A stretch of 64,000 bases of DNA from Clostridia bacterium (lineage in GTDB: Bacteria > Bacillota > Clostridia > Lutisporales > Lutisporaceae): positions 62,001 through 126,000 of the forward strand of contig DASPIR010000008.1 of assembly GCA_035628995.1 (NCBI GenBank). Reading direction: 5' to 3'. The notes beneath the pieces are model-generated. The model saw nothing but the letters and a program-made list of their open reading frames with translations, made no database searches and had not been told where the DNA came from. A program made the translations under genes and the position numbers. How positions within the stretch are numbered: position 1 is the stretch's first letter; every line of letters begins with the position of its first letter. Positions 1 through 64,000 of the stretch are shown here, piece after piece.

Positions 1-2
1 CC

Positions 3-1025
3 ATACAGAGGGAAAGAGTTCAAAAAATTGTGAAGCGAGTACAAAAGATGGAAGGCCACGAATTTGATTACAAGGCCTTCGGACGACTGCTTTCCATAAA
101 GGAATCGACCGAACTGCAGAAAAGAGTGAGGAAATTCACTGAGGTCGACTATATGGAAATCTACCGATTGCTGTTTAATGATAAAAATGTATTTTTTGAG
201 CTGGCTCATGGATTGGAGCTGCCGCAGGATATTGGGGCAATACTGGAGAGTACCTGCGACAATCTCAAAAAAGGCTTTATCGAATACGAGGACTGTGCTC
301 CGCTTCTGTATCTAAAGCTATGTCTTGAAGGAAATGAAAAATTTAATGAAGTAAAGCAAGTGGTAATAGATGAAGCTCAGGATTATTCGCCTATGCAATA
401 TCAGATTTTTAAGCTGCTGTTTGGAAAGAGCCGCTTTACTGTTCTTGGTGATATCCGACAGGCTATTGATACAGAGGGTGACTTGTCACTGTATGATGAA
501 GTGGACAGCATTCTCGGGAAAAAGAAGTCCGTTCATCTTTTCCTGAATAAGAGCTATAGGTCTTCCCAAGAAATTAGTGCATTTTCACAACGTATACTGA
601 AGCAAGCTCAAGACGCTATCTCCTTTGAAAGACATGGCGCGGAGCCTCTGATCTCTTCTCAGGAGGATGAGGGAAGCATGGAGGCTGCTATAGTTGAGGG
701 TATTCAAGAGTATGTCGCAGAGGGGTTTGAAACTATTGCGGTTGTCTGCAAAACTGTAGAGGCTGCTCGAAAGCTGTACAGCAGAATCAAGGACCTTGTG
801 GATATAAAGCTTATATCAGAAGAGGAGGATCAGATAGAGCAGGGGGCAGTGGTGATTCCTTCATACATGGCAAAAGGCTTGGAATTTGATGCGGTCATAG
901 TACATGACGCTTCAGAGGAAAACTATTGCAGCGAGCTGGATAGAAGGCTTCTATACATTGCCTGCTCAAGAGCGCTGCACAGGTTATCGTTATACCACAG
1001 CGGAAATAAGAGCCAATTTATTTAG
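3..1025 (+). CDS. HelD-like UvrD/Rep superfamily 1 helicase, C-terminal part (5' truncated by window edge)
   Basis: Superfamily 1 ATP-dependent helicase/translocase, most like HelD, the Bacillus/Clostridium factor that recycles RNA polymerase. The reading frame is open from the first bases of the window, so the start and the Walker A region lie upstream. Visible motifs in order are the Walker B box VVIDEAQDYSP (about nt 361-393), GDIRQAI (motif III), NKSYRSSQEI (motif IV), YMAKGLEFDAVIV (motif V) and LLYIACSRALHRL (motif VI). The motif V/VI wording and the short C-terminus fit HelD better than UvrD, PcrA or RecB. A GTG at nt 30 is not a credible start. The frame ends with TAG at 1023-1025. 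Confidence 0.8.
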   Translation: MQRERVQKIVKRVQKMEGHEFDYKAFGRLLSIKESTELQKRVRKFTEVDYMEIYRLLFNDKNVFFELAHGLELPQDIGAILESTCDNLKKGFIEYEDCAPLLYLKLCLEGNEKFNEVKQVVIDEAQDYSPMQYQIFKLLFGKSRFTVLGDIRQAIDTEGDLSLYDEVDSILGKKKSVHLFLNKSYRSSQEISAFSQRILKQAQDAISFERHGAEPLISSQEDEGSMEAAIVEGIQEYVAEGFETIAVVCKTVEAARKLYSRIKDLVDIKLISEEEDQIEQGAVVIPSYMAKGLEFDAVIVHDASEENYCSELDRRLLYIACSRALHRLSLYHSGNKSQFI

Positions 1026-1112
1026 TACAGTAAGCCTCCCGCCAGAATTTACATAAATGGTTTTTGCTGCTAGTGTCGAATAATATTATGTAAACCTAGT
1101 AATTCGGAATAA

Positions 1113-1382
1113 CAAAAGCCCATATTGATAAAATATAGCGGAAGAAAAATTGCGGCGAGCATGTCCGGTATGCCCCATGCAGGGAACGACAGTGCTGCGG
1201 CTGGAGCATGGACAAACTGGAGAAGCGACAACTATGGAGCAGGAACTAACTTTGATTGGATTAAGAATAACGAAATGGATGGACATTTTGACATACATTT
1301 TCTGAACAGCACCAAGCATGTGGATGGCGAGATTGATGCTGTGCATCAGGCAAATATTAAAATCTCGGCAGGCTTGAAGTAA
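1113..1382 (+). pseudogene. C-terminal remnant of a clostridial cell-wall/SLH-type exported protein
   Basis: The 80 or so residues ending at the TAA at 1380-1382 (IAASMSGMPHAGND, then FDWIKNN and DGHFDIHFLNST, then VDGEIDAVHQA) resemble, from memory, the end of clostridial exported proteins carrying copper amine oxidase-like or SLH domains. There is no ATG or ribosome site. The frame enters through a TTG, and the expected upstream residues are only partly readable, as if one base were lost near nt 1115. I read this as the 3' stump of a decayed gene. The family link is a remembered sequence pattern, not a search result. Confidence 0.45.
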
Positions 1383-1384
1383 AG

Positions 1385-1426
1385 AAAAATGCAGGCTGTA
1401 CAAATAGTTGTACAGCCTGCATTTTT
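1385..1426. terminator. Bidirectional intrinsic terminator
   Basis: A perfect 19-bp inverted repeat (1385-1403 with 1408-1426) with a 4-nt loop, A-rich on the left and T-rich on the right. It sits between the cell-wall remnant (+) and the TetR gene (-) and can end transcription in both directions. Confidence 0.85.
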
Positions 1427-1435
1427 AATACTATT

Positions 1436-2068
1436 CTAATTCTCTTTTTTAAACCCTGCTACTTTGAAGGGTCCGAGCAGGAACATTTTTGATAGGATCA
1501 GCGCCATTTCTTCCGGAGATTTTTCCATGCCGGTTTCCAGCCAATGTTGAATGACTCCCAAATGAGCAGATAGTACATATGAGATAAAGTATTCCTGGGG
1601 AACCAGCATATTCTCTTTCTTAAATGCTTTGATAAGCTTCTTCTCAAATAGGCTGCTTTCTATAAGCTCTTTAATTTTGGTATGAAATTTCGGATCCCCT
1701 TTCGGACCTAAAATAGCCTTCATAAATGCTGAATTCTCTTTGAGATATTCGAAGACCTTTATCATGAAGGGCATAGGCTTATCTACAGAATCTACGTTAG
1801 TTACATATTCTGCGTTTACTGTATCCAGATTAGTTACTTTATCAATACCCTCTCGCAGCTCCTGTATGACTTCGTCTTCAATCTTCTCCAGCAAGTCATA
1901 TTTATCAACATAGTGCAAGTAAAAGGTTCCTCTGTTGATATCGGCTTTTGCAGTAATGTCGGTAATTGATATATTGTTATATCCAGACTCTTCTATTAAC
2001 TCTGATAAAGCATTTCTTATCAGCTTTTTTGTACGAATAGTTCGCCTGTCATTTGGTGACTTTAGCAT
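1436..2068 (-). CDS. TetR/AcrR family transcriptional regulator
   Basis: DNA-binding repressor with an N-terminal helix-turn-helix of about 50 residues (RRTIRTKKLIRNAL, then ISITDITAKADINRGTFYLHY, split here: the recognition part is GTFYLHYVDKYDLL) and an all-helical C-terminal ligand/dimer domain. An ATG at 2083 is also in frame, but the Met at 2068 has a GGGGGA ribosome site at good spacing, so I chose it. The gene is divergent from the giant BadF-type ATPase at 2306. The shared upstream region has TGTTGA/TCAACA palindromes, so it probably controls itself and that ATPase. The ligand is unknown. Confidence 0.8.
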   Translation of the reverse strand: MLKSPNDRRTIRTKKLIRNALSELIEESGYNNISITDITAKADINRGTFYLHYVDKYDLLEKIEDEVIQELREGIDKVTNLDTVNAEYVTNVDSVDKPMPFMIKVFEYLKENSAFMKAILGPKGDPKFHTKIKELIESSLFEKKLIKAFKKENMLVPQEYFISYVLSAHLGVIQHWLETGMEKSPEEMALILSKMFLLGPFKVAGFKKEN

Positions 2069-2128
2069 TCGTATTTCCCCCATTTTTTAGCTATATTTGG
2101 AAATTATAATGAACATATGTGCTTATAA

Positions 2129-2144
2129 TGTTGAGTAATCAACA
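2129..2144. promoter_or_regulatory. Candidate TetR operator palindrome
   Basis: TGTTGA-gtaa-TCAACA is a perfect 6-bp dyad. Related half-sites follow: GTGTTG at 2154-2159 and TCAACA at 2210-2215. All lie between the divergent TetR and BadF-type genes, the usual place for a TetR operator. No binding evidence exists. Confidence 0.4.
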
Positions 2145-2163
2145 CTATAAAATGTGTTGCCTA

Positions 2164-2191
2164 TTGCGTTATACTTTATTAACATTATAAT
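2164..2191 (+). promoter_or_regulatory. Candidate sigma-A promoter for the BadF-type gene
   Basis: TTGCGT (2164-2169), 16 nt, then TATAAT (2186-2191). The -10 is a full match and the -35 is weak. It lies 115 nt before the start codon and between the dyad half-sites. Confidence 0.35.
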
Positions 2192-2305
2192 ATGCATATA
2201 AGCATTTAATCAACATGATGTCCATAATATGTGCTGTAATAGTTGCATATCCAGTGATAAATTGAAGGCCATGGAGGTGGGTGCAGCGTATCTGCTGTGC
2301 GTTGA

Positions 2306-5300
2306 ATGAATAAGCTGTTCCATGTAGGTATTGATATCGGATCTACAACAGTAAAAGTAGTAATTTTGAATGCAAGTAAAGAGATAGTCTATAGTAAATA
2401 TGAGAGGCATTTCGCTGATATTAAGAAAAAGCTTCAGCATATGCTTCATGATGCCTATAAAAGGATGGCCGATGCGCAGTTAACTGTAATGATTACCGGC
2501 TCCGGCGGAATGAATATTGCAAAAAATATGGGAGTTTCTTTCACCCAAGAGGTTATAGCCGCCACAAAGGCAATCAAAACCTATTATCCCCAGACTGACG
2601 TAGCAATTGAATTGGGTGGGGAAGACGCAAAGATTACATATTTTACTGATGGAATAGAACAGAGAATGAACGGTACTTGTGCAGGGGGCACAGGTTCTTT
2701 TATAGATCAAATGGCTTCTTTGCTTAGAGTAGATGCAATGGGGCTAAACGAGCTGGCCAAGAATCATAAGGTCATTTACCCTATAGCGGCCAGATGTGGA
2801 GTTTTTGCAAAGACTGATGTGCAGCCACTCTTAAATGAGGGTGTAGCAAAGGAGAATATTGCAGCGTCCATACTTCAGGCTGTTGTCATTCAGACTATCA
2901 GTGGGCTGGCATGCGGAAGACCTATCAGAGGGAATGTAGCTTTCCTGGGCGGGCCGCTGTTTTTCCTTTCAGAGCTGAGGGAACGGTTTATTGATACCTT
3001 GAAACTGAAAGGGGAGCAGATAATTTTTCCTGAAAACTCACAGCTCTATGTAGCAATCGGAGCAGCTTTATCTTCTTTAGATGAGGCATTTGTATCATTT
3101 AAGTCATTGCTTAGCAATTTAGAAAACCATGGAAGCATTTCCAATGGCGAAACAAATAGATTAGCACCGCTTTTCTCTGACGAGAAAGAATATTCGGAGT
3201 TCAAATCAAGACACAGCAGGAATTCTATAAAAAGACGAGAGTTGTCAACCTTCGAGGGAGAATGCTTTTTAGGAATAGATGCGGGCTCAACAACTACAAA
3301 GATAGCCCTGGTAGACGGCGAAGGTGCCCTTCTGCACACTTATTACGGGAGCAATGAAGGAAGCCCTCTCAAGTCCACAATAAAAGCACTTAAAGAGCTT
3401 TACAGTCTTTTACCGGAAAAAGCGAAGATAGTAAATTCAACTGTTTCAGGCTACGGAGAAGGCCTGCTGAAAGCAGCCTTAAATATAGATATCGGTGAAA
3501 TAGAAACAATCGCCCATTATAAAGCCGCTGAGTTTTTCTGCCCGGGAGTAGACTTTATATTGGATATTGGCGGCCAGGATATGAAGTGCCTGAAAATAAA
3601 GGATGGCGTAATTGAGAGCATACTCCTGAATGAGGCTTGCTCTTCAGGCTGCGGCTCGTTTTTAGACACCTTCGCAAGCTCGCTGGGTATGGGCATAGAA
3701 GAGTTTGCGGCAGAAGCAATAGCAGCAGAGAAACCTGTTGACCTTGGCTCAAGATGTACCGTATTCATGAACTCAAGGGTTAAACAGTCTCAGAAGGAAG
3801 GCGCATCAGTAAGTGATATTTCTGCAGGTTTATCCTATTCGGTAATAAAAAATGCATTATTTAAAGTAATTAAAGTCAAAAGCCCGGAAGAGCTTGGAGA
3901 AAAAATAGTCGTCCAAGGTGGCACCTTCTATAATGACGCAGTGCTTAAGAGCTTTGAAATCCTATCGGGCAGAGAAGCCATAAGACCGGACATCGCAGGT
4001 ATAATGGGGGCCTTTGGAGCGGCTTTGATATCAAGAGAAAGATATGAAGAAGGACATAACACAAGCTTGCTGGATGAAGGTCAGCTGAATGGTTTTGACC
4101 TTAATACAGGTATTTCCAGGTGCGGGTTGTGTTCAAACAACTGCTTGCTAACCATAAACAAGTTTGGAAATGGCGGAAGCTTTATATCAGGGAACAGATG
4201 TGAAAGAGGAGCAGGTAAGGAAAAGGAACATGGCTCTTTGCCAAATCTGTTTGATTATAAATATAAGAGAATTTTTAAATATAAACCTTTGGATATTAAA
4301 CAGGCACGCAGGGGTATAGTAGGTATCCCAAGGGTTTTGAACATGTATGAGGATTATCCTTTCTGGTTCACAATGTTTACTGAGATGGGCTTTAGAGTGG
4401 AATTATCCGACAGATCCTCAAATAAGCTGTACGAAAAGGGCATTGAGACAATACCTTCAGAGTCTGTATGCTATCCCGGCAAGCTGGTGCATGGGCATAT
4501 CATGAATCTTATTGAGAAGGGCGTAAAATTCATTTTCTATCCTTCCATCACACATGAGCAGCGAGAGCAGAAGGAGGCAGACAATCATTTTAATTGCCCT
4601 ATAGTGGTTTCATATCCTGAGGTTATAAAAAACAATATGGATGTTTTAAGAGAAGAAAATATATTGTTTATGAAGCCATTCCTTCCCTTTGACAATGAAG
4701 ACAGGCTGATAAACCGATTGCACAAGGAATTCAAAGCATTTAATATCGGCAAAATGGAAATCAGAGAATGTGTGCGCAGGGCTTATAAGGAGCAGGAAGC
4801 TTTTAAAAAGGATATCCAAAAGGCTGGAGAAGATGCACTGAAGCTTATGAGAGAGAAGGGCTTCAAGGGAGTAGTACTTGCGGGAAGGCCTTATCATGTA
4901 GATCCTCAGATACATCATGGCATACCGGATATGATAAATTCCCTTGGTATGGCAGTGCTGACGGAAGACTCAGTATCTCATCTGGGACGCATTGAAAGAC
5001 CCCTCAGAGTAGTGGATCAGTGGGCATATCACACAAGGCTCTATGCTGCAGCAAGCTTTGCAGCAAAGCAGAAGGACTTGGAGCTGGTGCAGCTGAATTC
5101 CTTTGGATGCGGACTGGATGCTGTTACGACAGACCAGGTGCAGGAGATACTGCACGGAAATTCGAAGATTTATACAACTCTTAAGATAGATGAAGGAAAC
5201 AATCTGGGAGCGGCGAGGATAAGACTTCGTTCCCTAAAGGCTACAATGTCAGAACGAGAGAAAAATGGCTTTGAGCTTAAGAAGATAGACAACAGGTATA

Positions 5301-6601
5301 AGAAAGTGGAGTTTACGAAAGCCATGAGGCAAAAGCACACTATTCTGGTACCTCAGATGTCTCCTATGCATTTTCAATTTTTAGAAGAGGCATTCAAACA
5401 ATCCGGCTACAATATGGTGATACTGGCATCAACAGATTACGGAGCTGTAGATGAAGGCTTGAAGTATGTAAATAATGATGCCTGCTATCCTGCGATAATT
5501 GTCATAGGGCAGCTTATAGAAGCATTAAAATCCGGCAAGTATGATTTGAACAATACTTCAGTCATGATATCTCAGACTGGCGGAGGCTGTAGGGCTACCA
5601 ATTATATAGGCTTCTTGAGAAAAGCCCTGAAGGATGCCGGGTATGAAAAAATCCCTGTGATATCCCTAAATGCTATAGGTATAGAGAAGAACTCAGGCTT
5701 TAAATTTACCATGGACCTGTTGAATAAAGCGTTGATGGGACTTGTATATGGCGATTTGTTAATGAATGTACTTTATAGAGTCAGACCCTACGAAAGAATC
5801 AAAGGCTCTGCCAATGAGCTATATGAAAAATGGGCTGCAATATGTACAAAATCCCTGAGCTATGCCAATAGAAAGGTTTTCAAGGAAATCATCGGGCAGA
5901 TCGTAAAGGAATTTGAAGAGTTTGAGATAATCAATGAGGTTAAGCCTAAGGTCGGCTTGGTCGGGGAGATACTCGTCAAGTTCCATCCGACAGCAAACAA
6001 TAATGTTGTAAGCCTGGTGGAGGCTGAAGGTGCAGAAGCAGTAATGCCCGGACTCACTGACTTCCTACTGTATAGCGCTTATGGTCTGGACTATAAGTAT
6101 AAGTACTTGTCAGGAAGTAAAATGTCTCAGATATTCGGCAACGCAGCTATCAAGATTATAGAATATTTTAGGAGTGCCTATAGAGATGCATTATCGACCA
6201 GCTATAGGTTCTATGCTCCAAAAACAATAGAAGAAATAGCAGAAGGAGCCTCCTCAGTTGTGGGTTTGGGCCACCAGACCGGAGAAGGCTGGTTCCTGAC
6301 AGGTGAGATGGTTGAGCTTATACACAGCGGAGTCAAAAACATCATCTGCATGCAGCCCTTCGCCTGCTTGCCAAACCACGTAACCGGAAAAGGAATGATG
6401 AGAGAACTAAAAAGAGTCTACCCCGGAACCAATATAGTAGCCATAGACTATGACCCGGGCGCAAGCGAAGTAAATCAGCTGAACAGGATAAAACTTATGA
6501 TTTCAACAGCATTTGAAAATATCGAAGGGCTTAAGACCCATAAAGTAAAATCCTTTGTCCCGAAGGACTATGGACAGATGCATGGGACGGTGAGCATATA
6601 A
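2306..6601 (+). CDS. Giant acyl-CoA dehydratase activase-related protein (two BadF/HgdC ATPase domains plus HgdB-like region)
   Basis: Member of the ASKHA ATPases that activate 2-hydroxyacyl-CoA dehydratases and benzoyl-CoA reductases by ATP-driven electron transfer from a [4Fe-4S] cluster. There are two ATPase domains in tandem. Domain 1 has [12 protein letters not shown] near residue 8, CAGGTGSF near 125 and RCGVFAK near 163. Domain 2 has [10 protein letters not shown] near 323, CSSGCGSF near 445 and [13 protein letters not shown]2229-type region follows ([15 protein letters not shown]), then an HgdB-like C-terminal half with NNDACYPA and [11 protein letters not shown]. The 1431-residue length is usual for this clostridial family, whose substrate is not established. 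No separate dehydratase genes lie nearby. The ATG overlaps the stop of a 12-codon ORF starting at 2271, and no good ribosome site is seen directly before it. GGAGG lies about 28 nt upstream, inside that ORF. Confidence 0.85.
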
Positions 6602-6608
6602 AATGTAG

Positions 6609-6668
6609 GGGCGAACATTGTTCGCCCACCTAAAATACCTAACGTAGGGAACGGTGTCTCACCGTTCC
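6609..6668. repeat. Two tandem intergenic hairpins
   Basis: GGGCGAACA/TGTTCGCCC (6609-6627) and GGAACGGTG/CACCGTTCC (6648-6668) are perfect 9-bp hairpins just after the BadF-type gene. Both begin with TAGGG. This style is common in dispersed intergenic repeats. The second could act as a weak terminator, but the T-tract is short. Confidence 0.5.
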
Positions 6669-6784
6669 TTTATAATTTAGGGCATTCGGATTATAATATC
6701 ATTTAGGCCTACATAATTGTGCACGGAAAGTCGGATAGTTGCATTCAATTTCTGCTATTCTATTGATGAGAGGAGGTCATAAAA

Positions 6785-7657
6785 ATGGATTTGCTTAAAA
6801 AAATGAATGAATCACTGAACTATATTGAAGAAAACCTTACTGATGATATTGACTATAAAGAAGTAGCAAGGCTGGCTTTTTGCTCTGAATATCATTTCAA
6901 AAGAATGTTTTCGTTCCTTGCAGGTATTACACTATCGGAGTACATCCGCCGCAGACGCCTTACTATGGCAGCATTTGAGTTTAACGATAGCAGCACAAGG
7001 ATAATTGATGTGGCGATTAAATATGGATACAACTCACCGGACTCTTTTACAAGAGCTTTTCAAAGCCTGCATGGGATAACACCATCAGAAGCCAGGAACA
7101 ATGGTCAATCACTAAAAGCCTATCCACGAATGACCTTTCAGCTATCAATTAAAGGAGGAAGTGAAATGAACTACAGAATTGAAGAAAAAGAGGCATTCCG
7201 CATAGTCGGCATCAAGAAAAGAGTTCCTATAATATTCAACGGAGTTAACCCCGAGATTGCCTCTATGTGGAAAAGTCTGAATGATGAGACAATAAATAAA
7301 CTTAAGAGTCTTTCTAATGTCAAACCATTGGGACTGCTTAGCGCATCCACGAACTTTTCAGAAGGCCGAATGGAGGAAAAAGGCGAGCTTGATCATTATA
7401 TAGGCGTGGCAACAACAAAGGAGTGCCCAGATAACCTGACACAGCTCCAAGTCCCCGCCTCAACCTGGGCTGTATTTGAAGCAGTCGGACCCTTCCCCGA
7501 TACACTGCAAAATATCTGGGGACGCATCTATTCCGAATGGTTCCCATCCTCAAGCTACGAGCAGACAGAAGGCCCGGAGATTTTGTGGAATGAGAATAAA
7601 GATGTAACTTCACCAAAGTTTAGAAGTGAGATATGGATACCGGTTTTGAAAAAGTAG
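6785..7657 (+). CDS. AraC family regulator with GyrI-like effector-binding domain
   Basis: Transcription activator of the SoxS/Rob-like class. Residues 1-105 hold the double helix-turn-helix of AraC proteins ([17 protein letters not shown], then [18 protein letters not shown] and HGITPSEAR). Residues from about 125 onward form a GyrI/SbmC-like domain that binds small amphipathic molecules and often controls drug pumps. The ribosome site GAGGAGGT lies 9 nt before the ATG. It is a single gene ended by the terminator at 7677. The target is unknown; it may regulate itself. Confidence 0.85.
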
Positions 7658-7676
7658 GGAATTGATAGACGTTAGC

Positions 7677-7713
7677 GAAGGTAGCACGAGTTGCTGCCTT
7701 CTTTATTTTTTTG
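7677..7713 (+). terminator. Intrinsic terminator
   Basis: GAAGGTAGCA/TGCTGCCTTC stem (one G-T pair) with a 5-nt loop, followed by TTTATTTTTTT. It ends the AraC gene. Confidence 0.8.
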
Positions 7714-8466
7714 CTACCATCCGGAATATATTGGAATTTGTGGAGGAGTTTTGGATAAATAGTAGAACTTATAATATAATAACAACGAAATGCATTCTAT
7801 GTGATTATTGTATAGTACTAATTTAAATGTATTGTGGATAATGTATATAATAGTAAGCTGGCATGAGATTAATTATTGTACTGCAATTTCAAATATCAGT
7901 TTTGCAGACTAATTTTGTATATTAACTGTTTTGATTCATAATCATGAGGCTAAAAATATGAGTGGATAAGGTAGCATAGATAATCGACTTATAGAAACTT
8001 CGACATAATAAAAGCTTTCTATAAAGGTATTTGAAATCTGAAACATGAGCAGGTCAGTACCTGAGGTGCATTTCTAAAAAGATACTAGGTGTACAAGCCA
8101 TCATATAGCAAATTGTAATTGAAATGAGGTTTCAAAAGGCACGTAATGGAGGATACAAGAATATGCTATTCTATCATATTCAAGTTCAAAGATTTTGGCT
8201 TATCAAGTGGGGATATATTTCAGGGACTGTGGATAGTAAAGATGATGTAGGTAAGGAGAATAACTAATTAAGATGTGGCAATAGATATTTGTATATCTGG
8301 ACATGTAGTATTATTATTATCTAGATGGAATTAAAAAGGTAATATGTCTACTTCTAATTTGAACTTGCGTCTGTCTCCTGCTATTTGTTCAAATTAACTG
8401 AAAAAGTGAGTCAATATATTATTAAATAGAATAAAAACCATATATACTAAGGAGGTATAATTAAGA
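7714..8466. other. AT-rich gene-poor stretch of about 750 bp
   Basis: The composition is clearly more AT-rich than the left flank and continues into the next two genes, which fits the edge of transferred DNA. I see no tRNA, long repeat or long ORF. Only one short ORF with a ribosome site (8163-8267) stands out. Confidence 0.5.
8163..8267 (+). CDS. Possible 34-residue peptide of unknown function
   Basis: ATG with GGAGG 9 nt upstream. The peptide starts MLFYHIQVQRFWLIKWG and ends in a charged tail (VDSKDDVGKENN). It lies 200 bp before the ATPase gene. No family is recognised, and it could be a decayed fragment. Confidence 0.25.
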   Translation: MLFYHIQVQRFWLIKWGYISGTVDSKDDVGKENN

Positions 8467-10359
8467 ATGTTAAAGTCTATTCAGTTAAAGAATTTCAAGA
8501 GCTTTGTTGATACAAAGGATATTGAACTTACACCCATTACTTTGCTATCTGGGCAAAATAGTAGTGGAAAGAGTACTTTAATACAAGCGCTATTAGTTCT
8601 TAAGCAAACCCTTGAAAGTCCATTTTCGGAAGAACCACTTATATTAAATGGAGCATATGTTTCACTCGGTGAATATTATGATATTTTAAACAGTCAAGCA
8701 GATTGTGGTGATTCAATCGAATTTGGTGTAAAATTGAAGAATACTAGCGCTATAAATAAAGGACCTAATGAAATAGATATGTTTAAATATCCGTTATTAA
8801 TGCAGAATAACATTAAGGAAGTAAGCCTTAATATTGAGATTGATACTCAAGTGATTAATGAAGAGCAAAGGGGTAATTTACTAAAACTAAAAAGAGCTAA
8901 TATATCTAGTGTTATAGATCAAGAGAAATTTGACTTAAATATAGTGAGAAATATTAATCTTATAGAAAAACTTAATCAAAATTATGATTTAGATAATAAT
9001 TTTAAATTTGATGATATAGGAATGATATTTGATATAGATAAGCCGAGAAAGTTTGATCCGAAACCAGAAGCCGTAAAGATGAACAAGTTTTTACCAGATA
9101 TTGTGTTTCATCCTAAAAATCAAAAATTAATTGAGATACAAGACAAGTTTTTTGAAAAATTTACCATGGTATTAGATAAATTAATTGGTGTTATATCAGA
9201 TAATAATGATTTCTCAAAAAATGGACTTAAACCATACTATATGATAAGAACTGTACATGCCAAATATTTTAAATATCGACGCAAAAAAGAAAGTAACGAA
9301 TTTGATGAAGCTAAAATAATCGCAAAAGATGAAATATTACAATTGTTGGAAAATTTGATTAGTGATTATGCAGAATATCATTTTAAAGAAATTCAGAGCT
9401 ATATGAATTCGATTCTTTCAAAACTAGAAATAGATGAATTGAAAGAAGTTAAATGTTTTGTTGATAGTTATGTGTCTATAATTAATGAAGCCAGAAATGC
9501 GAGGAAGACTTTGGCTCTAAAACTTGCTAAAAACCTAAGGCTGTGTAATAACAATGTTCCCGCTACTTTTGGAGATGTTAATGATTATATAGTAAATGCA
9601 TTTAATAAAATATACTATCTAGGTCCCTTAAGAGAAGAACCTAAAGTATTCTATAGGCGTTCTGGCTCTACAGACCCAATGTATGTTGGACAGAAGGGAG
9701 AAAATGTCGCTTTTGTGCTTAAATATTATAATAATAGAATAATAACAACAATACTACCAGGCGACAATCGCTATGAACCTAAGAATTCAATTATAGAACA
9801 GAAAACGTTAGGTATTGCAGTGAAAGAATGGTTGAAATATATAGGAATAGCAAATGATGTAAAAGTAGAAGAGATGGGGAAAATTGGACTTAGTCTTCGT
9901 GCTAACATATATGGAGACAAAGATGCTGACTTAACAAATGTTGGGGTAGGTGTTAGCCAAGTACTTCCATTGATTGTTATGGGTTTAGCAGCTCCGATAG
10001 ACTCAATATTAATATTTGAACAACCGGAACTCCATTTACACCCATATGTGCAAAGCCGTCTTGCTGATTTCTTCATTGCAATGTCAAAGTTAGGAAAGCA
10101 AATAATTGCGGAAACTCATAGTGAACATTTAATTCACAGAATGAGATATCATATAGCAGCTCGAAATATTAATATTAGTGAAGATATAAATGTTTACTTT
10201 GCTCAAAGAGACAATGAAGCTAAAAAATCTGATATTATCAAAGTTAATATTGATAAGTTTGGTGCTATTGACAGTTGGCCCAAAGGATTCTTTGATGAAA
10301 CGAACAAGCTTTTAGATGACATTTTAAATGCAGCTTTAGAAAGAGAAGATATATTCTAG
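8467..10359 (+). CDS. AAA/ABC-type ATPase with DUF3696 C-terminus (candidate defence ATPase)
   Basis: SMC/RecF/OLD-like ATPase. It begins with IQLKNFKSF, then Walker A GQNSSGKST (residues 29-37), a long lysine/asparagine-rich insert with coiled-coil character, the signature-like NVGVGVSQVLP, Walker B SILIFEQPELHLHP (near 513-526), the switch ETHSEHLIHRMR, and a C-terminus of the DUF3696 type ending in FGAIDSWPKGFFDE. There is no TOPRIM domain, so it is not a canonical OLD or GajA. The ribosome site AAGGAGGT is strong. It is followed almost at once by the next gene, so the two look co-transcribed. ATPases of this class are frequent parts of anti-phage systems. Codon use is AT-rich, unlike the flanks, suggesting horizontal gain. 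Confidence 0.85.
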   Translation: MLKSIQLKNFKSFVDTKDIELTPITLLSGQNSSGKSTLIQALLVLKQTLESPFSEEPLILNGAYVSLGEYYDILNSQADCGDSIEFGVKLKNTSAINKGPNEIDMFKYPLLMQNNIKEVSLNIEIDTQVINEEQRGNLLKLKRANISSVIDQEKFDLNIVRNINLIEKLNQNYDLDNNFKFDDIGMIFDIDKPRKFDPKPEAVKMNKFLPDIVFHPKNQKLIEIQDKFFEKFTMVLDKLIGVISDNNDFSKNGLKPYYMIRTVHAKYFKYRRKKESNEFDEAKIIAKDEILQLLENLISDYAEYHFKEIQSYMNSILSKLEIDELKEVKCFVDSYVSIINEARNARKTLALKLAKNLRLCNNNVPATFGDVNDYIVNAFNKIYYLGPLREEPKVFYRRSGSTDPMYVGQKGENVAFVLKYYNNRIITTILPGDNRYEPKNSIIEQKTLGIAVKEWLKYIGIANDVKVEEMGKIGLSLRANIYGDKDADLTNVGVGVSQVLPLIVMGLAAPIDSILIFEQPELHLHPYVQSRLADFFIAMSKLGKQIIAETHSEHLIHRMRYHIAARNINISEDINVYFAQRDNEAKKSDIIKVNIDKFGAIDSWPKGFFDETNKLLDDILNAALEREDIF

Positions 10360-10375
10360 AATGGGGGGGAGAGGT

Positions 10376-11374
10376 TTGATTCCAGTATTGATAGAGCCTT
10401 CTAATCTTTGTTTTGACCTTGCATATAGTAATACTAAATTTTTAAACCAAGCAGATGAAATAAATGAATTTAAAGCTTTCGTTAGAGAAGTATCAGCTAT
10501 GTTTGATAAGCTTATAGAATTTAAGCTTGCTATTGCAGTTACAAAAGAATTAAGAGAAATATTTGCACATTCTGTCCCAATAAGTATATATGGAGGTAAT
10601 ACTCCTTTGGAAAAACTAGCAATTGAAGTTTTAAGCAAAAAATTAAAGCTCAATTCAAAAGTTGTACATAAGTATGGAGATCATGGTATAGAAATTGACT
10701 TTGAAGAAATTTCAGTAGATAAAACTTTACCAATATATAATACAGATACTTATTTGCATTGGAGAGATATGGCAGCCCTTGTTGTAATTAATAGATTGCC
10801 GAATTGTACTTTAAAGTCTAGAAGGCTGACCATATTTAAAAGTAAGTATGCTTTATTAAAAGGCAATAAAGGAATAAGTGAAAACTTATGCATCGCAGAT
10901 AGCTTAGAGTATTTAAGTGATTCTGATGAAGTTAATATGTTCAGATTTATTCTTGGTCTTTTAACTAATGATAATGTTCATGTAGTTCCATGTGCTGGTA
11001 CTGGAACACATAGTTCTATGTGGGGTAACAGCATTGAATGTATCACCGATATTCCTACATTAGAGCGTGAGTTGATTAAAAAGTTGATAAACACAGGTTG
11101 CGTTAAATCACTTACATTTCTTTCATTCGAAAAGACGTTACCTGCTGTTGGGTCTCCCATATTAGAAATAGATAAAGTAGTCGAAAAAGATAAAAGTACA
11201 CAGTTACTGTGTACTTTGAGAGGGAAAGGAGTCAAAAAGCATTGTCAGGATGTTAGTATCGAGATTGGAAATGAATATGCAAGTAGCTTTAAGAGTTATT
11301 TTGGTAAAGCTATAAGCTTAGATAAATTGGACAAGCTATTTGAGTTAAATGTAGCAATTACAAAAGAGCAATAA
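10376..11374 (+). CDS. Unknown protein, partner of the DUF3696 ATPase
   Basis: About 332 residues. I recognise no domain. Notable segments are SIYGGNTPLEKLA, HKYGDHGIEIDFEE, HWRDMAALVVINR and VVPCAGTGTHSSMWG. No HNH, TOPRIM, PIN or reverse-transcriptase signature is evident. An ATG at 10361 is also in frame and would give five more residues, but it lacks a ribosome site. The TTG at 10376 follows a GGGGGGAGAGG tract at usable spacing, so I prefer it. Seventeen bases separate the ATPase stop from this start, so it is translated in the same operon and is presumably the effector or regulator of the ATPase. Composition is as AT-rich as its partner. Confidence 0.7.
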   Translation: MIPVLIEPSNLCFDLAYSNTKFLNQADEINEFKAFVREVSAMFDKLIEFKLAIAVTKELREIFAHSVPISIYGGNTPLEKLAIEVLSKKLKLNSKVVHKYGDHGIEIDFEEISVDKTLPIYNTDTYLHWRDMAALVVINRLPNCTLKSRRLTIFKSKYALLKGNKGISENLCIADSLEYLSDSDEVNMFRFILGLLTNDNVHVVPCAGTGTHSSMWGNSIECITDIPTLERELIKKLINTGCVKSLTFLSFEKTLPAVGSPILEIDKVVEKDKSTQLLCTLRGKGVKKHCQDVSIEIGNEYASSFKSYFGKAISLDKLDKLFELNVAITKEQ

Positions 11375-11442
11375 TTAAAATAGAGAGTTTAGATCTAAAT
11401 GAAGAAAATAATTAATTAAGTGCCAGATACGGGGACGAGGGT

Positions 11443-11698
11443 GGGACGAGGGGACAGGTACCTTGTCCCTACGTAAATTATTGATATACTTTTGTTGAGG
11501 TGATGGACTTGTCAAGAGATGAAAGAATTAGAAGCAAAAGCAGAATATACCACATAATGCTTCGAGGAATGGGACGAGGGGACAGGTACCTTGTCCCTAC
11601 GTAAATTATTGATATACTTTTGTTGAGGTGATGGACATGCCAAGAGATGCAAGAGTTAGAAGTAAAAGCAGAATATACCACATAATGCTTCGAGGAAT
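11443..11698 (+). repeat. 128-bp tandem duplication of the RAYT gene 5' end
   Basis: Unit 1 (11443-11570) and unit 2 (11571-11698) are head-to-tail copies differing at about five positions. All of those lie in the coding part and most are synonymous in style. Each holds a GGTACC-centred imperfect palindrome (11451-11469 and 11579-11597), a ribosome site and the first 20 or so codons of the transposase. Only unit 2 continues into the intact gene, so unit 1 is a truncated start. Confidence 0.85.
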
Positions 11699-12395
11699 AA
11701 ACAAACAAGATATTTTTGAGGATGAAGAAGATGTAGAGAGATTACTTGAAACAATAAAGAAATATAAAGAAGTGAGTGAATTCGAAATATTTGCCTACTG
11801 TATAATGAGCAATCACATTCATATGCTTATTAGAGAGACTGAAGAATCCATTTCAAATATAATCAAGCGGATAAGCAGCAGTTATGTATTCTGGTACAAT
11901 AAGAAGTATGAGCGGTGTGGGCATATGTTTCAGGAGAGGTTCAGGAGCGAAGCTGTAGAAAGTGATGAATACTTTTTGTCGGTACTGAGATATATTCATC
12001 AGAACCCGGTGAAAGCGGGAATAGTTAAGGACATTCATGATTATAAATGGAATAGCTATAAAGAGTATATTGGAAAAACTGAAATAGTAGATGTAGATTT
12101 TGCATTGGATATGTATTCATCTGATAGAAAAAGAGCAATAGAATTATTCCAGAACTTTAATATGCAGAGGAACAATGATATGTGCTTGGAAGATGAGGAA
12201 AAATCAAGGGTATCAGATAGTAAAATAAAGGAGTATTTCAAGGAACTGGATATAATGGATCCGAAAGAAGTAAGACAGCTAGAAAAGGGCAAAAGAGATG
12301 AAATTCTGAAGAAACTTAAAATAAAGAATGGAGTAACAATAAGACAATTATCCAGGATTACAGGAATATCAAAGAGTGTAATAGATAGAACTTAG
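11637..12395 (+). CDS. REP-associated tyrosine transposase (RAYT, Y1/HUH)
   Basis: Single-strand DNA transposase of the IS200/IS605-like Y1 superfamily that acts on REP palindromes. Residues 1-20 (MPRDARVRSKSRIYHIMLRG) match the family start, the HUH metal-binding motif is in SNHIHMLI (near residue 60), and the catalytic tyrosine is probably in DYKWNSYKEY (near 135). The C-terminal 60 residues hold a helix-turn-helix (IRQLSRITGISKSVIDR). ATG 11637 follows GAGGTGAT at good spacing; GTG 11628 is also in frame. The stop codon lies at the edge of a 19-nt palindrome (12395-12413) that is the exact reverse complement of the one before the gene, so the gene is bracketed by inverted REP-like copies. 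Relics of the same family lie at 14706 and 17190. Confidence 0.85.
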   Translation: MPRDARVRSKSRIYHIMLRGINKQDIFEDEEDVERLLETIKKYKEVSEFEIFAYCIMSNHIHMLIRETEESISNIIKRISSSYVFWYNKKYERCGHMFQERFRSEAVESDEYFLSVLRYIHQNPVKAGIVKDIHDYKWNSYKEYIGKTEIVDVDFALDMYSSDRKRAIELFQNFNMQRNNDMCLEDEEKSRVSDSKIKEYFKELDIMDPKEVRQLEKGKRDEILKKLKIKNGVTIRQLSRITGISKSVIDRT

Positions 12396-12434
12396 GGACA
12401 AGGTACCTGTCCCTTATGTCTTGGTACCTGTCCC
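12395..12434 (+). repeat. 3' REP-like palindrome of the RAYT element
   Basis: GGGACAAGGTACCTGTCCC (12395-12413), then a partial second copy GGTACCTGTCCCC (12423-12435). The first is the reverse complement of the 5' copies at 11451 and 11579, and it recurs at 17279-17297. Confidence 0.75.
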
Positions 12435-13004
12435 CTATGTCTTCTTTCGAAGAGCCAGGTCGGAGATCGTATTAATGGGGCATATGGTACACCATGTTTT
12501 AGGCTTGAACAGCCAAGCTAGTATCAACCCTAAAACAGTAGTTGTAAACATCATTGAGTAAATCCTAAAGGATAACTGTATAGCCCAATCCGGGAAAACT
12601 CCAAAATTGAGGAATTGAGGCATATCCCACGGTATCTGAAAAGCAATCATAAATCTTACCTTATCCATTAAAGGTCTTCTGCCTGCGAATACCATAATCG
12701 TCGACATTGTTAAGACAAAGAAGTTAAACAGAAAGTAAGCCAGCATGATCCATTTTGCTCTGCCGTTTATCAGCCACTTCGGACCGGGCTTTCCCGTTAA
12801 GGATCTGTTTTGAAATAGTACACTGAACAAATTGGCTCTAGGGCAATAACCCTGGCACCAGGTCTTACGTTTATCCTTGGCGAGCAGAATAAACGGTGTG
12901 ATGATACATGCAAATCCGACCCATGCAAAAATGATATTGAAAAATCCAAGCGCAAAAAACAATAGTGTGAGGATATATAGATAATTCGTCCAATTTTTCT
13001 TCAT
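12435..13004 (-). CDS. NapH/4Fe-4S-associated membrane protein
   Basis: Integral membrane protein of about 189 residues with four or five hydrophobic segments and two cysteine motifs facing the same side: CQGYCP (Cys50, Cys54) and CTICP (Cys172, Cys175). These are typical of the NapH/NosR/CcoG-like Fe-S membrane families, which move electrons between quinols or ferredoxins and a partner. No ferredoxin domain is present in this one. ATG 13004 is preceded by AAAGGA. A GTG at 13013 is in frame but too close to that site. It is the second gene of a two-gene operon after 13092-13724. The partner reductase is not in the window. Confidence 0.65.
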   Translation of the reverse strand: MKKNWTNYLYILTLLFFALGFFNIIFAWVGFACIITPFILLAKDKRKTWCQGYCPRANLFSVLFQNRSLTGKPGPKWLINGRAKWIMLAYFLFNFFVLTMSTIMVFAGRRPLMDKVRFMIAFQIPWDMPQFLNFGVFPDWAIQLSFRIYSMMFTTTVLGLILAWLFKPKTWCTICPINTISDLALRKKT

Positions 13005-13040
13005 ATAAAGCACGTCCTTTTCTCTAAATTAAGATCATCA

Positions 13041-13080
13041 TTTTTTATAACGAGTAGGCGTATCTGTTCCACCTTAATTT
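13041..13080. repeat. 40-bp dispersed repeat, copy A
   Basis: The 40 bases here recur at 63922-63961 with only three differences and in the same orientation. The shared core includes ATAACGAGTAGG and TTCCACCTTAATTT. This copy lies between the two Fe-S membrane genes, 11 nt after the stop of the upstream gene when read on the minus strand. Its nature is unknown. Confidence 0.7.
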
Positions 13081-13091
13081 TTCAAAATACT

Positions 13092-13724
13092 TTAATTAAA
13101 GCCTTTTTTATAAGTTATTGCTTTTACAGGGCAAATCTGCGTACAATTCATACACAAAAGGCAATGTGTCGGATCAATTTGTACGCCTTTTTCCTTTTCT
13201 ATCTTAATGGCATCACCGGGACAATCACGTTCGCAAGCTGAGCAGCTGATGCAGCCACTGGCTTTAATCCCAAGCTTGGAAAACCTGCCTGTCAAGCTGA
13301 ATAAAACGCCCCATGGGCACAAATACCTATGCCATGACCGTTCGTTAATAAAAAATGCAGTAATAAGGCCCAATGGTATGATGATTAAAGGCAATGGGAA
13401 TTTCCGTCCCTGCGTAATCGTATAAATGGTATACCCAAGACCAATTAGAAATAAGCTGAATACGATCCAACGGAGCTTCTCTGTTTTAAGGATTCCCGGA
13501 ATTTGCTTTTTCTGCAGTTTGAGTTTTTTACTTAACCAGACCGCAGGCTTCATGAGTGTATTGATTGGGCACGCCCAACCACAGTAAAATCTTCCGAAGA
13601 AGGCAGCCAGGATAATAGATAGGAATATGAAACCCATCCACAGTTGTGCTTTACCTGTAAACATGACGAACAGAAAAAAGCCTAAAAATAATAATTGCAC
13701 AATTCCCCTTGTATTTCTAATCAT
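13092..13724 (-). CDS. NapH-like 4Fe-4S membrane electron-transfer protein
   Basis: Polytopic membrane protein of 210 residues. It has GRFYCGWACPINT (Cys48, Cys52) and LCPWG in the membrane part, and two ferredoxin-type [4Fe-4S] motifs at the C-terminus: C158-x2-C161-x2-C164-x3-C168 and C188-x2-C191-x2-C194-x3-C198, each followed by P. This is the NapH/MauN/CcoG architecture. The ribosome site GGAGG lies 6 nt before the ATG. It leads the operon with 12435-13004. Upstream lies a long dyad with an ATACCC-N5-GGGTAT core that looks like a CsoR/CstR site, hinting at copper or sulfane-sulfur control. The exact electron donor and acceptor cannot be told. Confidence 0.75.
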   Translation of the reverse strand: MIRNTRGIVQLLFLGFFLFVMFTGKAQLWMGFIFLSIILAAFFGRFYCGWACPINTLMKPAVWLSKKLKLQKKQIPGILKTEKLRWIVFSLFLIGLGYTIYTITQGRKFPLPLIIIPLGLITAFFINERSWHRYLCPWGVLFSLTGRFSKLGIKASGCISCSACERDCPGDAIKIEKEKGVQIDPTHCLLCMNCTQICPVKAITYKKGFN

Positions 13725-13751
13725 TGGTATCCTCCTAATATAATATTGACT

Positions 13752-13768
13752 ATACCCGTATGGGGTAT
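13752..13768. promoter_or_regulatory. CsoR/CstR-like operator
   Basis: ATACCC-gtatg-GGGTAT is a perfect dyad, set within a longer near-palindrome from AATATTGA (13742-13749) to TCAATATT (13771-13778). TACCC/GGGTA dyads are known for CsoR (copper) and CstR (persulfide) repressors. It lies 28 bp before the ATG of the Fe-S membrane operon. No CsoR/CstR gene is in the window. Confidence 0.55.
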
Positions 13769-13934
13769 GTTCAATATTATACGGACATAAGATATATTTG
13801 TCAATTCATATATTATGATATTACGATATTACGATATATGGGAAATCTTCTATTTATGAAATTTTTTAATGACCTCATCTACCTCGGGAATGCCGCCTTG
13901 GTAGATCAGAGTTAGATGCCAGTCTGTCAACTGC

Positions 13935-14007
13935 GTGTCCAGCGAAGCTGGACTGTGCTAACCGGTGAAAGTCCGGTCCCGGTAGTCGCCAAGGAGCCGG
14001 GTAAGAG
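13935..14007 (+). ncRNA. Truncated group II intron 5' end (domain I stump)
   Basis: Starts GTGTCCAGC, near the GUGYG intron start. Three consecutive hairpins follow: GTCCAGC-gaa-GCTGGAC (13937-13953), ACCGG-tgaaagt-CCGGT (13961-13977, whose GGTGAAAGTCC wording matches the domain I loop of bacterial group II introns) and CCCGG...CCGGG (13978-14001). The rest of the intron and its maturase are absent. The sequence stops where a REP-like mini-element starts at about 14011. A further stem ATCTACC/GGTAGAT lies just upstream (about 13879-13908). The identification is from remembered domain I layout, not a covariance search. Confidence 0.45.
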
Positions 14008-14012
14008 GGTAG

Positions 14013-14087
14013 GTGTCAGGCCCGACGTTTAGTCAGTTATTTAAGAAAAAGCTAATAACAACCGTCTAACAGTGCTTTCCCTGACAC
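14013..14087. mobile_element. REP-like mini-element with inverted ends
   Basis: GTGTCAGG (14013-14020) and CCTGACAC (14080-14087) are inverted ends of a 75-bp piece. Parts of it recur nearby: its left part at 14706-14741, and its right part (ACCGTCTAACAG... and CACTTGATTTCT) at 16225-16258. It looks like a non-autonomous element of the RAYT type. Confidence 0.45.
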
Positions 14088-14130
14088 TTGATTTCTTACG
14101 TAATTCAACAAACAAAAAAATACAAAATTG

Positions 14131-14159
14131 TTGCGCATTGGAAAATATAAGGCTATAAT
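14131..14159 (+). promoter_or_regulatory. Promoter of the structured RNA
   Basis: TTGCGC (14131-14136), exactly 17 nt, then TATAAT (14154-14159). Transcription starting 7 nt later would begin at 14166, which is exactly the first base of the long closing helix of the RNA. Confidence 0.6.
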
Positions 14160-14165
14160 TATTGT

Positions 14166-14460
14166 AGGGGAATTGAAAAAGGTCGCCATGACCTGTAAGT
14201 GCTCGAACACTTACAGGCTCATGCAGGTGAAACACCACCCACAAACGCAGCTTTCGCTGCCACAGCAACCTTATGTTATTATAGTCTATTTTTACAGTAA
14301 TTTCAAGAACCGTTCCATTGCATTGATGTTACAGTGTGTTTGCATTGTAATTTGCATGGATGCCGGGGATCTGAATGATAACATAAAGTGCATGTGTGGG
14401 ATAAAACCTGCATATGCACTTTTTCAATTTCCCCTCCTAAAGAAGATAAGGAGGGGAAAT
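14166..14460 (+). ncRNA. Large structured RNA / riboswitch-like leader, class not recognised
   Basis: The closing helix pairs AGGGGAATTGAAAAAG (14166-14181) with CTTTTTCAATTTCCCCT (14419-14435), with a single bulged base. Inside are AGGTC/GACCT (14180-14194) competing with CCTGTAAGTG/CACTTACAGG (14192-14217), GGTG-aaa-CACC (14226-14236), GCAGC-tttc-GCTGC (14247-14260), TTATGTTAT (14271-14279) with ATAACATAA (14378-14386), a nested CCATTGCA...TTACA/TGTAA...TGCATGG arm, and AAGTGCAT/ATGCACTT. The 3' strand of the closing helix can instead form a perfect 12-bp hairpin, 14427-14438 with 14449-14460. That hairpin hides AGGAGG, the ribosome site of the ORF at 14463. These are mutually exclusive states as in translational riboswitches. 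I cannot match it to a named class. Known large clostridial RNAs such as raiA must be excluded. Confidence 0.6.
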
Positions 14461-14462
14461 AT

Positions 14463-14531
14463 ATGATAAAAGGTCCTAATTGCATTCAGCTTGCGGGGCA
14501 AGGAGGTATAGGGTATGTACGGTTTTTTTAG
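14463..14531 (+). CDS. 22-residue ORF directly behind the structured RNA
   Basis: The ATG lies 8 nt after the AGGAGG that is buried in the terminal hairpin of the RNA. The peptide begins MIKGPNCIQLAG and ends VRFF. Its stop overlaps the start of the next small gene in another frame, so it may serve as a translated leader that couples to 14515. No homolog is recognised. Confidence 0.35.
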   Translation: MIKGPNCIQLAGQGGIGYVRFF

Positions 14532-14697
14532 GTTCAGCAGCATTAGAGAGGGACTTATTTTCATAGCAGTACAGTCAGCCATTCTGACCATTGCTTTGCT
14601 TTACGAGTATCGGCGGAAGCGGCTTGAGAAAAAACAGAAGGATCTGAAGAGCCTTATATTTGACATTGAAATTCTTACAGAGCATAAGCATAAGTGA
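14515..14697 (+). CDS. Small single-span membrane protein, 60 residues
   Basis: The ATG is preceded by AAGGAGGT at ideal spacing. The peptide has a short N-terminus, one hydrophobic span (LIFIAVQSAILTIALLYEY, residues about 14-32) and a strongly basic tail (RRKRLEKKQK) with a short acidic helix. This layout is shared by type I toxins and small membrane regulators. It overlaps the 22-residue ORF at 14463 and lies downstream of the structured RNA, which probably controls it. No family is named. A second peptide of similar design is at 22186. Confidence 0.55.
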   Translation: MYGFFRFSSIREGLIFIAVQSAILTIALLYEYRRKRLEKKQKDLKSLIFDIEILTEHKHK

Positions 14698-14705
14698 TGT
14701 AGAAT

Positions 14706-14810
14706 AGGTGCCAGGCCCGACATTTAGAGAGTTATTTAAAAGTATTGACCTTCTGATATGCTGGAGTCAGTATTGTATCGGGAGGTTTTTTTATGGGAAG
14801 ACCTAAATAA
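14706..14810 (+). pseudogene. 5' relic of a second RAYT transposase
   Basis: Starts with the same AGGTGCCAGGCCCGAC... flank as the element at 14011. It then has a GGGAGG ribosome site and ATGGGAAGACCTAAATAA, i.e. Met-Gly-Arg-Pro-Lys-stop (14793-14810), the usual first residues of RAYT proteins. Nothing of the rest of the gene follows. Confidence 0.4.
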
Positions 14811-14941
14811 AAAGTATTAGAATTAACCATATTACGGTTAACCGTACCACAAGTAATTACGAAAAGCTAGCTGGGTATAGTTAAAAGTTCCCAATATACT
14901 GCCGATAATATTTTAGACCCAAATTAAAGGAGTGTATTGAT

Positions 14942-15595
14942 GTGAATATTACTAATTCTATAGACATGCAGACATTCTCTTATCGTTTCAATAACGTAAA
15001 GAGTGATAAAAACACAAGTTATAAAGACGAATTTACGAATGCACTTAGTAAACAAATGCAAGAAAGAATAAGCGACAGGTTGAACAACAGCAGAAGAACA
15101 AGTTCAATTCCTCCTATGTTGCTGGATAAATTAAAGACCTTATCAGGACCTGTGTTTGAAGATGTTACATATAATGAAGAGTATGAACATTTATTTGAAT
15201 GCGGAGAGTATAAGCTTTTTAGGACTTATTTGGATAACGTCGAAGGGGATGGGGGGAAAGCATACTATCTTATCAGATTGAGACCATGCAGTAAGGATGC
15301 AAAAATTGATAGCGATAAGTTGCAGGATATATTTGAAAAAGCGATTGAAATTGTTAATAATGTAATACCTATTTATGCGAAAATGAATGGCACGGCTATT
15401 CTCGCTGGAATAGACTATCAATTACCATTTTGTGAAGCTACCGGGAAGGTTGACTTTAAGTCTTTTGTCAAAGATTTAATGCAAGGCTTGAATTGTGAAA
15501 TCAGCAATTTACCAATTGATGATCATATAAAGGAAGAACTGCAAAAAATGCTAAAGGAATGTGAAGATATTCTTTCAAAAGCTATTGATAAATAA
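14942..15595 (+). CDS. Hypothetical protein, 217 residues
   Basis: GTG start with AAAGGAG 9 nt upstream. The protein is mixed alpha/beta and has no signal peptide or membrane span. The N-terminal 45 residues are polar and probably flexible (MNITNSIDMQTFSYRF). The middle, CGEYKLFRTYLDNVEGD then AYYLIRLRPCSKD, looks like beta strands, and the C-terminus is helical and ends KECEDILSKAIDK. I recognise no family. It stands between RAYT relics and a CTGGCACGTAATTC repeat, so it probably arrived with the accessory DNA. Confidence 0.6.
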   Translation: MNITNSIDMQTFSYRFNNVKSDKNTSYKDEFTNALSKQMQERISDRLNNSRRTSSIPPMLLDKLKTLSGPVFEDVTYNEEYEHLFECGEYKLFRTYLDNVEGDGGKAYYLIRLRPCSKDAKIDSDKLQDIFEKAIEIVNNVIPIYAKMNGTAILAGIDYQLPFCEATGKVDFKSFVKDLMQGLNCEISNLPIDDHIKEELQKMLKECEDILSKAIDK

Positions 15596-15604
15596 AGTGC
15601 TGTA

Positions 15605-15625
15605 CCTGGCACGTAATTCTATTAG
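15605..15625 (-). repeat. Dispersed repeat with GTGCCAGG end (inverted copy)
   Basis: These 21 bases are the exact reverse complement of those at 17065-17085 and 17097-17117, placing two genes and the MntA/HepT pair between inverted copies. Confidence 0.7.
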
Positions 15626-15687
15626 ACATTTAGCAATCATTATCGTAAAATAAAGTAAGATATTAACAAAAAAGCAGGAGTGATTTA

Positions 15688-16131
15688 ATGAAATCATTAA
15701 TTATTTATTCTTCTACTCACCATGGAAATACAAAAAAAATAGCTGCCGTAATAGCAGAAACTCTTGGAGCGGACTTACTCCAAACAGATGAGGTGAAAAG
15801 CAATTTATTAAAACAATATGATTTAATAGGTTTTGGTTCAGGTATTTTTAATGGGAAGCATCATGCAAAATTATACCAAACAATTGAGAAAGCAAAAATC
15901 AAGGGTAAAAGTGTTTTTGTATTTTCTACGAGCGGAACAGGAAATAATAAATATAATAAATCGCTCATAGACCATCTTACATCTAATGGTGCATTAGTTA
16001 AGAACAGTTTTTCATGTAAGGGTTTTGATACCTATGGTATATTCAAATGGATAGGTGGAATTGCTAAAGGACATCCGGATAGTAAGGATATAGAAAGTGC
16101 ACGAAATTTTGCAAAGGCTCTTTTAAATTGA
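15688..16131 (+). CDS. Flavodoxin-domain protein
   Basis: A 147-residue FMN-binding electron carrier of the flavodoxin fold. The phosphate-binding loop is SSTHHGNTKK (residues 8-17), followed by the aromatic/acidic loop regions GFGSGIFNGKHH and VFVFSTSGTGNN, and a C-terminal GIAKGHPDSKDIESARNFAKAL. This last segment is like the flavodoxin family next to protoporphyrinogen oxidase HemG and often annotated as flavodoxin-like. The ribosome site GCAGGAGTGAT precedes the ATG. It is monocistronic. The redox partner is unknown. Confidence 0.8.
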   Translation: MKSLIIYSSTHHGNTKKIAAVIAETLGADLLQTDEVKSNLLKQYDLIGFGSGIFNGKHHAKLYQTIEKAKIKGKSVFVFSTSGTGNNKYNKSLIDHLTSNGALVKNSFSCKGFDTYGIFKWIGGIAKGHPDSKDIESARNFAKALLN

Positions 16132-16220
16132 GTCAATTTACTACATACTTCAATTTTTATGGTCATTTTTTAGCAGTTTCCCTGATACCGAATTCTTTAC
16201 CCTAAATACAAATTTGTGCC

Positions 16221-16258
16221 AATAACCGTCTAGCAGTCGTGCCTGGCACTTGATTTCT
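16221..16258. repeat. REP-like repeat with GTGCCTGGCAC palindrome
   Basis: Holds the 11-nt palindrome GTGCCTGGCAC (16239-16249). It also has the flanks AACCGTCTAGCAG and CACTTGATTTCT, which recur at 14059-14096. Confidence 0.5.
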
Positions 16259-16354
16259 GGTGGAGAGGGAGCAGAAATAGGATGTTTATAAAACACATTA
16301 TTATGATATAATTAGGTTAGGGATTTTGTTTGATTTGTTGGAGGTGATGTCAAA

Positions 16355-16642
16355 ATGCTAACTATAAATAAGATCAAAAATTCAATAAGTGATATTATGG
16401 TAAAATATCCAATAAAGAAGATATCACTATTCGGGTCATATGCAGATGGTAGCGCAAGCGAAGAAAGTGATATAGATATTCTAGTTGAGTTTTTATCTCC
16501 TAATGTCTCACTGTTTTTGCTTTCAGACATCAAAAATGAGATCGAGTCAAGATTGAATAGGGAAGTAGATTTGATACATGCTCCTGTAGATGAGTATTCA
16601 TTAATAGAAATAAATAAGGTAGTTGATATCTATGAACAATAG
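16355..16642 (+). CDS. mntA: MntA-type nucleotidyltransferase antitoxin
   Basis: Minimal nucleotidyltransferase of 95 residues with the GSYADG...SDIDILVEF core (G27-S28, Asp39, Asp41). In studied MntA/HepT systems such enzymes AMPylate the HepT toxin on its RX4HXY tyrosine. The ribosome site GGAGGTGAT is strong. The 3' end overlaps the HepT gene by 11 nt, the standard antitoxin-first layout. The third carboxylate is probably in REVDLI. Confidence 0.85.
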   Translation: MLTINKIKNSISDIMVKYPIKKISLFGSYADGSASEESDIDILVEFLSPNVSLFLLSDIKNEIESRLNREVDLIHAPVDEYSLIEINKVVDIYEQ

Positions 16643-16970
16643 AGATTATCAGATAATAAAAAAGATATTGCTGGAAATTGATATAATTGAGGAACTAATA
16701 AAGGGATTTGACTTAGGAAAGTTTATAAGTGACGAACGCACAAAGAGAGCAGTTTGTATGACACTTATAAACATAGGAGAGCTTACTAAAAGTCTCACCG
16801 AAGAATTCAAACTGTCCTTTGGCCAAATTTCATGGCGAGGAATAGCCGGTATGAGAGACATTACTGCCCATAAGTATCAAACATTGAAGATGGGTGACGT
16901 ATGGATTACCCTAGCAAATGATATTCCAAATTTTAAAATGCAGTTGAATGATATATTGAAAAATATTTAA
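16632..16970 (+). CDS. hepT: HepT-like ribonuclease toxin
   Basis: HEPN-domain RNase toxin of about 112 residues, all-helical, with the catalytic RX4HXY motif intact as RDITAHKY (Arg75, His80, Tyr82). The HEPN signature LINIGELTKSL lies upstream of it. The ATG at 16632 overlaps the end of mntA; an in-frame TTG at 16623 is a possible alternative. The pair is followed by a terminator at 16976 and lies in accessory DNA with REP-like repeats. Confidence 0.85.
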   Translation: MNNRDYQIIKKILLEIDIIEELIKGFDLGKFISDERTKRAVCMTLINIGELTKSLTEEFKLSFGQISWRGIAGMRDITAHKYQTLKMGDVWITLANDIPNFKMQLNDILKNI

Positions 16971-16975
16971 TTCAG

Positions 16976-17010
16976 GGATAGCAATTCAACACATGCTATC
17001 CTTTTCCTTT
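16976..17010 (+). terminator. Intrinsic terminator of mntA-hepT
   Basis: GGATAGCA/TGCTATCC stem with a 10-nt loop, then TTTTCCTTTATT. Confidence 0.7.
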
Positions 17011-17063
17011 ATTATGAAAATTAATGAGGATTAAAAGGAGACAAGCCTATGTTGATAGAATGT

Positions 17064-17169
17064 ACTAATAGAATTACGTGCCAGGCTCTGAGGTTACTAA
17101 TAGAATTACGTGCCAGGCTCTGAGGTTATTAGGTTATTATACTTATTGGTTTCAGTAACCAAATAACCT
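17064..17169 (+). repeat. Two 32-bp tandem units plus a hairpin
   Basis: The 32-bp unit at 17064-17095 is repeated exactly at 17096-17127 and contains GAATTACGTGCCAGGC. It runs into GAGGTTATTAGGTTATTATA (17122 on), 25 bases of which recur exactly at 22284-22308. A nested hairpin follows: AGGTTATT/AATAACCT outside, TTGGTT/AACCAA inside (17131-17169). A short ORF with AAGGAG starting at 17050 is interrupted by these units. Confidence 0.7.
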
Positions 17170-17189
17170 TTGCACTAGGCACCTAAATA

Positions 17190-17297
17190 CTGAAGAGACT
17201 AAAAATAAAGAACGGAGTAACAATAAGACAATTATCCAGGATTACAGGAATATCAAAGAGTGTAATAAATAGAACTTAGGGACAAGGTACCTGTCCC
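17190..17297 (+). pseudogene. 3' relic of a RAYT gene with its REP palindrome
   Basis: The 108 bases match 12306-12413 with about four differences. They encode the C-terminal helix-turn-helix (IRQLSRITGISKSVINR) up to the TAG at 17277-17279 and then the palindrome GGGACAAGGTACCTGTCCC. All upstream parts of the gene are missing. Confidence 0.8.
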
Positions 17298-17343
17298 CTA
17301 TGTCCCTTTAGATTCTCCTTTTTAATCAACCTGCCGAAAACAA

Positions 17344-17982
17344 TTATGGATTAGAAGGTTGAGCGTTAAGCCAATTCATGTGATGACTTCGGTCTTTACC
17401 AGGTATTTCATAAAACAACTGAGACAAGAAAGAAGCTTCGTGAATGACGAGACTTACTGTTGAGAAAATTCTCATCATGTCATCACGGAATGGATACCGG
17501 TTAGATACAAGATTCTCCACAGGCCATTCAAGATAATTTGCTAATAAGTCATATTTTTCAGCGTAACTTTGCACAAGTTTTGCAAAATTGACCTGTTCAG
17601 TGAGCGTTCTTTGGTCTGCATGAAGTTGCAGATTTTCAGTTCCGGGAGCTATTATTCCACGTTTAGTCCAATCCTGTATTGTAGAATCAAGATTTAGTGA
17701 CTTCACATGTTCCTCGACGTCTTGTCGAACTTTATGGGTCTCAATAAGGTTCCCTGCTCTGTTAAACGCAAGCGCCGCTTCAATGCATTTCAATCGCCCA
17801 GACTTTGCAGCTTCTGCAGCAAGGGGCAGATTGTGCTTGTCATCCTCAGCGAACATAGAAAAGATGAGTGATAAGCCCTCTAAGGATTCAATAGTTCCTT
17901 TTAATATATGGGTCTTCATTAAGTCATTCGCAGCTTGATCTTCGAGTATATCGGCTTCGGGGAAAGGCCGCAAGCCAGACAA
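17344..17982 (-). CDS. Hypothetical helical protein, 212 residues, probably longer gene cut by an in-frame TGA
   Basis: I recognise no family. The protein is almost all helical, with segments LKGTIESLEGLSLIFSMFAE, LKCIEAALAFNRAGN and MMRIFSTVSLVIHEASFL. The open frame begins only at a TTG (17982) without a ribosome site. Nine codons further upstream in the same frame lies a TGA (18012-18010). Before it is an ATG at 18036 with an AAAGGAG site at proper spacing, giving MGWVCNPQ-stop-PKNKATGGS. So the natural start is probably 18036, and the gene is either nonsense-mutated or recoded at TGA. No terminator is evident. The neighbour at 18254 is divergent and also an orphan. Confidence 0.55.
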   Translation of the reverse strand: MSGLRPFPEADILEDQAANDLMKTHILKGTIESLEGLSLIFSMFAEDDKHNLPLAAEAAKSGRLKCIEAALAFNRAGNLIETHKVRQDVEEHVKSLNLDSTIQDWTKRGIIAPGTENLQLHADQRTLTEQVNFAKLVQSYAEKYDLLANYLEWPVENLVSNRYPFRDDMMRIFSTVSLVIHEASFLSQLFYEIPGKDRSHHMNWLNAQPSNP

Positions 17983-18253
17983 ACTACCACCGGTAGCTTT
18001 GTTTTTCGGTCATTGAGGATTACATACCCAACCCATAATGTCATTCTCCTTTCAAGTTAGATTTATTATTTGATTGAACATTATTTAAATATTCGAAATT
18101 TATGGTTCCATTATTGCGTTAGATTTATTCAAACAAATTGATGTGTAGTGCATATCCAATAGAACTGCTAAAGAAAGAAATAGAGAAACTTTAGCCTTTG
18201 CATCTTGTACCCAAAATTATGCAATATCTAATAAAAATAAAGGAGATGAAGTT

Positions 18254-18901
18254 TTGAATAGAACAAAGCTCAAAGAAGCCGAAGAAAGATTTCTTGCGCG
18301 ATACCCCGGGGGCTTTTCTGATCCATTGATGCTCGAAATTGCGAAGAAGCATAAAGTAGAGAAAATGAACAAATTGGCACAGGATAGCTTCGCAATTGAA
18401 CAATTTGAAAGTTCAAACAAAATTGCCGATTCCATGAGCAAGATTGTCAGCCAGTCTTCTATGGTTTCAATTTTTGAAAAACCCAAATTTAGAGACCTGG
18501 TAAAAGCCATCGACGACAATGAAAAAGAACGTCTATCTCTTGGATTGAAGGAATTCCTACATGGGGATCAGGAGTCTGGCTTTAAGCTGATGTCTGACTT
18601 GCTCAGAGAATACAAGCTGGCTAAATGGCCGTTGTTAACAGTATACCCCGTCTATTACAGACCGAGTGTGGAAGTTTTCATCAAACCTACCACCGCAAAA
18701 GGCGTTATTGAGTACTTTGAATTGGAAGGACTCAAATACAGCCCTAATCCAACCTTTGGATTTTATAGGGCTTATCGGGAACAAATCAATCAGATGAAAG
18801 AGGAAGTTGCTGCTTCACTGCACTTTGATAATGCGGCTTTCTGTGGTTTCCTTATGATGTCTATTGAGAATTTTACAGACTCCAAAAAGGCAGATGAATA
18901 A
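18254..18901 (+). CDS. Hypothetical protein, 215 residues
   Basis: TTG start, chosen because AAAGGAGATG lies 5-8 nt before it and no better ATG is near. The protein is soluble, helix-rich in the first 125 residues (KLKEAEERFLARYPGGF, then DQESGFKLMSDLLREYKLAKWP). A strand-rich piece follows (LLTVYPVYYRPSVEVFIKP, TTAKGVIEYFELEGLKY, PNPTFGFYRAYREQI). The last 25 residues are helical. No catalytic motif is obvious and no family is recognised. It is divergent from the gene at 17344 across a 220-bp gap. Confidence 0.6.
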   Translation: MNRTKLKEAEERFLARYPGGFSDPLMLEIAKKHKVEKMNKLAQDSFAIEQFESSNKIADSMSKIVSQSSMVSIFEKPKFRDLVKAIDDNEKERLSLGLKEFLHGDQESGFKLMSDLLREYKLAKWPLLTVYPVYYRPSVEVFIKPTTAKGVIEYFELEGLKYSPNPTFGFYRAYREQINQMKEEVAASLHFDNAAFCGFLMMSIENFTDSKKADE

Positions 18902-19050
18902 AATGTGTACCGGGTACAGCAGTTAAGTGGTTATTTTTGATTCGCTTCACAATAACCGCATATCCTCTATAATCGGGACAATAATAAATGAGAAGTTTTA
19001 AAGACCAGGCAGACTCGAAAAACAATTCATAAATTATGGGAGGAATTCTA

Positions 19051-19437
19051 ATGATTAAAGCTTATTTAGCAGGGGTTGAATCTCTATATGAGGGAGAGAA
19101 TATAGAAGTTCGATATAGTATCTATGAGGATCAAGCGCTCTTATGCAATGAATCTATCGTGATGGAATACAAGAAGCCAGCAATTGTAGGACAAATTGCA
19201 TTGATAACACTCCTAAGGAAATTGAAAAAGTACATGGGTAAAGAGATAGTCATTATTATTAATGATGCTGCTTTATATGAGATCGTTAGAGGAACATCAA
19301 CAACGAAAAATAATGATGTTCTAAAAATGGCAGTTCAAACGAGAAAAGAGTTTAACATGTTTCGAAACATTGATATTAAGGATATTAGTAAAGATAAAGC
19401 AGAATTGGTGGAATGGCAGAAAGTGTTATGGAGTTAA
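19051..19437 (+). CDS. Hypothetical protein, 128 residues, possible RNase H-like fold
   Basis: The ATG at 19051 has GGAGG 8 nt upstream; the in-frame ATG at 19036 does not. The order of segments is strand (IKAYLAGVES), strand (IEVRYSIYED), strand, then helix (IVGQIALITLLRKLKKYM), strand (KEIVIIINDAALYEIVRG) and a long helix. That order is reminiscent of RNase H-type proteins, but the catalytic acidic residues are not clear, so the suggestion is weak. A terminator follows at 19488. Confidence 0.55.
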   Translation: MIKAYLAGVESLYEGENIEVRYSIYEDQALLCNESIVMEYKKPAIVGQIALITLLRKLKKYMGKEIVIIINDAALYEIVRGTSTTKNNDVLKMAVQTRKEFNMFRNIDIKDISKDKAELVEWQKVLWS

Positions 19438-19487
19438 GGAGCTATATGGTGCATTATACGGTAAGTAAGATTGGATAATAATTATAT

Positions 19488-19530
19488 ACCGGTGAGATGA
19501 AATTTCATCTTGACCGGTTTTATTATTTTT
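19488..19530 (+). terminator. Intrinsic terminator
   Basis: ACCGGT...ACCGGT-type stem extended by GATGAAA/TTTCATC, followed by TTTTATTATTTTT. Confidence 0.75.
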
Positions 19531-19561
19531 ATGGATATACTCAAATTTATATTTCTAAATA

Positions 19562-19577
19562 TGTGATAAGAATCACA
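19562..19577. promoter_or_regulatory. Crp/Fnr-family operator
   Basis: TGTGA-taagaa-TCACA is an exact match to the Crp/Fnr consensus TGTGA-N6-TCACA. It is the centre of a much longer near-perfect dyad (about 19549-19590, arms near 18 bp). It lies about 100 bp before the cupin gene. A second dyad, TATTATC/GATAATA, is at 19620-19638. Confidence 0.65.
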
Positions 19578-19675
19578 TATTTAGAAATATGGAAATGATA
19601 TATTATATATGTAAGTTATTATTATCTAAATGATAATATATTGGATGAAATAAGTTAATATGAGGAGGATTAATA

Positions 19676-20014
19676 ATGGAACAATTTATAAAAAACATTG
19701 AACTTTCGAAGGTGCTGGAAATGGAGTCTTTGGTTACATATCAAGAAGGACAAGTAATTAGCAGGACTTTAGCTCAAGGAAAAAATTTAAGCTTAACCTT
19801 ATTTGCTTTTGCCAAAGGGGAAGAAATAAGTTCTCACTCATCTAGTGGAGATGCAATGGTGTATTTGCTTGATGGAGAAGCGGATGTAACAATTGGTGAA
19901 AAGACTTTTCATCTGAAAAAAGGTGAAACTATTGTAATGCCGGCAGGAATATCTCATGCACTACTGGCTAGTGAACAATTTAAAATGCTTTTAGTTGTGG
20001 TGTTTAGACCTTAG
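19676..20014 (+). CDS. Cupin-domain protein
   Basis: Single-domain cupin of 112 residues. Motif 1 is degenerate (KGEEISSHSSSGDAMVYLLDGE; His54 kept, the second His replaced by Ser). Motif 2 is KKGETIVMPAGISHALLA with its His. The beta-barrel usually binds a metal and a small molecule. The ribosome site GAGGAGG is strong. The Crp/Fnr-like palindrome upstream suggests control by redox, CO or nitrosative stress, as reported for similar clostridial cupins. Next is a nitroreductase gene only 39 bp away, probably co-transcribed. Confidence 0.8.
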   Translation: MEQFIKNIELSKVLEMESLVTYQEGQVISRTLAQGKNLSLTLFAFAKGEEISSHSSSGDAMVYLLDGEADVTIGEKTFHLKKGETIVMPAGISHALLASEQFKMLLVVVFRP

Positions 20015-20053
20015 TATTCAATCAATAGATTTATAAAATAAGGGGGCAGAATT

Positions 20054-20938
20054 ATGAGTTTTAGAGAATTCACGGCAAATATTCTATCAATCAGGGATTA
20101 CGAGGAAACCCGCTTAAGAGGGATAGAGCTTGCTGATATCAGTGAATATTTGAGAAAAATTAATGATGGTATTGGCAGAGAAAAAGGTTTTTCACTTATT
20201 ATGATCATAAATGGTAAAGAGGTTTTCGATGACTTAGAGGGTATTGGCGGCTACAGCGGCATTATGATCAAAAGTCCGCATTACATAGCGCTTACTACTA
20301 CCAAAGAAGATACTGAAGCTGAATTTTTGGGAGCATATTATATGCAGGCAGCAGTCAAAAAGCTGTACGATATGAATATAGGCAGCTGTTGGATAAATAT
20401 AAGAAGCATATCTCACGACTTAAAATCGAAGCTGTTGAAAAACCATGAAGGAAGCATCAACTATCTATTGGCGCTCGGACTTGCAGATGAGGAAGCTATT
20501 AAACAGAAGACTCCACACATGACTGTAACAAATACAACGCCTGAATATAAACAAAACCCCTATGGAACAAAGGTTAATGAGGCTGCATCCTCTGACAGAT
20601 CAAGGCATTCCATAGGTGAGATAGTATATTTATATGAATGGGGAAAACAAGCGACCTATGAGGAGTTGGAAAGAAGAGGCGTGGCGGATATATTCTTCTA
20701 TGTCAGAAACGCACCTTCTTATAAAAACTTGCAGCCCTGCAGATTAATATTGAAGGACGGAGAAATTGATCTCGCAATTCTACATCCTGAAGATGCAGCA
20801 AGCTATACTGATGCAGGCATTATGATGTACACCCTGGAAGGCTTGGCTAAAGATTTAGGAATTCCAGGAGAATGGCATTTTATCAAAGATGATTCAAACA
20901 ATAAGGAGTATCGCATAGTAGCAAAAATAAAACTATAA
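20054..20938 (+). CDS. Nitroreductase family protein (TM1586 type)
   Basis: 294-residue FMN-dependent reductase of the putative TM1586-like nitroreductase group, which is longer than the usual 180-220 residues. The two halves each carry a nitroreductase-like motif: YIALTTTKEDTEAEFLGAYY and YMQAAVKKLYDMNIGSCWI in the first, RNAPSYKNLQPCRLILKDG in the second. The first Arg-Ser-Arg motif typical of FMN binding (around IRDYEETRLRG) is partial. The ribosome site AAGGGGG precedes the ATG. It follows the cupin gene closely. The substrate is unknown. Confidence 0.75.
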   Translation: MSFREFTANILSIRDYEETRLRGIELADISEYLRKINDGIGREKGFSLIMIINGKEVFDDLEGIGGYSGIMIKSPHYIALTTTKEDTEAEFLGAYYMQAAVKKLYDMNIGSCWINIRSISHDLKSKLLKNHEGSINYLLALGLADEEAIKQKTPHMTVTNTTPEYKQNPYGTKVNEAASSDRSRHSIGEIVYLYEWGKQATYEELERRGVADIFFYVRNAPSYKNLQPCRLILKDGEIDLAILHPEDAASYTDAGIMMYTLEGLAKDLGIPGEWHFIKDDSNNKEYRIVAKIKL

Positions 20939-20979
20939 ATGGCTGGGAAGAAATAATTACATAAGTAAAGGTGAGACAA

Positions 20980-21633
20980 ATGAAAAAGTATGATACTGTT
21001 ATATTTGATTTGGATGGGACGTTGCTTAATACTCTTGAAGACCTTACAGATAGTGTCAATTATGTGTTAGCATTGTATGGCTTTCCATGCAGAAGGATGG
21101 ATGAGGTCAGGAGTTTTGTCGGTAATGGCGTAGCTAATTTAATGGGACTTTCCATATGTGATGGGTTTGATAATCCGCATTATGAAAAATGTCTTGCAGA
21201 TTTTCGCAACCATTATTCGGGGAATCTGCAAAACAAAACTGGTGCTTATAAAGGAGTTATGGAGCTTTTAGGAGAATTATCAAAAGAAAATTATAAGCTG
21301 GCAATTGTATCAAACAAATTTGATAAAGCAGTAAAAGAGCTTAACGAAGTCTATTTTGGAGAATATATAAAAGTGGCAATTGGAGAAGCAGAAGGTGTTT
21401 CTAAGAAGCCAGCACCTGATACTGTGATAAAAGCACTTGAGGAATTAGGTTCTGCTGCTGATAAAGCGGTATATGTAGGTGATTCAGAAGTGGATGCTAA
21501 AACTGCTAAAAATTCTGGGATTATGTTTGTAGGTGTAACATGGGGATTTCGGGATAGAGAGGTTTTGGAACAGGAAGGTGCAGACTATATTATTGATAGA
21601 CCGCAGGAATTATTAAAAATAATTGAAGCATAG
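20980..21633 (+). CDS. HAD family hydrolase, phosphoglycolate phosphatase-like
   Basis: Haloacid dehalogenase-type phosphatase of about 217 residues. It has motif I DLDGTLLNT (nucleophile Asp near residue 8), motif II IVSNK, motif III lysine in KKPAPD and motif IV VGDSEVDAKTA. An all-helical C1 cap lies between motifs I and II, as in Gph and PpaX. ATG 20980 sits behind AAAGGTGAG. GTG 20971 is in frame but overlaps that site. The substrate cannot be fixed from sequence. Confidence 0.85.
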   Translation: MKKYDTVIFDLDGTLLNTLEDLTDSVNYVLALYGFPCRRMDEVRSFVGNGVANLMGLSICDGFDNPHYEKCLADFRNHYSGNLQNKTGAYKGVMELLGELSKENYKLAIVSNKFDKAVKELNEVYFGEYIKVAIGEAEGVSKKPAPDTVIKALEELGSAADKAVYVGDSEVDAKTAKNSGIMFVGVTWGFRDREVLEQEGADYIIDRPQELLKIIEA

Positions 21634-21714
21634 GGATAAGGAACTGAATACTCATACAAGCAATTGCACGAGGCACAATCCAAAATATAACTCTATATAC
21701 GAAAGGAGATAATA

Positions 21715-22101
21715 GTGGAAAACGAAAAAAAGGAATACAGTACCATTGATGAATATGTGAGATGTTTCCCCTCTGAAATCCAAAAAAAGTTGGAAGAGAT
21801 ACGAGCTGCAGTAAAAGCGATAGCACCAGATGCAGAAGAAAAAATAAGCTATCAGATGCCTACATTTTACTTAAACGGGAATTTGGTACATTTTGCTGCG
21901 TTTAAAGATCATATCGGATTTTATCCGATACCAAGTGGTATTGAGGCATTTGAACAGGAATTGAAAGAGTATAAAAGAGGGAAAGGGTCAGTACAGTTTC
22001 CTCTGAATCAACCATTACCTATGGAATTAATCAGAAGAATAGTTGAATTTAGAGTTGAAGAGAATCGCAGAAAGCCTGCGAAGAATACCAGAAAAATATA
22101 A
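21715..22101 (+). CDS. DUF1801 domain protein (YdhG/iron chaperone-like)
   Basis: 128-residue protein of the DUF1801 family. It starts with the typical STIDEYVRCFPSEIQKKLEEI, then EKISYQMPTFYLNGNLVHFAAFKDHIGFYP (core split here by position, residues about 43-72) and ends with a basic tail after LIRRIVEFRVEE. B. subtilis YdhG/Fra of this fold acts as a frataxin-like iron chaperone. The start is GTG at 21715 behind AAAGGAGAT. Confidence 0.8.
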   Translation: MENEKKEYSTIDEYVRCFPSEIQKKLEEIRAAVKAIAPDAEEKISYQMPTFYLNGNLVHFAAFKDHIGFYPIPSGIEAFEQELKEYKRGKGSVQFPLNQPLPMELIRRIVEFRVEENRRKPAKNTRKI

Positions 22102-22185
22102 TTAAATCTGGTGAAAATTTTATTAAGCCTCAGAGAAAGCGAGTAGGAGGAGATTCAAATATATTCAAGTGTTAAAGGACTGCCA

Positions 22186-22278
22186 ATGGAGGGTGCAGTT
22201 GCACTATTTTGTGCTGTGCTTGTTGTTCTTTATGGCAATACTATAAATTATAGAAAACAGAAAAAGAATGAGGGATAG
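22186..22278 (+). CDS. Small single-span membrane peptide, 30 residues
   Basis: MEGAVALFCAVLVVLYGNT followed by a basic tail (YRKQKKNEG). AAAGGA lies 7 nt before the ATG, and an additional GGAGGAG is further upstream at 22146. It resembles holin-like/type I toxins in size and charge layout. A hairpin region and a dispersed repeat follow at once. The function is unknown. Confidence 0.45.
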   Translation: MEGAVALFCAVLVVLYGNTINYRKQKKNEG

Positions 22279-22283
22279 ACTTC

Positions 22284-22341
22284 GAGGTTATTAGGTTATT
22301 ATACTTATCACTTGCGAAAGGTCGCCTGGGTGACCGATAAG
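22284..22341 (+). repeat. Dispersed 25-bp repeat followed by hairpin
   Basis: 22284-22308 equals 17122-17146 exactly. A hairpin closed by CTTATC/GATAAG follows, with inner arms GGTCGCC/GGTGACC. The wording AAAGGTCGCC...TGACC is also found in the structured RNA at 14179-14194. Confidence 0.6.
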
Positions 22342-22456
22342 TTTGGTGTCACATGGCAATTGGTGTGGGAGTAGACAGAACCCTATTTCATATGATTATT
22401 ATTCCAATATCCTGGTTAATATAATATTGCCAGAAAACCAGGAGGAGTAAAGAAAA

Positions 22457-23554
22457 ATGAAAGTTGCAATATTAGGAGCAGGACTATCAGGGCTGTCATG
22501 TGCGAAATATCTTGAGGATAATAATATAGAACCAGTAATTTTTGAAAAACGTGAAAGAGTCGGTGAGCGCTTTCCCAATATGGAATCAGTTATGCAATTA
22601 GTACATAGGCCGATGAAAGACCCGGTTATCTATATAAATAAAAAGTATAACATTAATCTGATGCCAACAGGATTAGTACATACAATAGAAATATATTCTC
22701 CTAATCATAAAGCAACTTTTACAGGTTACAACTTAGGATATACATCAATACGCGGCCATGATGACCGCTCTTGGGAATGTCAGTTGGCCAGGCAAATTAA
22801 AGCAAAGATTCATTTTAATTCTACGGTCACTTGGCAGGAGCTTGAAGAGGATTTTGACTGGGTTATAATTGCTACAGGAGATCCCACTATATCAAGAGAA
22901 CTTAAGGTATGGAGGACAGATATCGAAGCATTTTTGAAGGGCTGTATCGTCAAGGGCAAATTCGACCTGGGTGTTTCAAAAATCTGGTTGAATACTAAAT
23001 TAAGCAAAAATTGCATGGTGTATTTTGCACCCTTTGATGCAAATGAAGCCAGCTATTGTACAGTAGCAATTCCCTCTTCGCCAGAGGAACTGGATACCCT
23101 TTGGTCAAGAACAATAGAAGAACTGAAGTTTGAACCTATACCCAAGACTGAATTTAAGTATGAAGAATATAAAATGGGAAGGGTCTCGACCAGACGAATA
23201 GGAAAGAAACTACTTATTGGTGCAGCAGGAGGGTTTGTTTTACCTTTTATGGGGTTTGGTCAAATTCCATCAATATTAAGTGGTGTATATGCTGCTGAGT
23301 CAATAATTACAGGCAAAGACTACAATAAATTGACTTCATGGTTTGATAAACAATATGCAGATGAATTAATACTAAGAAAATATGTAGACAACATGGATAA
23401 CAAAGGATTAGATAGATTGGTTTCTTTTCTTAGTCTACCAATGGTTAGCAAACTTGCAGCCAATACCAATTTACCCGTTTTAGGCATAGCAGCAAAAGCC
23501 ATTCGCTCTAGGAATCTTATAAAAAGACCCATAGCGCAAAAGACTAAAATATGA
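22457..23554 (+). CDS. FAD-dependent NAD(P)/FAD-binding oxidoreductase
   Basis: 365-residue flavoprotein. The N-terminal Rossmann motif is VAILGAGLSGLSCAKYLEDN (GxGxxG at residues 7-12), with EKRER as the ribose-binding end of strand 2. A second nucleotide motif, VIIATGDP, follows, and the FAD-closing segment is IGAAGGFVLPFMGFGQIPSI. It is similar in outline to geranylgeranyl reductase-like or lycopene cyclase-like enzymes, but the substrate is unknown. The ribosome site AGGAGG is preceded by an 8-bp inverted repeat (22410-22417 with 22436-22443) that partly covers it, which might modulate translation. Confidence 0.75.
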   Translation: MKVAILGAGLSGLSCAKYLEDNNIEPVIFEKRERVGERFPNMESVMQLVHRPMKDPVIYINKKYNINLMPTGLVHTIEIYSPNHKATFTGYNLGYTSIRGHDDRSWECQLARQIKAKIHFNSTVTWQELEEDFDWVIIATGDPTISRELKVWRTDIEAFLKGCIVKGKFDLGVSKIWLNTKLSKNCMVYFAPFDANEASYCTVAIPSSPEELDTLWSRTIEELKFEPIPKTEFKYEEYKMGRVSTRRIGKKLLIGAAGGFVLPFMGFGQIPSILSGVYAAESIITGKDYNKLTSWFDKQYADELILRKYVDNMDNKGLDRLVSFLSLPMVSKLAANTNLPVLGIAAKAIRSRNLIKRPIAQKTKI

Positions 23555-23618
23555 CACACAGTTGTCATGTTACTCATGTTATACTGGTTGTATAATATGA
23601 TGAAAAGGATTATGAAAT

Positions 23619-24506
23619 ATGAAGTATATTCCGGCAAAGACAATCATTTCAGGCTATATGGACAATAATTCCTGGTTTGGCTGCAACTATAATATGAATA
23701 TTTACAAAGGCTGCTGTCATGGCTGCATCTACTGTGACAGCCGCAGTGAATGCTATCATGTAGAGAACTTTGATGAGGTAAGGGCGAAAGAGAATGCTCT
23801 TGCCATAATTGAGCGTGAGCTAAAATCCAAACGCAGAACTGGTGTGGTTGGAACAGGTGCAATGAGTGATCCGTACAATGCATTTGAAAATAAATACCGT
23901 TTGACAAGAGGTGCGCTATCACTTATCAACACCTACCGATTTGGTGCCTCCATTGCTACAAAGAGTAATTTGATTACAAGGGACATAGATATTCTAAAGG
24001 AAATACAAAGCCATTCTCCTGTACTAATTAAGATCACAGTTACCACATGGGATGATGAACTATGTAAAAAGATAGAGCCTAATGTGGCAGTATCATCAAA
24101 GCGGTTTGCTGCGGTTAAAGAGCTCTCCGATCAGGGTATATTTACAGGCATCCTACTCATGCCTGTATTGCCATTTTTGGAGGATAACGAGGAAAATATA
24201 AGAGACATCATACGTTATGCATATGAGAGCGGGGCAAAATTTATTTATCCCGCTTTTGGTGTAACATTGAGGCAAAACCAAAGGGCTTGGTATTATGAAA
24301 AGCTTGATGAGCAGTTTCCTACCCTCAAGCAGAAGTACATACAGCAGTTTGGCAATTCCTATGAGTGTCATTCGCCAAAAGCGGAGATGTTGCGGCAGAT
24401 GTTTCAGAAGGAATGTGACAGATATGGCATACTATATAGTATGGGAGATATCATAAAGAGTTACAAGCAGGGATATGGGAATACTCAGCTTTCACTATTT
24501 GATTAA
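23619..24506 (+). CDS. Radical SAM protein, SPL/Rv2578c-like
   Basis: 295-residue radical SAM enzyme. The [4Fe-4S] motif CxxxCxxC is C32-CHG-C36-IY-C39 with following Asp. The rest matches the spore photoproduct lyase-related radical SAM group: GTGAMSDPYNAFE, ATKSNLITRDID, KITVTTWDDE, and a C-terminal YGNTQLSLFD. It acts by S-adenosylmethionine cleavage in the cytoplasm; the substrate is not known. It is 64 bp after the FAD gene, so an operon is possible. A terminator lies at 24518. Confidence 0.85.
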   Translation: MKYIPAKTIISGYMDNNSWFGCNYNMNIYKGCCHGCIYCDSRSECYHVENFDEVRAKENALAIIERELKSKRRTGVVGTGAMSDPYNAFENKYRLTRGALSLINTYRFGASIATKSNLITRDIDILKEIQSHSPVLIKITVTTWDDELCKKIEPNVAVSSKRFAAVKELSDQGIFTGILLMPVLPFLEDNEENIRDIIRYAYESGAKFIYPAFGVTLRQNQRAWYYEKLDEQFPTLKQKYIQQFGNSYECHSPKAEMLRQMFQKECDRYGILYSMGDIIKSYKQGYGNTQLSLFD

Positions 24507-24517
24507 CACATAGAACA

Positions 24518-24552
24518 AAAACAGTCTTACATCTATTGTACAGCCTGTTTTT
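24518..24552. terminator. Probable bidirectional terminator
   Basis: AAAAACAG...CTGTTTTTTTT with inner TACA/TGTA. It lies between convergent genes. Confidence 0.45.
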
Positions 24553-24564
24553 TTTATCGATACA

Positions 24565-25093
24565 CTAAAATATCCTTACCACCGTGCCAACACCTACATT
24601 GTTGAAGAGATCTTCCACATCCTTGTTGAACATCCTGACACAGCCATTAGAAGCTGCTGTGCCAATGGAAGCGGGATTATTGGTGCCATGGATTCCATAG
24701 CTGGGTGCTGTTAAGCCCATCCACCTGGTGCCATAAGGCCCCCCAGGATTGACCTGCTTGGTCTTTATATAGGTCGTTTAGATCAATTCCGTAGTTTGAG
24801 TACAAAAGCTGCTGAGAGGAAATGCCGAAGTATTCGGCTATTGATTCCATTGTGTCACCTGAAGCAACAACATAGTAGTTTGTTGTGGGACAGGCAGGAT
24901 ATAATTGAGTTTTCATAGGAACACAAAGCTGCTGGCCGACTTGCAGTTGGTTCGGACTGATGCCCGGGTTGGCTTTTATGATGTCGCTGACGATTGTATT
25001 GTAGAAAAAGGCAATGCTACCAAGTGTGTCACCAGACCTGACGATATAAGGGACGGATCCGCTTGGACACTGTCTGTATGCTCCGTTAGTCAT
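24565..25093 (-). pseudogene. LysM-LysM-YkuD L,D-transpeptidase, frameshifted and internally deleted
   Basis: From ATG 25093 (behind GGGGGTGAT) the frame encodes MTNGAYRQCPSG and two LysM domains (YIVRSGDTLGSIAFFYNT; YYVVASGDTMESIAEYFGIS), which bind peptidoglycan. Near 24775 the frame shifts, and the catalytic YkuD end continues in another frame: [39 protein letters not shown], stopping at 24565. The first strands of the YkuD fold are also missing between the LysM and the shift, so a deletion rather than a simple indel made it. Left in its original frame it gives an aberrant tail ending WNPWHQ. An intact short YkuD gene lies at 26694. Confidence 0.75.
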
Positions 25094-25166
25094 ATTAATC
25101 ACCCCCAAAAAGAATGCATTTACATAATATTCCATAGGGGCGGCTAATGTTACACTAATTGGTCGG

Positions 25167-25901
25167 TTATTTAACAATCTCGGGATCTACTCTCAGATCA
25201 TCCTTTTTCTTATACAGAAGGTTGTGCAGAAAGGCTATGATGCGGTCTTTCATGAAAAAACCTGTGAGCAAAAGCAGGCATGCGAATACAGAGACTATGG
25301 CTACAACTGCATAATTGCCCTGCTGCAGATTTGCTCCAATATAGGAAGATGCAACTATGGCGGGTATACGTGCAACTGAAGATATCATAAAAAACGTCAT
25401 AGGTCTTACAGGGGTAATCCCTGCCAGATAGCTCAAAGCATCCTTGGGCATGCCCGGTATAAGGAACAAGATGAACATCGCAATTTCAGACTTTGGATTG
25501 TTTATGAGAAAGCTGAACTTTTCAAGCAGCTCTTTTGGCGTAAACAGATTAATAAGGGAGTATCCCAGAAGTCTGGAAGCGAAGAAAACAATGATAGAGC
25601 CAAGTGTGATCCCTATAATTGAATAGATGGACCCAAACAGTGTCCCATAGATATATCCCCCTGCAATCTGGGTCAGATCTCCCGGCAAGGCTGCGATTAT
25701 GACCTGTAGAGTCTGTACACCTATAAATACAATAATTCCTGTTGCACCGTAGGACGACAGTATGGTTTTGAAAGCACCGGGATTTGACGCCATGTATACT
25801 ATATTTGCTGAATACTTTAAAGCAGTAATTGCTACGGCGGAAATAAAAAGCAGCAGCAAGCTTACTCTGATTAATAGTTGTATTAGCTTTTGTCTATTCA
25901 T
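25167..25901 (-). CDS. TVP38/TMEM64 family membrane protein (VTT domain)
   Basis: 244-residue integral membrane protein with about six hydrophobic segments and the VTT/DedA-like core (LPGDLTQIAGGYIYGTLFGS, then FLIPGMPKDALSYLAGITP). Relatives are membrane scramblase-like or transport proteins; the substrate is unknown. The C-terminus is charged (YKKKDDLRVDPEIVK). The ribosome site GAGGAG precedes the ATG. Confidence 0.85.
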   Translation of the reverse strand: MNRQKLIQLLIRVSLLLLFISAVAITALKYSANIVYMASNPGAFKTILSSYGATGIIVFIGVQTLQVIIAALPGDLTQIAGGYIYGTLFGSIYSIIGITLGSIIVFFASRLLGYSLINLFTPKELLEKFSFLINNPKSEIAMFILFLIPGMPKDALSYLAGITPVRPMTFFMISSVARIPAIVASSYIGANLQQGNYAVVAIVSVFACLLLLTGFFMKDRIIAFLHNLLYKKKDDLRVDPEIVK

Positions 25902-25922
25902 ATATTATTCTCCTCGCATAAA

Positions 25923-26477
25923 TCAGACCTGTATAAAGACTGGGAAAAGGTAGCGCTCATTTACAAACCCCTCATATAGGATTTCTCTGTTTTTTATAGA
26001 GTATAAATCGTCTGTTCTTGTTAACTCAGGGTCTTTCTCGGATTCCAGCACATTGCTTTTTATCAATGCTTCAGATATAAATTGGGAACAGAAATAATAG
26101 TTTTTCCTTTTTAGCGGTTTATTAAGCAGGATTCCATATAAACCTAAGAAATTGTATTTATATTTATCTTTTTCTTTTGAAAACTTCTCAATATATTCCT
26201 GAAGCGCATAATACTGTTCATCTGTTATTTTTACTCTTAGAATCATGCATTCACAGCTCGCAGATTTGCTGAATACCCCGCCATGGAGGCTTTCTACAAC
26301 GAAACCTCCCGAAAAAGGATTGTTGGGATTAATTCTGCCAAAGGAATACATTTCGGTAAAATCACTGTCAAAGCTGAGGGATGCATGAGGATACCTTATA
26401 TCGGAAAAGGCAGAAATCAGCCTGGAGAGCCAAGTACCTGTTTTTGAAAAAACTAAATAAATATATCTGTTGTTCAT
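25923..26477 (-). CDS. Permuted papain-like (YiiX/NlpC-type) protein
   Basis: 184-residue cytosolic protein. It has RYPHASLSFD early (candidate His) and NYYFCSQFISEALIKS late (candidate Cys), the order seen in permuted NlpC/P60-like amidase folds. Other conserved-looking parts are YLVFSKTGTWLSRLI and MYSFGRINPNNPFSGGFV. The substrate may be a lipid or peptide. It lies just upstream of the TVP38 gene on the same strand (21 bp apart), so they are probably co-transcribed. Confidence 0.6.
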   Translation of the reverse strand: MNNRYIYLVFSKTGTWLSRLISAFSDIRYPHASLSFDSDFTEMYSFGRINPNNPFSGGFVVESLHGGVFSKSASCECMILRVKITDEQYYALQEYIEKFSKEKDKYKYNFLGLYGILLNKPLKRKNYYFCSQFISEALIKSNVLESEKDPELTRTDDLYSIKNREILYEGFVNERYLFPVFIQV

Positions 26478-26622
26478 ATGCCATTACCACTCCTAACAGT
26501 TCAAATAAAGCAGCATTACTGCCTATAATGTATTTTAGACTTTAATACTTACAGTAGTTTTAAAGAAACATTAGAATTCAATTAGATAGTGCTCTTACAG
26601 GGTACATATATAGGTAAAGACG

Positions 26623-26668
26623 AAAAAAACGACAGCTTGCGTCAAACAAGCTATCGTTATTTTTTTTT
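26623..26668. terminator. Bidirectional intrinsic terminator
   Basis: AACGACAGCTTG/CAAGCTATCGTT stem (one mismatch) flanked by an A-run on the left and a T-run on the right. It ends the YkuD gene on the minus strand. Confidence 0.8.
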
Positions 26669-26693
26669 GCTGATTAGAAAATAAAAAAATTAA

Positions 26694-27068
26694 CTATACA
26701 ATTTTGACTTTCGTACCCACGCCCACCAAATTAAACAGTTCAATAACGTCCTTATTGTACATCCTGATGCATCCGTGAGATACAGCCTTCCCAATGGATG
26801 AAGGATTATTTGTGCCATGTATTCCATAGCCCTTTCTGTTAAGTCCCATCCATCTTGCTCCGAAGGGGCCACCCGGGTTCACTTGTTTATTGATTATTCT
26901 ATAAGTGCCTGTTGGAGTTTTAGTCAGGATTTTTCCAGTAGCTATAGGGTATGACTTGAACCACTTTCCATCCTTAAGCAAATGGAGCTTACGTGTCTTG
27001 GTATTTACAGTTATGCTGTAGCTTACACGATAATACTCAGGGCTTCTCATAAAAGGACAGTAATACAT
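26694..27068 (-). CDS. L,D-transpeptidase (YkuD domain)
   Basis: Minimal 124-residue YkuD enzyme that forms 3-3 crosslinks in peptidoglycan or related amide bonds. The whole catalytic motif is present: [13 protein letters not shown] (His84) and SHGCIRM (His98, Cys100). The substrate-loop segment [22 protein letters not shown] is present around residues 52-73. There is no signal peptide and no LysM domain. The ribosome site GGAGGAG is strong. It is a close relative of the broken catalytic domain at 24565. In spore formers such enzymes often act in the spore or mother cell. Confidence 0.9.
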   Translation of the reverse strand: MYYCPFMRSPEYYRVSYSITVNTKTRKLHLLKDGKWFKSYPIATGKILTKTPTGTYRIINKQVNPGGPFGARWMGLNRKGYGIHGTNNPSSIGKAVSHGCIRMYNKDVIELFNLVGVGTKVKIV

Positions 27069-27322
27069 AATACTCCTCCTATATGCTTCGCACTAAATCA
27101 CTAATATAATTCTTCAATAGTGCGAAACGTTTTCATTGATGTTATAAATCACAGCTATTCCACGTCACCTTCTATTGCGATTTATATGCAAAATGAATGT
27201 GATATGTAATGTGTTCTTAGAAAATATTGTCGTTCAGAACTATATATATGTGGGAATACAGTAATATGAAGCATATCTGCATAAAATTTGTTTATACTAG
27301 TATTGAAATGAGGTGAAAACAT

Positions 27323-27679
27323 ATGAAACATGTCAGTGCAATTTTAATAAAATTTATTATGGTTGCAGTGGTGCTATCAATTATACTTCTTTACACTACC
27401 AATCTTACTTTTTCTAATATACTGACGATATCAGCGGTAATAACAGTTGCAGCCTATTTGATTGGAGACTTGGGCATACTTCCTAAAACGAATAATATTA
27501 TTGCGACCACCGCTGATGCAGGTTTATCATTAGTTGTCCTTTTAGTGTTCAACTGGGTCTATCCTTGGGCGGCCATTTCATTTTTCGATGCATTGCTGGC
27601 TGCAGTGGGATTAGCCTTGGGAGAATGGGTATTTCATAAGATTATATCACCGCCCCCTGCAGTACGTTACCGCAGATAG
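27323..27679 (+). CDS. DUF2512 (YndM-like) membrane protein
   Basis: 118-residue protein with four hydrophobic segments. It has the family wording ITISAVITVAAYLIGDLGILP, ATTADAGLSLVVLLVFNWV and GLALGEWVFHK. The function is unknown; B. subtilis YndM belongs here and is linked to sporulation-stage expression. The ribosome site is GAGGTGA. A terminator follows. Confidence 0.8.
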   Translation: MKHVSAILIKFIMVAVVLSIILLYTTNLTFSNILTISAVITVAAYLIGDLGILPKTNNIIATTADAGLSLVVLLVFNWVYPWAAISFFDALLAAVGLALGEWVFHKIISPPPAVRYRR

Positions 27680-27707
27680 GAGCGGCCAAAACTAACTTGA
27701 AATCAAT

Positions 27708-27747
27708 AAAAACAAGAAACACCTTGGATAGGGTGTTTTTTGTTTTT
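27708..27747 (+). terminator. Intrinsic terminator
   Basis: AAGAAACACC with GGGTGTTTTTT, with a 7-nt loop, then GTTTTTAT. Confidence 0.75.
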
Positions 27748-27839
27748 ATAAATTTCACTTAGCTATTAAAGGAAATAAATTACAAGTGCAGAATATATTG
27801 TACTAACTGTTTATTGCAATGAAGAAAGGTGGGGTTGAT

Positions 27840-28343
27840 ATGAGAGAAAAGCTTGTACCGGATGATTTTATTGTTCCTGAGAAGCTTGAAACAGAAAAGC
27901 TGCGATTAAGAATGCTGTCTACTGATGATGTTGTGAAGGACTATGAGGCGGTAATGACGAGTATAGAACATCTGCAAAGCTTATGTGATCCGTATGCAAG
28001 CGGTATATGGCCACGAGAAGATATGACTATTGAAGAGGACTTAAGAGATCTGGAAAGACATCAAAGTGAATTCCTGGCAAGAATAGCTTTCGCATATACT
28101 GTAATGTCTTTGGATGAAAGTGAATGCCTGGGTTGTGTATATATTGACCCAAGCCATGTAAAGGAATATGATGCAGAAGTATATCTATGGGTAAGGCAGA
28201 GTGAGCTTGAAAGAGGGCTGGAAGAGCACTTGTTTCAAACAGCGCAGAAGTGGCTGGATGAAGTGTGGCATTTCAAAAGGGTTGCATATCCCGGAATAAA
28301 GATTGGGTGGGAAGAATGGAGAAGTTTAAGATTCATGGACTAA
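27840..28343 (+). CDS. GNAT family acetyltransferase
   Basis: About 167 residues. It starts with the common LETEKLRLRMLSTDDVVKDYEAV and has AYTVMSLDESECLGCVYID (beta 4-like) and a degenerate acetyl-CoA loop region (RQSELERGLEEHLFQTAQKW). ATG 27840 has a GGTGGGG site. An in-frame ATG at 27819 is less well placed. The substrate is unknown. It forms a run with the lipoprotein and another GNAT downstream. Confidence 0.65.
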   Translation: MREKLVPDDFIVPEKLETEKLRLRMLSTDDVVKDYEAVMTSIEHLQSLCDPYASGIWPREDMTIEEDLRDLERHQSEFLARIAFAYTVMSLDESECLGCVYIDPSHVKEYDAEVYLWVRQSELERGLEEHLFQTAQKWLDEVWHFKRVAYPGIKIGWEEWRSLRFMD

Positions 28344-28363
28344 TTATAACGGAGGTGTTTGTA

Positions 28364-28903
28364 GTGAAACGCAGCAGATATGCATTGATAGTGATTGCCT
28401 TTTTACTTTTAACTCTGGTTGGATGTCAGAGTAAGGAGCAGTCCGATGTGCAGCCTCAACCAGAGATTAAAGCTGATACTAAACTGATTGAGGCGGTGGC
28501 AAGCGACTCGATAAATACTGAGGGGATGACAAAGCTCGGGGAGTTCTCCAATGATATAGACATGGATAATATTGAAGAGAAGATAGAGTTGTTTACAGCT
28601 GCGGGACGAGATGAAAAGGGAGAAATGGGGTGGGACGATGGCCAGGATTGGGTATTGGTGGTCCGTGATGGGGATAAGTCCTACCCTCTATTATCTCAGT
28701 ATGTGCAGTTAGGGGTGGTTTATTTCACCGTATCTAACAGCGGTGAGGAGCCAACACAGAATATCACTGTAATAGTAGCAGAAGGTGCAAGCTTTAGCAT
28801 GATGGGCTATGCTTTTGATAAAGAAAAGAATGGATTTAGGGAGGAACCTCTATATAAATCAGAGGATGACTGCTGGATTTATAGTTCAATGCCAAGTTAC
28901 TAA
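28364..28903 (+). CDS. Predicted lipoprotein
   Basis: GTG start behind GGAGGTG. The signal peptide is ALIVIAFLLLTLVGC with lipobox LVGC, so Cys21 becomes lipidated. The mature part is about 160 residues, with a polar linker (QSKEQSDVQPQPEIK) and a domain rich in Asp/Gly (EMGWDDGQDWVLVVRDGDKS). It has no recognised enzyme motif. Longer in-frame starts overlap the GNAT gene and lack a ribosome site. Confidence 0.75.
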   Translation: MKRSRYALIVIAFLLLTLVGCQSKEQSDVQPQPEIKADTKLIEAVASDSINTEGMTKLGEFSNDIDMDNIEEKIELFTAAGRDEKGEMGWDDGQDWVLVVRDGDKSYPLLSQYVQLGVVYFTVSNSGEEPTQNITVIVAEGASFSMMGYAFDKEKNGFREEPLYKSEDDCWIYSSMPSY

Positions 28904-28929
28904 AATTCTCTACAAAAGGGGGCAGCACG

Positions 28930-29769
28930 ATGATTATAAAACAGTTTCACAATGCAAAAGAATATTTAGGCAGAGTTGAAGCCTTCCTCTTAAAGGATGA
29001 GGCTTTGAATATTCTCCCGCTTGGAATTATATATTCACTCGCTGAGAGTAAGGAGAACACTGATAGTCTGCTTGCATTGATTGAAGATGAAAATAGGATT
29101 CTGTTTGTCATGATTAGGACAACTATGAATTTGGTGGTCTACGGTGAGGGGCCGAAGCTTGACAAGGTCATCAACAAAGCTGTTGCCTATATTATAGAGA
29201 ATAAAATTGAAATTCCGGGCGTCATTGGACCAATTAAGATAGCCACCAGGTTTGCAGAGCAATGGGAGAAAGTGACCAAATCAAGTATTAAGGTTAGGAT
29301 GAACCAAAGGCTATATAGATTAGATAAAGTTAATGAAGTAAAAGTATGTGAGGGAAGGTTCAGAGCCGCTGCATCAGGAGATTCGGGTACAGCAGCAGAA
29401 TGGACATATGATTTTTCAGAGGAGGCTCTTGAGGGTATATCGATGGAAGCGGCGACTGCACATGCGGAGAATAGCATCAGGAATGCCATACTGTATTTAT
29501 GGGAGGATGGAGTTCCGGTTTCTATAGCAAGCAAAGCAAGGTCTACAAAGAATGGCATTGTACTCAATCTGGTTTATACTCCTATTGCACTTAGGGGTAA
29601 AGGCTATGCAACAAGCTGTGTTGCAGCACTGAGTCAGAAGCTCCTGGATGATGGCTATAAGTTCTGCAGTCTTTTTACTGATTTATCAAATCCCACATCA
29701 AACGATATATATACTAAAATCGGATATAACCCTGTTGCTGATTTCATTGTCTACGATTTTTGCGACTGA
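28930..29769 (+). CDS. GNAT family acetyltransferase, two-part
   Basis: 279 residues. The C-terminal half is a GNAT domain with VYTPIALRGKGYATSCVAAL (acetyl-CoA loop R-G-x-G-Y-A) and LFTDLSNPTSNDIYTKIGYNPV, typical of the family that carries a variant N-terminal half. The N-terminal half (residues 1-130) is a degenerate GNAT-like fold. The ribosome site AAAGGGGG is present. The substrate is unknown. Confidence 0.75.
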   Translation: MIIKQFHNAKEYLGRVEAFLLKDEALNILPLGIIYSLAESKENTDSLLALIEDENRILFVMIRTTMNLVVYGEGPKLDKVINKAVAYIIENKIEIPGVIGPIKIATRFAEQWEKVTKSSIKVRMNQRLYRLDKVNEVKVCEGRFRAAASGDSGTAAEWTYDFSEEALEGISMEAATAHAENSIRNAILYLWEDGVPVSIASKARSTKNGIVLNLVYTPIALRGKGYATSCVAALSQKLLDDGYKFCSLFTDLSNPTSNDIYTKIGYNPVADFIVYDFCD

Positions 29770-29863
29770 TTATTTTTGATTTGACAAATATAAAAGTAAA
29801 GAGGATAATCTCTTTAATAAGTGGTTTAAATATACTGTTATGGAATAATAAGGAGGTGGAAAT

Positions 29864-30067
29864 ATGAAGATTAACACTTATGTGCAGTATCATGGAAAGC
29901 AAATTCTTACAGCTGACTTGGAGAAGAAGGTAAAGGAAGTTTGGAGGCAAAAAGGTCATATTGTTAAAGAAATCGAAAGCATAGCTCTTTACTTCAAGGT
30001 TGAAGAAAATGCATGCTACTATGTAGTAAATGGCACTCTTTCGGGTATGGTGCCGATAGAAGGGTAG
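29864..30067 (+). CDS. DUF6465 family small protein
   Basis: 67-residue protein. It fits the short clostridial family with YVQYHGKQI, an amphipathic helix (LEKKVKEVWRQKGH), then ESIALYFKVEENACYYVVNGT. The function is unknown. The ribosome site AAGGAGGT is strong. It is convergent with ybaK and 2 bp from its end. Confidence 0.6.
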   Translation: MKINTYVQYHGKQILTADLEKKVKEVWRQKGHIVKEIESIALYFKVEENACYYVVNGTLSGMVPIEG

Positions 30068-30069
30068 AC

Positions 30070-30531
30070 TTATTTGCAAACATCTACCCAAGTTCCGCCA
30101 GTCACTTCCTGCAAGCGTTCAGGAGATATTTTTACGGCAGAATTCACCGAGCCTGCAGCTGGATAAACATTTTCGAACTCTTTCATTGAAATATCCAAGT
30201 AAACATCCAAGCTATTCTTGAGGCCGAAGGGGCATACTCCCCCCACGGGGTGCCCAGTTATCTCCAGCACCTCTTCATGGTTCAGCATTGTCGCCTTTTC
30301 ATGGAAGCAATCCTTGTACTTGCGGTTGTCAATTCTGGCGTCACCCTTTGTAACAATCAATATTTCTCTATCCTTTAATCCAAATGCCATGGTTTTTGCG
30401 ATAAGCGCAGGCTCCACACCATGGGCCTTTGCAGCGAGCTCAACAGTAGCAGTGCTTCCATCATGCTCAAGTATATGAAGATCCATATATCCATTTTCGA
30501 TAAAAAACTTTCTTACACTTTCCAAACTCAT
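30070..30531 (-). CDS. YbaK/EbsC family aminoacyl-tRNA deacylase
   Basis: 153-residue trans-editing enzyme that clears mischarged Cys- or Ala-tRNA(Pro). The family signatures are TVELAAKAHGVEPALIAKTM, LIVTKGDARIDNRKYK and the GHPVGGVCPFGLK loop (split: VGGVCPFG near residues 97-104), with the conserved Lys in AKTMAF. The protein is cytosolic. The start is ATG 30531. It is monocistronic. Confidence 0.85.
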   Translation of the reverse strand: MSLESVRKFFIENGYMDLHILEHDGSTATVELAAKAHGVEPALIAKTMAFGLKDREILIVTKGDARIDNRKYKDCFHEKATMLNHEEVLEITGHPVGGVCPFGLKNSLDVYLDISMKEFENVYPAAGSVNSAVKISPERLQEVTGGTWVDVCK

Positions 30532-30642
30532 TACAATTACTTCCTTTCATTTGTATCGAAATCTCTAAGCGCATATGCTATTCTAATGGTATTATATCAT
30601 TTTCGACAGGATTACAAAATATTAATCAAGGAGTGATTGATT

Positions 30643-31638
30643 ATGAAGGCAATGGTCATTGACCGATTTGGTTCACCAGAGGTTTTTCGTGAGGAGGAGC
30701 TTGATGTACCTAAGCTGAAGGCTGGTTATGTGCTTGTGAAGGTGCATGCAAGCAGTGTAAATCCGATAGAGACAAAGATTCGCGCAGGTCTTGTTCCTGC
30801 TATAACGCCACCTTTTCCGGCAGTACTTAACGGAGATTTCTCAGGAGTTATTGTCGGGGTAGGGGAAGAAGTTGCAGGCTTTAGAGTTGGAGATGAGGTT
30901 TTTGGCTGCGCGGGGGGAGCCGCTAATGAAAGTGGTGCCTTAGCTGAGTATATGCTGGCAGACTCTAAGCTCATAGGGCATAAACCGCAAAATACCGATC
31001 ATAGGATGGCTGCATTTTATCCCCTGGTAAGTTTAACTGCTTATGAACTGCTGGAGAAGGCACAGATAAAGCAAGGGGATAAAGTGCTAATACATGGAAT
31101 AGCAGGAGGGGTGGGGCATATTGCTCTCCAGCTGGCTAAAATAAGGGGCGCGAAGGTGTACGGTACCGTATCGGGAAACTCCAAAGGCAAGAGCGCACTT
31201 GATCTTGGAGCAGATGCAGTTATCAACTACAGGGAAAAAAGTGTGGAGGAATACGTTAAGCAGTATACTGGCAGTAAAGGCTTTGATGTGGTGATTGATA
31301 CTGTGGGAGGGGAAAACCTTTTAAACAGCTTCAAGGCAGTTAGGCTGAACGGGACAGTATGCACTACCAATTCCAGAGTGAGCTTGGACCTGGGGATGAT
31401 GCACAGGAAGGCAATCAGCCTGAGATGTGTTTTCATACTGATAGCATTGGTGGATGGGGTAGATAGGGAAAGACATGGGGAAATATTGAAGGAAGTCAAA
31501 GAACTTATTGAGAGCGGCAAGCTAAAGATATTGAAAGCAGAGAAGGAGTTCTTGTTTACAAAAGCGGGAGAAGCCCATAGCTACCTGGAATCAGGAAAAG
31601 CCGAAGGTAAAATAGCACTTCTCAGTCCATATATATAA
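30643..31638 (+). CDS. Zinc-independent MDR family oxidoreductase (quinone reductase-like)
   Basis: About 331 residues of the medium-chain dehydrogenase fold. It has the GroES-like N-terminus SSVNPIETKIRAGL and GDFSGVIVGVGEEV, and the NADP-binding part VLIHGIAGGVGHIALQLAK, then YGTVSG and GLDVV-like FDVVIDTVGG. Zinc ligands are absent, as in quinone:NADPH oxidoreductases and related enzymes. ATG 30643 is behind AAGGAG; TTG 30637 overlaps this spacing. The substrate is unknown. Confidence 0.85.
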   Translation: MKAMVIDRFGSPEVFREEELDVPKLKAGYVLVKVHASSVNPIETKIRAGLVPAITPPFPAVLNGDFSGVIVGVGEEVAGFRVGDEVFGCAGGAANESGALAEYMLADSKLIGHKPQNTDHRMAAFYPLVSLTAYELLEKAQIKQGDKVLIHGIAGGVGHIALQLAKIRGAKVYGTVSGNSKGKSALDLGADAVINYREKSVEEYVKQYTGSKGFDVVIDTVGGENLLNSFKAVRLNGTVCTTNSRVSLDLGMMHRKAISLRCVFILIALVDGVDRERHGEILKEVKELIESGKLKILKAEKEFLFTKAGEAHSYLESGKAEGKIALLSPYI

Positions 31639-32039
31639 TCAGTGCTGTAGATAAAAAAATCTCAAACATTGATATTAAAATGGATATCGAAGAAAACGAG
31701 AGATATATCAAGCGTTAGAGACATATTCTGGAATAATGAAAATTTACATAAACTGCGATTGGAGGAGCCCTGTGGCGTGATGCATACCTGCACTACCTGC
31801 TGTGCTCCTATTTTTGTTTTTGAGTCAAAATCAATTTATAGTGGCATAAACAAGTCAAAATGTGCCTTTGTGTTTTATAGGTGTTGATGATAAGATTAGC
31901 CACATAGACAGAATAGCAAATATATTTGCAAGACGTTAAAGAAGGAACTGAGAACTGGAGGATTTGAATAGACAAGCATCGAAGCTGCAGAAATGGAATA
32001 TGTATAAAAATAGGAATAAAAAAAGAAAGGGTGTAGCTA
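31639..32039. other. 400-bp intergenic region
   Basis: No credible gene. A possible terminator lies at about 31764-31818 (GGAGC...GCTCC then TATTTTTGTTTTTG), which would end the oxidoreductase gene. A 72-codon ORF in this region has no ribosome site and an odd composition, so I do not call it. The hflK promoter must lie near its right end, but I cannot place it with confidence. Confidence 0.5.
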
Positions 32040-33077
32040 ATGTCAGATAAATTAGGGGGTATCCTGGGAGGACTTGCTAATGCCGTAAAAGGCGGAGCCG
32101 CAGGGCCAGGAGCAGGCAAAATCATAAAGAAGGTCGCCATTATTGTGATTCTCGGTTGGGTGGCGTTAAACTTATTGTTTGGTACAGTGTATAAGATGGA
32201 TATTGGCTGGAATGGCGTGATAACCAGGTTTGGCAAGGTAGTGAAAATCGAGACAAAAGACGGACTACATGTAAAGCTGCCTTTTATAGACAATCTGCAG
32301 AAGGTTAATGTGCAGCAGATAAGGAAGCTTGAGTATGGATACCGGACACTGCGGGAAGGCGACAACGGGAGAGATCCTGAATACCAGGATGTTATGGATG
32401 AAGCAATGGTCATAGTCGACGCCAAAGGCAACAACAGCTCGGTGGTACTGACTAATATTGTGGTTAGGTATCGTATAATAGATCCTTATAAATATTTATA
32501 TAGGGTTGATGATCTGGAAGGCACAATGATGCTTGCTTTGGAAGATTGCGTGAGAAATGCGGCTCAAATATTCACTCTGAATGAAGCCTTGACCAATAAA
32601 AGCATAATAGATGATGAGATATTCCCGGAATTTCAGAAGGTGTTGAACCAATATGATGCCGGAATACAGGTTGTGGAGGTAAAAACTCAGAATACTGAGC
32701 TGCTGCCGGAGGTTGATCAAGCATATCAGCAGGTTGAAGAAGCCAACCAGTTCAAGAACAGCAAGATACAGGAAGCAATGAAAATGAAAAATATGTTGGT
32801 GCCTCAAGCCGAAGCAGAGGCTAAGAAGCTTACTGAGGGTGCCAAGGGAGATGCTGCTATAACTGTAGCTAATGCTAAGGCGAGTGTAGCCCAGTACAAT
32901 TCTTTATATGAAGAGTACAAGAAGAACCCGGATGTTGTAAGAGAAAAGTACTACGTGGAAGCTATGAGGGAGTTTATAAAGAATAACAAGGTTGTAGTGG
33001 ATCTTACAGATAAAGGGCAGATGTATAAATTCTACAACATGGATCAAGGTGCGGTAAAACAGCAGGTTGCACAGTAA
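32040..33077 (+). CDS. hflK: HflK-type SPFH/band 7 membrane protein
   Basis: 345 residues. A Gly-rich cytoplasmic N-terminus (MSDKLGGILGGLANAVKGG) leads to one membrane span (VAIIVILGWVALNLLFG) and the SPFH domain (DIGWNGVITRFGKVVK, LHVKLPFIDNLQKV), then a long helical/coiled-coil part (QQVEEANQFKNSKIQEAMKM). HflK and HflC form a ring around FtsH and tune its proteolysis. The ribosome site is AAAGGGTG. HflC follows 20 bp later in the same operon. Confidence 0.85.
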   Translation: MSDKLGGILGGLANAVKGGAAGPGAGKIIKKVAIIVILGWVALNLLFGTVYKMDIGWNGVITRFGKVVKIETKDGLHVKLPFIDNLQKVNVQQIRKLEYGYRTLREGDNGRDPEYQDVMDEAMVIVDAKGNNSSVVLTNIVVRYRIIDPYKYLYRVDDLEGTMMLALEDCVRNAAQIFTLNEALTNKSIIDDEIFPEFQKVLNQYDAGIQVVEVKTQNTELLPEVDQAYQQVEEANQFKNSKIQEAMKMKNMLVPQAEAEAKKLTEGAKGDAAITVANAKASVAQYNSLYEEYKKNPDVVREKYYVEAMREFIKNNKVVVDLTDKGQMYKFYNMDQGAVKQQVAQ

Positions 33078-33097
33078 GTAGGAAGTGAGGGAAAATA

Positions 33098-34024
33098 ATG
33101 ATTAAGAAGATAATTATATGGGGTGCTGCAGCTTTGTTCATATTCGGACTGCTGACAGTGCCGTACACTGTGGCCGAGGATGAAGTAGCTCTTGTTAAAA
33201 GGTGGGGCAAGGTTCAGAAGGTAATAGTGAATACTCAGGACATGGAAAATGTAAGGGAAGCTTTGAAGGATAAGGGTTATAATGTAGAAGTCACTGACCG
33301 GAAGGGCTTGAACTTCAGACTTCCTATAGCTGACGATGTAACAGAGTATACAACTAAATATCTTACTTATATATCTGTAAGAGATACTGTTAATACTTCT
33401 GACCGAAAAAAGATAGATATAAATATGTATTCCCAGTATAGGATTGTAAACCCGGTGCTGGTAAATATGAGAAGCTATGGCAAAGGTGACCTCAACAAGC
33501 TTATGGATGACAGGGTATATCCTGTTGTAATTCAAACAGCCAATACCCTGAGGTTTGATGAGTTTTTCGATAAGGGTAAGACTGAGTCAGTGTTGAAGAC
33601 AAGAACAGAAGCGCTGAGCAAAGAGCTCCTATTTGATTATGGCGTTGAGGTTGCTGATATTGCGATACACAGAAGAAACTTCCCGACAGCCAATATCCAG
33701 TCAATACAAAATAAAATGATTGAAGAGATAAGAAAGGATAGTGAAAAGCTTAAGGCAGAAGGCCAGTCCCAATATGACAAGGACGTATCTGAAGCAGAAA
33801 GGCAGAAGAAAGAAGTAATTGCTAAAGCCATAGAAGATTCGGCAAATATCAAAGCTACTGCTGATACGCAAGCGATTAAAATATATGAGGAATCTCTAAG
33901 TAAGGATTTAGAGTTCTATAGATTCATACAGAGGACGAACACCTATAAGGAAATGAAGGATACAACGGTATTCGTGGATAAGGACAATGACTTCATGGAT
34001 TATCTGAATGGATATAAAAGATAG
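33098..34024 (+). CDS. hflC: HflC-type SPFH/band 7 membrane protein
   Basis: 308 residues. An N-terminal signal-anchor (IIIWGAAALFIFGLLTVPYT) is followed by SPFH core VAEDEVALVKRWGKV, LNFRLPIADDV and the HflC-type VEVADIAIHRRNFP. A long helical tail follows (KAEGQSQYDKDVSEAERQKK). It partners HflK upstream. The tail end YKR is followed by the terminator at 34017. Confidence 0.85.
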   Translation: MIKKIIIWGAAALFIFGLLTVPYTVAEDEVALVKRWGKVQKVIVNTQDMENVREALKDKGYNVEVTDRKGLNFRLPIADDVTEYTTKYLTYISVRDTVNTSDRKKIDINMYSQYRIVNPVLVNMRSYGKGDLNKLMDDRVYPVVIQTANTLRFDEFFDKGKTESVLKTRTEALSKELLFDYGVEVADIAIHRRNFPTANIQSIQNKMIEEIRKDSEKLKAEGQSQYDKDVSEAERQKKEVIAKAIEDSANIKATADTQAIKIYEESLSKDLEFYRFIQRTNTYKEMKDTTVFVDKDNDFMDYLNGYKR

Positions 34025-34047
34025 GCAAAAAACCTATCTTTTTTTTT
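34017..34047 (+). terminator. Intrinsic terminator of hflKC
   Basis: AAAGATAGG/CCTATCTTT with a 7-nt loop and a T-run, overlapping the last codons of hflC. Confidence 0.8.
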
Positions 34048-34128
34048 AGGTATGAAAAATTTTGTTGCAAACTGAGCATAATAAATGTATTGTTAAATAG
34101 TTACATAAAAAAGATAGGATGGTAGTGA

Positions 34129-35715
34129 ATGGAAACAGTGAAATTTGAAGATTTAAATTTATCAAGTGAAATTCTTAAAGCAGTAGAGAATAAAGGTTTT
34201 GAAGAGGCATCTCCGATACAAGCGCAAGCAATTCCCTACGCACTGGAAGGAAGGGACGTAATTGGCCAAGCTCAGACCGGAACTGGAAAAACAGCAGCTT
34301 TCGGCATACCGATGCTTGAAAGGCTAAGTCATGAAGAAAAAGCAATTCAAGCACTGGTGTTATGTCCGACAAGAGAGCTTGCCATACAGGTCGCTGAGGA
34401 AATCAGGGAGCTTGCCAAGTTCAAAAGGGGAGTAGAGATTCTCCCTATATATGGTGGTCAGCCTATCGACAGGCAGATGAAAGCTTTGAAGAGAAGGCCG
34501 CAAATTATTGTAGGAACACCTGGCAGAGTTATGGACCATATGGAAAGAGGTACTCTGAAAATTGACCATGTCAAAATGGTAGTTCTGGACGAAGCGGATG
34601 AAATGCTGGATATGGGCTTCATAGATGACATAGTCACTATACTAAAGTCTGTTCCAGACGAACGACAGACCTTGTTGTTCTCTGCAACTATGCCAAGGCA
34701 GATTTTGGACCTCACAAAGAAGTTTCAGAAGAACCCAAAGCATATAATGGTAGTTCATAAGGAACTGACTGCACCTAAGGTTGAGCAGGTATACTTTGAA
34801 GTAAAAGAAAAGACTAAACCGGAAGTATTATCAAGACTTATTGATATGTACAATCCGAAGCTGTCACTGGTTTTTTGCAACACAAAGAGAAAAGTTGATG
34901 AACTGGTAGCGGATCTGCAGGGCAGAGGATATTTCGCTGATGCACTTCACGGAGATTTGAAGCAGGTGCAGAGAGATAGGGTAATGGCTAAATTCAGGAG
35001 CGGAGCGGTAGATATTCTTGTTGCTACTGATGTAGCTGCCAGAGGTATTGACGTAGACGACATAGAGGCTGTATTCAATTATGATTTACCACAGGATGAA
35101 GAATACTATGTTCACAGGATAGGCCGAACAGCCAGAGCCGGAAGAGAAGGCAGAGCATTTACCTTTGTTATTGGCAGAGAAATTTATAAGCTGAGAGATA
35201 TTCAGAGGTATGCCAAAGTTAAGATCACACTTAAGAAAGCACCGTCTTCTGAGGATGTAGAAGAAGTCAGAAGCAATATGTTCATGGAAAAGATAAAGGA
35301 AGTCATGGAAGAGGGAGACCTCAGCCCATATATTGCTTCAATAGAACGTTTGGCTGAAGAAGATTATGCCTCAATTGACATTGCTGCCGCACTTTTGAAA
35401 ATGGCTATTGGCGGCAAGGCTAGAGAAGCACAGCCTGAAGAGAAGGACTTCGAAAATACTGGGGGAGAACCTGGAATGGTAAGACTCTTCATAAATATCG
35501 GCAGAAACCAGAACATAAAACCTGGGGATATTGTTGGAGGCATTGCTGGAGAAACAGGTATTCCGGGCAAGCTCATCGGCAGTATAGATATCTATGACAA
35601 ATATACTTTTGTTGAAGTGCCGAGAGAATACGCCAATGATGTAATAAAGACTATGAAAGACAATCAGATAAAAGGCAAGAGAATTAACATAGAGCCAGCC
35701 AACGCAAAGCACTAG
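34129..35715 (+). CDS. DEAD-box RNA helicase with DbpA-type RNA-binding domain
   Basis: 528 residues, similar to DeaD/CshA/DbpA helicases that unwind rRNA and mRNA. It has the Q motif FEEASPIQAQAI, Walker A AQTGTGKT (residues 48-55), VLDEADEMLDMG, SATMPR, then motif IV-VI (LVFCNTK, VATDVAARGIDV, YVHRIGRTARAGR). The last 75 residues (MVRLFINIGRNQNIKPGDIV...IDIYDKYTFVEVP) are a DbpA RNA-binding domain, which targets rRNA in DbpA. The spacer region from about 380 to 450 is acidic. The start ATG has only a weak ribosome site (AGGATGG). A terminator follows. Confidence 0.9.
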   Translation: METVKFEDLNLSSEILKAVENKGFEEASPIQAQAIPYALEGRDVIGQAQTGTGKTAAFGIPMLERLSHEEKAIQALVLCPTRELAIQVAEEIRELAKFKRGVEILPIYGGQPIDRQMKALKRRPQIIVGTPGRVMDHMERGTLKIDHVKMVVLDEADEMLDMGFIDDIVTILKSVPDERQTLLFSATMPRQILDLTKKFQKNPKHIMVVHKELTAPKVEQVYFEVKEKTKPEVLSRLIDMYNPKLSLVFCNTKRKVDELVADLQGRGYFADALHGDLKQVQRDRVMAKFRSGAVDILVATDVAARGIDVDDIEAVFNYDLPQDEEYYVHRIGRTARAGREGRAFTFVIGREIYKLRDIQRYAKVKITLKKAPSSEDVEEVRSNMFMEKIKEVMEEGDLSPYIASIERLAEEDYASIDIAAALLKMAIGGKAREAQPEEKDFENTGGEPGMVRLFINIGRNQNIKPGDIVGGIAGETGIPGKLIGSIDIYDKYTFVEVPREYANDVIKTMKDNQIKGKRINIEPANAKH

Positions 35716-35754
35716 CAGGGGAGCAGTAATAAAGAAATAGTTATTGACTAGTGA

Positions 35755-35788
35755 AATAGGAGTCAGCCGAAAGAGGTTGACTCCTATT
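35755..35788 (+). terminator. Intrinsic terminator
   Basis: AATAGGAGTCAGCC/GGTTGACTCCTATT stem with a 6-nt loop. The T-tract is modest (ATTTATG). Confidence 0.75.
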
Positions 35789-35941
35789 ATTTATGTGTTT
35801 GGAGTCACATTCGCCATTCAGATGACCTGTTTCCTTTCTTAGTTTGCAATTCGGTTACAAATTGTCATTTTCGTTGTAAAAAAGAATGTTAGATAATATA
35901 ATGGAAATGTGTGGAAATTATACTGAAAGGGGTTTTATGAA

Positions 35942-38275
35942 ATGTGGAAAAAAGTTGTTGCTACAGTAATTGTGCTTTTGCTTGCATTGGGAGGGGTATT
36001 TAATGCTGCTGCCGATAGCACAAGTGTATCTTCAAGCATTAGCATTATAGCACCAAGCAATTCAGCAAGTGCAACTGCAGTAGCAGGAAATCAGGTTGAA
36101 GAAAAGAATGTCAAGGTAACAAAGGAGGAAGCAAAGCAGATTTCTTTGGAAATGCTGAGGAAGCATTTTGGGCTTGAAATTGACGAGAAAAAATACCAGG
36201 AGATGGTGCAGCTGACTCCGGGCTATGAAATTGGGAAAGGTTATACCTGGCAGCTTAACTGGAATATGAGCAATAGTGACATGTTTACACATATAAGCAC
36301 AGTTATTGATGCTTCTACGGGTAAGTTTTTGGGGTTCAACAGAAGTCAAAGCTACAGGAATCAAGAACAGGTGATAGTTGCTGACATTACAAAGGATCAA
36401 GCCCGTAAGCTGACAGAAGAGTTCCTTAAGAAAATCAACCCGGAAGAATTTAAACAAGTAAAGCTTGAAGATTACGGAAGTGAAATTTTATACTCCAGCA
36501 GGGTAAGACCAAATTACAATTTTAACTTTACCAGAGAAGTCAATGGCTTAAGCTATCCGTACAATTACATTATGCTTGGAATAAATGGCGCTGACGGGAG
36601 TATAGTAAACTACAGCATAAACTGGCAGTATGATTTAAAATTGCCGGCATTAGAAGGTTTGGTGGATAAGGAAAAAGCTCTGAGAATTTTCAAAGACAAG
36701 TTCAGTATGGACTTGAGCTATATATCTGCAAGGAGCAGGTTTACAAGTTATATGGCACCTACAGAGACAAAACTCGTATATACGCCAAGCCCTGACAGCG
36801 GTGTAGTCATAGATGCAAAGACAGGGGAGGCATTGGGCTACAATGATCAGAAGCTTGATACTCTCAAAAAAAGAGATATATCACAAGAGCAGAAAAATAA
36901 AATGGCAGAGGGTAAATCCAAGCTGTCCGTAGGATCTGGCGAGTTGACCAGCGAAAAGGCAGAAGCCTACATTAACAGTCTGGTAAAGGAATTTTTCGGT
37001 TCGGGTTATAAAGCCGAAAATCTGGGCTATTCAGAAAATGAGATGGCAATGAATGAGGGAAGCAGGAAAACGTGGACTGCAGAAGTCATGGAGGATAAGC
37101 CGGAAGCATATCAGGGCAAGGGCACTATTTCAATAGACAGTACATCGGGAGAAATACTGAATATAGGAAGATATATTTTCGAGGATTGGTATGGAAAGGA
37201 ATACGAGAGGAAGATCACTTGGGAGCAGGCTTATGATAAAGCAGCAGAGTTACTGGGGAAATATTATCCTCATAGGCTTGGAGATATAAGAACTGAGCAG
37301 ATTTATCAGGAAAACCTGTATCAGGTTAATGGAAAGCTGATGCCTGACAGGATGATATATTTCAATTTCCCCAGACTTGTGAATGGAATCATGTATGCCA
37401 ACAATTCAATAAATATATCTATTGATACACAGACAGGAGAAGTAAACGATTTGTACCATAACTGGAGTAAAACCCTCAGCTTTCCTAAGGCTGAAGGTAT
37501 AATCGACAAAGAAAAAGCAGAAGAGCAGTTTTTCAAGGAATTTGATGTCAAGCTTGCTTATTCCAGATATAATGAGAAGGTCAATCAGAATGATTACTTG
37601 CCGAATCATAGAATTGTATATACCCTTGAGCATAAGCAGAAGAAAAACAGCAGCAGGAACATTGATGCTTTTTCAGGAAAGCTCCTGGACTATGAAGGCA
37701 ATGAGTTGGGTGCAGTACAAAATAATTTTTACGAAACAATCAAGGGCAACCCTGCAGAAAAGGAGCTAAGCATACTGGCTTTCCAAAATATTATCGATAC
37801 CAGGAGCTTCAAGCCGGATAGCGAGATAACGTACATGGAGCTCTTGAGGATGCTTGTCAATGTAAAGGGTTACCGACCTTATTCAACAAGAGACCAGCTT
37901 GAACTGCAGTTTAAGAATGTTGACAAGAAAAGTGAGAACTATCCATACTTGATGGAGGCCGTAAGGTATAGAATCATTGAAAACAAACCGGTGGAATTGA
38001 AGCTGGATGCAAAGGTTACAAGAGAGCAAATGGCTGAATGGATAGTGAAGCTGCTGAAATATGAAAAGCTGGCAAAGGCAAAGGGCATATTTGTGCTCGA
38101 TTATAAGGATGCTGATGAGATAAACGGCGATTTGAAGGGTCATGTTGCAATAGCCAAGGGGTTGGGAATAATCGATGGGACTTCGGAAATGTTCGGACCC
38201 AAGGAAAACTTGAAAATGCAGGAAGCAGCTTTGATTATTTACAGGGCATTGGACAGTATGAGAGAAATAAAATAG
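35942..38275 (+). CDS. Exported surface protein with YcdB/YcdC-like repeats and SLH region
   Basis: 777 residues. The signal peptide is VVATVIVLLLALGGVFNAAA with cleavage near AAADS. The mature part has repeated PepSY/YcdB-like units (each with a TxEEAK-like start, e.g. VTKEEAKQISLEML, ITKDQARKLTEEFL, ITWEQAYDKAAELL, then a hydrophobic core ending with a D-xx-TG-E segment such as VIDASTGKFLGF, SIDTQTGEVNDL). The last 170 residues resemble SLH domains (ITYMELLRMLVNVKG, VTREQMAEWIVKLL, GHVAIAKGLGIIDG) that anchor it to cell-wall polymers. It is probably a germination or envelope-stress surface protein. The ribosome site is AAAGGGG. Confidence 0.8.
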   Translation: MWKKVVATVIVLLLALGGVFNAAADSTSVSSSISIIAPSNSASATAVAGNQVEEKNVKVTKEEAKQISLEMLRKHFGLEIDEKKYQEMVQLTPGYEIGKGYTWQLNWNMSNSDMFTHISTVIDASTGKFLGFNRSQSYRNQEQVIVADITKDQARKLTEEFLKKINPEEFKQVKLEDYGSEILYSSRVRPNYNFNFTREVNGLSYPYNYIMLGINGADGSIVNYSINWQYDLKLPALEGLVDKEKALRIFKDKFSMDLSYISARSRFTSYMAPTETKLVYTPSPDSGVVIDAKTGEALGYNDQKLDTLKKRDISQEQKNKMAEGKSKLSVGSGELTSEKAEAYINSLVKEFFGSGYKAENLGYSENEMAMNEGSRKTWTAEVMEDKPEAYQGKGTISIDSTSGEILNIGRYIFEDWYGKEYERKITWEQAYDKAAELLGKYYPHRLGDIRTEQIYQENLYQVNGKLMPDRMIYFNFPRLVNGIMYANNSINISIDTQTGEVNDLYHNWSKTLSFPKAEGIIDKEKAEEQFFKEFDVKLAYSRYNEKVNQNDYLPNHRIVYTLEHKQKKNSSRNIDAFSGKLLDYEGNELGAVQNNFYETIKGNPAEKELSILAFQNIIDTRSFKPDSEITYMELLRMLVNVKGYRPYSTRDQLELQFKNVDKKSENYPYLMEAVRYRIIENKPVELKLDAKVTREQMAEWIVKLLKYEKLAKAKGIFVLDYKDADEINGDLKGHVAIAKGLGIIDGTSEMFGPKENLKMQEAALIIYRALDSMREIK

Positions 38276-38297
38276 AAGCCGGATATAAGTGATATGA

Positions 38298-38327
38298 AAG
38301 CTTCGCAGTGGATGCTGCGAGGCTTTT
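38298..38327 (+). terminator. Intrinsic terminator
   Basis: AAGCTTCGCAG/CTGCGAGGCTT stem with a 6-nt loop, then TTTAATAC. Confidence 0.75.
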
Positions 38328-38469
38328 AATACTTATATTGTATCTGAGACATCATTGGGGCTAATAATATAATATTAACTGGCTGGATACAGATTGGTTT
38401 TTGCGATATAATTGGGATAAATTATTAATGGGCCCTTGAAAGATGGTCCTAAAACAATGGGGTGATAGC

Positions 38470-38889
38470 ATGCCGAAGGTATTAAAAGCTGATGGAATGA
38501 ACAAATGCATAGGGTGCTTCACCTGTATGCTTGCATGTTCGGGTGTGAACAGGCAGAACCATTCGATTTCCAAAAGCGCAATAAAAGTGAGAACCAGCGG
38601 AGGTTTGAAAGGCAAGTTCATTGCGGATGTATGCATAGCCTGCAATGATGAGAGAGCATGTGCGGAGGCCTGCCCCTCAGGCGCTCTGGAAGCAAGGGAG
38701 GGAGGAGGAGTCCTCCTTAAAGCAGAAAAGTGCATAGGCTGTAAAAGATGTGTGGAGGCCTGCATAGTAAGTGCGGTATTTTTCGATGACACCATAGGCA
38801 AGCCTATAATCTGCAAACACTGCGGAGTCTGCACAAGGTTCTGTCCCCATGAATGCCTGAGAATGGAGGAGCAAGACAATGATATATGA
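38470..38889 (+). CDS. Polyferredoxin, electron partner of AOR
   Basis: About 139 residues with four cysteine clusters for [4Fe-4S] centres: Cys13-x2-Cys16-x2-Cys19-x3-Cys23; VCIACNDERACAEACP; KCIGCKRCVEACI; ICKHCGVCTRFCP. This is the HycB/DmsB-like layout and carries electrons to or from the aldehyde oxidoreductase. ATG 38470 lies behind GGGGTGAT; ATG 38443 further upstream is less likely. The 3' end overlaps the AOR gene by 11 nt, so they are translationally coupled. Confidence 0.85.
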   Translation: MPKVLKADGMNKCIGCFTCMLACSGVNRQNHSISKSAIKVRTSGGLKGKFIADVCIACNDERACAEACPSGALEAREGGGVLLKAEKCIGCKRCVEACIVSAVFFDDTIGKPIICKHCGVCTRFCPHECLRMEEQDNDI

Positions 38890-40624
38890 GAAATATATAA
38901 GAGTGTTATATATTGATCTGAAAAATAAAAAAATTAGAATAGAGCAGAGAGAAGACCTGTGCGAATACTTGGGTGGAGCAGGTGTGGCGTCAAAGCTTCT
39001 AGAAGAGAATATAAAGTCTGACCTGAGCCCTCTTGATGAAGAACAGCCGATAATTCTTGCCATTGGTGCCGCCTCCTCCATTTATCCGGTAGTGACAAAG
39101 ACTGTAGCAATGTTTTACTCGCCATTGACAGGGGAGCTCGGAGAGTCCTATGCAGGGGGGCGCCTTGCACTTACAATGCTGCTGGCAGGCTACGATGCAA
39201 TTGTTATACAAGGGAAAGCGGATAAACCCACCTATATAACGTTAAATAGAAATAACATTGAATTCAAGGATGCAAGGGCTTTGTGGGGAATGACCTCTGA
39301 TGAAGCAGGCAGAGTTATAAGGGAAAGGGAGCCCGGAGGCGGCAAGAGGAGCATTCTGAGAATCGGCCCTGCCGGAGAGAATATGGTGAGCTTCGCCAGC
39401 GTATGCGTGGACACCTATAGGCATTTTGGAAGGCTCGGACTGGGTGCAGTATTCGGAAGTAAAAACCTTAAGGCTGTATCTATTATAGGGGACAGGAGCA
39501 TACCTATTAAGAACTTCAAGGAATACTTCAAGGTTTATCAGGAAATCTACAACAAGGTGACGGATACCGAAATAATGTCCAAGTATCATGATGCCGGGAC
39601 TCCCGTAAATGTTGAGCCCTTGAACGAAATGGGCGGGCTGCCGACAAAGAATCTTACACAGAACAGATTTGAACATGTTGAGGATATATCCGGGGATGCT
39701 TTTGTAAAGAACAATCTGGTCAGGAAAATGGCCTGCACTGGCTGCCCTGTTGGGTGCATACACATAGGCCAGTTCAGAAGGGAATTTGATAAGGGTCATG
39801 ATTACGAGTCAGTAAGCGTTGGTTATGATTATGAGCTTATATTCGCTTTAGGCAGTTTCCTGGGTATAAAGTCCACTGATGAAATACTGCAGCTTATAGA
39901 AGTGGTGGAGCAGCAGGGACTGGATGCCATGTCCACAGGGGTTGTACTTGGCTGGGCAACCGAAGCATATATGGGAAAACTGGTTGCTGACAGTGATACT
40001 ATAGTACCGCTTGAATTTGGGAACGCTCAGAATTATATAAAGGCCATTGAATATCTTGCAAATAAGGAAAACGACTTCTATGAAGCTTTATCCAAGGGAT
40101 GTTACGAAGCATCTCAGAAATATGGCGGGCAGGACTATGCAATGACCTTTGCAAAAAATGAAATGCCGGGCTATCATACAGGCTACGGTGCATTAGTGGG
40201 AGCGGTCGTAGGCGCAAGACACTCGCACCTATGCAATGCAGGCTATTCGATAGACCAGACCATAGGGGCAATAGATAAGGAAAAGATAGTTGATGGGCTT
40301 TTCGATGAAGAAAAAGAGAGGTGCATGTTGAACTCTCTGACCATCTGCCTTTTTGCAAGGAAGGTCTATGATAGAAAAACAATACTCTCGGCTTTAAATG
40401 CAATTGGGTATGAGTTTAAAGACGAGGATCTGACTGCCATAGCTGACAGGGTTTACAAAACAAAGCTCCGTATAAAAGATATGCTTGGCTTCGACCTGAT
40501 GAAGGTAAGGCTTCCGAAACGACTCTTCGAGACGCCAAGCTTGTGGGGCAAGCTGGACGAAGGAATCGCGTACGAGTTAATTGATATGTACGACAAGAAG
40601 TTAAAGGAATTCACCAATAAATAG
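38879..40624 (+). CDS. Tungsten/molybdenum aldehyde:ferredoxin oxidoreductase (AOR family)
   Basis: 581-residue AOR-family enzyme that oxidises aldehydes to acids with ferredoxin, or runs in reverse, using tungstopterin and one [4Fe-4S]. The FeS ligands are Cys286, Cys289, Cys293 (CxxCxxxC in CTGCPVGC) and Cys490 (LTICLF). The tungstopterin loop includes GAASSIYPVVTKTVAMF (residues 63-79), the usual GGxxxxGLG-like region is RFGRLGLGAVFGSKNLKAV, and EMPGYHTGYGALVGAVVG is the DPRG-like helix in variant form. The usual DPRGxxxG is replaced here by EMPGYHTGYG, so this may be a distant AOR subfamily. The operon partner is the polyferredoxin. Confidence 0.85.
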   Translation: MIYEKYIRVLYIDLKNKKIRIEQREDLCEYLGGAGVASKLLEENIKSDLSPLDEEQPIILAIGAASSIYPVVTKTVAMFYSPLTGELGESYAGGRLALTMLLAGYDAIVIQGKADKPTYITLNRNNIEFKDARALWGMTSDEAGRVIREREPGGGKRSILRIGPAGENMVSFASVCVDTYRHFGRLGLGAVFGSKNLKAVSIIGDRSIPIKNFKEYFKVYQEIYNKVTDTEIMSKYHDAGTPVNVEPLNEMGGLPTKNLTQNRFEHVEDISGDAFVKNNLVRKMACTGCPVGCIHIGQFRREFDKGHDYESVSVGYDYELIFALGSFLGIKSTDEILQLIEVVEQQGLDAMSTGVVLGWATEAYMGKLVADSDTIVPLEFGNAQNYIKAIEYLANKENDFYEALSKGCYEASQKYGGQDYAMTFAKNEMPGYHTGYGALVGAVVGARHSHLCNAGYSIDQTIGAIDKEKIVDGLFDEEKERCMLNSLTICLFARKVYDRKTILSALNAIGYEFKDEDLTAIADRVYKTKLRIKDMLGFDLMKVRLPKRLFETPSLWGKLDEGIAYELIDMYDKKLKEFTNK

Positions 40625-40649
40625 AAGATGGCCGAAAGGCCATCTTCTA
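40622..40649. terminator. Bidirectional terminator with GAAA loop
   Basis: A perfect 12-bp stem (40622-40633 with 40638-40649) capped by GAAA between the convergent AOR and MATE genes. T-tracts are short. Confidence 0.75.
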
Positions 40650-42017
40650 TTTATTCATATTTACTGCCAGATTGTTTATCCATTTCTTAGATGCCAATCT
40701 CGGAATTCCGATTATCAGCTTTATTATCTCTTCTACTTGAACCAGTGCATAGACCCAGTATATGGGAAGGTGGAACACAAGTCCACCCAGGAACACCAGC
40801 GGCACACCCACCAGCCATACCCCGCCGGTATCCAGCATTAGGCAGAAGGTTGTATCTCCACCGCTTCTTAATATTCCGACTATATTGATATAATTGAATA
40901 CCTTGGCCCACATGAAAAGGCAGTATACTATAAGATTTCTCTGCGCATATTCCAGTACGATAGGCGATACCTTGTATGGAGTAAGCACCCATGGGGAAAT
41001 TAGTATGACAAAGAATCCGGCCAGCATGGCAGCAGCAGGTCCAATTATTGCGAAACGTTTTGCATATGCAAAAACTAACTTATCATCCCCAGAGCCTATT
41101 TTATGACCTATCATTACAGCACAGGCATTACCGAAGCCCATGAATATTACCCATACAATTCTCTCAACGGTACTGGATATATTGATTGATGCAATTGCAT
41201 CTGTACCCATTCTCGCATATGCGATTGCATACATTGTCACTCCCAAAGCCCACATTGACTCATTTAGAATTACCGGTAAAGTAACCTTGAAGAACTGTTT
41301 TACAAAGCCAGCTGTCATATCAGTCATTTCTCTTATGGAGGCGGCTACCACATCCTTTTTTGAATATACAATCCAAAGCAGCATAGTCAGTTCTATAACT
41401 CTGGCAATGACCGTAGCAACTGCTGACCCAGCCACTCCCAACCGGGGCAATCCCCAATAGCCGTATATAAGCAGGTAATTTAGAACCGTGTTGATTCCCA
41501 GTGCGATAACACTGACAACCAAAGGAGTTTTTACATTGCCTGTGCTTCTTAAAATAAAGGAGTAGGCAAAGGTAACAGCGGTGATAACATAACTGAAGAG
41601 TACAATCCTTAAGTATTCAGTCCCCAACTGGATTACACCTGGATCTTTGGAGAATATCCCCAGTATTTCAGTAGGGAAGAAGAAACCGCCTATAGAGAAG
41701 AGAAACGCACCTGTTCCTCCGGTTATGATGCAAAGCCCCAAGACCTTTCTTATATTCTTGATATCCTTGCTGCCCCAGAACTGCGCTGTAAAAATGGATG
41801 AACCACTGACAATACCAAAAAGCAGAAGATTCAGGAGGAAAAAGTATTGGTTTGCAAGTCCTACACCTGCGATAGCAGTCTCGCCCAGACCCCCTATCAT
41901 TATATTGTCAACCAGATTCAGGGATGAAAGCGCTAGGTTCTGTGCTGCTATCGGCAGAGCTATCCTAAACATCTGCGAAAAGAAATGTCTGTCATTGAAC
42001 AAATTAGCAAGCTTCAT
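40647..42017 (-). CDS. MATE family efflux transporter
   Basis: 456 residues, twelve membrane segments. The MATE signatures are RIALPIAAQNLALSSLNLVDN near the N-terminus and the loop GSGDDKLVFAYAKR between the two halves. Family members export drugs or cations in exchange for Na+ or H+. ATG 42017 has GGAGGTATAT upstream; an ATG at 42041 is not preceded by a site. It is monocistronic and convergent with AOR. Confidence 0.9.
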   Translation of the reverse strand: MKLANLFNDRHFFSQMFRIALPIAAQNLALSSLNLVDNIMIGGLGETAIAGVGLANQYFFLLNLLLFGIVSGSSIFTAQFWGSKDIKNIRKVLGLCIITGGTGAFLFSIGGFFFPTEILGIFSKDPGVIQLGTEYLRIVLFSYVITAVTFAYSFILRSTGNVKTPLVVSVIALGINTVLNYLLIYGYWGLPRLGVAGSAVATVIARVIELTMLLWIVYSKKDVVAASIREMTDMTAGFVKQFFKVTLPVILNESMWALGVTMYAIAYARMGTDAIASINISSTVERIVWVIFMGFGNACAVMIGHKIGSGDDKLVFAYAKRFAIIGPAAAMLAGFFVILISPWVLTPYKVSPIVLEYAQRNLIVYCLFMWAKVFNYINIVGILRSGGDTTFCLMLDTGGVWLVGVPLVFLGGLVFHLPIYWVYALVQVEEIIKLIIGIPRLASKKWINNLAVNMNK

Positions 42018-42094
42018 ATATACCTCCGATGCATTTGGCACGTATCCTTTTAATTATATATCATCAAAGGGCAATATTGAAGCAATGACGAAAA

Positions 42095-43084
42095 TTAATG
42101 CGGCTGCAGCTCAGCTATATCTCCGACTATTTCGAGGCCACTATTACGTCCTGTACCTTCAAATATAATTTTCCTATTACCGTAAGCGACCTGCCCAAGG
42201 GTAACCTTGATTTCCGATGACATGCTTTCGTCGATGACGTCCTCCATTGAACCGTTGCGTGGTGAATAAAGCTTTCCTGAGTTTGACTCGCGGGTATGTA
42301 TTTCAAGATAAATATGTTTGTCACTGATGCGGATGCGGATGTTGCCCGACTGATGTGAGAGCTGCTCTATCCGTGCCCCGGTGTAGGTAGCAAATCTATA
42401 AAGCTTTCCATTGATTGAAAGGCCCGCAATTAAACCTGTAAAGAACTTGCCAAACCAAGGTATCCGTGCTATTGATGCTGTGAAGAAAACATTGGGGTTT
42501 TCAAAATAGTTAGACTGCATCCAGATCCAGGAGCTTGGGAAGGACCTTCCCCAATCCTTTTCCATATAGCCTCTGCCACCCGTAAAATCCACACTTCTAT
42601 TGTTTATTGCAAGGCTGCCGCTTATATCGTGCTTCATGCTGATTATGCCATGATAGCATTCCATAAAGGGTACAAAGGCGTACCAGCCCATTATGCCCGG
42701 GGAAAAGAGAGAAACTGGCCAAGGGGCTGAATTTTCGAAGTTAAGCCTCCCCTTTAAGCTAAAGCTGTCCGCAGCTAAATCTATATCGACCACTCCAGAA
42801 GAGAAATAATTAGCACCTATCCATAGCCTGAAATTGTCTTTGGAGTAGTGAAAATCATGGATATCATAAGTTTGATAGAGAGATTTGCAGCTTTTCCCAT
42901 CAATGAGCTGGATAAATGAGTGGGGTTTGCTCCCGTCAATTCCGTAGGATACTCCGGGTATAAGTGCATATATACTGTCCTCATCTTTATTAACTATCTT
43001 GAAATACCATCCCTCAAAATACTTTTTAGGGTGCTGCCTTCCTTGGTATACTTCAGGCTTCCAGACTTTCGTGAGCTTTAACAT
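42095..43084 (-). CDS. Tocopherol cyclase-like protein
   Basis: 329 residues. The family signatures are YFEGWYFKIVN near residue 22, HSFIQLIDG, GIMGWYAFVPFMECYHGI, GGRGYMEKDWGRSFPSSWIW (near residues 175-195) and IARIPW. In plants and cyanobacteria the tocopherol cyclase makes the chromanol ring; bacterial homologs in Clostridia have no known substrate. The ribosome site AAAGGA is present, and the TTAAAG after the ATG is normal. It is transcribed in the same direction as MATE, 77 bp upstream, but with no obvious functional link. Confidence 0.75.
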   Translation of the reverse strand: MLKLTKVWKPEVYQGRQHPKKYFEGWYFKIVNKDEDSIYALIPGVSYGIDGSKPHSFIQLIDGKSCKSLYQTYDIHDFHYSKDNFRLWIGANYFSSGVVDIDLAADSFSLKGRLNFENSAPWPVSLFSPGIMGWYAFVPFMECYHGIISMKHDISGSLAINNRSVDFTGGRGYMEKDWGRSFPSSWIWMQSNYFENPNVFFTASIARIPWFGKFFTGLIAGLSINGKLYRFATYTGARIEQLSHQSGNIRIRISDKHIYLEIHTRESNSGKLYSPRNGSMEDVIDESMSSEIKVTLGQVAYGNRKIIFEGTGRNSGLEIVGDIAELQPH

Positions 43085-43263
43085 GCGGTCATATTCCTTT
43101 CATAGTTTTTTTCATTACCTTTAAGTTTTCTATCACCAACGTCCTTTATTCAACACCGCAATTATTAATATTATATTACAATTCATACTCGGCAATTGAC
43201 AGGCATAAACTGGTAATATATAATTTACAAGAAAAGAAGAAAATGGAAAGGGAGGTCGCGAAT

Positions 43264-43341
43264 ATGAGAATCAATAGTGCAATAAAAAGAAACTATAACA
43301 ATTTAATACAGCGGCCTGCTTTATCAGTTTTTGAGGACTGA
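43264..43341 (+). CDS. 25-residue leader peptide before the MFS gene
   Basis: ATG behind GGGAGGT. The peptide begins MRINSAIKRNYNN and ends in ALSVFED. It lies 160 bp before the MFS gene and upstream of a terminator. Antibiotic-inducible pump genes often have this order. Conservation in related genomes would tell if it is a true leader. Confidence 0.45.
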   Translation: MRINSAIKRNYNNLIQRPALSVFED

Positions 43342-43419
43342 TTGACAGTTTTTTTGTGCGGGTCGCTTTGAGAGAGGGGACTCCGTGACAATTTTAAAAC
43401 TAAGGTTTTTCAGTGTTCT

Positions 43420-43459
43420 AAGTCATGGAATATTTATGTTCCATGGCTTTTATTATTTT
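43420..43459 (+). terminator. Terminator in the MFS leader (attenuator candidate)
   Basis: AAGTCATGGAA/TTCCATGGCTT (one G-T pair) with an 8-nt loop, then TTATTATTTT. It lies 43 bp before the MFS start, so it would block expression unless read through. Confidence 0.65.
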
Positions 43460-43502
43460 CTGAGTGATTTATCTGTACTACTTTATGAGGGGGTTTTACA
43501 TC

Positions 43503-44765
43503 ATGTCTAGAATCAAAAATCTGCTAAGTCCTTACATGGGCTTACCCAAGGAAATTTATATCATATTCGCTTCACGAATAGTGAATGCTATGGGCTGCTT
43601 TGTTATGCCGCTGATGACAATAATTATGACTGACAGAATAGGTTTGTCTAAGGAGACTACGGGCTTTTACCTGAGTTTGAACAGCTTGGTTTTTCCGTTG
43701 GCTTCCATGCTTGGAGGAAAGCTTGCAGACTCTTTCGGCAGAAAGGGCCTGATAATAGTGTTTGATACGCTGGCAGCTCTGCTGTATCTATCCTGCGGGT
43801 TTATAGAACCATCTATGTCGCTTATATATGTGATTCTGGCAGCAAGTGCATGCATGAGTGTTGCCGGACCATCACATGATTCCCTAATAGCTGATTTGAC
43901 TACTCCTGAGAATAGAGAGGGCGCATATGCCTTAAGCTATCTGGGCTGGAACATAGGCTTTGCAGTCGGTCCAATGCTGGGAGGCTTTTTATACAGAAGC
44001 TACCTGCCCCTTGTATTCATAGGAGATGCAGCCACTGCCTTGATGTCAATAAGCCTGATATTCTTCTTTGTCAAAGAGACCATAGGCACGACCAGAGAGG
44101 AGATAGCAGACGAAAGCAGAAAGCTTGAAAGAAGAGAAGAAGGCTCGATAATATCAGTACTGCTGAGAAGACCTATGCTAATTTATTTTGCTATTATTGC
44201 CTTCGGGTATAACTTCGCATATTCCCAATGGACCTTCCTGATGCCGATACATTCCATGCAGAACTTTGGCGGCTTTGGTGCCCAGTATTTTGGTTGGATG
44301 GCAAGCTTGAACGGCTTGGTGGTTATACTGTTTACACCTATTCTCACCAAGCTGACTGTAAGAATGAAGGGCATGAGGAAGATGGTCTATGGGATACTGC
44401 TGTATGCCATAGGTTTTGGAATGTTAGGAGTACTCAACACACTGTCTTACTTCTTCCTGTCGGTTTTCATTTTTACTTTGGGAGAGATATTGCTTTCTAT
44501 AAGCGTTATGCCATTTATCGTAAACCATACACCGGCATCCCACAGGGGCAGGATGAATGCTGTGCTGCCTACAATAATGGGCATGGGCTATGCAATCGGG
44601 CCAATGACTATGGGCAGGATACTTAATTACTCAAGTGTGGAAAGCGCATGGCTCATATTGGGAGGACTCACTGCAATATCTGCCGCATTCATGTTCGGCC
44701 TTGAAAAATACGACGATTGGGCCAGCGCTAAAGTGGAAGAGTCAGAAGAAGCAATGGAAGCATAG
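43503..44765 (+). CDS. MFS transporter, multidrug-type
   Basis: About 420 residues, twelve transmembrane helices. The MFS A-motif-like segment between helices 2 and 3 is GGKLADSFGRKGLIIVFDT (G-x3-D-x2-G-R-x2). A central loop (KETIGTTREEIADESRKLER) is basic and acidic mixed. It is probably a drug efflux pump like Lmr/MdtG. ATG 43503 lies behind GAGGGGG; an upstream in-frame TTG has no site. It follows a leader peptide and terminator. Next is a Crp/Fnr regulator. Confidence 0.85.
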   Translation: MSRIKNLLSPYMGLPKEIYIIFASRIVNAMGCFVMPLMTIIMTDRIGLSKETTGFYLSLNSLVFPLASMLGGKLADSFGRKGLIIVFDTLAALLYLSCGFIEPSMSLIYVILAASACMSVAGPSHDSLIADLTTPENREGAYALSYLGWNIGFAVGPMLGGFLYRSYLPLVFIGDAATALMSISLIFFFVKETIGTTREEIADESRKLERREEGSIISVLLRRPMLIYFAIIAFGYNFAYSQWTFLMPIHSMQNFGGFGAQYFGWMASLNGLVVILFTPILTKLTVRMKGMRKMVYGILLYAIGFGMLGVLNTLSYFFLSVFIFTLGEILLSISVMPFIVNHTPASHRGRMNAVLPTIMGMGYAIGPMTMGRILNYSSVESAWLILGGLTAISAAFMFGLEKYDDWASAKVEESEEAMEA

Positions 44766-44856
44766 AAAATATATTTCTAAATTTATATTGCAAATTGGGA
44801 CATATGTCCTTTTTATGTGATATTATTTTACTATATTATAAAAATGGGGGAAAAAC

Positions 44857-45555
44857 ATGAAAAGGATCACCGATAAGAACCTACTCGAAGCCTATATCGG
44901 GGAATTCGGCTTAGATTCATTGTTCCAAAAGGATATGCGGCCTTTTATGAGCCTTATGAGCTATGAAAGAGGGGAGTGCATCTGCAATACCGGAGATGAG
45001 CTGAATTACTTTTATTTCAATGTAAAAGGCAAGCTCAAGGTATATACGCTGATGGAAAATGGCAAATCCCTGCTTCTTAGGTTCAATAAGCCCTTAAGCA
45101 TACTTGGCGATGTGGAGTTCATGTCAGGCTATAAGATAAAGTGCAATGTTGATTCACTTAATGAATCCCATCTAATTGGGATAAGGTTGGATGACATTCG
45201 CAAATATGCAGCAGACGATCCGGTTTTTCTCAGCTATGTAATTAAGAATCTGGGGTATAAGCTATATACGATATCCAACAGTACCTCAATAAACCTGCTG
45301 TATTCCCTCGAAAAGAGGTTTGCCAGCTATATTATCTCAATCTCAAGTGAAGAAAGCAGCTCCAAGGGTATAAATGAGATAAAGACAACAAGCATGACTG
45401 AGATGGCGACGCTTCTGGGCACAAGCTACAGGCACCTGAATAGGGTCATAAGGGAGCTTGCAGATAAGGGGATAGTAGGAAAAAGGAACGGAAATATATC
45501 TGTGCTGGATTATGCAGCCTTGAAAGAGCTTTCCGGCGGTCTTCTATACGAGTAA
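44857..45555 (+). CDS. Crp/Fnr family regulator (YeiL-like)
   Basis: 232 residues. An N-terminal cyclic nucleotide-binding-like domain (RGECICNTGDELNYFYFNVKG) is followed by a dimer helix and a C-terminal winged HTH (MTEMATLLGTSYRHLNRVIRELADKG). No cysteine set for a Fnr-type [4Fe-4S] cluster is obvious at the N-terminus; Cys53 and Cys55 are near. YeiL-type regulators often adjoin MFS genes, as here. It lies 91 bp after the MFS gene, with its own ribosome site GGGGGA. Confidence 0.85.
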   Translation: MKRITDKNLLEAYIGEFGLDSLFQKDMRPFMSLMSYERGECICNTGDELNYFYFNVKGKLKVYTLMENGKSLLLRFNKPLSILGDVEFMSGYKIKCNVDSLNESHLIGIRLDDIRKYAADDPVFLSYVIKNLGYKLYTISNSTSINLLYSLEKRFASYIISISSEESSSKGINEIKTTSMTEMATLLGTSYRHLNRVIRELADKGIVGKRNGNISVLDYAALKELSGGLLYE

Positions 45556-45594
45556 TTTAGAGCATTTTATAATAGAACCTAATAAACATCATCG

Positions 45595-45672
45595 GTGCCG
45601 GGATTGCTCACTCCCGGCACATACCCCCAATATTCGGATGAATTTAGCCGCTACCTGCATTTATGCAGGTAG
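45595..45672 (+). terminator. Two hairpins after the Crp/Fnr gene
   Basis: GTGCCGGGA/TCCCGGCAC (45595-45620) and CTACCTGCAT/ATGCAGGTAG (45651-45672). The second is followed by TTTGTTAATT and is the more likely terminator. Confidence 0.6.
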
Positions 45673-45756
45673 TTTGTTAATTAATTACAGATTGCTTTAT
45701 TGCGCCAAAATGGTTACTATAGATATATAAATAATGTAGAGGGGTAGATAATCAAT

Positions 45757-46623
45757 ATGGATACAGTGCTTTTGATTGATTCCTGTACAGACCTTCCACG
45801 CAGTTATGTGGAGAAGAATGAGATACCTGTTGTAAATCTTGTTTGCAACTTCAAGGGTCAAGAGTACAAGGACGATTTTGGGAAAACTCTCAGCTATAAA
45901 GAATTCTATGCTGCGGTGAGAAATGGTGAAATGCCTTCCACTTCACAGGTTAATGTTTATGTCTATACAGAAATCTTTAAAAAATATGCAACAGACGGAA
46001 AATCGATTATTTATCTTGGATTCTCTTCCGCGTTGAGTGGAAGTCTTAACAGCGCATTACTTGCGAAGGATATGATCTGTGAAGAGATTGAGAATGCGGA
46101 TATCACAGTTATCGACAGCAGAAGTGCTTCCCTCGGTGAAGGGCTATTGGCATATCATGCAAATGAAATGCTAAAAGCAGGGGCTTCCAAGGATGAGGTA
46201 GTAAGCTGGCTTGAGACAAATAAGCTCAGAATGAATCATTGGTTTACTGTAGATGACCTGGGACATCTGAAAAGAGGGGGAAGAGTATCGGGGGCAGCCG
46301 CTTTTGTAGGCACACTGCTTGATATAAAGCCTATTCTTCAGGTTGATGATGAGGGAAGGCTGATACCTGTGTCCAAGGTTAAGGGCAGGAAAAAGTCTTT
46401 GAAGACTCTTTTTGAAATGCTTCAGGAGAATATAGTGTCCCCAGAGGAGCAGGTAATTGCAATTAGCCATGGGGATTGCATCGAAGATGCTGAATACCTG
46501 AAGGAAATGATACTGAAGGAGTATAAGGTTAAGGACGTAATAATAAATGAGGTAGGACCTGTTATAGGCTCCCATTCAGGCCCTGGCACAGTTGCTCTGT
46601 TTTTTATGGGGAATAAAAGATAA
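45757..46623 (+). CDS. DegV family fatty-acid binding protein
   Basis: 288 residues with the DegV fold, which holds a fatty acid for FakA kinase. Typical segments are LLIDSCTDLPRSYVEKNEI, MPSTSQVNVYVYTEIFKKY, YLGFSSALSGSLNSA, HLKRGGRVSGAAAFVGTLLD and VGPVIGSHSGPGTVALFF. No FakA gene is seen in the window. The ribosome site is GAGGGG. It is ended by the terminator at 46644. Confidence 0.9.
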   Translation: MDTVLLIDSCTDLPRSYVEKNEIPVVNLVCNFKGQEYKDDFGKTLSYKEFYAAVRNGEMPSTSQVNVYVYTEIFKKYATDGKSIIYLGFSSALSGSLNSALLAKDMICEEIENADITVIDSRSASLGEGLLAYHANEMLKAGASKDEVVSWLETNKLRMNHWFTVDDLGHLKRGGRVSGAAAFVGTLLDIKPILQVDDEGRLIPVSKVKGRKKSLKTLFEMLQENIVSPEEQVIAISHGDCIEDAEYLKEMILKEYKVKDVIINEVGPVIGSHSGPGTVALFFMGNKR

Positions 46624-46643
46624 TTAAATATAAAACTTGAAGA

Positions 46644-46680
46644 AAGCAGGACATAGCTTATGTCCTGCTTCATTTTTTTG
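46644..46680 (+). terminator. Intrinsic terminator of the DegV gene
   Basis: AAGCAGGACATA/TATGTCCTGCTT stem with a 3-nt loop and CATTTTTTTG. Confidence 0.85.
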
Positions 46681-46760
46681 CCTGAATTCATATTGAGCAG
46701 GCATTTGTGGAATACTTCTATATGATGCATTTATATCTTAAAGGAAGTGAATTTTGACAT

Positions 46761-48584
46761 ATGGGAAAAAAAGACAAGAAAATAGCAATACTGGGAGGCG
46801 GATATGGAGGTGTGCATGCTGCAAGGCTTTTAGGCAAAGCAGCTGCAAAAAGAAAAGACATTAGTGTGCTGTTGGTGGATAAAAAGCCTTATCATACCTT
46901 GATGACAGAGCTGCATGAAGTGGCAGGAAACAGAGTGGAGGCTGAGTCTGTACAGATAGACCTGAGGGAGATATTAAGCGCATCAGGAGTTCAGGTAGTT
47001 ACAGAAGAAATAAAAGGTATAGATTTTAAAGGGCAGAAGCTGCAGGCTGATTCAGACAGCTACGAATACGACTACCTGATAATAGACACAGGAGCAGAGC
47101 CTGCTTTTTTCGGTATACCCGGCGTAAAGGAGAATGGCTTCTCTCTATGGTCCTTTGAGGATGCTATAAAGGTAAGGGAACATATAAAGGATATGTTTGA
47201 CAAGGCCAGAGCAGAAAAAGACCACAACAAAAGGAAGTCTATGCTTACTTTTATTGTGGCAGGTGCAGGCTTCACAGGGATAGAGACCATGGGTGAGCTG
47301 GTTGAGTGGAAAAGACAGCTGTGCAGAGATTATGAGATTGACAGGAAGGAAGTGAGCTTGATAGTTGTAGAAGCTATGGGCAGCATACTTCCGATACTCA
47401 GTGAGGGACTTATAAAGAAGTCAGAGAGATTTCTTCAGAAGCATGGCGTTGAGATTATGACAGCAGCGGCTATCACTGCAGTAAATAAAGAGTCCATAGT
47501 ATTGAAAGATGGCAGGGAAATACCCACAAGAACCTTGATTTGGACCTGCGGCATACAGGGGAGCGATTTTGCAGCTAAGACAGAGCTGACCCATGGAAGC
47601 AGGGGCAGGATACAGGTTGATGAATATATGCAGTCGGTAGAATATCATAATGTTTTTGCAGTAGGTGACAATGCATTCTATGAGGAGCCGGATGCAGAAG
47701 GCAAGAAGAAGCCCATACCCCAGATTGTTGAGGCTGCACTGCAAACTGCAGAGACAGCAGCACATAATATAATTGCATCGATAGACAAGAGTGATAAAAA
47801 GGCCTTTAAATCCAATTACCATGGAATTATGGTGTCCATAGGCAGCCGCTACGCAGTAGCCAATATTGGAAAAACATCCTTATCGGGCTTTTCTGCCATG
47901 GCGCTGAAGCACCTGGTAAACTTTCACTATCAATATGGAGTGGGAGGCTTTGCCAGGATATGGACCTACTTTATGCATGAGTTTATGCATGTTAAGGAGA
48001 ACAGGTCTATATTAGGCGGACATTTGTCTGCAAAGACACCTACCTTCTGGCTGGCTATACTCAGAATATACCTTGGCGTAATATGGATTGGCGAAGGTGT
48101 GAAAAAGATAAAGGAAGGCTGGCTAGACCCGAGTAAAAACTTCATTGTGACATTGCCCAAGCCTGGAGATGTGCCGCTGCAATCCACTGACGCCGTAACT
48201 AGTGCAACTCAGGTAACACAGTATTACCCGGAGCCTATACTGAAACAGCCGCCGCTGATATATCAATGGTTTACAAAAACCTTTATTGAGCCTAATGCCT
48301 ATTTGTTTCAGGCTTCAGTGGTGCTGCTGGAGGTGGCTATAGGACTTGCGCTAATTGCAGGTTTGTTCACTGTACTTGCTTCCTTGGGCTCGATATTTCT
48401 TTGCTTTAATTTTATTCTGTCTGCTTTGGCAGGGACTGAAATTCTATGGCATATATTTGTAGCTGTTGCCATGTTTGGAGGAGCAGGCAGGGCGTTCGGT
48501 TTGGATTATTATGTGATGCCATGGCTCAGGCACCGGTGGAGAAGAACAGCTTTTGCACGCAAGACCCATTTATATGTAAGGTAG
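46761..48584 (+). CDS. NDH-2 type NADH dehydrogenase fused to a DoxX-like membrane domain
   Basis: 607 residues. The first 400 are a type II NADH:quinone oxidoreductase: FAD motif IAILGGGYGGVHAARLL (GGGYGG at 12-17), NAD motif FIVAGAGFTGIE near 170, the closing FAD part FAVGDNAFYEEPD and PIPQIVEAALQTAETAA, then the membrane-attaching YVANIG-like end. From about residue 430 a membrane domain follows with at least three long hydrophobic helices (AILRIYLGVIWIGEGVKKI; LFQASVVLLEVAIGLALIAG; LFTVLASLGSIFLCFNFIL), like DoxX/thiosulfate:quinone reductase subunits. The fusion may form a quinone-linked redox unit in an anaerobe. Confidence 0.8.
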   Translation: MGKKDKKIAILGGGYGGVHAARLLGKAAAKRKDISVLLVDKKPYHTLMTELHEVAGNRVEAESVQIDLREILSASGVQVVTEEIKGIDFKGQKLQADSDSYEYDYLIIDTGAEPAFFGIPGVKENGFSLWSFEDAIKVREHIKDMFDKARAEKDHNKRKSMLTFIVAGAGFTGIETMGELVEWKRQLCRDYEIDRKEVSLIVVEAMGSILPILSEGLIKKSERFLQKHGVEIMTAAAITAVNKESIVLKDGREIPTRTLIWTCGIQGSDFAAKTELTHGSRGRIQVDEYMQSVEYHNVFAVGDNAFYEEPDAEGKKKPIPQIVEAALQTAETAAHNIIASIDKSDKKAFKSNYHGIMVSIGSRYAVANIGKTSLSGFSAMALKHLVNFHYQYGVGGFARIWTYFMHEFMHVKENRSILGGHLSAKTPTFWLAILRIYLGVIWIGEGVKKIKEGWLDPSKNFIVTLPKPGDVPLQSTDAVTSATQVTQYYPEPILKQPPLIYQWFTKTFIEPNAYLFQASVVLLEVAIGLALIAGLFTVLASLGSIFLCFNFILSALAGTEILWHIFVAVAMFGGAGRAFGLDYYVMPWLRHRWRRTAFARKTHLYVR

Positions 48585-48664
48585 CATAAATAAATATTTG
48601 TAAAATATGGTAATAGTATAATATAATTGTTTTGGACTATATCTTATTTGGAGGGTTGCAAGGA

Positions 48665-51592
48665 ATGCATTTTAATATAGGTGATAATTATCACGGTTTT
48701 CGATTAATTGAAGAAAAGAATGTCAAGGAAACAAATTCCATAGTGAGGCTTTTCCAACATGAGAAGAGCGGAGCCAGACTCTTTTATATGGAGAATGAGG
48801 AGGATAACAAGGTATTTTCGGTTGCTTTCAGGACACCGCCCAAGGATAGTACAGGGCTGCCTCACATACTGGAGCATTCAGTACTTTGCGGTTCCAGAAA
48901 GTTTCCGACTAAAGAACCCTTTGTAGAGCTTGTGAAAGGTTCGCTTAATACCTTTCTAAATGCCTTCACTTTTGGAGACAAGACCATGTATCCGGTAGCA
49001 AGCAGGAATAACAAGGATTTTGAGAATCTGATGGATGTATATCTGGACTCTGTGTTCTATCCTAACATATATAAACATGAAGAGATACTGAAACAGGAGG
49101 GCTGGCACTATGAGCTGGAGAATACTGAGGATGAGCTGAAATACAAGGGCGTTGTATATAATGAAATGAAGGGAGCCCTGTCATCACCTGAGTCTGTGCT
49201 TTCTAGAAAGATGCAGGAGACTTTGTTCCCTGATACGCCATACGGCTATGAGTCGGGAGGCGACCCGGAGGTAATTCCGGAGTTAACTCAAGAGGAATTC
49301 CTTGCTTTTCATAAAAGGTATTATCACCCGTCAAACAGCTATATGTTCCTATATGGAAAAATGGATGTGCTCGGGCGCTTGAAGTTTATTGATGAAGCTT
49401 ACCTTAAGGACTTCGAAGCAATTTCTGTAGCTTCTGCCATACCTGTGCAGAAGGCCTTTGATTCGATGAAGAGGTACGAATTGGAATATCCCATATCCGC
49501 ACAGGAGGATGAAAATGATAAAACATATCTCAGCTTGAATTATGTGACAGGATTGTCCACAGATTCAGAGCTGTACCTGGCAATGGAGATATTGGAGCAT
49601 ATACTTCTGTCAACACCGGCTTCACCGCTTAAGAAAGCGCTGATAGAGGCCGGACTGGGCAAGGATGTTTTCGGTAAATATGACAACAGCATACTTCAGC
49701 CTGTTTTCAGCGTGGTGGTGAAGAACTCAAATGTAGGAGTTCAAGATGAGTTTGTAAAGGTAGTTCTAGAAACCTTGAGAAAGCTGGTTCGCGATGGGTT
49801 GGACAGTCAATTGGTGGAGGCAGCGGTCAATCTGAAGGAGTTCCAGCTGAGGGAAGCAGATTTTGAAGGCTATCCCCAAGGGCTTATATACAATATAAAA
49901 ATCATGGACAGCTGGCTTTATGACAAGGATCCTATTATGCATCTGCGCTATGAGCATATATTTGAGAAAATAAGGGCTGAGATGAAGAACGGATATTTTG
50001 AGAAGCTTATAGAAGAGTATATTTTAAAAAATAACCACAGCTCGATGTTGGTGCTGAAACCTAAAAAAGGCATGTCAGAGGCCAAAGACGAGGAGACCCG
50101 GAATAAGCTTAAGAGCATTAAGTCCCAACTGACCAAGGAACAGCTGCAGCAGCTTGTAAAGTCGACCAAGGAGCTGAGGGATTGGCAGAATACCCCTGAT
50201 ACTCCTGAGAAGCTTCAGCTTATACCAATGCTTTCTATTCAGGATATCGCCCAGAAAGGCGAGGTGCTGTCCCAGAAGGTGACGGAGGAAGCGGGAATCA
50301 AGGTGCTTGCCCACCATGTATTTACTAATGACATAGTGTATGCGGGCCTTCTGTTCGATACAACTGTTGTGCCACAGGAGCTGCTGCCTTACATCACACT
50401 TTTATCAGGGATACTTGGCAAGGTCAGTACAGAAATCCATGGCTATGGAGATCTTTCAAAGGAAATTGACATGTATACAGGAGGCATCAGATTCAGCTCG
50501 CAGGTTTACGGGGAAAAGAATGATGACAATAAATATCATCCTGTATTCTCTGTAAGTGGCAGGGCTCTTGCAAGCAAGCTTCCAAGGATGTTTGAGCTTA
50601 TGCGGGAGATAATAACCAAAACCAGGTTTGATGATGTGAAAAGAATCAAGGAAATCATACAGGAGAATAAGTCAAGGATTGAGATGAGGATATCCAATGA
50701 GGGATATACAATTGCCTGCAAAAGATTATTCTCATATTTCTCGGCGGAAGGCAGCTATCTTGAGACCATAACAGGGCTGACGTACTACAAGTTCATTGCT
50801 GATATAGAAAAGAACTTTGAAAGCAGAATAGAAGAAGTAAAGGGAAACCTCCAGAAGCTCATGGCGCTGATATTCAGGAAAGATGGTCTGGTTGCAGGGG
50901 TCACCTGTGAAAAGGATGATTATCGCAGCTTTGCTGAGAATTTAAGCCTGACGCTGAAGGAGTTAAGTGCGGAGAAGCATCCATCTGTGCAGTATGTATT
51001 TGAGACAAAGTCGCTGAATGAAGGGCTGATGACCCAGGGCAAGGTACAGTATGTAGCTCAGGGGTATAACTTCATTAAGTTGGGATATCCATACACAGGG
51101 AGCTTGCAGGTGCTCAGGACAATATCCAGGTACAACTATCTTTGGAACCGCATAAGGGTTCAGGGTGGAGCCTATGGTGCTTTTTCAGGCTTTGAGAAGA
51201 ACGGCAATATGTTCATGGTCTCTTACAGAGACCCCAACCTGAAAGAGACATTAAAGGTCTATGAAGAAATGCATGACTACCTGAAGGATTTCCACATAGA
51301 TGAAAGAGAAATGACCAAGTACATTATCGGAACAGTAAGCAAGCTGGATTTGCCTCTGACCCCCTTTATGAAGGGCGAGAGAGCTATTGAGAACTATATG
51401 AGGAAAATTACTCCCGAGGACCTGCAGAAGGAAAGGGAAGAAATCCTCAGTACAAAGCAGCAGGATATGAGAGCACTGTCTGACATGATGCTTGAACTTA
51501 TGAAGAGGCAAAGCTACTGTGTCTTGGGAAGTGAAATGAAAATCAAGGAGAATAAAGAGCTGTTCGGCAGCTTGGTGGATGTTTTTAACTGA
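48665..51592 (+). CDS. M16C presequence-type metallopeptidase (insulinase family)
   Basis: 975 residues. The inverted zinc motif is HxxEH at LPHILEHSVLCGS (His67, Glu70, His71), and the downstream zinc Glu is in the helix near residue 160 (VVYNEMKGALSSPESVL). It has the complete four-domain length of PreP/falcilysin-like peptidases, which break down short peptides in a closed chamber. ATG 48665 lies behind GGAGGG; the TTG at 48632 has no site. It is cytosolic with no signal peptide. The C-terminal R/Y pair (GAYGAF) of the M16 family is present. Confidence 0.9.
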   Translation: MHFNIGDNYHGFRLIEEKNVKETNSIVRLFQHEKSGARLFYMENEEDNKVFSVAFRTPPKDSTGLPHILEHSVLCGSRKFPTKEPFVELVKGSLNTFLNAFTFGDKTMYPVASRNNKDFENLMDVYLDSVFYPNIYKHEEILKQEGWHYELENTEDELKYKGVVYNEMKGALSSPESVLSRKMQETLFPDTPYGYESGGDPEVIPELTQEEFLAFHKRYYHPSNSYMFLYGKMDVLGRLKFIDEAYLKDFEAISVASAIPVQKAFDSMKRYELEYPISAQEDENDKTYLSLNYVTGLSTDSELYLAMEILEHILLSTPASPLKKALIEAGLGKDVFGKYDNSILQPVFSVVVKNSNVGVQDEFVKVVLETLRKLVRDGLDSQLVEAAVNLKEFQLREADFEGYPQGLIYNIKIMDSWLYDKDPIMHLRYEHIFEKIRAEMKNGYFEKLIEEYILKNNHSSMLVLKPKKGMSEAKDEETRNKLKSIKSQLTKEQLQQLVKSTKELRDWQNTPDTPEKLQLIPMLSIQDIAQKGEVLSQKVTEEAGIKVLAHHVFTNDIVYAGLLFDTTVVPQELLPYITLLSGILGKVSTEIHGYGDLSKEIDMYTGGIRFSSQVYGEKNDDNKYHPVFSVSGRALASKLPRMFELMREIITKTRFDDVKRIKEIIQENKSRIEMRISNEGYTIACKRLFSYFSAEGSYLETITGLTYYKFIADIEKNFESRIEEVKGNLQKLMALIFRKDGLVAGVTCEKDDYRSFAENLSLTLKELSAEKHPSVQYVFETKSLNEGLMTQGKVQYVAQGYNFIKLGYPYTGSLQVLRTISRYNYLWNRIRVQGGAYGAFSGFEKNGNMFMVSYRDPNLKETLKVYEEMHDYLKDFHIDEREMTKYIIGTVSKLDLPLTPFMKGERAIENYMRKITPEDLQKEREEILSTKQQDMRALSDMMLELMKRQSYCVLGSEMKIKENKELFGSLVDVFN

Positions 51593-51599
51593 AAAAAAG

Positions 51600-51621
51600 G
51601 GCGTAGACTTAAGTCTACGCC
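51600..51621. terminator. Perfect palindrome, bidirectional terminator
   Basis: GGCGTAGACTT/AAGTCTACGCC is a 22-bp perfect palindrome with an A-run to its left (a T-run for the minus strand) and TTATCCTTT on the right. It ends both the M16C gene and the coat gene. Confidence 0.75.
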
Positions 51622-51927
51622 TTATCCTTTGTGATAGGTCACTACCTTTTCTGACTGCCTGTAAGACTCTGCTAGTTGTTGCTCTAGTGGTTGATAGGGC
51701 TTAAGCCAGTCACGGTTTACGACTAATTCCATAAGTGCTGAATACTCATCCAAGGTCTGGTTGTGAGCATCTCTGCACATTGCTCTCAGCTCTGGAGTGG
51801 AGCTCTCCAGCACTGCCATAAAATATCCACTGGTAGAGGCTTTTGAGGCCATCAGCATATCATTGGCAATAGTCTGATCATCTATCTGTTTCTTAATAGC
51901 CTTCATCGAATCGACCATGTTTGTCAT
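51622..51927 (-). CDS. CotF-type spore coat protein
   Basis: 101 residues with the Coat F domain (KAIKKQIDDQTIANDMLMASKA then LESSTPELRAMCRDAHNQ, split to respect length). It has a Tyr/Gln-rich end (QPLEQQLAESYRQSEK). It localises to the spore coat and is expressed in the mother cell during sporulation. The ribosome site is GGAGG 9 nt before the ATG. It is co-directional with and 1 bp after the next small gene. Confidence 0.85.
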   Translation of the reverse strand: MTNMVDSMKAIKKQIDDQTIANDMLMASKASTSGYFMAVLESSTPELRAMCRDAHNQTLDEYSALMELVVNRDWLKPYQPLEQQLAESYRQSEKVVTYHKG

Positions 51928-51928
51928 C

Positions 51929-52147
51929 CTAGTGTACCTCCACTGTATTGATTATATTATTTTCGGTTATGAACTGCTGAATGCCCTTTATACGCGCCTC
52001 ACATGTCAAGATGGACGTTTCTGCCGTCCGTCTCAATTCATCATCATTAATAGCGGGAATCATCATCCTTGCTTTCGTAACCCCACTAGCTTCTGCTTGA
52101 AGCAGCTTGTTAAGATTCAGTAGTTCAGCTTCTGACAGGCTTCTCAT
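51929..52147 (-). CDS. Small coat-associated protein, 72 residues
   Basis: Small helical protein (LSEAELLNLNKLLQAEASGV, then DELRRTAETSILTCEARIKG) found next to CotF-type genes in spore formers. It is probably a coat protein subunit or partner. The ribosome site is GGAGGCAATG. It leads the two-gene operon with 51622. Confidence 0.7.
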   Translation of the reverse strand: MRSLSEAELLNLNKLLQAEASGVTKARMMIPAINDDELRRTAETSILTCEARIKGIQQFITENNIINTVEVH

Positions 52148-52310
52148 ATCATTGCCTCCATTCCATAATTAATATGTGTTCAGGGTTTTAATACCTATTC
52201 AATTTCAGCATGCCCAATTGTATGACTGATATGTAAGGAAGAATATGTATAACATCAAAGAACTGCTTATTTTCAGCTTTGCATCACCGAGAGGTTCTTT
52301 CTAGCAGCGT

Positions 52311-52358
52311 ATTAAAGCTTCCGAATAAAGTTATATTATTCAGGAAGCTTTAATTTTT
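52311..52358 (+). terminator. Intrinsic terminator before the ABC ATPase gene (possible attenuator)
   Basis: ATTAAAGCTTCC-GAATAA pairs with TTATTC-(A)-GGAAGCTTTAAT, then TTTTTG. It lies about 52 bp upstream of the ABC ATPase start and there is no gene upstream on this strand for 700 bp, so it may act in the leader of the ABC operon. Confidence 0.65.
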
Positions 52359-52409
52359 GTGCGAATATGTTATAATAAAATCGCAAAAAAATCAAATGGA
52401 GGAAAACTT

Positions 52410-53135
52410 ATGATAGAGCTCATTAATGTCAGCAAATCTTATAACGGTACTGTAAAAGCGGTGGATGACCTTACGCTTATTGTCCCGGAGGGACAAATTG
52501 TAGGCTTTTTAGGCCCAAATGGAGCAGGAAAGACAACCACTATAAAGGTTATAACGGGGATACTGAATGCTGACAGTGGAAGCATAATAATAAATGGGAT
52601 AGACGTAAAGGAAAGACCTCTTGACGCAAAAAGGCAGTTCGGCTTTGTGCCTGACAACCCTGACATGTTCCTGCGCCTAAAGGGGATTGAATATTTGAAC
52701 TTTATGGCTGATATATATAAAGTGCCTGGTGATTTGAGAGGGAAAAGGATACAGGAGCTTTCGGAAAGCTTCGAAATGGAGGCTGCTCTTAATGATCAGA
52801 TACAGAGCTACTCCCATGGAATGAGGCAGAAGATTATTATAATGGGGGTACTTATCCATGACCCGAGCGTATGGATACTGGATGAGCCGATGACCGGACT
52901 TGATCCGAAGTCATCCTTTACATTAAAGGAAATGATGAAGAATCATGCTGCCACCGGCAAGACTGTATTCTTCTCCACCCATGTGTTGGAGGTTGCTGAA
53001 AAGCTATGCGACAGGGTAGCCATCGTTAACAAGGGAAAGCTGCTGTTTTACGGTACTATGGACGAAATTAGAGAACATTTCAAGAGCAATGGATCTTTGG
53101 AAAAAATATTTTTGGAGTTGACGGAAAATGAGTAG
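52410..53135 (+). CDS. ABC transporter ATP-binding protein
   Basis: About 241 residues. Walker A is GPNGAGKTT, the Q-loop is in GFVPDNPDMF, the signature is a variant YSHGMRQK, Walker B is VWILDEPMTGLDP, and the H-loop is FSTHVLEVAE. This type pairs with ABC-2-like permeases to export peptides or drugs. The ATG at 52410 lies behind GGAGG. The 3' end overlaps the permease gene start by 8 nt (ATGAGTAG). Confidence 0.9.
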   Translation: MIELINVSKSYNGTVKAVDDLTLIVPEGQIVGFLGPNGAGKTTTIKVITGILNADSGSIIINGIDVKERPLDAKRQFGFVPDNPDMFLRLKGIEYLNFMADIYKVPGDLRGKRIQELSESFEMEAALNDQIQSYSHGMRQKIIIMGVLIHDPSVWILDEPMTGLDPKSSFTLKEMMKNHAATGKTVFFSTHVLEVAEKLCDRVAIVNKGKLLFYGTMDEIREHFKSNGSLEKIFLELTENE

Positions 53136-54801
53136 ATACATAATTTTGACCAAGGTGATGCTGAAAAATTTCAACTTGCTTTCGTTAAAGTCAGACAAAC
53201 CTGGTAAGAGCCGCATCAAGGGCATATTACTTTCCATACTTATATTTGCTGCCTTTTCACCCATGGTACTTGGCATAGGGAGTATATCCTACAGTGGCTA
53301 TAATATGCTGTCCAAAATCCAGCAGGAGGGGTTAATCCTCGGGATTGGCTTTTCGGCAGTCAGTATGGCAATCTTCTTTTTCAGTATTTTTTATGTAATG
53401 AGTATATTTTATTTTTTCAAAGATATTGAGAGCTTGCTGCCGCTGCCTTTAAAGCCTTCGGAGATATTGGCGGCAAAGCTTACGGTGGCTTTGCTCTATG
53501 AATATTTAACCGAGATTGTTTTCCTTGCTCCTGTCCTTATTGGATATGGAGCGGCTAGTAGAGCCGGATTTATTTACTATCTGTATAGCATTCTGATATT
53601 TCTGTCGCTGCCCTTGCTGCCGCTTGTATATGCATCCATACTTAGCATAATAGTGATGAGGTTTACAAATCTTGCGAAGAATAGAGACAGATTCAAGATT
53701 GTTGGCGGGATTATAGCAATGCTGCTAGCTGTCGGAATGAATGCTGTAATCACTAAGTTCAGCAGTGCTTCCCTTAATGCCGAGGAGCTTCAACAGCTGC
53801 TGGCACAGGGAAATAACTCCTTTGTAGGAGTAATGTCAGGTATTTTCTTCAACAACAGATTTGCAGTAATGGCACTATTGCATAGTGAAGCCTTGAAGGG
53901 TTTTGTGAATTTAGGTGTATTCGTGCTTATATGCCTGCTTTTTGTGCTGCTATTCTTAAGCTTTGGCGAAGGTATGTATTTCAAAGGTGTGGTAGGCATA
54001 TCGGAAGCGTCTGCAAAAAGGAAGAAATACTCAGAAGCGGAGCTTAGAAAGTCCAGTGAGCAGAAATCAGCTTTATGGTCATATACAATGAAAGAACTCA
54101 AGCTGCTATTCAGGACTCCTGTTTATTTTATGAACTGCGTCCTTATGAATTTTCTTTTTCCGGTATTTATTATCCTTCCTTTTCTTGTACAGCCCAGTGA
54201 AATGCAGGAGCTTCAGGGACTTAGAGGATTTGCAAACAGCGGAAGCGGAAGTTCAGTGATATTAGCCGTGGCTTTCGGTATAAGCGCATTTCTCACCTCT
54301 ACCAATGGAATTACTTCTTCGGCAATATCCAGGGAGGGTACCAATATATTTGTGAGTAAATATCTGCCGGTAAGCTACAAGACTCAGATAACGGCAAAGG
54401 TACTGTCTGGCATGAGCATGGGTGCCGTGGGGATGCTGTCCATGCTGCTGACAGCAGTAGTATTTATACCGATGCCGATTTATCTTATATTGCTTAGTAT
54501 CACAGTAAGTGCCCTGGGAATAGCCTTCAGTTCCTTTATGGGAATACTTCTTGATCTTAACTTCCCTAAGCTTATATGGGATAATGAGCAGAAGGCTGTG
54601 AAGCAGAATTTCAATGTGGTGCTCAACATGCTGGCTAGCATTATAATTGCAGGTATACCGATTTTTATCAGTATAGCACTCCACTTTACACTCTGGATGA
54701 CCTTTCTCGTGATAGTAGTAATGTTCGGCATACTGGATCTGCTGTTGTACAACATACTCGCTACAGTAGGGGTAAGGCTTTTTGCAAAGATAGAGGTATG
54801 A
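53128..54801 (+). CDS. ABC-2 type permease protein
   Basis: 557 residues with about twelve to fourteen hydrophobic helices and a soluble segment near the middle (ASAKRKKYSEAELRKSSEQKS). The N-terminus is cytosolic (ILTKVMLKNFNLLSLKSDKPG). It belongs to the large permease type of the ABC pairs in Clostridia. It is coupled to the ATPase by an overlap. The substrate is unknown. Confidence 0.85.
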   Translation: MSRYIILTKVMLKNFNLLSLKSDKPGKSRIKGILLSILIFAAFSPMVLGIGSISYSGYNMLSKIQQEGLILGIGFSAVSMAIFFFSIFYVMSIFYFFKDIESLLPLPLKPSEILAAKLTVALLYEYLTEIVFLAPVLIGYGAASRAGFIYYLYSILIFLSLPLLPLVYASILSIIVMRFTNLAKNRDRFKIVGGIIAMLLAVGMNAVITKFSSASLNAEELQQLLAQGNNSFVGVMSGIFFNNRFAVMALLHSEALKGFVNLGVFVLICLLFVLLFLSFGEGMYFKGVVGISEASAKRKKYSEAELRKSSEQKSALWSYTMKELKLLFRTPVYFMNCVLMNFLFPVFIILPFLVQPSEMQELQGLRGFANSGSGSSVILAVAFGISAFLTSTNGITSSAISREGTNIFVSKYLPVSYKTQITAKVLSGMSMGAVGMLSMLLTAVVFIPMPIYLILLSITVSALGIAFSSFMGILLDLNFPKLIWDNEQKAVKQNFNVVLNMLASIIIAGIPIFISIALHFTLWMTFLVIVVMFGILDLLLYNILATVGVRLFAKIEV

Positions 54802-54804
54802 AAT

Positions 54805-54945
54805 GGGTTACGAGGTTACGAGGTTACGAGGTTACGGGGAAACGTGTAACACGGATTTGCACGGAAATCCACTGAACACACGGTAAGCTAATAAATTTTC
54901 ATCCGTGTAATTCCGTGGATTTCCGTGTGTTCAGTGGTACCCGTT
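54805..54945. repeat. Tandem GAGGTTAC units and inverted-repeat mini-element
   Basis: 54805-54835 holds GAGGTTAC units in tandem (three in full). CCACTGAACACACGG (54869-54883) is the exact complement of CCGTGTGTTCAGTGG (54923-54937), and CACGGAAATCCA/TGGATTTCCGTG arms overlap them. The element sits between the ABC permease and AKR genes. Confidence 0.6.
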
Positions 54946-54948
54946 CTT

Positions 54949-56097
54949 TTATCCGTTCAATGATTCATGTGCTTCTTTAAGGTGCCTCATTATCGGCAGT
55001 TTTTGAGGGCATGCCTCTTCGCATTTGCCGCATTCCACGCATAAAGATGCATCCTTGCTTGACTGCTTCAAGCCTGCATAGTTTTTCGCTGACTCCATTT
55101 GAATGTTGTAAGCTGCGGCCTCGTTGTAGTAAGAGAAAATCTGCGGTATGGACACATTGTTGGGGCAAGGCAGACAGTATTCGCAGCCTGTGCATTTCAC
55201 TTTTGTCAGGTTGGTGTAAAGTTCTCTTACCTTATTAACGGCATTGAGTTCTTTTTCGCTTAAGGCATTAGGCATGGAGTTTCCAGCTATCTTCAGGTTT
55301 TCAACCACCTGTTCCATAGTGCTCATACCGCTCAGGGCGAGAGTTACCTCGGGATGATTGAATATCCATTTGAATGACCAGTCAGCAGGGCTCCTGTCAT
55401 ATCCGGACTCCTTCCAGACTTTTGCCACTTCCACAGGCGGAGTGTTAGAAAGCTTGCCGCCCAAGAGAGGCTCCATTACAACAACTGCAATTCCTTTGGT
55501 GTGTGCGTAGCTTATGTGCTTCTCCCACTCTTTGTCCTCCATATAGTTGAACATTATCTGGCACATTCCCCAATCAAAGGAATCCAGTATTGTCCTAAAG
55601 AAACTGATATCATCGTGGAAGGAGAAACCTGCATGCTTCACTTTGCCGCTTGCTATGGCCTTCTTTAGGGAACCAAGCACATCAAGTTCTTTTACTGTAT
55701 TCCATCTTTCTTTACCGAGAGCATGCAACAGGTAAAAATCTATATGGTCTGTCTGAAGCTTTTCCAGCTGCTCATCAAGGTATTTATCAAAATCCTCTTT
55801 GGTTTTTAAAAGCCATACAGGCAGCTTTGTAGCCAGCTTTACCTTCTCACGGTAGCCATCCTTTAAAGCCTTTCCAACAAAGATCTCACTACTGCCACCG
55901 TGGTAAGGGTAAGCGGTATCTACGTAATTAACTCCATTATCAATGGCAAACCTGACCATCCTTTGGGCTTCTGCTTCGTCAATTCTTTTGGTATCCGGCT
56001 CACTGCCGTCCACTCCTGGCATTAGTGGAAACCTCATACAGCCAAATCCCAGTATAGAGACATCAAACCCCAGTTTTCCAAACTTTCTGTACTGCAT
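54949..56097 (-). CDS. Aldo/keto reductase with C-terminal ferredoxin domain
   Basis: 382 residues. The AKR barrel has GFGCMRFPLM, the catalytic DTAYPYHGGSSE (Asp-Tyr), ATKLPVWLL (Lys), DFYLLHALG (His-like). The last 100 residues add two [4Fe-4S] sets: CTGCEYCLPCP (with an extra Cys at the end) and CVECGKCEEACP. This is the common clostridial oxidoreductase that couples NAD(P)H to ferredoxin-type centres; the substrate is unknown. The start is ATG at 56097. Confidence 0.85.
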   Translation of the reverse strand: MQYRKFGKLGFDVSILGFGCMRFPLMPGVDGSEPDTKRIDEAEAQRMVRFAIDNGVNYVDTAYPYHGGSSEIFVGKALKDGYREKVKLATKLPVWLLKTKEDFDKYLDEQLEKLQTDHIDFYLLHALGKERWNTVKELDVLGSLKKAIASGKVKHAGFSFHDDISFFRTILDSFDWGMCQIMFNYMEDKEWEKHISYAHTKGIAVVVMEPLLGGKLSNTPPVEVAKVWKESGYDRSPADWSFKWIFNHPEVTLALSGMSTMEQVVENLKIAGNSMPNALSEKELNAVNKVRELYTNLTKVKCTGCEYCLPCPNNVSIPQIFSYYNEAAAYNIQMESAKNYAGLKQSSKDASLCVECGKCEEACPQKLPIMRHLKEAHESLNG

Positions 56098-56198
56098 TGT
56101 ATATTACCCCCTGTATTTTTCTCTATATATGCTTCCCTTTTAGTATCTTATATAATCCCATCATTTTCAAGGGGCTTATTGGATTTGCCTATCGCTGA

Positions 56199-56321
56199 TT
56201 ATATGCCTAAGTGATTTTTTACCATATTCATAAGATTGCCTCCAATCAGATGAAACAGTAACAGAATTACTATTATTACGCTAATAATGATGAGAGCCTT
56301 CAAAATATTCTTTTTCCACAT
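56199..56321 (-). CDS. Small membrane protein, 40 residues, ABC operon
   Basis: GGAGGT lies 8 nt before the ATG at 56321. The peptide is MWKKNILKALIIISVI then VIVILLLFHLIGG, with a short polar end (MVKNHLGI). It is a single membrane span. It follows the FtsX-like permease gene by 25 bp on the same strand, so it is the third gene of that operon. No homolog is recognised; it could be a small subunit or regulator of the permease. Confidence 0.6.
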   Translation of the reverse strand: MWKKNILKALIIISVIIVILLLFHLIGGNLMNMVKNHLGI

Positions 56322-56346
56322 ACTAAACGACCTCCTTCTGATTTCA

Positions 56347-58734
56347 TTACTCATATGATAGAGCATTTCTTACAGGCATCTGTGAAGCCTTCCATGAGGG
56401 ATAGAAGCTTGCCAATGCGGCGAAGAGGATGACGATCGCAAGCCATATCACAAATCCTGATATAGATGCGGCAAATTCTAGTGGTGCTTCAAAGAATATC
56501 ATCCCAAACTTGTAGCTGACGAATCTGCTAAGGGGCCAGGACAATACCATGGAAATAAACCAGCTTAGTATACCGATGATTACCCCCTCGGTTACAACGA
56601 TGCCTGTGATGGAATTTGTGGATGCACCTACTGCACGCATAATACCTATTTCTCTTGTCCTCTCAAGGGTGTTGATGCTTATGGTAATCGCCAATCCCAG
56701 GCCCCCTACAATAACTACAAGCACAGACATCATAATCAGGAAGGTGGCAATGAAAAGCAGATGATTTTCTATGGCTTCCCGGTAATCTGCAATTTTTATG
56801 AGGGAGCTTACATGCATGCCTTTTTCTGCCATTTTTTGCTCAAGCAGTTTAGCAATCTCCGATTGTGAGGAAGAACTATGCTTACTGGTAACGATCACAG
56901 CATTCCTGGCATAGCCTTCCTTTTGGAGTACTTGTGAAAGATATTCCGAATTCACATAAGCTGCAGGCTGCCCCAGCAACTCTTTGGAGATACCTACAAC
57001 CTTCCATTTTGTATCCCTTTGGTTAATTCTAAGGATTATTTCATTTCCTACCCTCATATCTGGCTCATTAGTCAGCAATCTCTGGTTGATAACAATTGCG
57101 TTTTTATCATTAGGCTCAAGCCATCTGCCGTTATATAGAGGAGGTGCTGACATAAGCTTCGTGGAGGATGGAGGGGCAACAATGTTAAAGCTGTTTCCGG
57201 TAGTACCATCCTTATAAACATGGGATGCACTTGCACCGCCCCAAGCTTCTACCTTTACTGCTCCAGGGATCTCACTTATGGCATTTTCTATGATACTCAC
57301 CGGCTGTGCACTATCGAAGGTAACCTGAATATCATAGGAAAGTGAATTTATTTTTTCATCCACCGTGTAGTACATAGAGGCATAAATATTCATCGCAACA
57401 ATAAAACCGGTTCCTCCAGCAGCCATGACCAAAATGGTGAATATCAAACGCCCTTTGCGTCTGAAGGTATTGCGAAGAGACAGTAAAAACGGGCGGGGGA
57501 GAAAACCGAGTATTTTAGGGAGTCTATTCGTTGTGCTGCTGCTATACTTCTCCTGGTTTATGCCATAGTCTTTTATTGCTTCATAAACTGTGATCCCGCT
57601 GCCCCTTGCAATGGGGATGCCTGCTGTAAGTAGCGGAACAAGTAGGCCTAAGGCAAATTCTATTATAAAGATATATGCTGGAATACTATAACTGTAAATG
57701 TTGAAATTTAACATTTCAGCAGCCATCCAAGCATAACCGCGTCCAGCATAAACCCCTGCTGGTATGCTGATAAGCAAGGCAGCAAAGGCAAGAATCAAAA
57801 CCATTCCTTGATATAATCCTGAGATTTGAAGCGAGCTGGCACCTATGGCCTTCATGATTCCAATCTGACGAGTTTGCTGATCAATTATGGCAGTAATAAT
57901 GTTAACAACTAAGATACCACTTAATATTAGGGCGAGTAAACCGAATATTTCCATCAGAAACAGGAGGATTGCCATCTGGTCATAATGCGGGTGCTTACCC
58001 GGTCTTGGTATGTCGATGCGTGCAACCTTGATACCATCTTTCTCCAGATACTCTTTAAGTAAATACACGTTATCACGGATGTGCTTCGTATTCATTCCAT
58101 CCTCAGCAACAATAATCTTCAATTCTGTATTCTTTGGCTCTCCTCCAAGAAGCTTCAAGGTGCCGGAAGTAATGTAGCCGTAAGCATAGCCTTCCATCCA
58201 TGCAGGAGCCAACCCTGGTGCATGGACTGTACCCGCAAGCTTCAAGGTAGTTATATTTCCATCAGGTATTTTAACATTTATAGATTGATTGATTTCCGCT
58301 TTGGCTACTGACAGGGCTTTACGTTCAAGGAGAATTTCACCGCTATCCGGAATCGCTTTCCCTTTTTCAGATGCAAAGGTATCCAGTCTGATATCATCAA
58401 AATCATTGATGACAAAGAGCCAAATATCTTTCCATTCATTACTTCCGACCTGCACGCGGCCAATTACCTTTCCTCTTTTTTCTGCATCCTTGATATATGG
58501 TAAATCTCTGATTTTTTGAATATATGAATCATTTAGCGGGTCAGTCCATAATACTGCTGAAGAAGGGTTGGTATTCATATAATTTTTGTCCATTTCCCGC
58601 AGAAGAATGGAATAGGAGTTTGCAACCACAGAAATCCCGAAAACTCCAATACATATAGCCAATATTACAAAGACTGTGCGCATTTTATTGACGGAAAGGT
58701 CTCCAATCAATTTGTGCCATCTGGAACTAAGCAT
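56347..58734 (-). CDS. MacB/FtsX-like ABC permease
   Basis: 795 residues with an N-terminal transmembrane helix (VFVILAICIGVFGISVVA), a large extracellular domain (residues 40-260), then three-helix FtsX domain (IFGLLALILSGILVVNIITA), a second extracellular domain and the final FtsX domain (TREIGIMRAVGASTNSI, then FVIWLAIVILFAALASFYP). The two-fold repeat is usual for the duplicated type of permease. It exports lipids, peptides or drugs by mechanotransmission. ATG 58734 lies behind GGAGGTG. It is the second gene after the ATPase at 58752. Confidence 0.85.
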   Translation of the reverse strand: MLSSRWHKLIGDLSVNKMRTVFVILAICIGVFGISVVANSYSILLREMDKNYMNTNPSSAVLWTDPLNDSYIQKIRDLPYIKDAEKRGKVIGRVQVGSNEWKDIWLFVINDFDDIRLDTFASEKGKAIPDSGEILLERKALSVAKAEINQSINVKIPDGNITTLKLAGTVHAPGLAPAWMEGYAYGYITSGTLKLLGGEPKNTELKIIVAEDGMNTKHIRDNVYLLKEYLEKDGIKVARIDIPRPGKHPHYDQMAILLFLMEIFGLLALILSGILVVNIITAIIDQQTRQIGIMKAIGASSLQISGLYQGMVLILAFAALLISIPAGVYAGRGYAWMAAEMLNFNIYSYSIPAYIFIIEFALGLLVPLLTAGIPIARGSGITVYEAIKDYGINQEKYSSSTTNRLPKILGFLPRPFLLSLRNTFRRKGRLIFTILVMAAGGTGFIVAMNIYASMYYTVDEKINSLSYDIQVTFDSAQPVSIIENAISEIPGAVKVEAWGGASASHVYKDGTTGNSFNIVAPPSSTKLMSAPPLYNGRWLEPNDKNAIVINQRLLTNEPDMRVGNEIILRINQRDTKWKVVGISKELLGQPAAYVNSEYLSQVLQKEGYARNAVIVTSKHSSSSQSEIAKLLEQKMAEKGMHVSSLIKIADYREAIENHLLFIATFLIMMSVLVVIVGGLGLAITISINTLERTREIGIMRAVGASTNSITGIVVTEGVIIGILSWFISMVLSWPLSRFVSYKFGMIFFEAPLEFAASISGFVIWLAIVILFAALASFYPSWKASQMPVRNALSYE

Positions 58735-58751
58735 GTTGGGCACCTCCTTCT

Positions 58752-59441
58752 TCATATGATTTGACCATCAGCTAGCTTTATTGTACGAGAGCACTGGCCT
58801 GCTATATCCTGGTCATGGGTTACGATAATCAAAGTCTTACCGGAACGGACCAATTCATTGAAGATGCTGAATACATCGTTCGCAGTTGCTGTATCGAGAT
58901 TTCCGGTAGGCTCGTCTGCCAGGATAATAGGAGGGTCATTGGATAGAGCTCGCGCTATTGCAACCCTTTGCTGCTGCCCTCCTGAAAGTGCAGTGGGGAA
59001 TTTATATGCCTGATCGTCTATCCCAACCTGCTTCAACAAACTAAATGCACGCTCCTTTCGTTGGGATACGTGGAAAGTATTGCAGAAATCCATTGGGAGC
59101 ATAATGTTTTCAATAACGGACAAGGTGGGGAGGAGCTGAAAAAACTGAAATATAACCCCTACATTTATTCCACGCCATTTAGAAACCTGATTTTCACTCA
59201 TGGAGTGGATAATTCTTTCTCCGATGAGGATTTCTCCGGAGGAGGGTTTGTCAATTCCTGAAATCATATTCATCAACGTAGATTTTCCGCTTCCCGACTT
59301 TCCGATTACAGATACAAATTCTCCTTTATCAACAGTAAGGCTTATTCCTTTGAGGGCATCGAAGGTACCTGCGGAGGTTATAAAGGTTTTCTTGATGTCA
59401 CGCAAATTTATCAATGATTGCTCTTTTGATGCCTTAGACAT
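58752..59441 (-). CDS. ABC transporter ATPase, MacB/LolD type
   Basis: About 229 residues. Walker A is GKSGSGKST, the Q-loop is IFQFFQLLPTL, the signature is ALSGGQQQRVAIARAL, Walker B is IILADEPTGNLDT, and the H-loop is IVTHDQDIAGQ. ATG 59441 has AAGGAAGTG at about 10 nt. The permease follows after 17 nt. The TetR gene at 59608 is divergent and likely controls this operon. Confidence 0.9.
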   Translation of the reverse strand: MSKASKEQSLINLRDIKKTFITSAGTFDALKGISLTVDKGEFVSVIGKSGSGKSTLMNMISGIDKPSSGEILIGERIIHSMSENQVSKWRGINVGVIFQFFQLLPTLSVIENIMLPMDFCNTFHVSQRKERAFSLLKQVGIDDQAYKFPTALSGGQQQRVAIARALSNDPPIILADEPTGNLDTATANDVFSIFNELVRSGKTLIIVTHDQDIAGQCSRTIKLADGQII

Positions 59442-59483
59442 AGATTTCACTTCCTTTTTTCAATAATTGGTGTATAATATATT

Positions 59484-59579
59484 CAATACTGAACACTTTG
59501 TATTGTTTTAATATAATGGATTCTGATTATAGAAGTAAATAAGCAATGTCACTGGAATGTACGTTATGAAACACTTTGT
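59484..59579. promoter_or_regulatory. Candidate TetR operator region
   Basis: CAATAC-N10-GTATTG (59484-59505) is a dyad whose centre holds AACACTTTGT. The same ten bases recur at 59570-59579, 18-28 bp before the TetR ATG. Both genes of the divergent pair could be controlled here. Confidence 0.45.
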
Positions 59580-59607
59580 TAAAATTGTTCGGAAATGAGG
59601 GAGTGAA

Positions 59608-60210
59608 ATGAAAAATAGTGAACAGGACAGAAGAACAGTAAAAACCCGTCAAGCAATCCATGAAGCACTGTTTTCACTTATGCATGAAAAGCGATACAAC
59701 AAAATTACCGTTCAGGATATAATTGACCGGGCAAATGTAGGACGATCAACCTTTTATTCACATTTTACCACCAAGGATGAATTGTTTTTGAGCAGTACTG
59801 AACATTTGTTGGAGATGCTTAACCGATATATTATGAGCTATATCGAAAATAGAGGGGATAAGCCTAGATTGATTCCGGTTGTCGAGCTTTTTGAGCATAT
59901 AGAAGAAAACAGTCGCCTAATTAAAGGGTTGATTAAAGCAGATGGTGCAGAGCTATTCTTTAATAAGGTACAAAGCTATTGGAATAAAAAAATAGAAGAA
60001 TATTTTCTTTCAAAGCTGCCTGAGGGTAAGGAACCCAAAGTCCCCATAGCGATTTTGACGAATCACATTTCAAGTACTTTGATCAACCTGCTCAAGTGGT
60101 GGGTTAATAATAAAATGTCATATACACCATCACAGATGGATCAATATTTTCAGGAATTAATAAACCCATGTATTGATTCAATAATTAGCGATTTTCCTGT
60201 GAAAGTGTGA
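59608..60210 (+). CDS. TetR/AcrR family regulator
   Basis: 200 residues. The N-terminal HTH is TVKTRQAIHEALFSLMHEKR, then ITVQDIIDRANVGRSTFYSH. The C-terminal ligand domain ends in a helix (TPSQMDQYFQELINPCIDSI). It is likely the repressor of the divergent MacB-like ABC operon. The ribosome site GAGGGAGTG precedes the ATG. The ligand is unknown. Confidence 0.85.
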   Translation: MKNSEQDRRTVKTRQAIHEALFSLMHEKRYNKITVQDIIDRANVGRSTFYSHFTTKDELFLSSTEHLLEMLNRYIMSYIENRGDKPRLIPVVELFEHIEENSRLIKGLIKADGAELFFNKVQSYWNKKIEEYFLSKLPEGKEPKVPIAILTNHISSTLINLLKWWVNNKMSYTPSQMDQYFQELINPCIDSIISDFPVKV

Positions 60211-60261
60211 GGTAAAGTACCTAAAACAGTCCCATGGCATAAGAGGGATGTGTAGAAAAAT

Positions 60262-60307
60262 AAAACTGCCGATTGATATGCGATGTGCATATTGGTCGGC
60301 AGTTTTT
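60262..60307. terminator. Bidirectional terminator
   Basis: AAAACTGCCGA/TCGGCAGTTTT with inner GATATGC/GCATATT pairing and a T-run. It lies between the convergent TetR and hisC genes. Confidence 0.85.
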
Positions 60308-60322
60308 TGTGCTTATTTCATT

Positions 60323-61414
60323 CTATCTCAATACTTCCTTAAGTGCCTTTATGAATTCTCTGTTTTCCGACCTGGTTCCAAGGCTTACGCGAAGCCAGGT
60401 TTCGGGAGTGAAGCCTCCAACAGGTCTTATGATTACTCCTTTTTTCAGGAGTGCATTGAATACAATATTGCTGTTCTGATTGGAGTTGAATATTATGTGG
60501 TTGGCTTCTGTTTTTGTATATTCCAAGCCCATTTTATCAAATTCTTCGTATATGTATTTCTTGCCTTCATTATTATTGGCTACTACTTTTGCAAGGAATT
60601 CATCATCATTAATAGCAGCAATAGCTGCAGCCTGGGTTAGGAGCGTAACATTAAAGGGATTTCTTATCTTGTTGATTATTGAAATCAGCTCCGGGTCCCC
60701 TATTGTATAGCCGAGTCTCAGGCCTGCGAGACCGTATGCCTTTGACAGCGTTCTCATAAGCAGCAAATTCTTATATTTTTCTAATAATTTGAAGCTATCC
60801 TTTGGGAAATCAGGATGTGAAGCGAATTCACAGTATGCTTCATCATAGACTACTAAAGTTTCTGGAGAAACAGCCTCTAACAGTTCTATAAGCTCCTTCT
60901 CGCTGAAGATTGTGCCTGTGGGGTTGTTTGGGTTGCAAAGCCACACTACTCTTGTATTTGAGTTTATTGCATTTCTAAAGCCCTTGATATCATAAGCCAG
61001 ATTCTTCAAAGGAACTTTCTTTATAACTGCACCCATCATCTGAGATGTGGCAGAGTAGCGCGGGAAGGTGATGTCCGCCATTACTACTTCATTGCCTTTC
61101 TCGATAAAGGTTTTGGCAATGAGGTCTATCATTTCATCAGACCCGCATGTGGGCAATATCATTTCGGGCGAAATGCCAAATTTCTGTGCTATTGTTTCCT
61201 TAAGCAGGATTGCATTGCCGTCAGGGTAAAGGTTTGCTTCCTCAAGAGCCTTTGAGACAGCTTCTTTTACAAATGGTGAAAAGCCAAACGGATTCTCATT
61301 AGACGCAAGCTTTGTAACTTTATCAAGTCCTAACTCCCTTTTAACCTCATCAATAGGTTTGCCGGGCACATACACAGGAATGAGATCTAATTCCTTCCTG
61401 TATTTTACCTGCAT
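60323..61414 (-). CDS. hisC: Histidinol-phosphate aminotransferase-like PLP enzyme
   Basis: About 363 residues of the type I aminotransferase fold. Family features are ASNENPFGFSP, NPNNPTGTIF, VVYDEAYCEF, RTLSKAYGLAGLRLGY with the PLP-binding Lys, and WLRVSLGTRSENREF. In histidine synthesis it makes histidinol phosphate; some paralogues act on aromatic acids. ATG 61414 has AGGAGG; an upstream ATG at 61447 is less good. No other his gene is nearby, so it is monocistronic. Confidence 0.85.
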   Translation of the reverse strand: MQVKYRKELDLIPVYVPGKPIDEVKRELGLDKVTKLASNENPFGFSPFVKEAVSKALEEANLYPDGNAILLKETIAQKFGISPEMILPTCGSDEMIDLIAKTFIEKGNEVVMADITFPRYSATSQMMGAVIKKVPLKNLAYDIKGFRNAINSNTRVVWLCNPNNPTGTIFSEKELIELLEAVSPETLVVYDEAYCEFASHPDFPKDSFKLLEKYKNLLLMRTLSKAYGLAGLRLGYTIGDPELISIINKIRNPFNVTLLTQAAAIAAINDDEFLAKVVANNNEGKKYIYEEFDKMGLEYTKTEANHIIFNSNQNSNIVFNALLKKGVIIRPVGGFTPETWLRVSLGTRSENREFIKALKEVLR

Positions 61415-61678
61415 AAATCGTTCCTCCTCTGATTTTATTATAACCAATGCAAGCAGGGTAAAAGATACAACTTTCTCGCGGTTTTCTCCATTGATTCACA
61501 TCACGAAAGGCTTAACATTAATTATAAAATCATTTCCGCGATATATATTAATTGTACCTTTTTCTGGAATGTTTATCAACTTTTTTTAACAATTACAAAA
61601 AAATTGTAAACATTTATTCTGTTTCGACAAGGGATTCACGAAAAATTCGATATATTCAGTTTTTAGTGATATTTTCTC

Positions 61679-61707
61679 TTTACATTTATTTGCTGGAAAG
61701 CTAAAAT
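61679..61707 (+). promoter_or_regulatory. Probable sigma-A promoter of the EF-G-like gene
   Basis: TTTACA (61679-61684), 17 nt, then TAAAAT (61702-61707). The rest of the 384-bp gap from 61415 to 61798 is very AT-rich and holds no other gene that I can support. There is an ACAATT/AATTGT repeat near 61590-61608. Confidence 0.45.
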
Positions 61708-61798
61708 TAAAATTACAGTGTATGAGCATTTGAGTTCACTACGAGTATGTTTAAAATTGCTAATGATGGACAAAATAAACATAAAAGGGGGAATTTTT

Positions 61799-63886
61799 AT
61801 GAAAGATTACAAAACGGAAAACCTAAGGAATGTTGGATTATTTGGTCATGGTGGATCTGGAAAGACTACAATAACAGAGGCTATGCTATTTAATACCGGA
61901 GTTCTAGACAGATTCGGAAGGGTTGAGGACGGTACTACTGCAACAGATTTTGACCCTGAAGAAGTTAAGAGGAAGATTTCCATTAGTGCAGCGACTGCTC
62001 CATGTGAGTGGAAGGAAAACAGAATCAATGTAATCGATACTCCCGGATATTTTGACTTTGTAGGCGAAGTAGTGGCAAGCTTAAAGGTTATTGACAGCGT
62101 TATAATAGCTGTTGACAGCATTGGCGGAGTTGAAGTAGGTGCAGAGAAGGCTTGGGATCTTATTGTTGAAGGCAAGAAGGCAGGCATATTCTTTGTAAAT
62201 AAGCTTGATAGAGAAAATGCAAGCTTCTCAAAGGTTGTTGAGCAGCTGAGAGAGGTTTTTGGAAATAAAGTAGTTCCTTTTACACTTCCAATAGGTGTGG
62301 AAGCAAACTTCAAGGGTATAGTTGACATGATAGATATGAAAGCAAAGATAAGAGAAGGAAATAAGACTGTTGAAGGTGATATCCCTGCTGACCTCAAAGA
62401 CGAGGTTGAGGAATATAGGAATATGATAATAGAAGCAGCAGCGCAGACTGACGAAGGACTTATGGAGAAGTTCTTTGGTGGAGAAGAGCTGACAAAGGAA
62501 GAAATAGTAAAAGGCTTAAGGCTTGGAGTTATTAATGGAGATGTTGTACCGGTACTTTGCGGTGCTGCATCTAAAAATATTGGAATAGATGTACTCATGG
62601 ACATGGTTCTTAATTATATGCCATCTCCGATTGATGCAGCAGCTTCAGATGCAGTTAATATCAAGAGCAGTCAGAAGGTTAAGATAGCGGTAGATGTAAA
62701 TGCACCTTTCAGCGCTCAGGTTTACAAGACAATTGCAGACCCCTTCGTTGGAAAGATATCCATGTTTAAGGTAATGTCGGGTAAAATGACGGCGGACATG
62801 GAAGTATACAACTCCAACAAGGAAAAAAGGGAAAAGATAAGCAATATGTTCCTTTTAAGAGGTAAAAAGCAGGTTGCTATGGATAAATTTGTAGCTGGAG
62901 AGATTGCCGCTGTAGCAAAACTTCAGTTTACTACGACTGGCGATACTTTGTGTGATGCCAATAATCCTGTGATGTTTGAGCTTACCAAATTTCCGGCACC
63001 AAGTATTTCAATGGCTATCGAACCTAAGTCAAAGGGTGATGAAGACAAGATAGGCCATGGTATTCAGAGGCTTGTTGAAGAAGATCCTACTTTAAAGGTT
63101 GAAAAGAATGTCGAGACAAAGCAAACACTGATTTCGGGAATGGGTGAACAGCATCTTGAAGTTGTTACTAAGAAGCTGCACAATAAATTTGGTGTAGAGG
63201 TAGTTCTAACAGATCCCAAGATACCATTCAGAGAAACCATAAGGAAATCGGCTAAAGCGGAAGGCAAGCATAAGAAACAGTCTGGAGGACACGGACAGTA
63301 TGGGCACGTATGGGTTGAGTTCGAGCCTATTCTTGATGGAAGTGCTGATTTTGAATTTGTTGATAAGATAGTAGGCGGCGCAGTTCCGAGACAGTATATA
63401 CCCGCCGTTGAAAAGGGACTCAGGGAATGCTTGGAGGAAGGTGTTCTGGCAGGTTACCCGGTTGTAAATCTAAGGTGTAAGCTTTACGATGGCTCCTTCC
63501 ATCCTGTAGACTCAGCGGAAATGCCTTTCAAGATTGCTGCTGCTATGGCATATAAGAAGGGTGTCGCTGCAGCTGGCCCTGTACTTCTGGAGCCGATATA
63601 TCATGTTGAAGTACTTGTTCCAGACGAGTATATGGGAGAGATAATAGGGGATTTGAACAAGAAGAGAGGTAGAATACTAGGAATGGAACCGGACGGAAAG
63701 CTTCAGAAGGTTTCAGCTGAAGCGCCGATGGCTGAAATGTTCAAATATGCCACAGACCTGAGATCCATGACACAAGCAAGGGGAAGCTTCTCGATGACCT
63801 TCTCGAGATATGAGGAAGTGCCTCCGCTGGCAGCTCAGAAGATAATAGATGCTGCTAATGCACTAAGGGAAAAAGATAAAGAATAA
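61799..63886 (+). CDS. Elongation factor G-like GTPase (EF-G paralogue)
   Basis: 695 residues with the full five-domain EF-G layout. The GTPase has P-loop GHGGSGKT (residues 16-23), G3 DTPGYFDF, and NKLD as G4. The G3 catalytic position that is usually His (DTPGH) is Tyr here, which fits the divergent EF-G-2 / EF-G-like group instead of canonical fusA. Domains III-V are intact (GMGEQHLEVV, GGHGQYGHVWVEFEP, HVEVLVPDEYMGEIIGDLNK). ATG 61799 follows AAGGGGG. It is monocistronic with a terminator. No rpsL/rpsG/tuf neighbours, so it is not the main str operon copy. Its job may be ribosome recycling or translation under stress. Confidence 0.85.
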   Translation: MKDYKTENLRNVGLFGHGGSGKTTITEAMLFNTGVLDRFGRVEDGTTATDFDPEEVKRKISISAATAPCEWKENRINVIDTPGYFDFVGEVVASLKVIDSVIIAVDSIGGVEVGAEKAWDLIVEGKKAGIFFVNKLDRENASFSKVVEQLREVFGNKVVPFTLPIGVEANFKGIVDMIDMKAKIREGNKTVEGDIPADLKDEVEEYRNMIIEAAAQTDEGLMEKFFGGEELTKEEIVKGLRLGVINGDVVPVLCGAASKNIGIDVLMDMVLNYMPSPIDAAASDAVNIKSSQKVKIAVDVNAPFSAQVYKTIADPFVGKISMFKVMSGKMTADMEVYNSNKEKREKISNMFLLRGKKQVAMDKFVAGEIAAVAKLQFTTTGDTLCDANNPVMFELTKFPAPSISMAIEPKSKGDEDKIGHGIQRLVEEDPTLKVEKNVETKQTLISGMGEQHLEVVTKKLHNKFGVEVVLTDPKIPFRETIRKSAKAEGKHKKQSGGHGQYGHVWVEFEPILDGSADFEFVDKIVGGAVPRQYIPAVEKGLRECLEEGVLAGYPVVNLRCKLYDGSFHPVDSAEMPFKIAAAMAYKKGVAAAGPVLLEPIYHVEVLVPDEYMGEIIGDLNKKRGRILGMEPDGKLQKVSAEAPMAEMFKYATDLRSMTQARGSFSMTFSRYEEVPPLAAQKIIDAANALREKDKE

Positions 63887-63891
63887 TAATC

Positions 63892-63928
63892 AAACATGGC
63901 AAATTTTGGATTTGCCATGTTTTTTTTA
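63892..63928 (+). terminator. Intrinsic terminator
   Basis: AAACATGGCAAA/TTTGCCATGTTT with a 7-nt loop and a T-run of seven or more. Confidence 0.9.
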
Positions 63929-63961
63929 TAACGAGTAGGAGCATCTATTCCACCTTAATTT
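63922..63961. repeat. 40-bp dispersed repeat, copy B
   Basis: 37 of 40 positions match copy A at 13041-13080. As with copy A, it starts about 11 nt past the stop of a minus-strand reading frame. Confidence 0.7.
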
Positions 63962-63972
63962 GTCATGCTCCG

Positions 63973-64000
63973 TCAACGAGTTTCATCAAAGGCTTCCTTA
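63973..64000 (-). CDS. Possible C-terminal end of a gene leaving the window
   Basis: The minus-strand frame reads KEAFDETR then TGA (63975-63973). Eight codons are too few for identification. The call rests on the stop position matching copy A of the repeat, which also follows a gene end. Confidence 0.2.

Follow-up and report, generated by a model that had tools for sequence, protein, structure and literature searches.

A probable ribosome-mediated transcription attenuator ahead of an MFS pump gene in a Clostridia bacterium, and related leaders ahead of other genes

Organization of the locus

The window analysed here is a stretch of 64,000 nucleotides from a Clostridia bacterium (assembly GCA_035628995.1, contig DASPIR010000008.1, positions 62,001 to 126,000 of the forward strand), and the features considered lie in and around the upstream region of a gene encoding an MFS transporter (Table 1). 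When compared with solved structures, the transporter matched only LmrP (E 8e-10), and it reached the cut-off of none of the NCBIfam equivalogs shown. LmrP is an exporter of several ribosome drugs. The gene that follows the pump encodes a Crp/Fnr-type regulator, for which the closest NCBIfam model is YeiL with a score under its cut-off, and it may be co-transcribed with the MFS gene.

Table 1. Features of the pump locus (positions within the window)
Feature	Position	Strand	Remarks
Divergent neighbour gene	42095-43084	-	Pfam tocopherol cyclase domain, 89 bits
Promoter TTGACA-17-TATAAT	43196-43224	+	sigma-70-type, consensus match 12/12
Transcription start (predicted)	near 43231	+	predicted from promoter spacing
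Leader ORF ribosome site GGGAGG	43250-43255	+	8 nt 5' of ATG
Arm 1, GGAGGTCGC	43251-43259	+	Shine-Dalgarno region of leader ORF; pairs with arm 2
Leader ORF, 25 codons + TGA	43264-43341	+	peptide MRINSAIKRNYNNLIQRPALSVFED; ORFs at same place in relatives
Arm 2, GCGGCCTGC	43311-43319	+	codons 16-19 of leader ORF; partner arm 1 or arm 3
Arm 3, GCGGGTCGC	43358-43366	+	5' side of hairpin T1; 9 continuous pairs with arm 2
Arm 4, CTCCGTGAC	43381-43389	+	3' side of hairpin T1; partner arm 3 or arm 5
Hairpin T1	built on 43358-43389	+	3' of leader stop codon
Arm 5, GTCATGGAATA	43422-43432	+	5' side of terminator T2; partner arm 4 or arm 6
Arm 6	43439-43447	+	within T2
Terminator T2	43420-43459	+	stem 43420-43449, 13 pairs, then U tract, TTTTATTATT
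Shine-Dalgarno of MFS gene, GAGGGGG	43487-43493	+	sequence read directly
MFS transporter gene, 420 aa	43503-44765	+	PF07690, 168 bits
Crp/Fnr-type regulator gene	44857-45555	+	91 bp past MFS stop codon

A preliminary description of this DNA had reported a 25-codon ORF with a good ribosome site and a U-tailed terminator before the MFS gene, and both are present where it placed them, the MFS start codon lying 43 bp after position 43459. An in-frame ATG at 43243, which sits upstream of the Shine-Dalgarno sequence, is an unlikely start of the leader ORF. T2 cannot serve the divergent neighbour gene, because that gene is on the opposite strand. A terminator scan of 42800-43700 returned one such site against 0.6 +/- 0.8 in shuffles, and the T2 hairpin taken alone is within chance expectation. 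The leader from 43231 to 43502 (272 nt) folds at -74 kcal/mol against -56.6 +/- 4.3 kcal/mol for dinucleotide shuffles (z -4.0), beating 200 of 200.

Conservation ahead of orthologous pumps

The MFS protein was compared with genome contigs, which yielded 11 loci, and with 391 genomes of the class, in 19 of which it had 25 matches in all; some loci appear in both sets. Reading of the upstream DNA revealed the same leader anatomy at L006, L007, L012, L014, L015, L021, L022 and L023, where the MFS proteins are 57-72% identical to that of the window. Leader-bearing MFS genes thus number nine with the window counted, to which L137, an independent case from another family, was added by means of an RNA model. 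The consensus arms in the relatives, each with variants, are GGAGGTCGC (arm 1), GCGACCTGC (arm 2), GCGGGTCGC (arm 3), CCGTGAC (arm 4), GTCATGG (arm 5) and CATGGC-TTTT (arm 6). T1 ends in TTTTT in the relatives; its T tract is weak in the window copy (AATTTT) and comprises TTTT or more in most relatives. What lifts the arrangement above chance is the recurrence, ahead of orthologous pumps, of the whole set of promoter, leader ORF, arms and terminator.

In a tree of 33 MFS proteins, all ten leader-bearing ones fall inside a single clade of 17 rows (support 100/100). Five of these 17 orthologues, L008-L011 and L013, have no leader on inspection and no match to the RNA model. Judging from the tree, the leader probably dates back to the origin of the pump clade and was lost in Clostridium. 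A divergent version of the leader, unmatched by the RNA model, was seen at L024 (48% identity) and was kept out of both the models and the count of leader-bearing MFS genes. At L005 (2885-2990), a close orthologue (74%), promoter and T2 are kept and leader ORF and T1 are lost; the RNA model match obtained there was rejected, as it covers only promoter-proximal sequence and T2. Repeat loci (L016-L020, L041, L044-L046), L116, which is nearly identical to L115, and L130, which repeats L074, stand outside the counts.

The same RNA element ahead of other genes

A first RNA model, R1 (119 columns, loops cut out), misaligned the window because it penalised real loops; its use was restricted to the discovery of further leader types, and a covariance model built from 12 seeds, R2, took its place. 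Over the 391 genomes of the class, 22 matches to R2 had E values no higher than 1e-5, comprising 10 seeds and 12 non-seeds; all 22 were inspected, and 19 are in the window's own family (f1) and three in f46. The genes behind them encode MFS transporters (7), EamA transporters (5), ABC exporters (3) and a small protein (7); the small-protein gene is followed by SLFN_AlbA_2 and TPR genes in three cases and by GyrI-like and Peptidase_S66 genes in one. Among the weaker matches inspected in full, some lie ahead of GNAT proteins (G009, G013), of ABC exporters with GGAGGTAGG as arm 1 (contig C24 of the window's own genome, G336, G203) and, at L129 (G013:C225), of a ribosomal-protection-type ABC-F protein (NF000355, 498.8 against a cut-off of 380). 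The L129 gene is preceded by a seven-codon ORF, MRITVLK, and a terminator.

Of 398 genomes of the phylum, nine were matched by R2 with an E value of at most 0.001. Seven loci from this search are in new genomes: four ABC exporters, the MFS orthologue L137 and two with the terminator hairpin only. The latter two, L135 and L136, have no leader and were discarded as false positives, and inspection of L096, L099 and L101 likewise showed no leader. Within the window's genome, E values of 0.001 or better were obtained on C8 (the present locus), C29 and C24, the other three matches having E >3. The leader on C24 (L071, 3730-3875, minus strand) is the third of this genome, with GAGGTAGG/CCTACCTC arms, one visible terminator and an ABC exporter gene behind it.

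The small protein, of about 60 aa and with an LYxxLEY motif, belongs to a family found in 14 of the 99 relatives searched, all from the window's own family, and the members tested had no Pfam or NCBIfam match. Its gene is preceded by the leader in 14/14 genomes that carry it (loci G000:C29 (L123), L112, L115, L118, L124, L127, L114, L119, L130, L113, L144 and L148-L150). On contig C29 of the window's own genome (L123, 435-3322), genes for an SLFN_AlbA_2 protein with a RecG C-terminal-like domain and for a TPR protein lie behind the small-protein gene, and this operon is likewise found behind the leader in G001, G003, G004, G008, G014 and G016. Between T2 and the small-protein gene, L144 (1430-1463) has another short ORF, M-N/S-x4-GV in form and preceded by a separate Shine-Dalgarno sequence; L148 and L119 have one at the same place, and it is possibly a second leader.

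It is plausible, and we propose it tentatively, that one ancestral attenuator cassette was copied ahead of unrelated genes and constitutes a drug-stress regulon of this Bacillota family, with the RNA switch held constant and codons 6-8 of the leader setting the drug sensed. If so, the regulon would span MFS, EamA and ABC exporters together with the 60-aa family, and the leader would act as a beacon for unknown resistance genes. A single genome can carry several copies of this recognisable RNA element, each before a different gene of transporter or resistance type. The uncharacterised genes marked by the leader, including the 60-aa family, probably belong to a response to ribosome-targeting compounds.

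Mutually exclusive helices and ribosome position

The six arms can be paired in two ways that exclude one another, a terminator state (1:2 + 3:4 + 5:6) and an antiterminator state (2:3 + 4:5). In both alignments used for comparison the loops were cut or padded and the arms were positioned manually, a procedure that favours the structure under test; read with that in mind, the terminator-state helices are paired in 91.5% of cells over 12 hand-segmented leaders (slid controls 31-43%) and in 89.7% over the nine MFS seeds alone, and the antiterminator helices in 83.1% and 86.5%, respectively (slid controls 35-42%). Changes on both sides of a pair affect 10 pairs and 25 cells of the terminator state in the 12 leaders, and nine pairs and 16 cells in the nine seeds; on four of five measures none of 500 shuffles of the 12 leaders scored as high, and on the fifth three did. 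Helix 1:2 is paired in 94% of cells and helix 5:6, which is conserved with compensating changes, in 91% (12 leaders). For the antiterminator, covariation did not rise above shuffles (with 12 leaders, 40 to 206 of 500 shuffles reached the same level; with nine, 60 to 136 of 500), as arms 2 to 5 are nearly invariant in their cores; the antiterminator therefore rests on complementarity and folding.

Folding was computed on the RNA from the 3' edge of the ribosome up to the 5' side of T2, with hand-set arms, on which all the probabilities rest, the output of an automatic hairpin parser having been dropped for poor stem boundaries. In the window leader without a ribosome, P(1:2) was 1.0 and both P(2:3) and P(4:5) were 0.00. 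With the P site at the tested codons between 1 and 11, P(2:3) was 0.89-0.99 and P(4:5) 0.78-0.94; at codon 12 they fell to 0.06 and 0.07, and at the later codons sampled to 0.00. The same gating, defined as 2:3 above 0.3 at some upstream codon and 0 with the ribosome at the stop codon, was obtained in 21/22 leaders, and no switch was predicted by folding for L014. With shuffled downstream RNA, P(2:3) averaged 0.05 instead of 0.72, and P(4:5) 0.04 instead of 0.79. Without a ribosome, 2:3 was already favoured at equilibrium in 11/22 leaders, and an off state of the untranslated leader is predicted for the window, though not for every leader. Once completed, T2 wins at equilibrium in every computed state (P 1.0), and antitermination must therefore be kinetic. 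For vmlR-type systems, it is described in PMC9226507 that the antiterminator forms first and that the decision is kinetic.

Proposed mechanism

Parts, conservation, mutually exclusive pairings and dependence on ribosome position are all computed results, and very probably the element acts on a drug pump gene by ribosome-mediated transcription attenuation. Where translation is unhindered, ribosomes would cover arm 2, with the result that T1 (3:4) and T2 (5:6) form and transcription ends near 43459. If the leader is not translated, its Shine-Dalgarno region would hold arm 2 (1:2) and transcription would end likewise. When a drug halts the ribosome within codons 1-11, the ribosome would block 1:2 and leave arm 2 free for 2:3, which would release arm 4; arm 4 could then capture arm 5 before arm 6 is made, no T2 would form, and the pump would be transcribed. 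We infer termination in the cell and drug-induced readthrough, as well as the identity of the drug and the substrate of the pump.

The preliminary description had envisaged a leader peptide followed by a terminator. Its ORF and terminator hold; what it had missed is that the Shine-Dalgarno region, the end of the ORF, the hairpin at 43358-43389 and the 5' side of T2 are mutually exclusive partners. Its further suggestion of a drug-inducible leader agrees with the comparative and modelled folding evidence, in which the ORF, an antiterminator predicted for early stalls only, and the terminator are all kept ahead of orthologous pumps.

Leader peptides and candidate trigger

Conservation of the peptide in relatives, which had been put forward as a check on the leader, turned out not to be the mark of this element, since the peptides diverge and the RNA arms are kept. 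A search of 99 genomes with the 25-aa peptide returned only the self match (E 7.5e-12), three other matches with E 0.16-0.88 being judged chance. A conserved peptide was rejected on substitutions by codon position, which stand at 75:65:71 over nine gapless leader pairs, including the pair L115/L112 that is misaligned without gaps and gives 27:23:23 (48:42:48 for the remainder). The peptides thus diverge freely, with no selection on the whole peptide.

One exception was found. Ala occurs within codons 6-8 in 9/10 MFS leaders, exactly at codon 6 in six of them, against 5/21 leaders of other genes (Fisher p 0.0012, in a post hoc test on leaders that are related). When any residue and any three-codon window were allowed, 2/4000 within-peptide shuffles matched this enrichment, and 25/4000 did so with the related trio L021-L023 counted once. 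In PMC8987054, chloramphenicol and linezolid are described to stall ribosomes best with a penultimate Ala; with Ala at codon 6, the halted ribosome would have codon 7 in its P site, which falls well within the predicted on-window of codons 1-11. Our best guess from these residues is that the trigger would be a phenicol- or oxazolidinone-like drug of the peptidyl-transferase centre. On direct reading, the window peptide has no R-L-R, no basic-x-basic triplet and no MRLR macrolide motif.

The main rival to such a trigger is a general sensor of translation stress, in which any early slowing of the ribosome, by several drug classes, cold or (p)ppGpp, would activate the pump, and Ala at codons 6-8 would be due to chance or inheritance. 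This is conceivable, if on the doubtful side: it accords with the lack of coding constraint on the peptides, with the width of the on-window and with the low frequency of Ala in leaders of other genes, whereas the enrichment of Ala in the MFS leaders and its rarity among shuffles speak against it.

Other explanations of the leader

A ligand-binding riboswitch or T-box, sensing a small molecule or tRNA directly and with the ORF incidental, would also account for a highly structured leader whose terminator has an alternative fold. It is very unlikely, given that Rfam 15 contains no family reaching gathering score (best 18.7 bits against 70 in a permissive leader search), that no conserved core was seen outside the arms, and that the switching arm 2 lies inside the leader ORF in 22/22 modelled leaders, with the ORF's own Shine-Dalgarno sequence as its partner. 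Hardly more credible is a constitutive partial terminator with a spurious ORF that keeps the pump at a low level. One terminator-like hairpin per 900 bp is within chance, and L005 keeps promoter and terminator only; the arms are conserved, however, helices 1:2, 3:4 and 5:6 covary, and the whole element recurs ahead of unrelated genes. Least credible of all is an amino-acid leader of the trp type, in which stalling at hungry codons rather than a drug would drive readthrough: it shares the RNA logic and a switching arm crossed by the ORF, but no run of a single codon is present in the window leader or in the listed peptides of relatives, the peptides differ between orthologues, and the genes behind are of transporter or resistance type and not biosynthetic. 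The attenuator reading, in turn, yields predictions as to which codon, which arm and which drug class are involved.

Comparison with known attenuators

Drug-inducible attenuators known so far have mostly been found one gene at a time. Searches of the open-access literature, subscription papers being outside their scope, returned the erm(K), bmrB, vmlR, tlrB/yxjB, mef and patAB systems and no description of the present element in the titles, abstracts and passages covered, those of PMC6851288, PMC8987054, PMC2965389 and PMC5418344 included.

In common with ermK, bmrB and vmlR, the window has a promoter, a translated-looking leader ORF with a ribosome site and a terminator before the gene, together with an antiterminator that overlaps the terminator and depends, here in silico, on ribosome position. 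The erm(K) gene of Bacillus licheniformis has a leader ORF and is regulated by transcription attenuation with two adjacent intrinsic terminators (PMC4335068, PMC5418344); the window shares the leader ORF and, as proposed, attenuation, with a clear T2 and a T1 whose T tract is weak in this copy. The erm(K) leader, MTHSMRLRFPTLNQ, has the macrolide-arrest motif MRLR (PMC4335068), which the window peptide lacks, and an rRNA methylase gene lies behind it instead of an MFS pump. The bmrB-bmrCD system of Bacillus subtilis, induced by chloramphenicol, erythromycin and lincomycin, resembles the window in having a translated leader, terminator, antiterminator and anti-antiterminator ahead of a multidrug exporter (PMC4191407). 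Its terminator lies inside the 162-nt leader gene, whereas both hairpins of the window are 3' of the stop codon, and arm 1 of the window is the leader's own Shine-Dalgarno sequence.

In vmlR of Bacillus subtilis, a drug-stalled uORF prevents the anti-antiterminator and the antiterminator can form (PMC9226507), as proposed here. That uORF encodes the tripeptide MIN and its Shine-Dalgarno sequence is single-stranded, whereas in the window it pairs, as arm 1, with arm 2; an extra hairpin sequesters the Shine-Dalgarno sequence of vmlR itself, and the gene encodes an ABC-F protein and not an MFS transporter. In the mef(E)/mel system of streptococci, too, an MFS efflux pump is preceded by a transcription attenuator, but with an eight-codon macrolide leader, MTASMRLR, and one terminator (PMC4335068), and Naville and Gautheret mention that a multidrug exporter of lactobacilli has an attenuator before it (PMC2965389). 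The mechanism is of a known kind, and what differs is the two-hairpin domino that starts from the leader's own Shine-Dalgarno sequence, and its reuse ahead of unrelated genes.
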